A stretch of DNA of 29,198 bases from Candidatus Abyssobacteria bacterium SURF_5. GTDB lineage: Bacteria > Abyssobacteria > SURF-5. The DNA lies in NCBI GenBank assembly GCA_003598085.1, contig QZKU01000120.1, forward strand, positions 1-29,198, in the 5' to 3' direction. Positions 1 through 29,198 of this stretch are shown one piece after another. Numbering within the stretch: the stretch's first letter is position 1; every line of letters starts with the position of its first letter. The notes under the pieces were generated by a model. It saw nothing but the letters and a program-made list of their open reading frames with translations, was not told where the DNA came from and searched no databases. A program made the translations under genes and the position numbers.

Positions 1-2
1 TC

Positions 3-89
3 GGCGCTTGCGTTATGGATGCCCTCCAAAATCAAAAGATGGTAATTAAGGAGGGAAAAGGAGATTTTTTTCTTGACTTTGGTTTTTAG
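3..89 (+). CDS. Possible 3' end of an upstream gene (partial)
   Basis: Frame 3 is open from the window edge to a TAG at 87-89 and reads as 28 plausible residues ending in FFLDFGF. The mix of acidic, basic and hydrophobic residues looks more protein-like than frame 1, which stops at 43-45. No family can be recognised from so short a tail, and the gene would lie mostly outside the window. Low confidence; it could be chance. Confidence 0.3.
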   Translation, partial: GACVMDALQNQKMVIKEGKGDFFLDFGF

Positions 90-221
90 AGATGACCCTT
101 CTTGACTTGGAAGGCAACGCAGAGAACTGCAGACGGATTTTCTTTCGGGGAACCGACAACAAACAAAAACAAGAGATCGGAATAGGCAAATGGAGTTGTT
201 TTCTTGAGAAAACCATCGATT

Positions 222-250
222 TTGACAATCAATTGTGGAAGCGGTAAAAT
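222..250 (+). promoter_or_regulatory. Strong sigma-70-type promoter for the vsr-methylase-MORC operon
   Basis: A perfect -35 box TTGACA (222-227) is followed by exactly 17 bases and a near-perfect -10 box TAAAAT (245-250). The predicted start of transcription is near 257, about 45 bases before the vsr start codon. It is the only strong promoter match seen in the upstream gap and points into the restriction-modification operon. The remaining sequence at 90-221 is AT-rich and shows no gene. Confidence 0.7.
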
Positions 251-260
251 TCTAAAGACA

Positions 261-278
261 GCTTATCTCCGGATAAGC
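261..278 (+). promoter_or_regulatory. Leader hairpin between promoter and vsr
   Basis: The perfect 7-base inverted repeat GCTTATC / GATAAGC encloses the 4-base loop TCCG. It sits a few bases after the predicted transcription start and just before the purine-rich AGGAGAGG (279-286). It could be an operator bound by the methylase, a 5' mRNA-stabilising hairpin, or chance. No control protein gene is visible in the operon. Confidence 0.4.
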
Positions 279-301
279 AGGAGAGGCTCGCTTGATTTGA
301 G

Positions 302-709
302 ATGGTAGACATTTTTTCTCCTCAAAAACGAAGCTGGATAATGTCTCGTGTTCGGGGAACGAATACGAGGTCAGAGAAGAAGGTCTTCAGCCACCTGAGG
401 AAGGAAGGGATATATTTCCAGAAACATTATAGAAGAGCACCCGGTAATCCCGATGTGGCTCTTCCCAGGAAGAAATTATGTGTTTTCATAGACGGAGATT
501 TCTGGCATGGAAGGCGGATCAAGGAAACGTCCGATAAGCTACCACCTTTTTGGAGAGAAAAGATATTGACGAACATCAGGCGGGATATCCGGAATAAGAG
601 GAAGTTGCGAAAATTGGGATGGAAGACCATGCGTGTTTGGGAGTCGGATTTGAAGAAGAAGCCCGAAAAGACTCTCGAAAAGATTGTTGATTTTCTGTCT
701 GAACGATAG
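302..709 (+). CDS. vsr: Very short patch repair-type endonuclease (Vsr family)
   Basis: A 135-residue protein of the usual Vsr length, a PD-(D/E)XK-like endonuclease that nicks DNA; in the classical case this is next to T:G mismatches left by deamination of 5-methylcytosine. Visible signatures are the N-terminal MSRVRGTNTRSE, the catalytic-type NPD with D51, IDGDFWHG at about 63-70 (the FW pair is the DNA-intercalating wedge of E. coli Vsr), FWREKI..N..RD, and the C-terminal GW...RVWESDL. The zinc ligands of E. coli Vsr (C66, H71, C73, C117) are not conserved; D replaces the first Cys. It is the first gene of an operon with a cytosine methylase and a MORC-like ATPase, so it may act as the nuclease of a restriction system rather than only in repair. 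The ATG fits the family N-terminus, but the purine-rich AGGAGAGG lies unusually far upstream (about 15 bases). Confidence 0.9.
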   Translation: MVDIFSPQKRSWIMSRVRGTNTRSEKKVFSHLRKEGIYFQKHYRRAPGNPDVALPRKKLCVFIDGDFWHGRRIKETSDKLPPFWREKILTNIRRDIRNKRKLRKLGWKTMRVWESDLKKKPEKTLEKIVDFLSER

Positions 710-777
710 TGGGAAGTCGAAGCGCAGAATTCCTGTACCCATCCGCAGCGATGAATATAGTTTTTTCTAAGGTTATT

Positions 778-1845
778 ATGCCATCTACGAAAAAAATAAA
801 AGTGATAGATCTCTTTTGCGGCATAGGCGGTCTGACACATGGATTCATCAAGGAGGGACTGGACGTAATCGCTGGGATCGATAATGATTTGGGCTGCAAG
901 TTCGGTTACGAGTATAACAACCGAACCACCTTCATCGGTAAGGATATCCTTGACGTCTCCGCCGAGGAAGTGACCGATCTTTTCGGCCCATGCAAGAATA
1001 CGATCAGGGTTTTGGCGGGTTGCGCCCCATGTCAGCCGTTCTCCAAATTGAACCTGAAGGAGATAACGGATAAACAACTTGAGCCTTTGGGAAAATTCGG
1101 TCAGCTGATTGAAGAAGTCGAGCCGGATATAGTATCTATGGAAAACGTGATCGGTCTGGCGGACGAAAAGAAATACCCGATATTCAGGACTTTTCTAGAT
1201 GCGTTGGGGAGGAAGGGATATAAATATAAATATGAGATCGTGAACGCATCGGAGTACGGAGTTCCTCAGGATCGAAAGCGCTTGGTTCTGCTCGCATCAA
1301 TGTTCGGGAATATCGCATTGATCAAGCGCACCCATAAACACAAGAAGATAACGGTCAGGGATGTGATCAGTGATTTGGAACCGATTGAAGACGGCGAGGT
1401 CAGCGCGATTGATCCGCTTCACCGGGCGAGGAAACTCAGTCCTCTGAATCTGAGACGCATAAAGGCGACACCTCATGATGGAGGCAATTCCGGCAGTTGG
1501 AGAAAAGCCCTGATTTTGAAATGTCATAAAAAGAAATCCGGCAAGACATACAAGAGTACGGTGTATGGACGAATGCGTTGGGATCAACCCGCACCTACGA
1601 TGACGACACAATGTGTTGGCCTCGGCAATGGCCGTTTCGGCCATCCTGAACAAGATCGGGCGATAAGCCTTCGAGAGGCAGCTATTTTACAAACTTTCCC
1701 CCAAAACTACAAGTTCGTCGCTCCGGATAAGCAGATTATCACCGCGCACGTTGCAAAGTTTATCGGAAACGCGGTGCCGGTGAGGCTTGGAGCCGTTATC
1801 GGCAGAAGTATCAGAGAACATATAGAGCAATATGCCAGAAGATAA
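778..1845 (+). CDS. DNA (cytosine-5-)-methyltransferase
   Basis: About 355 residues from ATG 778, with all core C5-MTase motifs in order: SAM-binding motif I DLFCGIGG (11-18), motif IV GCAPCQPFS with catalytic C85, motif VI MENV (121-124), motif VIII QDRKR (164-168), a target-recognition region, TMTTQ and the LREAAILQTFP block, and motif X GNAVP (330-334). It transfers a methyl group from SAM to C5 of cytosine in a specific DNA site. The frame is open back to a GTG at 709 that touches the vsr stop, but the family N-terminus starts at the KVIDLFCGIGG strand, so ATG 778 (or 751) is preferred. The target site cannot be read from the sequence. The stop overlaps the next start by 14 bases, indicating translational coupling to the ATPase gene. 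Confidence 0.93.
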   Translation: MPSTKKIKVIDLFCGIGGLTHGFIKEGLDVIAGIDNDLGCKFGYEYNNRTTFIGKDILDVSAEEVTDLFGPCKNTIRVLAGCAPCQPFSKLNLKEITDKQLEPLGKFGQLIEEVEPDIVSMENVIGLADEKKYPIFRTFLDALGRKGYKYKYEIVNASEYGVPQDRKRLVLLASMFGNIALIKRTHKHKKITVRDVISDLEPIEDGEVSAIDPLHRARKLSPLNLRRIKATPHDGGNSGSWRKALILKCHKKKSGKTYKSTVYGRMRWDQPAPTMTTQCVGLGNGRFGHPEQDRAISLREAAILQTFPQNYKFVAPDKQIITAHVAKFIGNAVPVRLGAVIGRSIREHIEQYARR

Positions 1846-3475
1846 ATTCACATTCGAAATATCGTTGAGCGTCTTGGATCACCTTGGACGAAACCTCTAC
1901 AGAAGTTTTGCGACTGTCCTCGGCGAAGCCATTTCAAATTCCTGGGATGCGGACGCCAAAAACGTATGGATTTACGTCGATAGAGACAAGAACAGTTTCT
2001 TTATAAAAGACGACGGTAGCGGAATGACTGCGCTCGATTTTCAAAATAAGTTTCTAAAGATAGGCTATTCTAAAAGAAGAGAAGGGCACACGGCTTCGTC
2101 GAGCGGAAGGCCGTATATCGGCCGAAAAGGTATAGGGAAATTGGCGCTTCTGTCATGCGCGGATAAAGTACACGTTATTTCCAAGAAAGAGGGCACAGAT
2201 TACATCGGCGGGGTCATTGATAACTCCGGTTTGGACCGAGCCATAACAGACGACCTTACCCCTGGGCAATATCAATTGGGAGAACCGAACTTACCCATTT
2301 TCGAATCGTATGCCGGTGGACACGAAAAGGGCACTATCATCTACTTTGAGAATATCAAAGACGGGATCAGGAGCAGTTTGGATTTCTTGAAAAAGATTAT
2401 CGCGCTTTATTTCAGGTTTTCGCTCTTGGATGATTCATTTAATGTCTTCATTGACGACGAAAAAATAACACTTGATGATCTAAACGATCTTGCCGAGAAA
2501 ACCGAGTTCTTGTGGCGAATCAATGACCTTGACGATCCGTATATCAACGACAAATTAACGAAGTTGAAAGAACCCGTAAAAAACATAGAAATGTCGGCGA
2601 ATGTCAAAGGTTTTATCGCATCCGTCAGTAAACCGAGGGACCTTAAAGTTATTGGCACAGACGAAAGAGTAAGTGTCGACCTCTTCGTGAATGGTAGGTT
2701 ACGCGAGAGAGATATCTTGAAGCATATCCCAACCGCTCGACTTGCGGAAAATTACTTTTACGGACAAATCCATTTCAACGAACTGGACGATGGAAGAGAC
2801 AGATTTACGACGAGTCGTGAAGGAATAGTTGCCGAGGACCCGAAGTACAAAGAATTTCTCGAAGATTTGCGACGCAAAATATCCGAAATCCTCGAAGACT
2901 GGGACGAATGGAGAATAAAAAACAGAAAAGAGGGCGATGTGGAGAGCGAGAGAATTTCTAAGAAAGAAAGGGCCTCTATCGGATTATATAATGCTGTTTC
3001 GGGAGAGTATGAGCCGCCTAAAGATTCCGTAAATCGAAGAAAGGTCGACAGATGGGTAGACGAATTGAGAGATGATGCCGCTTTCAACTTTGAATCATAC
3101 GCGGAGTGTTTTGTTTCCGAAAATCTGGTCCGGAAATACATTCGCGACAAGAATCTCGCTGTATCGGCAGCAGCGCAAACGGAGATTTCGGAGAAGAAGC
3201 GACGGGAGACATTGAGCAAGCAAGATGGCAACGTAAACATTGATATAAGAAAAAATAACGACGACTTGAGTTATTTGGACATGTCTTATCTCGCAAGACA
3301 AGCCGATGTTACTGGTGTCCGAAACACGCTCCACAATGATTCCAAGGAATACAAACCGATCAGGGACGCAATTGCGCATACCGCTCTCCTGACCGACGAA
3401 GCGAAACGGCGACTGACTTCGGTATACGAGAATATAAAGGCGAGAGTGAAAACCTTGCTTTCCGGAAATGCTTGA
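1832..3475 (+). CDS. MORC/MutL-like GHKL ATPase of a restriction-modification system
   Basis: A 547-residue protein whose N-terminus carries a GHKL (Bergerat) ATP-binding fold: N-box EAISNSWDADA (E32, N36, D39), G1 box KDDGSGM (59-65) and G2 box GRKGIGKLAL (97-106). These match Hsp90/MutL/MORC ATPases rather than histidine kinases, because there is no phospho-acceptor domain. A C-terminal domain of about 100 residues ends in a helical segment with RDAIAHTALL and is of unknown function. The gene overlaps the methylase stop by 14 bases. Prokaryotic MORC-like ATPases linked to a cytosine methylase and a Vsr-type nuclease were described by Iyer, Abhiman and Aravind (2008). By inference, it is an ATP-driven clamp that licenses DNA cleavage by the Vsr-like nuclease. 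It converges with the next gene across a 77-base gap with no obvious terminator. Confidence 0.85.
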   Translation: MPEDKFTFEISLSVLDHLGRNLYRSFATVLGEAISNSWDADAKNVWIYVDRDKNSFFIKDDGSGMTALDFQNKFLKIGYSKRREGHTASSSGRPYIGRKGIGKLALLSCADKVHVISKKEGTDYIGGVIDNSGLDRAITDDLTPGQYQLGEPNLPIFESYAGGHEKGTIIYFENIKDGIRSSLDFLKKIIALYFRFSLLDDSFNVFIDDEKITLDDLNDLAEKTEFLWRINDLDDPYINDKLTKLKEPVKNIEMSANVKGFIASVSKPRDLKVIGTDERVSVDLFVNGRLRERDILKHIPTARLAENYFYGQIHFNELDDGRDRFTTSREGIVAEDPKYKEFLEDLRRKISEILEDWDEWRIKNRKEGDVESERISKKERASIGLYNAVSGEYEPPKDSVNRRKVDRWVDELRDDAAFNFESYAECFVSENLVRKYIRDKNLAVSAAAQTEISEKKRRETLSKQDGNVNIDIRKNNDDLSYLDMSYLARQADVTGVRNTLHNDSKEYKPIRDAIAHTALLTDEAKRRLTSVYENIKARVKTLLSGNA

Positions 3476-3552
3476 TACCTTCGAACGTCCACCATTCTGT
3501 CCGCTAGCGCGTGCATGCAAACTTTCGTACCCCACAATTCGATAAAGGATAT

Positions 3553-4944
3553 TCAATTGAGAGCTTTGTCAATAGCAACCCAAAATTCGGAAAAGCTCTT
3601 TTCATACTCCGGGTGGAGGGACAGGAATTGATCAACATGATCCTTGTATGCAGCCCCGGTATAAAATTCCACCAGTAGCTCGTGGCGAAGCTGCAAAAGT
3701 CGCTGTTTTGCAAGATAGGGGTGATCCATCACAGGGTGCGCGGTATCAAATTTTGACCAATCTTTATCCAGCGCATTCTTATTCACGTCTTCATACCATT
3801 CAGTGCCAGGAAATGGAGTCGCAAAGGTTAGCCGCAGTCTAAGACCCGGTAACTTGCACAATTCCCTAAAGGCCTTTCGAATTGACTCCTCGGTTTCATG
3901 TTCAAAACCTATCATATAAAAAATGAAGGGTATAATGCCCACGTTGGCGGTTTCCGTTATAGACCTCTTGATTTCGAGGGCGGATTGGCGCTTCTTCTGG
4001 TCCTTCAGTATCAGCGGATCCAGCGTCTCCACACCATAACATAAACAGACACACTTCGCCTGTCTCATTTTCGTTAGAAGAGCCTTGCTTAACCCGATAT
4101 TCGCGCAGCTTGACCAATAAATATCCGGATCAAGCCTCTTTTCCATCTCGTCGCATAAGGCAAAAAGTCTCCTCTCATTGATATTTATGCTGAGATCTTC
4201 TATAAAGAACATGTTTATCCGATGGTTCTTGTGGACGTGGTTCATCTCTGCGACGACATCAGACGGAGACCTGAATCGAGGCCTTCTGCCCCACATCCTG
4301 TTTGATGAGCAGAAATAGCAGGAGCGGACGCATCCTCTTGAATGGACGATAGGCGCATATCTCAGTCTTGAGCTTTCCGGATAGAAAAGACACCCTTCAG
4401 TCTGAAGATCGTAGAACTGCGGAGCGCGGACCGGCCACCGGATCGAGTCTAGGTCAGCAATCAATTCCCTAGGAGCGTTTATCTTGACGTTGTCGTTCTC
4501 GAGATAGGCAATTCCCTTGACCTTCTCCAGGGAAGAACCCTCCTCAATGCAGTGGAGTAGTTCCTTGAGAGTATCCTCTCCTTCACCATAAACTACAACG
4601 TCAAGCGATCCATTCGAATCGAGCAAGGTTTGTTGAGGAAGCGCAGTAGGATGATAACCACCCACAACGATAGTCAGGTCCTTCTTTTTTTCCTTAAGCT
4701 CTTGGCAGAGAGAGAGGGAGGCAATAAAATCCTTTGTGTAAACCTCCAGCAGGACGACATCAGGGTCATATCCAATTATCTCGTCAAGGAGCTTGTCCTT
4801 TCCCTGCCAATCGAAAAAAAGTCTAATATTGTGGCCGTCATCCTCGGCGGCCGCCATGACGTATTCGAGACCTATGGGCTCTTCAGGCTCAGGATCAAGA
4901 AAGTTCCTGCCTGGAATATCCAGATGAATCCCCGCGATTTTCAC
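3553..4944 (-). CDS. BchE-like radical SAM enzyme with cobalamin-binding-type N-terminus
   Basis: A 463-residue protein. Residues 1-165 look like the Rossmann-type B12-binding domain of the BchE/P-methylase class, with VVGGYHPTALP (93-103) and VYGEGEDT (118-125). The radical SAM domain follows with the cluster motif CVRSCYFC (C205, C209, C212), then IEDLSI and GVETLD strands and a C-terminal tail. The classical DxHxxG cobalamin-ligand motif is not apparent, as is common in BchE-type members, so B12 dependence is likely but not proven. It would cleave SAM at a [4Fe-4S] cluster to start a methylation or rearrangement; the substrate is unknown. It is the last gene of a seven-gene minus-strand operon, 46 bases after the PRMT-like gene. 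The start codon is GTG with only a weak ribosome site. Confidence 0.85.
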   Translation of the reverse strand: MKIAGIHLDIPGRNFLDPEPEEPIGLEYVMAAAEDDGHNIRLFFDWQGKDKLLDEIIGYDPDVVLLEVYTKDFIASLSLCQELKEKKKDLTIVVGGYHPTALPQQTLLDSNGSLDVVVYGEGEDTLKELLHCIEEGSSLEKVKGIAYLENDNVKINAPRELIADLDSIRWPVRAPQFYDLQTEGCLFYPESSRLRYAPIVHSRGCVRSCYFCSSNRMWGRRPRFRSPSDVVAEMNHVHKNHRINMFFIEDLSININERRLFALCDEMEKRLDPDIYWSSCANIGLSKALLTKMRQAKCVCLCYGVETLDPLILKDQKKRQSALEIKRSITETANVGIIPFIFYMIGFEHETEESIRKAFRELCKLPGLRLRLTFATPFPGTEWYEDVNKNALDKDWSKFDTAHPVMDHPYLAKQRLLQLRHELLVEFYTGAAYKDHVDQFLSLHPEYEKSFSEFWVAIDKALN

Positions 4945-4990
4945 TCAAGATTACTCTTAAAAGGACAAACAGATTACGATTTGTCACATT

Positions 4991-5992
4991 TCAGCCAATT
5001 GCCCGTTTCTCTGGTTCCAACGCCTCAATCTCTCCCTGAAAATTCGATTCATAAAACGGCTTTTTATTGCCGGCTTTTCGGTTTACTGTGCCCTCCCAGA
5101 CATAATAGGGCCTTTTAGCTTGCTTATCATGCATGGCTGAAAAAATCAGTTCTATCACATCGCCTCTTACAACCGGTACTGTATGCTTGATGGCAAAATA
5201 ACTCTGTCCCCAGCATGTTGGAGGCGCCCAGGGAGACGTATCAAGTATCACGTCCCCGGTGAGTTCGGTGACGAACCATGCCGCAAAACCGGTGAATCTA
5301 GCGTTTCTCGAAACGGAAAATCTGAACTTTCGCCTGAAAAAAATCTCAGTATGACCATATAGGTCAATCGCGTCAAGCCTTTCCGGCTTTGACAGAAGTT
5401 CACTGGGAGGCATCCCGATTATCTCGTAATATGCCTTGAAAGGGCGCCGAGCCTCATACGGAGCAACAATCAGGTCCTTCTCATAGACACTCGAGATTTG
5501 AGAATACGCTTCCTCCGCACAAACCGGACAGATGAAAACGTCAATTTTCTTTGGAATTATTGCGCCGCCCGATTTTAAAAACCGACCTCTAGCGTCTTCT
5601 ATTACGGAAGATATACCCTCATCATTGCCAATGCCGCCGATTATCTCGGCTATCAGCACATCTACCTTTTCCGGCAGGGATATGCTAAAGGACGACCCAA
5701 ATATTAAGCTCACTGAGTCTTGCATCCCGGCCGAAATGATGACCCGCTCCGCGAAGCGCAGTATCTCCGGTTCTTTCTCGATGGCATACACCTTCTTAGC
5801 GCCAGCTCTCGCCGCGGCTCTTGAAAGAATCCCGCAGCCGGCACCTATTTCCGCGACACAACAGCCTTCACTGACTACCTGCTCGATTGCGTTCTGGAAG
5901 GGTACCACCCGATTCTCATCAGAAATGTACAGTAAGTGAAGAGCAGGATTAGAATAGAATGGATGTTCCACATAATGAGGAATTAGTAACAT
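4991..5992 (-). CDS. PRMT-like SAM-dependent methyltransferase
   Basis: About 333 residues. Motif I VAEIGAGCGILS (46-57) and the post-I acid E72 form a class I SAM site. AEIIGGIGNDEG (115-126) reproduces the 'double-E' loop of protein arginine methyltransferases, with two glutamates (E116, E125) at the nine-residue spacing that holds the guanidinium. A C-terminal beta-barrel-like half contains SPWAPPTCWGQ, which aligns with the PRMT THW loop, but the His is a Cys (T259-C260-W261). By family it methylates arginine or a related guanidino or amino group; the target is unknown. The frame is open to a TTG at 6013, but ATG 5992 has GAGGA at good spacing and is preferred. It lies 14 bases after the HD-like gene and 46 bases before the radical SAM gene. 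Confidence 0.75.
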   Translation of the reverse strand: MLLIPHYVEHPFYSNPALHLLYISDENRVVPFQNAIEQVVSEGCCVAEIGAGCGILSRAAARAGAKKVYAIEKEPEILRFAERVIISAGMQDSVSLIFGSSFSISLPEKVDVLIAEIIGGIGNDEGISSVIEDARGRFLKSGGAIIPKKIDVFICPVCAEEAYSQISSVYEKDLIVAPYEARRPFKAYYEIIGMPPSELLSKPERLDAIDLYGHTEIFFRRKFRFSVSRNARFTGFAAWFVTELTGDVILDTSPWAPPTCWGQSYFAIKHTVPVVRGDVIELIFSAMHDKQAKRPYYVWEGTVNRKAGNKKPFYESNFQGEIEALEPEKRAIG

Positions 5993-6006
5993 CGTTTTTT
6001 CCTCAA

Positions 6007-7647
6007 CTAACAATAACTGGTCACATCTCCAGGGTCTTTCAGAATTCTATTTTTTCCAGGAAGAGCATTGACGAGGTCGAGAAAATTATTGCTGAATATG
6101 CTAACTGCTCTTTTAAAAACTTCAATTTTTTCTTCTCTTTCTCCAATACTAGGATCCCCGCCAAGCTCCTTCAGTAGTTGTTTTTGCGATTTCCTGAAGT
6201 CATGGCACAATGTGTCCACTAGGTCTAAGTTCAAATCCGGGTGAGTCTTTAGATATTGGAGAAGTGCAACAAGATATTTCTTTTCTTTCTTGGAAGCCGA
6301 AATACCGTCAACCCTTTTAATGATAGAGGCATTTCTAAGCTTCTTGTTCAGCAAGATAACGTTTAGAGATCTCAGCTGCACCTGGAGGTCGAGAGGATTC
6401 TCTCTGAAAGCTTCATTCAAATGACAGCAATCTAGAATGTCATTCCCAATCGATTCGTTAAATAATCTATTCACCCCATCTTCAAAATCTGTACTACTCA
6501 AGCATTTCCCAAAAGCTCTTTCTCTTTTCCTAAAGTCTCTCCAATAGTAACATTGGAAAAGTTTTCTTTGAGGTGCAAAAATTAGATACACCTTATCATC
6601 CACGTCGGCAGTTACAGTAAGATTCTTTATTGTTATGGTCTCATATCTACTGAACTTTTGGATACCATCCACCAGGGCGAGCAAGAAGAGGAATGGATCA
6701 GAAACCATCCTCTGATTTCTTCTTGCGTTGTTTCTTTTGTAGAAGTTGTGTCTGTGCCAGTGGTGCTCATGAATTATTCTTTTTGCCACAGCAAGAGCAA
6801 TCCTTGCGGTTCCATTGCCGCGCTCCACTTTTCTACGACGTAAGTTGTACCTGCTCCAATATTGATGGCAATAATGAGTATATAATGAGTTTCGGCCCCC
6901 CAAAGAAGGATTTTCCTCAAAACATGCGTCACATACATGATCGAGACATTCTAATGTTTGCCTCCTAGGCAAAGCTCCGCTCAAAGTAGCCTCCTGTTTG
7001 ATTAAGGGCATGGCTTCAGAAATGCAGCTTAAAACCTTACTAACATTGTAGAGAGCGGATAAGGGATAGCCGGAATCATGAAAAAACGAGATGAAATGCC
7101 AGATATAACGCATAAAGTCGTTTTTCAAAATAAATCCATTACGATGTCCTCTGATGGATGGATGCAATTTTGTGGCCTGTTTATAAAAGGCATCTCTCAA
7201 CGGCTTGTCCATCCAATAGAGCAACATATCTCCTAGCAGAAAGACCCATAATGTATGAAATATATGATGGTCCGGGGCTGCTTTCCTGATTCCAATGTTT
7301 TTAGTATCGCCATCCTCCTTCGGAAGCCACCAAAGAACTCTGGTTATCCAGTCCACCCCGAATAAGTACCGATATGGCAGCACCTCAGTCGTCTCACCAA
7401 ATAAGGGGGTATTATCTACCTTGTATTCAGGAAGCTGAGTTTGTTCCTGTAAAATCCGAATAAGCCTGCAATATCCTCTGCAAATTTTTGGATTATGCAG
7501 ATCCTTCGATAATTCCTTTTCAAAGTCTGCATCACTAGCTCTCAATGGTTCAGAGACTCGATTCATACTTGAGAAGGCAAGCCCATGTTTGCCCAAAAGT
7601 ATCTCTTTGACTAATTCATCCACCTTGTCCCATTCAAATAGTTTCAT
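6007..7647 (-). CDS. Unrecognised protein with HD-hydrolase-like metal motif
   Basis: A 546-residue protein with no family I can name. The middle has the order of metal ligands expected for an HD-type phosphohydrolase: DHHIFH (H127, H128, H131), FFHDSGYP (H190-D191), a His-rich HEHHWHRH (293-300) and LALVDGIQKFSR (D327). The segments are helical and aromatic, in keeping with the all-alpha HD fold. HD enzymes usually cleave phosphomonoester or phosphodiester bonds in nucleotides, or act as (d)NTPases. Residues beyond 340 are of unknown function. The start ATG overlaps the end of the ParA-like gene by 14 bases, so the two products are probably made together. The HD assignment is inference from motif spacing only. 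Confidence 0.55.
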   Translation of the reverse strand: MKLFEWDKVDELVKEILLGKHGLAFSSMNRVSEPLRASDADFEKELSKDLHNPKICRGYCRLIRILQEQTQLPEYKVDNTPLFGETTEVLPYRYLFGVDWITRVLWWLPKEDGDTKNIGIRKAAPDHHIFHTLWVFLLGDMLLYWMDKPLRDAFYKQATKLHPSIRGHRNGFILKNDFMRYIWHFISFFHDSGYPLSALYNVSKVLSCISEAMPLIKQEATLSGALPRRQTLECLDHVCDACFEENPSLGGRNSLYTHYCHQYWSRYNLRRRKVERGNGTARIALAVAKRIIHEHHWHRHNFYKRNNARRNQRMVSDPFLFLLALVDGIQKFSRYETITIKNLTVTADVDDKVYLIFAPQRKLFQCYYWRDFRKRERAFGKCLSSTDFEDGVNRLFNESIGNDILDCCHLNEAFRENPLDLQVQLRSLNVILLNKKLRNASIIKRVDGISASKKEKKYLVALLQYLKTHPDLNLDLVDTLCHDFRKSQKQLLKELGGDPSIGEREEKIEVFKRAVSIFSNNFLDLVNALPGKNRILKDPGDVTSYC

Positions 7648-9226
7648 CCTTCAAGATCCTGATTAGCCCTGACTTCATAATTTGGTCTTCGATGCCTGAT
7701 AATGTTTTAATGAATTTCTCAAACCTCCTATTTGTGCTCGCCTCGCTTTCGAAGCTATCAAATTGAGTGAATTCAGCCAAGGCTTTATCAAAATTAATGG
7801 AGTAGAAATGCAATTTATTTTTTATGAGCTTGTTACCCCCTTCTGGATATTCATAATAATCTATCATTTCATTAATGAAGCCAAGTTCGTCTGGACTTTC
7901 CGTTTTTGGAACCTCCGCTTGAAGCCAATCTACAAAGTGCGGATAGGGTCCTGGTTTAATTCTCTTGTTCGCAATCCAATGTACGTCTTGAAACAAAAGC
8001 GTATAGTAGACATCCCAATGCATGTTATAAGAATTAAGAATGATATCCAAAGCATCAGACGAGGAAACGATGATTAGTGCAGAATTCCTTACTTTCAAAT
8101 AGTTCAGCAGCTTTTCATTACCAAACACCAGCCCCGGCGAACAATCTAAAATTATAAAATCAAACCTGCTGGTTGCTTCGAGCTCCTCCAGCAGGTCCTT
8201 CAAATATTTCTCATTTCCTGACATTCGCCAAGATAGCATCTGCTGCCAAACCAGGCTTGCGGGATTAGTCCAAATAGTAAGGTCTGCTTTATAGCGCCTT
8301 TGGATTTCTTTGGCTGTCTTTCTCAATTCTTTCTTTTCCGCTTTTGATCCGAAGAGATGAAACAACCGCCTATAATCCTTATTTGAAGCTACTTCGCCAT
8401 TCGATGGAACGAGTAAGGACATTAAAGATCCACTAAAATCGAAATCAACAAGGGCTACCTTCTTCTTCTCTTTCAGTAACAAGTCTGCGATGCAAAAAGC
8501 CAAAGTAGTCTTACCCACGCCACCTTTCATCGAATTAACAGAGATTATCTTTGTTTTACGGGCTCTTTTTTTGGGTTCTTCAAGATATTCTAAGTTTGCC
8601 GTTACTCCTTGTACGTAATCGTCTATCAGTGTATTGCAATACCTTTTTTTCTCAAGGATATCACAGAAACTCATCCAAAAAGCCTTCTTCTCTTGCAGCG
8701 GCCAAGCTAACTCTGCAATGCATAACTCTTTAAGGAAGTGGTCACAAAGAGATTCGGAAATCTTAAGCGGAGACCTTTGTAGAGACAATCTTTTAGCGAG
8801 CTTTTCACTGAGCTTCCTCCTCTCTTCCGTCGGATTCCCACGAGTGGGAGTTTTCACCTTATCTATCTCCTTTCCCTTCCGGTCTTCATAAAGAAGGGCA
8901 CAGAGAGACATGAGGAGGTCATTTACCAGTAGCTTTTGGGGGCTACTTTGGGGGTCGGAAATGTAATAAGACAGAAGGGAAAATATATGAAGAAAATTCC
9001 TAGAAGAAGTTTCATTTAGTTGTCTCAAAGCACCAATAAATCTCTCAATCCCATTACTGATAAGTTCGTTCGCTTTACCTATTGCATTTTTCTCAAGCGG
9101 ATAATACCCTTTTCTGATTTCCATAATGAACTCGCGGAACTTCTTATCGCTTGGCTCTTTGAAAAGGGTATTCAGATAGTCCTGCCATAGTTGGATGATA
9201 TCTGACGTTAATTTTTCTTCCGGCAT
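7634..9226 (-). CDS. ParA/MinD-type (SIMIBI) ATPase with N-terminal extension
   Basis: A 530-residue protein. Residues 1-220 are a predicted helical region of unknown function. A deviant Walker A, SMKGGVGKTT (232-241), follows, then the A' region VALVDFDFSGS (257-267) and a Walker B strand FIILDCSPG with D361. The lysine at the start of KGGVGKTT is the signature lysine of ParA/MinD ATPases, which dimerise on ATP and position or activate partners. The large N-terminal half and the lack of a ParB gene or centromere-like repeats argue against plasmid partition. The ATG (9226) has GGAG at good spacing; a TTG one codon upstream is less likely. It is coupled by a 14-base overlap to the HD-like gene and follows the nucleotidyltransferase gene by 33 bases, so it probably belongs to the same complex or pathway. 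Confidence 0.78.
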   Translation of the reverse strand: MPEEKLTSDIIQLWQDYLNTLFKEPSDKKFREFIMEIRKGYYPLEKNAIGKANELISNGIERFIGALRQLNETSSRNFLHIFSLLSYYISDPQSSPQKLLVNDLLMSLCALLYEDRKGKEIDKVKTPTRGNPTEERRKLSEKLAKRLSLQRSPLKISESLCDHFLKELCIAELAWPLQEKKAFWMSFCDILEKKRYCNTLIDDYVQGVTANLEYLEEPKKRARKTKIISVNSMKGGVGKTTLAFCIADLLLKEKKKVALVDFDFSGSLMSLLVPSNGEVASNKDYRRLFHLFGSKAEKKELRKTAKEIQRRYKADLTIWTNPASLVWQQMLSWRMSGNEKYLKDLLEELEATSRFDFIILDCSPGLVFGNEKLLNYLKVRNSALIIVSSSDALDIILNSYNMHWDVYYTLLFQDVHWIANKRIKPGPYPHFVDWLQAEVPKTESPDELGFINEMIDYYEYPEGGNKLIKNKLHFYSINFDKALAEFTQFDSFESEASTNRRFEKFIKTLSGIEDQIMKSGLIRILKDETI

Positions 9227-9259
9227 CAATATCTCCGATCTGTCTCCGTAATAGAAAAA

Positions 9260-10036
9260 CTACGGTTCTTCGGGCAATTCGTACCATCTTACCCTGGTTC
9301 CCAGAAGCGCGCGCATTTTCCATCTTATTGTTTTCGGAGCCTTCTCAAGTAGTTGGTCTATCTGTCGAAGCGCCTCGCTTGCAGACGAGGCATCCTCCTC
9401 GTTCAACTGTTTCATGAGAGGCTCCTTCAAGATCCTGTTGAGTGTCAGCTTGCTAGTTTTCCATAACCCCCAATCGCGTCCGAAGCAGGATGATAACCTT
9501 GTTCGAGTGGTTGTGCGCAACTGGAGCTCCTGTTCTGGTTCTTTAAAGATGGAAGCCGTCAATAGTAGCGCCACCAGATCCTTCACGTCTCGTTGATTCA
9601 GTTCAACCACCTGAAGTTTGGTCAGCAGCAGGTCCCCCTCGTCCAAGGTAAGCTGTGCATTTTTCAGTGAAGCCGAGAGATCGATAACATGGCACATACT
9701 GAACTTGTTCAGGAAAATATCAATCTTAATTCTTTCAAGAGGATGAAAAAACAACAGACGGCGATGTCCGGCCAAGAAATTGAATTCTTTAGCAGGCTGA
9801 AAATTGTATGACGTTAAGTATTCTTCTATTAATTCCCGTTGTCGTGAATGGGCCGCAAAATCTATATCCTGGTATACCCTCTTCAGAACGGGATTTCTTT
9901 CGATTGCCTTTTTGCAAAGCAAAGCTATGCCAATTCCTCCCAGCAGCTTTAAAGCGATTCCTTTTTTTTCAGCTTCTTCAGCAAGCTCAACTGCACGACA
10001 GCATAAAGCATCGCTCAATTCAAAAACCCCAGTCAA
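9260..10036 (-). CDS. Nucleotidyltransferase-fold protein (AbiEii-like)
   Basis: About 258 residues from a TTG at 10036. The sequence shows the minimal pattern of the DNA polymerase-beta-like nucleotidyltransferase fold: LLGGIGIALL (GG near residues 32-35), a paired carboxylate in YQDIDFA (near 56-62), a third acid in RIKIDIFL (near 104), and a LNQRDVKDLVALL segment resembling AbiEii-type proteins. Such proteins transfer NMP groups to proteins, RNA or small molecules. The frame stays open upstream to 10285, but that part lies inside the permease gene and has low-complexity, non-protein-like content, so it is rejected. No ATG lies between the permease stop and the first conserved motif, so a TTG at 10036 or 10018 is likely. 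The gap to the permease stop is about 4 bases. The exact start is uncertain. Confidence 0.62.
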   Translation of the reverse strand: MTGVFELSDALCCRAVELAEEAEKKGIALKLLGGIGIALLCKKAIERNPVLKRVYQDIDFAAHSRQRELIEEYLTSYNFQPAKEFNFLAGHRRLLFFHPLERIKIDIFLNKFSMCHVIDLSASLKNAQLTLDEGDLLLTKLQVVELNQRDVKDLVALLLTASIFKEPEQELQLRTTTRTRLSSCFGRDWGLWKTSKLTLNRILKEPLMKQLNEEDASSASEALRQIDQLLEKAPKTIRWKMRALLGTRVRWYELPEEP

Positions 10037-10040
10037 TGAC

Positions 10041-11687
10041 TTATTCAGGAGGCAGCTCCCTAAATGCGTACTCGATGTTAATGCCTTGCATTCTCCTGAA
10101 GACTTTGATAAGGATATAGATTGCCAGACCGGAAAGAAGGACAGCCAAGTTGACGAGGAACATTTTGAAAGGAATCCCTGCCCCATAGCCAGCGTCGGTG
10201 GAGGGGAAAATGCTGATTCCGGAATAAGGATCAAGAAGCGCCGTAATTTGAACTGAGAAAACTCCCAGAAATGCGAATATTCCAAAAATGGTAATCAATG
10301 GAATTTTGCCTATTTTCCAGTTTACCGGAGATGATTCGAATACTTGCCGTTTTCTGTAGGGCAAAATAATTGCTGCCAAAGCTGTTATAAGAAAGGTCAC
10401 GAACGCTCCCGCTAATCCTACGATAAAAGCAAACGCCGGAACATACGCATACAGGTAAACACTAATCTCACAAATTATCCCACACACAATCAGTGAATAG
10501 ACTGGAGTATGAAATCGGGGACTGACTCTGGAGAGAAATTCGGGGGCAATGCGGTCCAATGACCATGCCAGCATGTTCCTAGTTACGGCTCCAAGTACCA
10601 AGGGAGCAAATGCGATCGCCCAGTAGGTTAAACCGAGGATTATGATAATACCGACAATACGCGAAGACAACCCAGCAGCGGCCAGTTCAGCATAGTTCGG
10701 CTGGACCCCAATCCCTTGTCCGATAGCAGTGAGGTAATTAATTGCACCAATCGTGTCGAAACCGACCGTCTTCTTAAAGGCGACAGACGCGAGAAAGGCA
10801 AAAAAACCGATGACAACAACCGAACCAATTAAACCAATCATCTGGGAATGCCGTGCGTTCTTTATTTCGCCGCCAAAATAGGTTGTTGTATTTCCCCAGA
10901 ATAGGAAATTCGCCGGCCAGTAAAATATTAAGAGCGTCGCCAGAAGACTGAATGGAGCTGTCGCATAACCATTCTCCCGCGCTTTAGCTGTTAAAGAGGA
11001 AAGCATCTCTTTTTGACCCGTAATTTTTCCAAAATACAAGTTGAAATTCGTAGTGTAATTTTCTCGTGAAGTTATAAGCAAAAAGAAGATCGCTAGCGCT
11101 ACGCTGGTCAGTCCGATCACAAAATACCAGCCCTGTATTTGGGCCATCATCCGCGTGTTCAAGATGCTTCCAATAATTATGAGGAGAAGCACGGCAGAGC
11201 CAACCACAAAAGCTCCGTAAGGTGCTGATAACCATTCTGCCGATTTCAACAATGACTCCGAGTTCCACATTACGCCGATAAAGCGGAACAGGGTGCTTAG
11301 CCCGTATTGAGAAAACAAGACGCAGCTGACTCCCGCATAGAATAGGATCCAGATCGACATGTTCCAGTTGGACATAAACCCTACGGCAGGTGAAATGATC
11401 CTAGAATTGTAAACATATTCGCCCCCTGAGCGGGCATAGGTCGAAGCAAGCATTGCGTTAATCAATGCCATGGGAATAGCGGCGACCGCGCCAAGAATGC
11501 AAGCCAACATCATGCTTGCTCCAGGATGGAAGGAAGGTATGTACAAAAAGGAATAAATCAGAATGAGGCCGATGTTAATAAAAGAAGAATTGAAGGCAAA
11601 TGCGTGCCATGCAGACAATTCCCTCACAAGCCCAGTTGCTTTTCGTGCAAAATAGACTCCTTCTCTTTCATTCGCTCTTGTTGTCAT
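10041..11687 (-). CDS. APC-superfamily amino-acid/polyamine-type permease
   Basis: A 548-residue, very hydrophobic protein with about 12-14 membrane segments. The start of helix 1 (AWHAFAFNSSFINIGLIL) and the segment STYARSGGEYVYNSR are typical of the APC family, where the SGGEYVY-like motif lies after helix 2. The central section FWGNTTTYFGGEIKNARHS matches the 'E(I/V)KN' loop of amino-acid permeases. Uptake of an amino acid, amine or peptide-derived compound by proton symport is likely; the substrate cannot be read. The ATG at 11687 has AGGAGG about ten bases upstream. It follows the phosphoesterase gene by 27 bases and abuts the nucleotidyltransferase gene. A permease inside such an operon argues for a small-molecule substrate. 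Confidence 0.88.
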   Translation of the reverse strand: MTTRANEREGVYFARKATGLVRELSAWHAFAFNSSFINIGLILIYSFLYIPSFHPGASMMLACILGAVAAIPMALINAMLASTYARSGGEYVYNSRIISPAVGFMSNWNMSIWILFYAGVSCVLFSQYGLSTLFRFIGVMWNSESLLKSAEWLSAPYGAFVVGSAVLLLIIIGSILNTRMMAQIQGWYFVIGLTSVALAIFFLLITSRENYTTNFNLYFGKITGQKEMLSSLTAKARENGYATAPFSLLATLLIFYWPANFLFWGNTTTYFGGEIKNARHSQMIGLIGSVVVIGFFAFLASVAFKKTVGFDTIGAINYLTAIGQGIGVQPNYAELAAAGLSSRIVGIIIILGLTYWAIAFAPLVLGAVTRNMLAWSLDRIAPEFLSRVSPRFHTPVYSLIVCGIICEISVYLYAYVPAFAFIVGLAGAFVTFLITALAAIILPYRKRQVFESSPVNWKIGKIPLITIFGIFAFLGVFSVQITALLDPYSGISIFPSTDAGYGAGIPFKMFLVNLAVLLSGLAIYILIKVFRRMQGINIEYAFRELPPE

Positions 11688-11714
11688 GCTGGTATGACCT
11701 CCTCAAGTGGCCAT

Positions 11715-12656
11715 TCATGCTGAAACAAATTGGTACCTTATCTTATTCTTTTTGACTATATCGACAATTACTCCTCTCAAAATACCATTGATATATTCGC
11801 TGCCGGGATTGAAGGAAATAGTTCGACCGATTTGGTCTCTACCTCTCGATTCATGGCAATGGCCGTGAAACGTAAGAAGCGGATCATATTTTTTGATTAC
11901 ATTTAATACCGCTTTGCTTCCCACGTGGATCATGCAGGGGCGGCCCCAGCGTGTTTTCAGATTCAGTTGCTCGTCGACTTGCGGCGCATAATCAAGGCTC
12001 GTCCCATAAGGAGGGCAATGGATATTAAGAATGGAAGAAGTGGCATTTTCTAATTGAGCAGCCAAGGCTTCGAGCTCTTCGGCCAATTCAGCTTCTTCCA
12101 TTTCCCGAGGGCTTCCGAATGGAGTCGGATTGCTCTGACCAAAACTGATCATCTCATAGGTATTACGTAGTATAACCTTTCGTCCTTCAGTGTTCAGGAG
12201 TCGGGGGGAACCATTTAAAACTTCTTCCACAACAGGTGTATCGTCATTTCCAGGCATTACGTAGCATTCCACGTCTTTCGGAAGCCGCTGCTCTGCAAAC
12301 TTCAACCACTCTCTCAATGAAAGACGGATAGCACTCTCGAAAGCATTGTCTAGGGCGTCAGGCTCAATTTTGATTCGAGAGGCCTCCTCACTATTCATAC
12401 GTCGTGGATAAAAACCGATCATCCTCGCATTGTTTTCGAATTTTTGGATCTCGACTTCGTGGCGCAGGATATATTCTTTTCCCATGAAAGAGGCTCTATA
12501 CGAACCACCGCCAATATCTATGATAGGGACAAGCGCCTTGCCGGCTAGATCACCGCCCAAAATGAGAACGTCAGCTTCGTATGATGTGGCCGCATTTATG
12601 AATTTTTTAAAGCAGGGTTCGGAACCATGGATATCACTGGCATAAAATATACGCAT
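11715..12656 (-). CDS. Calcineurin-like metallophosphoesterase
   Basis: A 313-residue protein with the complete metallophosphoesterase metal-site series: ASDIHG (D8, H10), GGDL (D36), GNDD (N137, D138), H213 in NIHCPP and GHCH (265-268). These bind two metal ions and hydrolyse phosphomonoesters or phosphodiesters. An inserted segment of about 80 residues between the second and third motifs is long for a minimal family member and may shape substrate choice. There is no signal peptide, so it is cytoplasmic. It is the first gene of the seven-gene minus-strand operon, with a purine-rich GAGAGG directly before the ATG and a candidate promoter 40-70 bases upstream. The substrate is unknown; nucleotides or nucleotide-linked second messengers are possible. 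Confidence 0.88.
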   Translation of the reverse strand: MRIFYASDIHGSEPCFKKFINAATSYEADVLILGGDLAGKALVPIIDIGGGSYRASFMGKEYILRHEVEIQKFENNARMIGFYPRRMNSEEASRIKIEPDALDNAFESAIRLSLREWLKFAEQRLPKDVECYVMPGNDDTPVVEEVLNGSPRLLNTEGRKVILRNTYEMISFGQSNPTPFGSPREMEEAELAEELEALAAQLENATSSILNIHCPPYGTSLDYAPQVDEQLNLKTRWGRPCMIHVGSKAVLNVIKKYDPLLTFHGHCHESRGRDQIGRTISFNPGSEYINGILRGVIVDIVKKNKIRYQFVSA

Positions 12657-12694
12657 GCCTCTCTCTTCAAAGCGACAGACCTTAAATAAGAAAC

Positions 12695-12724
12695 ATTAAA
12701 TCATTTTTTGACTGCAAAAATCAA
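12695..12724 (-). promoter_or_regulatory. Candidate promoter of the seven-gene operon
   Basis: On the minus strand TTGATT (complement of 12719-12724) and TTTAAT (complement of 12695-12700) are separated by 18 bases, an acceptable sigma-70 spacing with four and five consensus matches. Transcription would start about 30 bases before the metallophosphoesterase ATG. No better candidate is visible, but the area is AT-rich, so chance matches are expected. Confidence 0.35.
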
Positions 12725-12752
12725 GGCCCCACTTCTATTGGCACATTTTTCG

Positions 12753-12776
12753 TTCTGGAAGTGAATGCTTTCCAGA
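12753..12776. promoter_or_regulatory. Inverted repeat, candidate operator
   Basis: A perfect 8-base inverted repeat, TTCTGGAA / TTCCAGAA, has an 8-base spacer. It lies about 30 bases upstream of the candidate -35 box, a usual place for an activator site. There is no U-run, so it is unlikely to be a terminator. The regulator is unknown. Confidence 0.35.
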
Positions 12777-12779
12777 AGC

Positions 12780-13160
12780 GCAGTGCAATAATTCTGCCAC
12801 TCTAAATAGATTAGTCAGACTTAAATGTGACAAGGACCGGCTGGCTACATAAGCCCAATAAAACACTATAGTTGCGTCAGCAGCGATTCGTTCTGCTCGT
12901 AAGCCTTTTCAAGAGTTTTGGAGCAGAAATTTCTGCCAGAGGGAAAAAAAATGTAAGCACCTTGCATGGTTCCTGTATCATGCGATCTGAATCAACTTTA
13001 CTTATCATTAAATCTCAGCGCTTTGTTCTTTTGATTCGAAAAGGCGATCAGGCAAGAAATTCTGGTTGCTCAGTTTTAATTGCACCTTTTTGCCTATTTT
13101 GGACACCTGCCATAGCCAAGCAATTTTCTCAGACAGCCCCCGATTAGTTTATGCTAATTG
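12780..13160. other. Intergenic transition between AT-rich and GC-rich DNA
   Basis: About 380 bases with no gene I can support. The plus-strand frame 12872-13147 (91 residues) is open, but it has no recognisable domain, no good ribosome site and a composition like translated noncoding DNA. Two segments within it start alike (QRFVLLV and QRFVLLI), suggesting a decayed internal duplication. Base composition changes from AT-rich to GC-rich across this gap, so it is the likely edge of the acquired region. Confidence 0.4.
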
Positions 13161-13502
13161 TGTCCTAATTCGTGCCCAACAGGATCAGGAAGGCAGGCCG
13201 GAGGCCTGACTTAGGCCAAAAGGCAAAGGGATAAAGGCAAAGGGGCAAGACCGGCAATGGAAGCGAATTCCACGAGCGGCGGGAGGTTATTCCGGCCGCC
13301 AATCTCTGGCGCCATGGATGATTCCGGTAAATATAAGCCTCTTCACCGCTGATGAGATACATGATGCGGATGGCTTCTTCTTGGTGGTTGAATTTAGAGA
13401 TTCGTCGCACGCGAATCACGCGAGGCTCGTGAAAGGCTGGGCAAGGTCAGACGTGATTTCGACAATCATACGTGAAGAGGAAGGCTGAAATGGCGCGGCT
13501 GT

Positions 13503-13550
13503 GCCGCGCATCCTGGATTCCCGCTTAAGGCCTGCGGGAATGACGAAAAG
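13503..13550. repeat. Palindromic repeat family A, copy 1
   Basis: The core has arms ATTCCCGC and GCGGGAAT around TTAAGGCCT, preceded by GCGCATCCTGG and followed by GACGAAAAG. Further copies lie at 13761, 14100, 15850 and 16151. The element is short, carries no gene and can form a hairpin, like REP/BIME-type dispersed repeats. Confidence 0.85.
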
Positions 13551-13561
13551 GGAAGTCGTAA

Positions 13562-13590
13562 GCGGGCGACCCAGCGGGTCGCCCCTACGG
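13562..13590. repeat. Palindromic repeat family B, copy 1
   Basis: The inverted repeat GGGCGACCC / GGGTCGCCC has a three-base loop and is followed by CTACGG. It lies 12 bases after a family A copy, preceded by GTCGTAAGC. The same order of family A then B recurs at 13761-13886. Confidence 0.85.
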
Positions 13591-13631
13591 AGGGTAATGA
13601 GATCGCGGTGGGGGGTATAATCGGCGTGTGC

Positions 13632-13675
13632 CGGCGGTTTGAAGAGAGATCCTTCGCCGTCGCTCAGGATGACAA
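13632..13675. repeat. Repeat family D, short copy
   Basis: It begins GGCGGTTTGAAGAGAGATCC and ends TCAGGATGACAA. It matches the middle of the long direct repeats at 13935 and 15935, but has a different short centre (CGCCGTCGC) in place of the CCCCGGATCATG palindrome. A related but divergent copy. Confidence 0.7.
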
Positions 13676-13727
13676 CGAAGACATCGCATCGGCGTGTATC
13701 ACGCGAGGCGCGGGAGTAAGAAAAGAA

Positions 13728-13758
13728 CACCACGCGAGCCGCGTGGCAGGCATGGCTG
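13728..13758. repeat. Palindromic CCACGCG element, copy 1
   Basis: The inverted repeat CCACGCG / CGCGTGG with a three-base centre AGC is followed by CAGGCATGGCTG. The same 29-base string recurs at 16113-16141, and in both places a family A copy follows within about 20 bases. The pair therefore seems to travel as a unit. Confidence 0.75.
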
Positions 13759-13760
13759 AC

Positions 13761-13808
13761 GCCGCGCATCCTGGATTCCCGCTTAAGGCCTGCGGGAATG
13801 ACGAAAAG
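13761..13808. repeat. Palindromic repeat family A, copy 2
   Basis: It is identical to copy 1 (13503-13550) over essentially its full 48 bases, including the flanking GCCGCGCATCC and GACGAAAAG. Near-identity suggests recent spread or gene conversion. Confidence 0.85.
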
Positions 13809-13857
13809 GGCGGCGGCACAGCAGGCAGGGCAGGAATGACGAAAAGAGCGGTCGTAA

Positions 13858-13886
13858 GCGGGCGACCCAGCGGGTCGCCCCTACGG
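13858..13886. repeat. Palindromic repeat family B, copy 2
   Basis: It has the same GGGCGACCC / GGGTCGCCC palindrome and CTACGG tail as copy 1, again preceded by GTCGTAAGC. It is separated from the upstream family A copy by about 50 bases containing a partial duplication (GGAATGACGAAAAG twice). Confidence 0.85.
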
Positions 13887-13934
13887 TGGGGAATGGGATC
13901 AGGTTGGTGGGAAATAATCGGCGTGTATCTGCGT

Positions 13935-14083
13935 TCATCACGCGAGGCGCGTGACCATGCGAAGCGCTTGGCAGGCAAGGTCAGGCGGTTTGAAGAGAGA
14001 TCCTTCCCCCGGATCATGTCCGGGGTCAGGATGATCCCGCGAAGCGCGGGATTTCGCGTACGCTCAACAAGAAGAGGAAGGTT
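13935..14083. repeat. Long direct repeat, uninterrupted copy
   Basis: About 150 bases that recur at 15935-16106. The unit is itself a mosaic of palindromes: CACGCGAGGCGCGTG, then GGCGGTTTGAAGAGAGA, then CCCCGGA/TCCGGGG, then CCCGCGAAGCGCGGG, and it ends CGCTCAACAAGAAGAGGAAG. No reading frame of interest runs through it. The copy here has GGG where the second copy carries an extra 27-base palindromic insert. Confidence 0.85.
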
Positions 14084-14099
14084 CATATGGCGTGGCTGT

Positions 14100-14147
14100 G
14101 CCGCGCATCCTGGATTCCTGCCTAAGGCATGCAGGAATGACGAGAAA
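14100..14147. repeat. Palindromic repeat family A, copy 3 (compensated variant)
   Basis: The arms read ATTCCTGC and GCAGGAAT instead of ATTCCCGC and GCGGGAAT. Both arms changed together so the hairpin is kept. Such compensatory change suggests that the folded structure matters to the element. Confidence 0.8.
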
Positions 14148-14167
14148 AAGAATCAGTGTGCATCCCG

Positions 14168-14205
14168 GTTATGAATTTCTTTGCGTCTCTGCCCCTTGGC
14201 GGTTT
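14168..14205. repeat. Repeat family F, copy 1
   Basis: It begins GTTATGAATTTCTTTG and ends CCTTGGCGGTTT. It matches 16315-16352 with scattered differences. Strings of this type, in the manner of 'CTTAGTGCCTTGGTGGTT', recur as noncoding dispersed repeats in many environmental genomes, to my knowledge. Confidence 0.7.
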
Positions 14206-14220
14206 GGTCTGTCCGAGAGC

Positions 14221-14260
14221 AAAAAAGATTTCCCCTCCGCTCGGGCTTGAGCGGAGGGGA
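14221..14260 (-). terminator. Intrinsic terminator downstream of the cytochrome-like gene
   Basis: On the minus strand a perfect 12-base stem (TCCCCTCCGCTC / GAGCGGAGGGGA, 14231-14242 with 14249-14260) with a 6-base loop is followed by AATCTTTTTTGC. This is a classic rho-independent layout, placed about 80 bases after the stop codon at 14342. Confidence 0.75.
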
Positions 14261-14279
14261 ATCCAACGTAGTGAACGAA

Positions 14280-14326
14280 TCAAGTCGGGCCGAGCGAAGC
14301 TTGCAGCAGCTCAGGCCCCGACTTGA
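14280..14326 (-). terminator. First of two tandem hairpins after the cytochrome-like gene
   Basis: TCAAGTCGGG (14280-14289) pairs with CCCGACTTGA (14317-14326), and GCC/GGC inside extends the stem. It has no U-run of its own. It may assist the terminator that follows it or protect the 3' end of the message. Confidence 0.5.
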
Positions 14327-14341
14327 CGCCAATACTGATGG

Positions 14342-15208
14342 TTACTGCCTCGTGAACCGCCGGGACCCGGTGCTGGTGATGATCGTTCGCGGCGTGTGAT
14401 TCAAATCCACCCCGCGCACCCGCCAGTAAAGCTGGACGCCGACCGGCACCTTGTTCCACACCGAAAGCGGCATCGTCCAACTGTTTGTTCCGATCATCAG
14501 CCCCAGATCCTCATATGTAGAGTAGTACGTGGCGAAACCGGGTGAGGCGCTCACATCGACGGCGAACTTGTTGTTCGCTCCTCCGTCGGCAGCCCAGGTG
14601 AACGTCGGCGGCGACGTCACAACCGCCAGGTCCGCGGGCGAAACCAGATCGATCTGCGTCAGATCGGTCGGCGGAAGAAAAACCTCGAACTCATTTGTCA
14701 GGACATTTTGGGAGGTATGGGGAAAGACGGTTGAATTGTCTTTATCAAACGGGGAGCCGAACCAGGATGCGCTCCAGGTGTAGAAGCCCGGCTCGCTCGG
14801 CGCCGGCGCCGAAAGCATCACCGGAAACTGCAGCGAGGGATCGCCGGTGCCGTCATCGCCCATTCCCGTCGGGCCGGTCACTCTGTCGATCTCCAGTCCG
14901 TTTTCATCAAACAGGATGGCGCGAATCCAGCCGTAGCGGTAGCCGCCGCTGAACGTGACGCTTACGGTCTGTCCCGGCTGATAGCGGTCCAGATCGGTTG
15001 TGGCGGTCAGGTTCACCGTCGTACGGGATGAATCCTGCCACACCCCATGCGAATGACATCCATCGCATGTTGCGGAATCATTCGTATGGCAGCCGGCGCA
15101 TTTTTCGGAAAAAAACCCCGGTTCCGCCGTAACTTCCGAACCCCAAAGGCCGACGTACCACATTGAAAATAAGACGATAATCGCAACCATTACAGCTTTA
15201 CTTCTCAT
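14342..15208 (-). CDS. Secreted protein with two CXXCH heme motifs and Ig/Fn3-like region
   Basis: A 288-residue protein. Residues 1-28 form a signal peptide ending near VTAEP. Two closely spaced heme-binding motifs, CAGCH (37-41) and CDGCH (48-52), follow, so a diheme c-type domain in the periplasm or outside the cell is expected. Residues 60-185 are beta-rich, with YQPGQTVSVTF and GFYTWSASWFG strands, and residues 190-288 resemble an Fn3/Ig-like module (TFTWAADGG, YWRVRGVD). The family is not recognised beyond this; electron transfer or surface attachment is possible. The ATG is preceded by AAGGAG at good spacing. It stands alone among repeats, with a terminator after it and a possible sigma-54 promoter about 255 bases upstream of the ATG. 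Confidence 0.82.
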   Translation of the reverse strand: MRSKAVMVAIIVLFSMWYVGLWGSEVTAEPGFFSEKCAGCHTNDSATCDGCHSHGVWQDSSRTTVNLTATTDLDRYQPGQTVSVTFSGGYRYGWIRAILFDENGLEIDRVTGPTGMGDDGTGDPSLQFPVMLSAPAPSEPGFYTWSASWFGSPFDKDNSTVFPHTSQNVLTNEFEVFLPPTDLTQIDLVSPADLAVVTSPPTFTWAADGGANNKFAVDVSASPGFATYYSTYEDLGLMIGTNSWTMPLSVWNKVPVGVQLYWRVRGVDLNHTPRTIITSTGSRRFTRQ

Positions 15209-15660
15209 TGAGAATTCTCCTTGATTCTGATTGGGATTTCAGTTTCTGACCAGCTTGTTTCTGATATGCACCCTCCCTTTCTTCTCGTGACACATCTGAG
15301 GCCTCATCAACTGCTGGCGGCTTGCAGGCCCATCACAAGCCAAGGGGTATATGTTGGGTGTTTTCGCCGATTGGGGGGGAAGAAATGCGGCGTAAAAAAG
15401 GATGGAACGGATGCTCCCAAACGTTCGAGCGCTCGATGATTCGTTGGGCACAGCCGGAAGTCGGCACGTCTAAGAGCAAGTGCTATGCCACGAACGTGAG
15501 GCTCCGGAAATGTTTTTGCCGGGGCCGCCTATCTCCTTTTGCAGTAAGGATATGGCGCGGGAAGAGCCTCGAGGGCGGATTGCTGTCGGATCAAGGAGTA
15601 TCCTTCTCGGTTACTTTGCTTGACCTCAATTGAGACCGAAAGAGTCTGAAAAGAGGAAAA
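15209..15660. other. Long upstream region of the cytochrome-like gene, no clear gene
   Basis: Both strands hold short open frames (plus 15322-15633, minus 15239-15451), but none has a recognisable domain or a strong ribosome site. The stretch contains the candidate sigma-54 promoter at 15475-15490. The 250 bases between it and the start codon could be a long 5' leader. I see no riboswitch that I can name. Confidence 0.4.
15475..15490 (-). promoter_or_regulatory. Candidate sigma-54 (-24/-12) promoter
   Basis: The minus strand reads TGGCATAGCACTTGCT, against the consensus TGGCACGRNNNTTGCW. The invariant GG and GC and their spacing are exact, with two mismatches in less conserved positions. It faces the cytochrome-like gene, with a predicted start near 15463. 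An enhancer-binding activator would be required; none is encoded in the window. Confidence 0.45.
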
Positions 15661-15670
15661 TGCGGGGATG

Positions 15671-15698
15671 GCGGGCGGGTTTGAAACCCGCCCCTACA
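15671..15698. repeat. Palindromic repeat, family B-like variant
   Basis: Near-continuous palindrome GGGCGGGTTT / AAACCCGCCC (15673-15682 with 15684-15693), ending CCTACAG. It shares the 'GCCCCTACa/g' tail of family B but has a different stem, so stem sequence varies while the tail is fixed. Confidence 0.75.
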
Positions 15699-15783
15699 GA
15701 AATACTGACGAACTAACATGGTGCGAGAATGATTCACGAAGTGCGTGATCGCGCTTCGCTCAACGGAGAAGGGCGGCTGTTAT

Positions 15784-15811
15784 CGGGCGACCCACCGGGT
15801 CGCCCCTACGG
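15784..15811. repeat. Palindromic repeat family B, copy 3
   Basis: The palindrome GGGCGACCC / GGGTCGCCC with loop ACC is followed by CTACGGTGGGGA. As in copy 2, a stretch like GAACGCGTTGGTGGGAA follows, so homology extends about 35 bases past the palindrome. Confidence 0.85.
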
Positions 15812-15849
15812 TGGGGAGTGAGAACGCGTTGGTGGGAACAAGAATGGTT

Positions 15850-15883
15850 TCCTGGATTCCCGCCTAAGGCCTGCGGGAATGAT
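15850..15883. repeat. Palindromic repeat family A, copy 4
   Basis: It has the core ATTCCCGCCTAAGGCCTGCG and the same arms as copies 1 and 2, with GCC in place of GCT before the loop. A different palindrome, CACGCCAAACGCGTG, follows immediately. Confidence 0.82.
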
Positions 15884-15934
15884 CACGCCAAACGCGTGAC
15901 TTCACTTCGTTCAGCGGGGTATGCCATCGGCGTC

Positions 15935-16106
15935 CATCACGCGAGGCGCGTGACCATGCGAAACGCTTGGCAGGCAAGGTCAGGCGGTATGAAGAGAGAG
16001 CCTTCCCCCGGATCATGTCCGGGGTCAGGATGATCCCGCGAAGCGCCCTGCTGAAGCAGGGTTAAGAAACTGTATTTCGCGTACGCTCAACAAGAAGAGG
16101 AAGGTT
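15935..16106. repeat. Long direct repeat, copy interrupted by another element
   Basis: It matches 13935-14083 closely over its whole length, from the CACGCGAGGCGCGTG palindrome to CAACAAGAAGAGGAAG. It is split at 16047-16073 by an added palindromic segment. About 1.85 kb separates the two copies, with the cytochrome-like gene and its upstream region between them. Confidence 0.85.
16047..16073. repeat. Small palindromic insert nested in the long repeat
   Basis: CCCTGCTGAAGCAGGG, a perfect palindrome with a two-base centre, is followed by TTAAGAAACTG. The sister copy at 14047-14050 lacks it and has only GGG, so the insert was probably gained here or lost there. There is no clear target-site duplication. 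Confidence 0.65.
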
Positions 16107-16112
16107 TAGATG

Positions 16113-16141
16113 ACCACGCGAGCCGCGTGGCAGGCATGGCT
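16113..16141. repeat. Palindromic CCACGCG element, copy 2
   Basis: It repeats the string at 13728-13758 (CCACGCGAGCCGCGTGGCAG and CATGGCTG) and is again followed closely by a family A copy. Confidence 0.75.
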
Positions 16142-16150
16142 GGGGCCATG

Positions 16151-16184
16151 TTCTGGATTCCCGCCTAAGGCCTGCGGGAATGAT
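16151..16184. repeat. Palindromic repeat family A, copy 5
   Basis: It has the core TTCTGGATTCCCGCCTAAGG and GCGGGAATGATG, with the same hairpin arms as copies 1, 2 and 4. A C-run/G-run palindrome follows it within ten bases. Confidence 0.82.
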
Positions 16185-16193
16185 GGCGGAGGG

Positions 16194-16230
16194 AAATCCC
16201 CCTTAGTCCCCCTTTCGTAAAGGGGGGAAT
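16194..16230. repeat. C-run/G-run palindromic repeat
   Basis: AAATCCCCCTTAGTCCCC leads into CCCCCTTT-CGT-AAAGGGGG. Elements of this design, in which AAATCCCCC precedes a short hairpin, are to my knowledge widespread noncoding repeats in several bacterial phyla. It occurs only once in this window. Confidence 0.6.
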
Positions 16231-16260
16231 GATGCTCCGGCGGGGTCAGGATGAATCGAC

Positions 16261-16288
16261 GGGCACGTCACTGTTCAGTGCCCCTACA
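16261..16288. repeat. Family B-like hairpin repeat
   Basis: GGGCAC and GTGCCC pair across a loop of about ten bases, and the element ends with the CCCCTACA tail shared by family B. It is the most diverged of the five 'CCCCTAC' elements. Direct repeats of ATCGGCGTT(T/C) follow it up to 16315. Confidence 0.6.
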
Positions 16289-16314
16289 TCGGCGTTTATC
16301 GGCGTTCATCGGCG

Positions 16315-16352
16315 GTTATGAATTTCTTTGTGTCTTAGTGCCTTGGTGGTTT
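16315..16352. repeat. Repeat family F, copy 2
   Basis: It runs from GTTATGAATTTCTTTG to GCCTTGGTGGTTT and matches 14168-14205. It lies in the 3' flank of the porin gene, as the first copy lies in the 3' flank of the cytochrome-like gene. Confidence 0.7.
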
Positions 16353-16383
16353 AATTCTCTGCCTACCCCTCGTGCGCCCGCTT

Positions 16384-16416
16384 CCCGCTGGGCGAGCGAC
16401 TTCCCCGCCCAACGGG
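16384..16416 (-). terminator. Hairpin downstream of the porin gene
   Basis: On the minus strand CCCGTTGGGCG and CGCCCAGCGGG form an 11-base stem with one G-U pair and an 11-base loop, about 25 bases after the stop codon. No U-run follows, so it is either a weak terminator or a message-stabilising hairpin at the end of the glycan operon. Confidence 0.45.
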
Positions 16417-16439
16417 ATGCGGCCTGATCGGAGAGGAAA

Positions 16440-17786
16440 CTAGAAGAAGACCTGCAGCTTGACTTCGCCGAAAAGCGCCTCATCCGCGTCGTCGGGGAAC
16501 GCATCTCCAGGAAGAAAATATCCAACCGCAACGCTCGCCCTGAAGTGCTTTCTCGTGCGGTAGCCGACAATCAAATCGATCTCATGCCCCAGCTCCCGCT
16601 CGAGCCCGCTCGGGTCCATCTCGATTTCGACGTCGCGTATCTCGTCGGACAGCTCGTGCTGATGGTAATAGTGATAGACGAGATCGAGGGAAAATGACCG
16701 GTTCGGCTTGATCCCGATTCCCGCCGTCGCGATTCCCATGTTGCTCAGTTCCGGATCAAAGGCCTCTCCGTAATATTTGAAACGCGTGATGCCCGCGAAA
16801 GCGGCGTCGTTATCCTGCAGCCCTGTCTGCCGAAAATTCTCATCGACGTCATCGGAGGGATCGTCGTCTCCGGTGCCGAACGCGTAACCCACCGTGATCG
16901 AAGGCCGCAGCGGCAGCTTGAATGTGTACGTGGCGCCCGCGTCACCGCCGAATCCTCTGATATCGTCGTCCCCGCTCTTGCCGTCCACGGACGCAAGCTC
17001 CGCCCAATATTCCAGGTGTTTGACCGCCTCGCCCACCAGAGATACTCCATAGAAGATCGGCCGCTCTTCCTCATCGGAGCGGTCATGCCGATAAAACGCG
17101 AAGGCGGAAATGATGTTATCGTCAATCGGGCAATAATTGAAAAAAGCCGCGTAATTCGTTATCTCATCCTCTTCCCACCCATGCAGCAGGTCGGGATCGT
17201 TTTTCACGCTCGCCGACAGGTCGAGGCCGAGTCGCCAGAACCCGTAGAACAACCGGACGCCATCGAGCTCCTCATCGTAAAGCCATTCTCTCTCGTCTTT
17301 GAAGCGCTGTCTGCCGACTTTCAAATCCAGACCGTCAATGACCTCGTCAAAAAGAACATATACCTGCTTCACCTGCAACTTCGTTTTCTCTTCCCGCTCG
17401 CGTTCATCGTCGCCCGTTTCTTTCTCCACGATTTCATGCAGAACCTCGAAATCGACGAACGCGCTGATCTTTTCGATTGGGACATAGCGGAATGCGATCT
17501 CGACCGACGGCTGTATGACCGACTTGTCATCCGGCTCGCGATTATCCAAATCGAAATTGTCTTCCCACATGAATTCAGACAGCGCATTTATTCCGAAGCG
17601 AAGCTCGTCGGTCAGGCGAATGCTTGGTTTGGGAGGCGCATCGAGATCGAAGACGCGCTCGTTATTCTGTTTTGGGTCGGATTGATCGGCATATGCGGCA
17701 GCGAGCGCCGCCGCATGAAACATGAAGCAGAGAAGAAGCAGCGCCGGCAGTTTCAAATAGCGGGTATGTATAGTTATCGTGTGCAA
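16440..17786 (-). CDS. Outer-membrane beta-barrel, alginate-export porin type
   Basis: A 448-residue protein with a hydrophobic signal sequence (about residues 12-33, ending AYADQ). About sixteen alternating amphipathic strands follow, and the C-terminus is KLQVFF, with the final phenylalanine recognised by the BAM machinery. Segments such as VKQVYVLFDEVIDGLDLKVG and GRQRF...EWLYDEELDGVRL are characteristic of the Alginate_exp (AlgE-like) family, which conducts anionic polysaccharide across the outer membrane. The sequence is rich in Asp and Glu, notably in loops. It is the last gene of a seven-gene glycan operon, 17 bases after the first kinase-like gene. The only start in frame before the signal sequence is TTG at 17786, with a weak ribosome site. 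The exported polymer is unknown and need not be alginate. Confidence 0.82.
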   Translation of the reverse strand: MHTITIHTRYLKLPALLLLCFMFHAAALAAAYADQSDPKQNNERVFDLDAPPKPSIRLTDELRFGINALSEFMWEDNFDLDNREPDDKSVIQPSVEIAFRYVPIEKISAFVDFEVLHEIVEKETGDDEREREEKTKLQVKQVYVLFDEVIDGLDLKVGRQRFKDEREWLYDEELDGVRLFYGFWRLGLDLSASVKNDPDLLHGWEEDEITNYAAFFNYCPIDDNIISAFAFYRHDRSDEEERPIFYGVSLVGEAVKHLEYWAELASVDGKSGDDDIRGFGGDAGATYTFKLPLRPSITVGYAFGTGDDDPSDDVDENFRQTGLQDNDAAFAGITRFKYYGEAFDPELSNMGIATAGIGIKPNRSFSLDLVYHYYHQHELSDEIRDVEIEMDPSGLERELGHEIDLIVGYRTRKHFRASVAVGYFLPGDAFPDDADEALFGEVKLQVFF

Positions 17787-17803
17787 GAGTCGCCGCGTTT
17801 CCG

Positions 17804-19036
17804 TTATCTCGAAGATGACCGCAACCGAATGCTTTTCTCAAGGAAAAGCTGAATGCCCAACCGCTGGATGCGCTCGCTGTTGATGTGGCTGATCGGCTGG
17901 CGTATTCGCGAAACGAGAGCCTCGGCCAGATGCGACTGATACGGCCGGAAAGCATACACGCACGCGAGCCGCAGGCGCGCGGCATCCATATAGGCGGGTA
18001 TGCGAAGCTGAACTTCCTGATCGGGTTGATACCCGTCCAGAAACGCGGTCGCGGCCGCCATCGATTCGGTTTGCGAAAGGCGGCTCTGCAGGTGTCTCAG
18101 CTCGAAATGAACGAGCGCGTTGGCGACGTCGAGCGCCGCCTCGCCGATCGCGACTGTATCCAGATCAAGCAGCCCGATAAGCCCCTGTTCATCCAGAAAA
18201 ATCTGTTTGTCATAGAAATCACGATGGAGCAAAACGAGAGGGGTCTGATCCGCGCCGAGGGCGCGGAAGACATCCGTCGAGGCCGCAAAGAGCCGGAAAT
18301 ACAGGTGGGGAGCGAATACTTTGATCTGCTTGAGCCAGAACTTGATTGTTTCTATTTCCTCGCTGATTCCGTGTCGCGGCGCCCGGACAGAGTCAGAAAC
18401 CGAATGCAGCTTTCTCAGAGCTTTGCCGGCAGCCTGCGCGCCATCCGCCAGGCTTTGAGAGTTCAGCAGGTCATACAGCGATTGACCCGGCAGAGCCGAG
18501 AAAACGAGAATCCCCGAATTCAGGTCGGCCTTGGCCAGCTTCGGAATCGAAAAGAAATTATCCACCAGCTTTTGGACCGCACGTACGCGATAAGCCAGCC
18601 CTTGCGCGCGGTCAGGGATAACCACCTTGGCGTAGAACAAGCCGTCGGCCAACTCGAGCCGCACGACCGCCCGCTGTTCGGGCCGATGCGAGACCAGGAG
18701 AGCGCCCGGCCGCGCCACCAATGAGGCCAGTGCCGGAAGCCGGCGATCCGCGCCCTCGGCCTGCAAAAGAATCCCCCTGTCCGGCAATTCCAGTACCTTG
18801 GCGTTCTTCTGGCAGCATTCGGCTGTTTTCTGGAAAACCGATTGCAGTTGTTTTGTGTTGGAAAGCCATTGGCCGACGATGGTTCTCTCGCCGGCGGCGT
18901 ATTCGAGCAGCAGATGATTGTGAGAACGCGGCCACGCCCGCTGCAGGCGCAGTCCTCCAAGCGGAAGCCCCAGCCGCTCGTTATCGGCCGGAGACAGGTC
19001 GAGCATAGATATCTTGTTCAGGAAGGTGTCACTCAT
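17804..19036 (-). CDS. APH-like phosphotransferase, glycan operon copy 1
   Basis: About 410 residues. The C-terminal half has the aminoglycoside-phosphotransferase/choline-kinase active site: catalytic loop LLHRDFYDKQ (269-278) and metal-binding LLDLD (289-293). The N-terminal 130 residues contain what looks like a second N-lobe: SHNHLLLEYAAGERTIVG at about 38-55 is followed by a separate SHRPEQRAVVRLEL with AKVV at about 116-139. A kinase for a sugar, aminosugar or carrier-linked intermediate of glycan synthesis is likely; drug resistance is not suggested by the setting. ATG 19036 has GGAGA upstream and overlaps the preceding gene's stop by 8 bases; an upstream TTG at 19045 is less likely. 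It is paralogous to its upstream neighbour. Confidence 0.78.
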   Translation of the reverse strand: MSDTFLNKISMLDLSPADNERLGLPLGGLRLQRAWPRSHNHLLLEYAAGERTIVGQWLSNTKQLQSVFQKTAECCQKNAKVLELPDRGILLQAEGADRRLPALASLVARPGALLVSHRPEQRAVVRLELADGLFYAKVVIPDRAQGLAYRVRAVQKLVDNFFSIPKLAKADLNSGILVFSALPGQSLYDLLNSQSLADGAQAAGKALRKLHSVSDSVRAPRHGISEEIETIKFWLKQIKVFAPHLYFRLFAASTDVFRALGADQTPLVLLHRDFYDKQIFLDEQGLIGLLDLDTVAIGEAALDVANALVHFELRHLQSRLSQTESMAAATAFLDGYQPDQEVQLRIPAYMDAARLRLACVYAFRPYQSHLAEALVSRIRQPISHINSERIQRLGIQLFLEKSIRLRSSSR

Positions 19037-20312
19037 TGTCGGCAATCTCCATCGCGCGCCTAAATGTCCGGAGTGTCAGTTGGAGCCAGTTTTGTTCTCG
19101 ACTGCGAAACGCATGTGGTGCAAGACGTATGAGCCCGGCGGCGGTGTACAGCCTGATGCGAGCAAAAGGATCAAGATGCGAGGCCGCGCGATATCCGTCA
19201 ATCAGCGCAGACGCGAATGCTTGCTTCTTTTCGCCGGTTATTCCCTCTTTCAGTTCGTACCATTCCAGCCGGGCAATGAACGAACCCAGGTCTGCGGCGG
19301 GGTCTCCGAGTGCGGCCGAATCGAAATCAAGAATGGCAATGGTTCCATTCCTCAGAAGAATTTGATCGGCTGAAAAATCGCCATGGATCGCGCATCTCTC
19401 GGACGGCAGTCTTAATAATTCTCCCGCCAATCGCAGGGCGAATGCGCGCATCTGACCGGCGCAATCCGGACATACGGCCGCGCATGCCTCCGCCGCAGCC
19501 ATGATGCCGACCGCCTCCGCCTCGCGGGATTGCTCGCCGAGCCGGCCGCCTTCCTGCGCGTGCACCTCGGCGAGGGCCGCACCAACCTGCCGAAGCCTCA
19601 ACGGATTAAAATCCGGCGCACCGAAAGCATTATGGAGAAATTCGCCCTTGATCCATTCGAAGACGAGAATTCTGTGCCTTCGCGAAGAGGCAATCCTTCG
19701 CGCGACCCGAAGACCTCTCCGGGATTTGACAGAGCGAGCCCCATGTTCTGCGGGCGCGTACTCATCTTCCGCATACATTTTCAATACGGCTCGCTCGCCT
19801 GATTCGCCGACTAGCTTTCCGACATACCGGCGTTCCGGTTTGTAATGGAGGTTTCGCACCGCCGCCTCCCAGAAAACGGGACGCTCCGGCAACAGCTTTC
19901 TCAAGAATTTTTGCCGTATCTTCTTATCGACGAGGTGGCCCAGCGCCGCCAGCTTGCGGTCGTTCGGGAAGAAATGCACAACCACCGCCGAGTCTTCCAA
20001 GAGGAAGTCACTGCATCCGAAGGTCATGGATTTCCGCGTATTCGATCCGATCTTCTCCAGCTTTCTGCTCGCGGTCTGCGCGTACGCCTTTGCATAAAGA
20101 TCGGTCTCGTTCCCGCCGACGCTCGCCTTGTAGCAGACCAGACAGCTTGTTTTCGGCTTGTAGCGGACATATACGGCATTGAGATGCTTCAGCTCAACAT
20201 GCGGGGCAAGCTCGTGCAGGCGGCCCGCCAGAGCATCCTCATCCAGCACCAGCGCGAGGCCTGGCACAGCGAGGTCGCGGCTGACCAATTGTTCATCGGC
20301 GGGAGTAAGCAT
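19029..20312 (-). CDS. APH-like phosphotransferase, glycan operon copy 2
   Basis: About 427 residues, with the kinase loop IHGDFSADQ (309-317) and the metal-site AILDFDSAALGDP (326-338). Two N-lobe-like beta segments occur in tandem, VYVRYKPKTSCLVCYK (47-62) and LHYKPERRYVGKL (155-167). VLKMY (176-180) supplies the likely ATP-binding lysine. Function is inferred as phosphorylation of a sugar or lipid-linked precursor. The start is set by a very good ribosome site, AGGAGGAG, six bases before ATG 20312. The open frame reaches 20387, but that part lies within the exporter gene. The start overlaps the exporter's end by 20 bases, so translation is coupled. Similarity to the next gene indicates an old duplication. 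Confidence 0.8.
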   Translation of the reverse strand: MLTPADEQLVSRDLAVPGLALVLDEDALAGRLHELAPHVELKHLNAVYVRYKPKTSCLVCYKASVGGNETDLYAKAYAQTASRKLEKIGSNTRKSMTFGCSDFLLEDSAVVVHFFPNDRKLAALGHLVDKKIRQKFLRKLLPERPVFWEAAVRNLHYKPERRYVGKLVGESGERAVLKMYAEDEYAPAEHGARSVKSRRGLRVARRIASSRRHRILVFEWIKGEFLHNAFGAPDFNPLRLRQVGAALAEVHAQEGGRLGEQSREAEAVGIMAAAEACAAVCPDCAGQMRAFALRLAGELLRLPSERCAIHGDFSADQILLRNGTIAILDFDSAALGDPAADLGSFIARLEWYELKEGITGEKKQAFASALIDGYRAASHLDPFARIRLYTAAGLIRLAPHAFRSREQNWLQLTLRTFRRAMEIADNE

Positions 20313-22113
20313 GAATCTCCTCCTCTCGCGCCGCGACCTCGCCCTCAAACGATTGAAGCGCATGCATTGCGGCATATCGACCCTCAAGCCGCAGAAGCTC
20401 GTCGTGTGTGCCGCGCTCGACGATTTGTTCGTTCTCGAAGTACAGAATGAGATTTGCGTGCCGGGCCAGCCGCATATCGTGGGTTATCAGAATGGTGGTT
20501 CGCCCTCGGGTGACATTCTTCAGCGCCTGCCTCACTCGCTTTTCGTTCTCCTTATCAAGGCCGGTGGTTGGCTCATCGAGAATGAGGATCGGCGCCGGCG
20601 CGAGTGTGGCGCGGGCAAGGGCGATCCTCTGCCGCTCGCCGCCGGATAAGGTGCAGCCGCGCTCGCCGAGGATCGTGTCGTATCCCTCAGGAAGCGCCTG
20701 AATGAAATCATGAGCATTCGCCAGCCGCGCCGCCGCCTCGATTTCGTTATCGGTCGCTTCGATGGCGCCGTACCCGATGTTGTCGCGGATGCTCACGCCG
20801 AAAAGGAAACTCTCCTGCAGGACCACGCGTATCTGCGCGCGAAGCGAGGAAAGCGTGTAGTTTCTAATGTCGCAGCCGTCGATAATGATGCGCCCACGGG
20901 TCGGATCGTAGAACCGAAGCAGCAGGCTCATCAGCGTCGATTTGCCGCTGCCCGAGGGACCGACCAGCGCGATCTGGCGCCCGGCCTCGATTTCAAACGA
21001 GATATCCTTCAGAACATAATGGCCGGGCACATACTGGAACGTTACGTTGTCAAACCGAACGGCCCCGCGAAATGCCGGAGCTGCGACGGCTTCCGGAAGG
21101 TCGCTGATATCCGGCTTTGCGTCGAGCACGTCGAGCACGCGCTCGCCCGCAGCCGTCGCTTTTGCGATGCGGCTTGTGTATTTGGCCAGGTCCTGCATCG
21201 GGCGAAACGCGCTCCTGAGATAAGCCATGTACACAATAAGATCGCCGGCCGTGAGAGAGCCATCGATGACCAGCCGGGCGCCGACCCATAAAACGAGCGC
21301 AGTACCCACCGCAGTGAAAAGGTCCACCGACCGCTCCAGCCGCGCCGACAAACGCGTGGTGCGCACGCCTTCCCTGAGGCTGCTCTTGTTCTGGCGCGAG
21401 AAGTCGTCCTCGAGAACCTTCTCCAGAGCGAACGCCTTCACCACTTTGATCGCCGCCAGCGCCTCGCCGGCTGCGGCGGCCATTTTCCCTTCCCGCTTAC
21501 GCTGTATCCGAGCCGCCTCCCGAATGCGGCCGGTCAGCCGGATAAAAGACAGCGACGCGAAGGGCAGCGCCGAGAGCGCCACCAGTGCGAGCTTCCAGTT
21601 GATCCAGAACATCATGCCGAGCATACCGGCGAGCGTCAGCGAATGAACCAGGAGCGGAAGAGCGGCCGTTACCGCAACGTCCTGCAGGCGCCCGATGTCG
21701 CCGGTTACGCGGGTGATCAGGTCGCCGCTCTTGGCCTTGTCATGGTACGAAAGAGAGAGACGCAGCAGATGATGATAGACTTTTCGCCTGACCTCGCTCA
21801 GCACCCGGTTCCCCGCCAGCGCCAGGCTGACGGTGCTGATGTAAGAAACTGCGGCGCGCAAACCGGTGATGACGACGACGGCGATGCACGCGCCTGCAAG
21901 CGGAAAGGCGTCGCGACCGGGCGCGGAATGGATGACCCCATCGAACACGAATTTGAGCGGCCATGGCTGGAGGATTCGCAGAAGGATTTCAAAGACCATG
22001 GCCACACCGGCGGTTACAATCAGCAGCAACTGCTTTCTCGCCTGCGGCCAAAACCGTTTTACAACGCCGGCGGCGCTTTTTCGCCATTTGACGAATTTCG
22101 GCAGGCTCAGCAT
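20293..22113 (-). CDS. MsbA-type ABC exporter (fused permease and ATPase)
   Basis: About 606 residues: six membrane helices within residues 25-320, then a complete nucleotide-binding domain with Walker A GPSGSGKST (385-393), Q-loop Q433, signature LSGGERQ (489-495), Walker B ILILDEPTTGLD with D513-E514, and H-loop H545. Half-transporters of this kind work as homodimers in the inner membrane and flip lipids, lipid-linked glycans or peptides. Set between glycosyltransferases and kinases, it probably exports the glycan or its lipid-linked precursor. ATG 22113 overlaps the previous gene's stop by 7 bases and has GGAGG nearby; the frame upstream of it lies inside the glycosyltransferase gene. Confidence 0.9.
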   Translation of the reverse strand: MLSLPKFVKWRKSAAGVVKRFWPQARKQLLLIVTAGVAMVFEILLRILQPWPLKFVFDGVIHSAPGRDAFPLAGACIAVVVITGLRAAVSYISTVSLALAGNRVLSEVRRKVYHHLLRLSLSYHDKAKSGDLITRVTGDIGRLQDVAVTAALPLLVHSLTLAGMLGMMFWINWKLALVALSALPFASLSFIRLTGRIREAARIQRKREGKMAAAAGEALAAIKVVKAFALEKVLEDDFSRQNKSSLREGVRTTRLSARLERSVDLFTAVGTALVLWVGARLVIDGSLTAGDLIVYMAYLRSAFRPMQDLAKYTSRIAKATAAGERVLDVLDAKPDISDLPEAVAAPAFRGAVRFDNVTFQYVPGHYVLKDISFEIEAGRQIALVGPSGSGKSTLMSLLLRFYDPTRGRIIIDGCDIRNYTLSSLRAQIRVVLQESFLFGVSIRDNIGYGAIEATDNEIEAAARLANAHDFIQALPEGYDTILGERGCTLSGGERQRIALARATLAPAPILILDEPTTGLDKENEKRVRQALKNVTRGRTTILITHDMRLARHANLILYFENEQIVERGTHDELLRLEGRYAAMHALQSFEGEVAAREEEIHAYSRR

Positions 22114-23300
22114 CCGGCGCCCTCCGCAGCGATCCCATGTGAAGATTCGTTTGGCGCAGCCAATTCCAGGACGCGTTTCGCGACTGCATCCCACGTGTGC
22201 GCCTTCGAGACCAGCGCCCTCGCCGATTTTCCCATTCGCTCGCGCAGGTCACGATCCTTGCGCAAGGTCTCGAGCGCACTCACGACGGCCGCCGTGTCGC
22301 CGGGCGGACAGAGGAAACCATTTTCTCCGTGTGTTATGACACCTCCCAGTTTCCCAATGTTGGTGGCGACCACCGGCAGGCCCGCGGCAAGATATTCGTA
22401 CACCTTCAGAGGCGAGAAATAAAAATGGTCGAGGTCCGGATAGAGTGCGAGCGCGGCGTCCATTGACGTAAGCCATGCCGGAACTTCTGACGGATTGACA
22501 GCGCCGATCAATTGCGCCGACTTCAGCAGGTGGCGCGCCGCGAGGGTATCCTTCAGATGTTTTCGCCGCGGCCCGTCGCCGACAATCAACAGGCGCACAT
22601 CCGAATAACGGTCATGCAGTTGTTGAAATGCGTCAACAAGCGTGTCCAGATCGTGCCAGGGTTTCAGCGTACCGACAAACCCGATCGTGAAAGAGTCGGG
22701 CTTACGATCGACGGCGGGAGGAACATCGGGATGAAACCGCTCCGTATCAACTCCATTCGAGATAACATGGATGCGCCCCGCTGCTTCCGGATAGACGCTC
22801 ACCCAGTCCGCCACCTCTGCGGAGACCGCCAGGATACTGCTCGCCGCACGAAACGAGCGGCGTGCGGCACGCTCGGCTAAGGCTTTATGTACAAGCACCC
22901 GGTGGCGCGCCTGCTCCTCGATCAGCGGAGCATTGACCTCCAAAATGCCGGGTATGCCGGCTGCCCTCGCATGTTCCATTCCGGCGAAACTCCAGAGGGC
23001 AAACCTCTCGTAAATAAAATCGTACGGCCCCGTTCGCCGCAGGTACTCGTGCACGTTGCTATTCGCCGCCAGAGCCGCCCGCTCGCGGGCGCCGGGATCA
23101 GAATTAGGCGCCGCCGAAAGTTGATGGACGACCAAGTTCTGCCGGTTGGATAAGTCATTGCCGCCGGCATTTGCCGTGATCAACCGAATTTCCACTTTTT
23201 GGCGCCTTAGTGCGCGGATCATTTCCTGCACGTGGACCGAAGACCCCTTTGAACCGAATACGGGAATGCCGGGGTCCATGCAAATATAAGCGATTCGCAA
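22107..23300 (-). CDS. Glycosyltransferase family 4 (GT-B fold)
   Basis: A 397-residue protein. The N-terminal half has the GT4 acceptor-domain opening (MRIAYICMDPG and SSVHVQEMIRALRR). The C-terminal half has IGFVGTLKPWHDLDTLVDA, LLIVGDGPRRKHL and the donor-binding EX7E region around SPLKVYEYLAAGLPVVA. Such retaining enzymes transfer a sugar from a nucleotide-sugar in the cytoplasm. The start is TTG at 23300, supported by AGGAG seven bases upstream. The gene lies 10 bases after the other GT4 gene and overlaps the exporter start by 7 bases. The sugar and acceptor are not predictable. Confidence 0.9.
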   Translation of the reverse strand: MRIAYICMDPGIPVFGSKGSSVHVQEMIRALRRQKVEIRLITANAGGNDLSNRQNLVVHQLSAAPNSDPGARERAALAANSNVHEYLRRTGPYDFIYERFALWSFAGMEHARAAGIPGILEVNAPLIEEQARHRVLVHKALAERAARRSFRAASSILAVSAEVADWVSVYPEAAGRIHVISNGVDTERFHPDVPPAVDRKPDSFTIGFVGTLKPWHDLDTLVDAFQQLHDRYSDVRLLIVGDGPRRKHLKDTLAARHLLKSAQLIGAVNPSEVPAWLTSMDAALALYPDLDHFYFSPLKVYEYLAAGLPVVATNIGKLGGVITHGENGFLCPPGDTAAVVSALETLRKDRDLRERMGKSARALVSKAHTWDAVAKRVLELAAPNESSHGIAAEGAGC

Positions 23301-23310
23301 AGTTTCTCTC

Positions 23311-24546
23311 CTAAAGAGCCAGCGTTTTTAATTGTGCTGCCGATTGCAACACCACATTCCTCATATGGGCAGCGTTTCGCTGCAGGTCAAATTCGGACTC
23401 GATCAAGGCGCGGGCCGAAAGGGCAAGCCTTTCACGCAGTTCGCCGTCGTAAAGAAGTCGTTCGAGAGCCGCCGCAAGCCCGGCCGCATCGTTTTGGGCA
23501 ACCATAAGTCCCGTCTGTTCGTTCAACAGAATTTCGGGAATGCCCGTGACGTCGGTCGAGATGCACGGCGTGCCGAGAGCCATGGCTTCGAGCAGCACGG
23601 TCGGCAGGCCGTCGCGGTCGCCATCGGAGCCGAGAACGCACGGGGCCGCCACGACAGCCGCCTCATGCATGCGCTGGATGACTTCACCTTGTGGCAGCGG
23701 ACCGAGCAGGCGCACCCGCTCCGTCAGGCCAAGAGATTCGATTTGATTGCGCAAATCCGCCTCGAGCGGGCCGGCGCCGATGATCTCGGCATCAAAATGG
23801 TGCCGCGACCGCATCAGGAGGCTGCATGCATCGATCAGATAAGCGAACCCCTTCTTCTCGACCAGCCGGCCGACACAGACTATTTTTGGGGCGCGCCGAA
23901 GGGGAGAGATGTATTGGAAAAGGTTCAGGTCGATCCCGTTATAGATGCGGGTTACCCGCTCGTCTGATAATCCGAACGAGGTCCGAAGATAGGAGCAATT
24001 GTAGTCGCTGACGGTAATGACCGCGGCGGCATCATTCAGCTTGCGGCTCAGGTCTTCCCGATTCACGCTCTCATGATAAATATCTTTCGCGTGCGCCGTA
24101 AAGGAATACGTCAATCCGGCAAAGAGTGCAGCCAATCGGGCGACGGACGCCGCTGTGCTCGCGAAATGGGCATGCAGATGGGTGATGCCCCGCGCGCACG
24201 CAAGCCGTGCGACGCGAATTGCCTGATACACGTCATTGACATTTTCCTCCAGGGCGGCCTCGAGATTGGCCGCAAGACCCGGCAATTCGGCCATCGCGTC
24301 GCGTATCGCGTTCCAGAACTTTTTCACGCCCTCGCTCCCGCCCGGCTTCTCCAGATAAGTGACCGGGACACGCAGTCGGGCGAGGGATTCGTGGAAGCGG
24401 CCGTCGTTGGCCGGGCGCAACGAAAAGATTTCAAAATCCAGCCCCGCCTCCTGATGCGCGAGCATCTCATTGACAATAAAGGTCTCTGAAAACCGGGGAT
24501 ACATCTTCAGTACATAGCCCACTCGGATTGGATCAAATGATTCCAT
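23311..24546 (-). CDS. Glycosyltransferase family 4 (GT-B fold), second
   Basis: About 411 residues. The opening YVLKMYPRFSETFIVNEML is typical of colanic-acid/exopolysaccharide-type GT4 enzymes (WcaL/AmsK-like). HLHAHFASTAASVA, CVGRLVEKKGFAYLIDA and PTVLLEAMALGTPCISTDV (donor site, EX7E-like) follow in order. It should add a sugar to a growing lipid-linked glycan at the inner membrane. ATG 24546 has GGGAG at good spacing and overlaps the preceding gene by 14 bases; a GTG at 24564 is the alternative. The sequence is clearly different from the neighbouring GT4, so the two probably make different linkages. Confidence 0.9.
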   Translation of the reverse strand: MESFDPIRVGYVLKMYPRFSETFIVNEMLAHQEAGLDFEIFSLRPANDGRFHESLARLRVPVTYLEKPGGSEGVKKFWNAIRDAMAELPGLAANLEAALEENVNDVYQAIRVARLACARGITHLHAHFASTAASVARLAALFAGLTYSFTAHAKDIYHESVNREDLSRKLNDAAAVITVSDYNCSYLRTSFGLSDERVTRIYNGIDLNLFQYISPLRRAPKIVCVGRLVEKKGFAYLIDACSLLMRSRHHFDAEIIGAGPLEADLRNQIESLGLTERVRLLGPLPQGEVIQRMHEAAVVAAPCVLGSDGDRDGLPTVLLEAMALGTPCISTDVTGIPEILLNEQTGLMVAQNDAAGLAAALERLLYDGELRERLALSARALIESEFDLQRNAAHMRNVVLQSAAQLKTLAL

Positions 24547-25771
24547 ATTCAGCGACTCCCGCACTTCTTGATTCGGCGACAGGGTTTTTGGAAACTAAAC
24601 GAGCGAGAAATCCGGATATCCTCTGCGTGCCCATAAGATCGATGCGAGCAAAGGGCCGTTCTACCACGTCACTGGCAAACCACCTGCTCAGGGCGGCCGG
24701 TGTCAGTTTGTCGGGATGCACCATATCAAGCAGCCCCAGTTTCTGCAGTCGCTCCGCCCGAATGAGTTGTTCGGAGCGCGGCTTTACTCTCGGTACGATC
24801 AATCCATTTTTCCTGAGCGAGAGCATCTCGATAACCGTGTTGTAGCCCCCCATGGAGACGACCTTCCAGGCCGCTTGCAGCAAGAGTTCAGGCCATTTGT
24901 AGAATTCAAAGACGGTGAGGCGCCGGTTGTTTTCGCTCGCCCGGCCAAGCTTTCTTTTCTTGTCGGCGGACATGAACGGACCGGTAACAAGCACGGCGTG
25001 GGTGTCATCCGGCAGTTCGGCATTTGCAAAGGCCTCGGCCACTTTGAAGCCGTCCTGGCCTCCCCCAACCATGCAGAGAACGAACCTTCCGGCGGGCACT
25101 CCCGGAGGCTTGTTCAGCCCGTTCAATCCTTTGGTGTGTGCATCCAGCTCGTGCTTTCGCCCCAGATAGCCTGTATAGCGAATCGGCACGTTGATATCCT
25201 GACAGATGCGGCACTCGGAAATGGGATCGTATATTGTCGGATCGCTGTAGACCCAAACCTCATCGAAAAAGGAGGAGACGACGGCGTCCGTCCCGAGCCG
25301 GTGCCACTCTTTCCAGACGGCGCTCGGATGATCGAGCACATCCCGGAGTCCTAAAACACAGCGCGTGCCTCCTTTTTCCCGCAGAAGCTCCAGGGTTTTT
25401 TCCAATTCGCCAAGAATGCCGGTCGGGTGCTTGTCTATAACGAAAACGTCGGGTGAGAACAGATCGAGCACCGAGCGAATGGTATTCGCTCGTAATTCGC
25501 TGATCTTTTCGAGCGGCATGTCGAGTGAGCGGGAAGCGTACTTTCCGTCATTCTCTTTTGAAATCGCCGGCAAGGAGAGAAAATCAACTCCGCGCGGAGT
25601 TGAAAAGAGCGCAGCCTCACGCGCCCCCACAATCAGCAGCGTCGATGGAGAGGGATCGCATCGGCTGAAAGCCTGGGTGATACAAAGATTGCGCCGGACA
25701 TGTCCAAGCCCCTGCGAATCATGCGAGTACAGCGCGACCTTCAGTTTTCGTGGCAGTCTGTTGCGATACAT
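24533..25771 (-). CDS. MurG/GT28-like glycosyltransferase, first gene of glycan operon
   Basis: A 412-residue GT-B-type protein. The N-terminus KVALYSHDSQGLGHVRR has the glycine-rich loop and His (H24) seen in MurG-like and predicted glycosyltransferases of the COG4671 kind. The C-terminal half has LCMVGGGQDGFKVAEAF, VVSMGGYNTVIEMLSL and PRVKPRSEQLIRAERLQ, which match the UDP-sugar binding region of GT28 (GG.NT..E and EQ..RA). The position at the head of the operon suggests an early or priming sugar transfer. The ribosome site is weak (AGAGGA, about 15 bases from the ATG). It overlaps the next gene by 14 bases. The upstream intergenic region shows no promoter I would name with confidence. Confidence 0.8.
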   Translation of the reverse strand: MYRNRLPRKLKVALYSHDSQGLGHVRRNLCITQAFSRCDPSPSTLLIVGAREAALFSTPRGVDFLSLPAISKENDGKYASRSLDMPLEKISELRANTIRSVLDLFSPDVFVIDKHPTGILGELEKTLELLREKGGTRCVLGLRDVLDHPSAVWKEWHRLGTDAVVSSFFDEVWVYSDPTIYDPISECRICQDINVPIRYTGYLGRKHELDAHTKGLNGLNKPPGVPAGRFVLCMVGGGQDGFKVAEAFANAELPDDTHAVLVTGPFMSADKKRKLGRASENNRRLTVFEFYKWPELLLQAAWKVVSMGGYNTVIEMLSLRKNGLIVPRVKPRSEQLIRAERLQKLGLLDMVHPDKLTPAALSRWFASDVVERPFARIDLMGTQRISGFLARLVSKNPVAESRSAGVAEYGII

Positions 25772-26358
25772 GGGTCGAACTCGATTCCTCTCTGCTCACG
25801 GGGAGAACGCTGATCAGGAACTGCTGCGCTGCCGGTATGGAAGGAAAAAAGTTTTGGTATGAAAAAAAGATGCGATGATGTTGCAAATGTAGGGGACGGG
25901 TGCTAAAATGTTTTTCGGGAAGATTGAGTCGCATCAATTTTCCTTGCCATTAGCGGCGAGGCTCCCATACCACACCCGCTAATGGCTCTTTTTTTGAAAT
26001 TTTATACGTGTTGATTGCGCAAAAAAATGCAATGACCATGCCATTCGGCCGGTGCTCTCTTCCATCTTGACCCAAAGCTTTCGCAGGTAGACCTTTCAGA
26101 CATTTCATTTTTGTTGTCCTGAAAGGGGCGGGAAAAATATTCCGCTCGTGATTGAAATATAAATTTCGAAAATGAATTTTTAATCTGCATCGATTGAGAG
26201 AGTCAAAAGCGGATGATGCGCGTTTGGCGAGGAGATAAAAGCCTCAAAAGGTATAATTCAACAACTTTTTTAGGGGTATCTTATGGCAATTGGTGTTAAC
26301 GCGATCGGCTTCCGGAGGTCAAATCCGGAGAAATTTTGGCGGCAAATTATTGAAGGGC
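25772..26358. other. Intergenic region between glycan and betaine operons
   Basis: About 590 bases, AT-rich compared with its neighbours and without a supportable gene. It contains a strong plus-strand hairpin with a U-run at 25946-25995. A 7-base palindrome around TCCGGA at 26312-26332 may help end the binding-protein message. A plus-strand start at 26283 opens only a 30-odd-codon frame that runs into the binding-protein gene and is not supported. Confidence 0.45.
25946..25995 (+). terminator. Rho-independent-type hairpin with U-run, plus strand
   Basis: A perfect 11-base stem, GCCATTAGCGG (25946-25956) with CCGCTAATGGC (25976-25986), is followed by TCTTTTTTT. The loop is 19 bases and GC-rich. 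All annotated genes here run on the minus strand, so a plus-strand terminator has no known gene to end. It may finish an unannotated small RNA or antisense transcript starting in 25772-25940. Confidence 0.65.
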
Positions 26359-27327
26359 TTACTGCTCATTCATGGTATTGATGTAGATAGCAAGATCCGA
26401 TATTGTCTGTATCCCCAGCCCATCTGCCTGCTCTTTTCTCATGGTTAAGGTGTAGGTATTATTGAAGCCGAAGGGTTCCAGCCATATGATGTCGTACTCG
26501 CGCCCAAAGTAATCCTTGACGAACTTGTACGCAGCATCTGGATCGGTGATCGCCTTCTGTTTCATCACTCCGACGAGCGCCGTACCTGTGTATTCGGGAT
26601 AGATATCGAGATCGCCCGCCTTCAGAGCGTTCAGGCAGATCATCGTGCCGCCGAGACTCAGGCGGAGGTCGACGTCGAGACTTGAGTGCGACTCGATCAG
26701 GAGTTCCATGAGATGCCCGAGGATATCCTGCTCGGTGAACTCCTTGCCGCCGATCCTGATTGTCCCCACTGGTCCGGCGGCGGGTCGTTTCGAAGACCCG
26801 ATCAACTGTTCCGCAATCAGCCATTCCCGCGCGACATCGGCTGCCTTGCGTCCTTTCTCGTCAACCTCGAAATTGAGCGCCTGCATCTGTTCGTCCGACA
26901 GCCGATGCGCCAGCTTTACAAGTATCCATTTTAGCTCAGGATATCGCTTCAGTGTTTCGGCCCGCACGAGCGGGGCGGCGTGATACGGCGGGAAGAATGA
27001 TTTGTCGTCCTTCAGGATCAGCAGATTATAGGCTCGGATTCGGCCGTCGGTGGCAAATCCGCAGATAATGTCGACCGCGCCGTCGGCGACCGCCTTGTAC
27101 ATGAGCCCGGGGTCCAGATGGATCGGCTCGGCGGCGAATCTGAAGCCGTAATGTTCCTTCAAGCCGAGATAACCGTCCGGCCGGGTGAGAAATTCGGTGT
27201 CAAACGCCGCGCGGATTCCGCCCGCTGTTATGCCTTGGCGGCTTTGCACGAGAACGATCGCGGCTATCAGGACCGCCGCCAGGACAACGGCCACCCGAGC
27301 CTTCAGGGGCAATACTTTGCGTCGCAT
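26359..27327 (-). CDS. Quaternary-amine ABC importer binding protein, domain order reversed
   Basis: A 322-residue protein with an N-terminal membrane anchor or signal (about 10-28) and the parts of an OpuBC/OsmF-type substrate-binding protein in unusual order. Residues 43-172 match what is normally the second half: DTEFLTRPDGYLGLKEHYG, FATDGRI, LKDDKSFFPPY, then a VAREWL end. Residues 188-322 match what is normally the first half: IRIGGKEFTEQDILG, GDLDIYPEYTGT, PFGFNNTYTL and TISDLA, after which the protein stops. Every part occurs once, so this looks like a circular permutation rather than a truncation. It should bind glycine betaine, choline or a related compound. It starts one base after the permease stop and is the last gene of the importer operon. 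Confidence 0.85.
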   Translation of the reverse strand: MRRKVLPLKARVAVVLAAVLIAAIVLVQSRQGITAGGIRAAFDTEFLTRPDGYLGLKEHYGFRFAAEPIHLDPGLMYKAVADGAVDIICGFATDGRIRAYNLLILKDDKSFFPPYHAAPLVRAETLKRYPELKWILVKLAHRLSDEQMQALNFEVDEKGRKAADVAREWLIAEQLIGSSKRPAAGPVGTIRIGGKEFTEQDILGHLMELLIESHSSLDVDLRLSLGGTMICLNALKAGDLDIYPEYTGTALVGVMKQKAITDPDAAYKFVKDYFGREYDIIWLEPFGFNNTYTLTMRKEQADGLGIQTISDLAIYINTMNEQ

Positions 27328-27328
27328 T

Positions 27329-27970
27329 TCATTTCTCCGGGCTCAGCCACTTTTCAATGGCGGCCAGGATTCCGTCAAAAACCAGCGCCATCACAGCGGC
27401 CGGAAAAGTCCCCGCCAGAAGATAGTCGATCTGCATGCTGCGCAGCCCTTTGATGATCAGGTCCCCCAACCCGCCCGCGCCGATCAGCCCGCACAGCGTC
27501 GCGATCCCGATGGTCCACACCGTCGCGATACGGATGCCCGCCATGATAAAGGGAAGGGACAGCGGCATCTCGACGTGCAGCAGAATCTGCGCCGGCTTCA
27601 TTCCCATCCCGCGTGCCACTTCAACATAAGAAGCGTCCACCTGTCGGATGCCGGTATAGGTATTGCGCAGAATCGGAAGGAGCGCATAAAACGAAAGCGC
27701 AACAAGCGCCGGCGCCGGCCCGATCGTGGGAAGAGCGATCAGCGCGAAGATCGCGACGATAAATGAGATCAGCGCAAGGCCCGGCACCGTCTGGATCAGG
27801 CCGGCCGCGCCTAATACCGCCGCCGCCAGCGTCTTCCACCTGCTTCTGGTCAGATATACCCCGAGCGGTAAACCGACGGCAACCGCAATCAGAACGGCGA
27901 AAAAGGTCAAATAAATATGCTCAATGGTCCGATCGATCATCTCCGGCCCGAGCTTTTCAATAAAACCCAT
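27329..27970 (-). CDS. Quaternary-amine ABC importer, membrane permease
   Basis: A 213-residue protein with five or six membrane helices and the EAA-type coupling region VARGMGMKPAQILLHVEMPLS (about residues 118-137). The typical Opu/ProW C-terminal part TIGIATLCGLIGAGGLGDLI is also present. The length and composition match OpuBB/OpuBD/YehY-type permeases, which form the translocation channel as a dimer. It follows the ATPase gene by 29 bases and is separated from the binding-protein gene by one base (TGAAATG). A second permease gene, present in many such operons, is absent here, so a homodimer is likely. Confidence 0.9.
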   Translation of the reverse strand: MGFIEKLGPEMIDRTIEHIYLTFFAVLIAVAVGLPLGVYLTRSRWKTLAAAVLGAAGLIQTVPGLALISFIVAIFALIALPTIGPAPALVALSFYALLPILRNTYTGIRQVDASYVEVARGMGMKPAQILLHVEMPLSLPFIMAGIRIATVWTIGIATLCGLIGAGGLGDLIIKGLRSMQIDYLLAGTFPAAVMALVFDGILAAIEKWLSPEK

Positions 27971-27999
27971 ACTCCCACCGTCGGAGACATTAGATTGAT

Positions 28000-28980
28000 T
28001 CAGGTAACTGCCTCATGAAAGGCCTTTTGTGTCACGGCCCTGAGTAAAACTTCCTTTTTTAAATACGATACAAACGCTTCCCTCTCGAAAACGGGCAGCG
28101 CTTCTTGATTCGTCCGCTTGAACACTTCGAGCGCGTCCAAAAGAGAATCGGAGGCAAGCAATTTTTCCTTCGGATTCACAGAGTCCGGCTCGGAAACCAT
28201 ACCGGGAGTAACCGGCATGATCGATTTGATGGTGGCGGTCAGCAGCGACAACACGAGTCGGTGGCGGCCAAGGAACGAATCCACGAATTCGTTGGCCGGG
28301 TGCTCGACCAGGGCGGCAGGCGAATCCACCTGCTGCAGTTTGCCGGCATGAAGCAGAGCGACACGTTCGCCGATTTTGACCGCCTCAAAGATGTCGTGCG
28401 TGACGAAGATGACCGTCTTTTTCAGGTTGGCCAGCAGGTCGGCGAATTCGTTCTGGAGCTGTTCGCGAGTAATCGGGTCGAGCGCGCCGAACGGTTCATC
28501 CATCAAGATGATCGGCGGGTCTGCAGCCAGTGCGCGCGCGACTCCCACTCGCTGTCTCTGTCCTCCGCTGAGCTGGCTTGGGTACCTATCGTGAAATTCT
28601 TCCGCTCCGAGCCCGACGAGGCGCAGCAGTTCGTCCACCCGCTCCTCGATCCGCCGTTTCGGCCATTTGAGCAGCTTGGGCACGACTGCGATGTTCTCCG
28701 ACACGGTCATGTGCGGAAGCAGTCCGATTTCCTGAATAGCGTAGCCGATTCTCCTGCGAAGCCGGATCGGGTCTTGCGTGCGGATATCCTCTCCATCTAT
28801 AGAGATGCGGCCGCGCGTGGGCTCGATCAGCCGGTTGACCATCTTAAGGGTTGTTGTTTTCCCGCACCCACTCGTTCCCAGAAGCACCAGTGCCTCTCCG
28901 GCCGACACCTGCAATGAAAGGCTGTCGACGGCAAGCGCGCCGTTCTCGTACTCTTTGGAAACGTTTTCGAAAACGATCAT
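28000..28980 (-). CDS. Quaternary-amine ABC importer ATPase with single CBS-like domain
   Basis: About 326 residues from ATG 28980, which fits the family start MIVFENVSKEY. Walker A GTSGCGKTT (35-43), Q83, signature LSGGQRQRVG (137-146), Walker B ILMDEPFGALD with D161-E162, and H195 show a complete ATP-binding domain of the OpuA/ProV family. A C-terminal segment (about 260-320) resembles one CBS motif, DSLLDALEVFKRTNQEALPV; CBS domains in this family sense ionic strength or cyclic dinucleotides, but usually come as a pair. It powers uptake of betaine-type osmolytes. A GTG at 29028 would add 16 residues and is less likely. It is the first gene of the importer operon. Confidence 0.9.
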   Translation of the reverse strand: MIVFENVSKEYENGALAVDSLSLQVSAGEALVLLGTSGCGKTTTLKMVNRLIEPTRGRISIDGEDIRTQDPIRLRRRIGYAIQEIGLLPHMTVSENIAVVPKLLKWPKRRIEERVDELLRLVGLGAEEFHDRYPSQLSGGQRQRVGVARALAADPPIILMDEPFGALDPITREQLQNEFADLLANLKKTVIFVTHDIFEAVKIGERVALLHAGKLQQVDSPAALVEHPANEFVDSFLGRHRLVLSLLTATIKSIMPVTPGMVSEPDSVNPKEKLLASDSLLDALEVFKRTNQEALPVFEREAFVSYLKKEVLLRAVTQKAFHEAVT

Positions 28981-29057
28981 TTGAGCCGCCTCGGCTGGGA
29001 GCAAGAGGTTCAGCCTAATGCCATTCACTTAAGCACCCTCGAAAAAGGAGGTTTGAA

Positions 29058-29114
29058 ATGCGACATAACACAACATCGCGGTTTAAATCCTTCCTCCAGG
29101 AGGCTGTCCCGTAA
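29058..29114 (+). CDS. 18-codon mini-ORF behind a perfect ribosome site
   Basis: AAGGAGGT, a full anti-Shine-Dalgarno match, stands five bases before an ATG that opens an 18-residue frame, MRHNTTSRFKSFLQEAVP, ending TAA. It is either a leader peptide or the surviving 5' end of a gene broken by later rearrangement, since a piece of the family A repeat follows at 29140. It runs opposite to the importer operon, from the gap upstream of it. Confidence 0.3.
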   Translation: MRHNTTSRFKSFLQEAVP

Positions 29115-29139
29115 TTGAGATTTGTCTTCTTCTGCCAGA

Positions 29140-29161
29140 CCCTGGATTCCTGCTTTCGCAG
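29140..29161. repeat. Partial copy of palindromic repeat family A
   Basis: CCCTGGATTCCTGC and TTTCGCAG match the left arm and loop edge of family A, in the CCTGC variant also seen at 14100. The right arm is absent; the sequence turns into unrelated AT-rich DNA. A decayed or truncated copy. Confidence 0.5.
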
Positions 29162-29198
29162 AGATTTTATTGAAACAGTTTATTTTACATTTTCATCT

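Follow-up and report, generated by a model that had tools for sequence, protein, structure and literature searches.

A widespread phosphoesterase-permease-nucleotidyltransferase module in a probably composite seven-gene run of Candidatus Abyssobacteria bacterium SURF_5

In reversible nucleotidylylation of the GlnD/GlnE type, the use of nitrogen or solutes is controlled by attaching a nucleotide and taking it off again. Nucleotidyltransferases of the ANT(2'')-Ia, LnuA and MenT1/MenT3 kinds occur in resistance or toxin-antitoxin settings, YfcE and its Metallophos_3 relatives are calcineurin-like phosphodiesterases, and amino acid permeases of the APC superfamily are represented by the AA_permease_2 family. 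Relatives of the last three groups are encoded in a row (g1-g3) within a window of 29,198 nucleotides, the whole stretch of Candidatus Abyssobacteria bacterium SURF_5 contig QZKU01000120.1 analysed here. The metallophosphoesterase (g1) possesses the same metal-binding motifs as YfcE and other Metallophos_3 proteins, all of them complete, but these motifs are separated by a large stretch, the protein is longer overall, and it scores 23 against YfcE, for which the cut-off is 56. The permease (g2) matches the AA_permease_2 family over most of its length, to which the module adds a conserved C-terminal tail and linkage to a nucleotidyltransferase (NTase) and a phosphoesterase. The NTase (g3) shares its fold (Z ~10-13.7) and its GG, DxD, D active-site pattern with ANT(2'')-Ia, LnuA and MenT1/MenT3, but is only 10-18% identical to them, has an additional C-terminal helical part and belongs to a family that is found in a permease module.

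Table 1. Features of the window; g1-g7 make up the seven-gene run (12656-3553, minus strand)
Feature	Coordinates	Strand	Preferred start	Length (aa)	Assignment	Profile match or motif
g1	11715..12656	-	ATG 12656	313	calcineurin-like metallophosphoesterase	Metallophos_3, E 5e-8
g2	10041..11687	-	ATG 11687	548	APC-superfamily permease	AA_permease_2, E 7e-21
g3	9260..10033	-	TTG ~10033	~257	minimal nucleotidyltransferase (NTase)	GG, DxD, third Asp
g4	7634..9226	-	ATG 9226		ParA/MinD-type ATPase	KGGVGKTT; AAA_31, E 2e-17, residues 226-388
g5	6007..7647	-	ATG 7647	546	HD-like phosphohydrolase	FHDxGYP, HNxYK, FLLxLxD
g6	4991..5992	-	ATG 5992 (or TTG 6013)		PRMT-like methyltransferase with PRMT_C	PRMT_C, E 5e-12
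g7	3553..4944	-	GTG 4944	463	cobalamin-binding radical SAM protein, BchE/HpnJ-like	B12-binding, E 2e-21; Radical_SAM, E 4e-14
Restriction-modification locus	302..3475	+			Vsr-like nicking endonuclease, C5 cytosine methylase, BbrUII/HgiDII-like HATPase restriction protein in a row	
Repeat stretch	13405..14146				non-coding, GC-rich	repeats of 25-82 bases, 2-3 copies

The seven open reading frames lie head to tail on one strand (Table 1), and with the preferred starts the intergenic gaps from g1 to g7 are 27, 7, 33, -14, 14 and 46 bases. The original prediction was right in its gene count, strand and tight spacing, in the 14-base overlap, which is that of g4 and g5, and in the AT-richness of the run relative to its flank. 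Because the genes are so closely spaced, g1-g7 are likely to form a single transcript; terminator-like sites within the run are no more frequent than in shuffled sequence, and no Rfam match was found. Pfam cut-offs were passed for Metallophos_3, AA_permease_2, AAA_31/ParA, PRMT_C and B12-binding plus Radical_SAM. The GC content of the seven genes is 0.40-0.48 (0.42-0.53 at third positions), compared with 0.55-0.61 (0.63-0.73) in four genes beyond 16 kb; the flank has ~58% GC, with a step near 13.2 kb. GC content is also layered inside the run, being lowest in g4 and g5 (0.40), then ~0.455 in g1-g3 and ~0.475 in g6-g7. Both g1 and g5 are absent from the other two of the three Abyssobacteria genomes examined, which agrees with the island having been acquired by the SURF_5 lineage. 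The GC-rich stretch that borders the AT-rich island is repetitive (for example, CATCCTGGATTCCCGC...GCGGGAATGACGA), and the restriction-modification locus, an ordinary one, is convergent with the run.

With g1-g3 the run contains a copy of a three-gene transport module that is widespread in bacteria and archaea. A scan of genome contigs with an alignment of three phosphoesterases as the query returned at least 568 relatives, and the loci of the best 80 were read. By record titles, the bacterial sources among these 80 are Chloroflexota, Actinomycetota, Bacillota, Pseudomonadota, Desulfobacterales, Spirochaetes and Armatimonadetes, and the archaeal ones include Thermofilum, Nitrososphaeria, Bathyarchaeota and Asgard-type archaea, among others. 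Forty-two of the best 80 loci have at least 4.5 kb on both flanks; an APC permease lies within 4.5 kb of the phosphoesterase in 40 of these and an NTase in 32, and one or the other is found no more than 300 bases away in 40. No APC permease or NTase was seen beyond 5 kb in the 29 loci of the best 80 with 9 kb on both flanks. About a quarter of the loci have the phosphoesterase and permease without a nearby NTase. The complete trio occurs within 8 kb in 52 of the best 80 loci, on one strand in 42 of the 52 and in all six possible gene orders. Since gene order has been shuffled while the company has been kept, a shared function rather than a frozen block is suggested. Inter-locus distances of the three proteins correlate (Mantel rho 0.21-0.40, reached in 0 of 2000 permutations), in a comparison that ignores species relatedness.

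Plasmids gave a similar picture by tblastn: Halobellus limi, a haloarchaeon, has neighbouring relatives of g1 and g3 that adjoin an APC permease, and in Thermomicrobium roseum an APC permease lies beside a g1 relative. In the reverse search, for which the permease of ten genomes was the starting point, the majority of additional copies adjoin a phosphoesterase or an NTase; this search is only partly independent, as nine of the ten genomes were chosen as phosphoesterase carriers. One actinobacterial genome encodes two tail-bearing permeases with neither enzyme in the flank read. Some loci (L051, L065, L072, L032 and L009-L011) have the phosphoesterase-permease pair doubled, or two permeases. 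The genes next to the module are catabolic and varied, encoding dehydrogenases, sugar kinases, formamidases and amidohydrolases, and no further gene recurs in most of the module loci. We found no description of a phosphoesterase, an NTase and an APC permease together in the literature covered, which took in few subscription journals, so that the module is apparently undescribed.

The other four genes do not share this distribution. Relatives of the ParA, HD-like, PRMT-like and radical SAM proteins were found in none of the best 80 of at least 568 phosphoesterase loci. The run is therefore very probably a composite, in which the g1-g3 module is joined to two rarer pairs, and g4-g7 look like separate cassettes, ParA with HD and PRMT-like with B12 radical SAM, that run together here and in no other locus read. 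Recurrence of at least four of the seven genes in distant taxa had been set beforehand as the mark of a single system, and three recur. Of the suggested transporter-linked enzyme pathway, the phosphoesterase, permease and NTase stand, as they do recur together, and the inclusion of g4-g7 falls. That all seven genes form one new signalling, modification or defence system we consider very unlikely: the tight spacing on one strand, the overlap, the position of the AT-rich island next to a restriction-modification locus and the presence of a TIR gene beside a distant HD relative (see below) speak for it, but g1 relatives occur without g4-g7 in all 80 of the best loci, and the HD-like protein has no convincing relative in the four phyla sampled and a single distant one in Bacillota.

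Both enzymes of the module have their full set of catalytic motifs. In the g1 family, D8, H10, D36, N137, H213 and H266 are invariant among 50 relatives and H264 is kept in at least 90%, so all the metal ligands of calcineurin-like enzymes (DxH, GD, GND, H and GHxH) are present. The permease g2 belongs to the APC superfamily, with 75 bits against a cut-off of 27 for AA_permease_2; compared with PDB chains by sequence, it had no match at E 0.01. Its C-terminal tail, ending in ...QGINIEYAFRELPPE, is common to the module permeases: all 73 aligned share one end column and an invariant proline at the third position from the end, within a tail that approximates G-I-D-x-x-x-x-F-x-E-I-P-P-E and is of the E-[I/L]-P-P-E type. 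Conservation in these permeases peaks near residues 83-96, not in the tail. The tail is nevertheless an unusual site for conservation, in a comparison made among module permeases alone.

The NTase g3 matches NTP_transf_5 weakly, but its family has the catalytic residues of nucleotidyltransferases, with G32, D56 and D58 invariant and D105 kept in at least 90% of 57 sequences. A model built with these 57 sequences (pLDDT 93.4) was closest to ANT(2'')-Ia (4xje; Z 13.7, rmsd 3.3, 153 residues aligned), LnuA (Z 13.3) and MenT1 (8an4; Z 12.1, rmsd 3.5, 171 aligned), followed by MenT3/TglT (Z ~10). The modelled structure thus places g3 in the ANT/Lnu/MenT nucleotidyltransferase fold across most of the protein. 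NCBIfam resistance models did not match g3, and a search of viral structures with the NTase gave no match at E 0.001. The presence of MenT1 and MenT3/TglT among the structural matches, together with weak AbiEii matches in two family members, would agree with a MenT/AbiEii-type toxin that has the phosphoesterase or some other partner as its antidote. This reading appears improbable, as the constant partner of the NTase is a permease amid catabolic genes and the neighbour clusters contain no further gene that recurs in most loci. No AbiEi/MenA-type antitoxin gene was recognised among these clusters, in a reading that did not use antitoxin profiles.

Overall, the explanation that we regard as best, and as fairly probable, is a composite run in which g1-g3 are a transport module whose enzymes serve the permease and g4-g7 are separate. 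What was observed is that the three genes are linked, that the catalytic motifs are complete, that a confident model has the NTase fold and that the permeases share the tail. According to this proposal, the NTase and the metallophosphoesterase would be cytoplasmic enzymes whose role is tied to the permease rather than to any single substrate. The NTase would attach a nucleotide and the phosphoesterase would remove it, and the nucleotide added or removed would set the activity of the permease via its C-terminal tail. Such reversible nucleotidylation is our preferred mechanism, although a tentative one. If it holds, the module would work like GlnD/GlnE, with the differences that its target is a transporter and that removal is carried out by a phosphoesterase; the likeness would be one of mechanism, and no sequence relation to them is apparent.

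That the permease is what the enzymes serve, rather than a particular solute, is itself no more than a plausible suggestion. The variety of the catabolic neighbours leads us to infer that the permease is under the control of the enzyme pair. Enzymes acting on a solute would be expected to vary with that solute, yet mean identity across loci is 44% for the phosphoesterase and 35% for the NTase, as opposed to 27% for the permease, which points to the permease as the possible target. The nearest NTase folds, which modify antibiotics or tRNA and not proteins, count against control of the permease, as do the loci that lack a nearby NTase and the two actinobacterial permeases that bear the tail with neither enzyme in the flank read, and a solute target stays the main rival because relatives of the NTase fold act on small molecules or tRNA. 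In that case the NTase might trap the imported solute by adenylylation, in the way that ANT(2'') or LnuA act on antibiotics, and the phosphoesterase might release it. This would be in line with small-molecule adenylyltransferases being the nearest folds (Z 13.7 and 13.3) and with the full catalytic motifs kept by both enzymes, but less so with catabolic neighbours that differ widely around a phosphoesterase better conserved than the permease; we consider solute trapping a possibility of some weight, short of being likely. Returning to control of the permease, its most general form would be a transporter control system of bacteria and archaea, in which a nucleotide is written and erased on the tail of a large APC subfamily, or the enzyme pair docks there, whatever the solute; this extension is speculative.

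Outside the module, g4 and g5 are near-orphans, and the ParA and HD searches reach close relatives only, so that a conserved g4-g7 system may have gone unseen. The g4 protein has an N-terminal part of ~225 residues in addition to its ATPase domain. Against the family profiles of Pfam, NCBIfam and PADLOC, g5 had no HD or other informative match, and its model, built from the single sequence, had a pLDDT of 39.5, too low for a fold search. No relatives of the HD-like or ParA proteins were found in plasmids or viral contigs, nor of the HD-like protein in phages; 23 pattern matches to the HD-like protein in genome contigs included no true relative. Searches for g5 covered ~1,450 genomes of five phyla. 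In two of these searches the query combined g5 and the N-terminal part of g4; this joined query had no match in whole genomes, and samples of Desulfobacterota, Pseudomonadota, Chloroflexota and Spirochaetota had no convincing relative. Weak HD matches in L126, L127 and L128 have stops within them. The only convincing relative is a 578-residue HD-RyR protein of a Bacillota genome (34% identity over 74 residues, E 2.6e-4), and this single distant relative has the FHDxGYP, HNxYK and FLLxLxD motifs in common with g5. Its gene is directly upstream of, and overlaps, a TIR-LRR gene (L129:8019-11647). The pair resembles a conflict system; PADLOC gave no match for its HD-RyR member, whose plasmid relatives match in the RyR part only.

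This distant neighbourhood is the only defence-like hint. With g1-g7, PADLOC gave domain-level matches (mad2, PDC-M28B and PDC-S10) and completed no known system. Neither the new defence island that had been suggested nor a RiPP system has support for the seven genes.

The last two genes encode a PRMT-like methyltransferase and a B12 radical SAM protein. The former, g6, shares PRMT_C and the double-E loop (AEIIGGIGNDE, by inspection) with PRMT6, which it matches by phmmer at E 1.6e-28, but has TCW where THW is expected; its relative in L094 has THW. The latter, g7, carries CVRSCYFC and has the same domain architecture as BchE and HpnJ, but is far below both equivalog cut-offs; identification as the BchE cyclase was rejected at 178 bits against an NCBIfam cut-off of 481. 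Relatives of g6 (E < 1e-24) were found in 4 of 198 Desulfobacterota and 3 of 301 Chloroflexota genomes. The window's order of a PRMT-like gene and then a B12 radical SAM gene is repeated in L094, one of five readable PRMT loci, which is weak evidence for a pair because B12 radical SAM genes are common. L095, L096 and L122 have asparagine synthase genes beside the PRMT-like gene, together with genes of the HPr-kinase-like or NTP_transf_5 kind; this setting is lasso-peptide-like. A PRMT-like domain also lies within a Nostoc gene annotated as a non-ribosomal peptide synthetase (L005:6001-6891). The arrangement in L094 and these neighbours of other bacterial PRMT-like genes might indicate that g6 and g7 act as a pair, helped by g3, in the maturation of a peptide product (RiPP). 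However, the run, whose gaps do not exceed 46 bases, leaves no space for a precursor gene, the asparagine-synthase-like cyclase and leader peptidase of a lasso peptide cluster are absent from the seven genes, and g3 belongs to the permease module; we regard this reading as unlikely.

Treating the seven genes as one system would merge unrelated parts. The same permease, phosphoesterase and NTase are kept together in many genomes of two domains while their catabolic surroundings change. Provided that the two enzymes do control the permease, the module would be a general and simple way of regulating solute uptake, and would provide a function for an unnamed group of nucleotidyltransferases and for a group of Metallophos_3 proteins.
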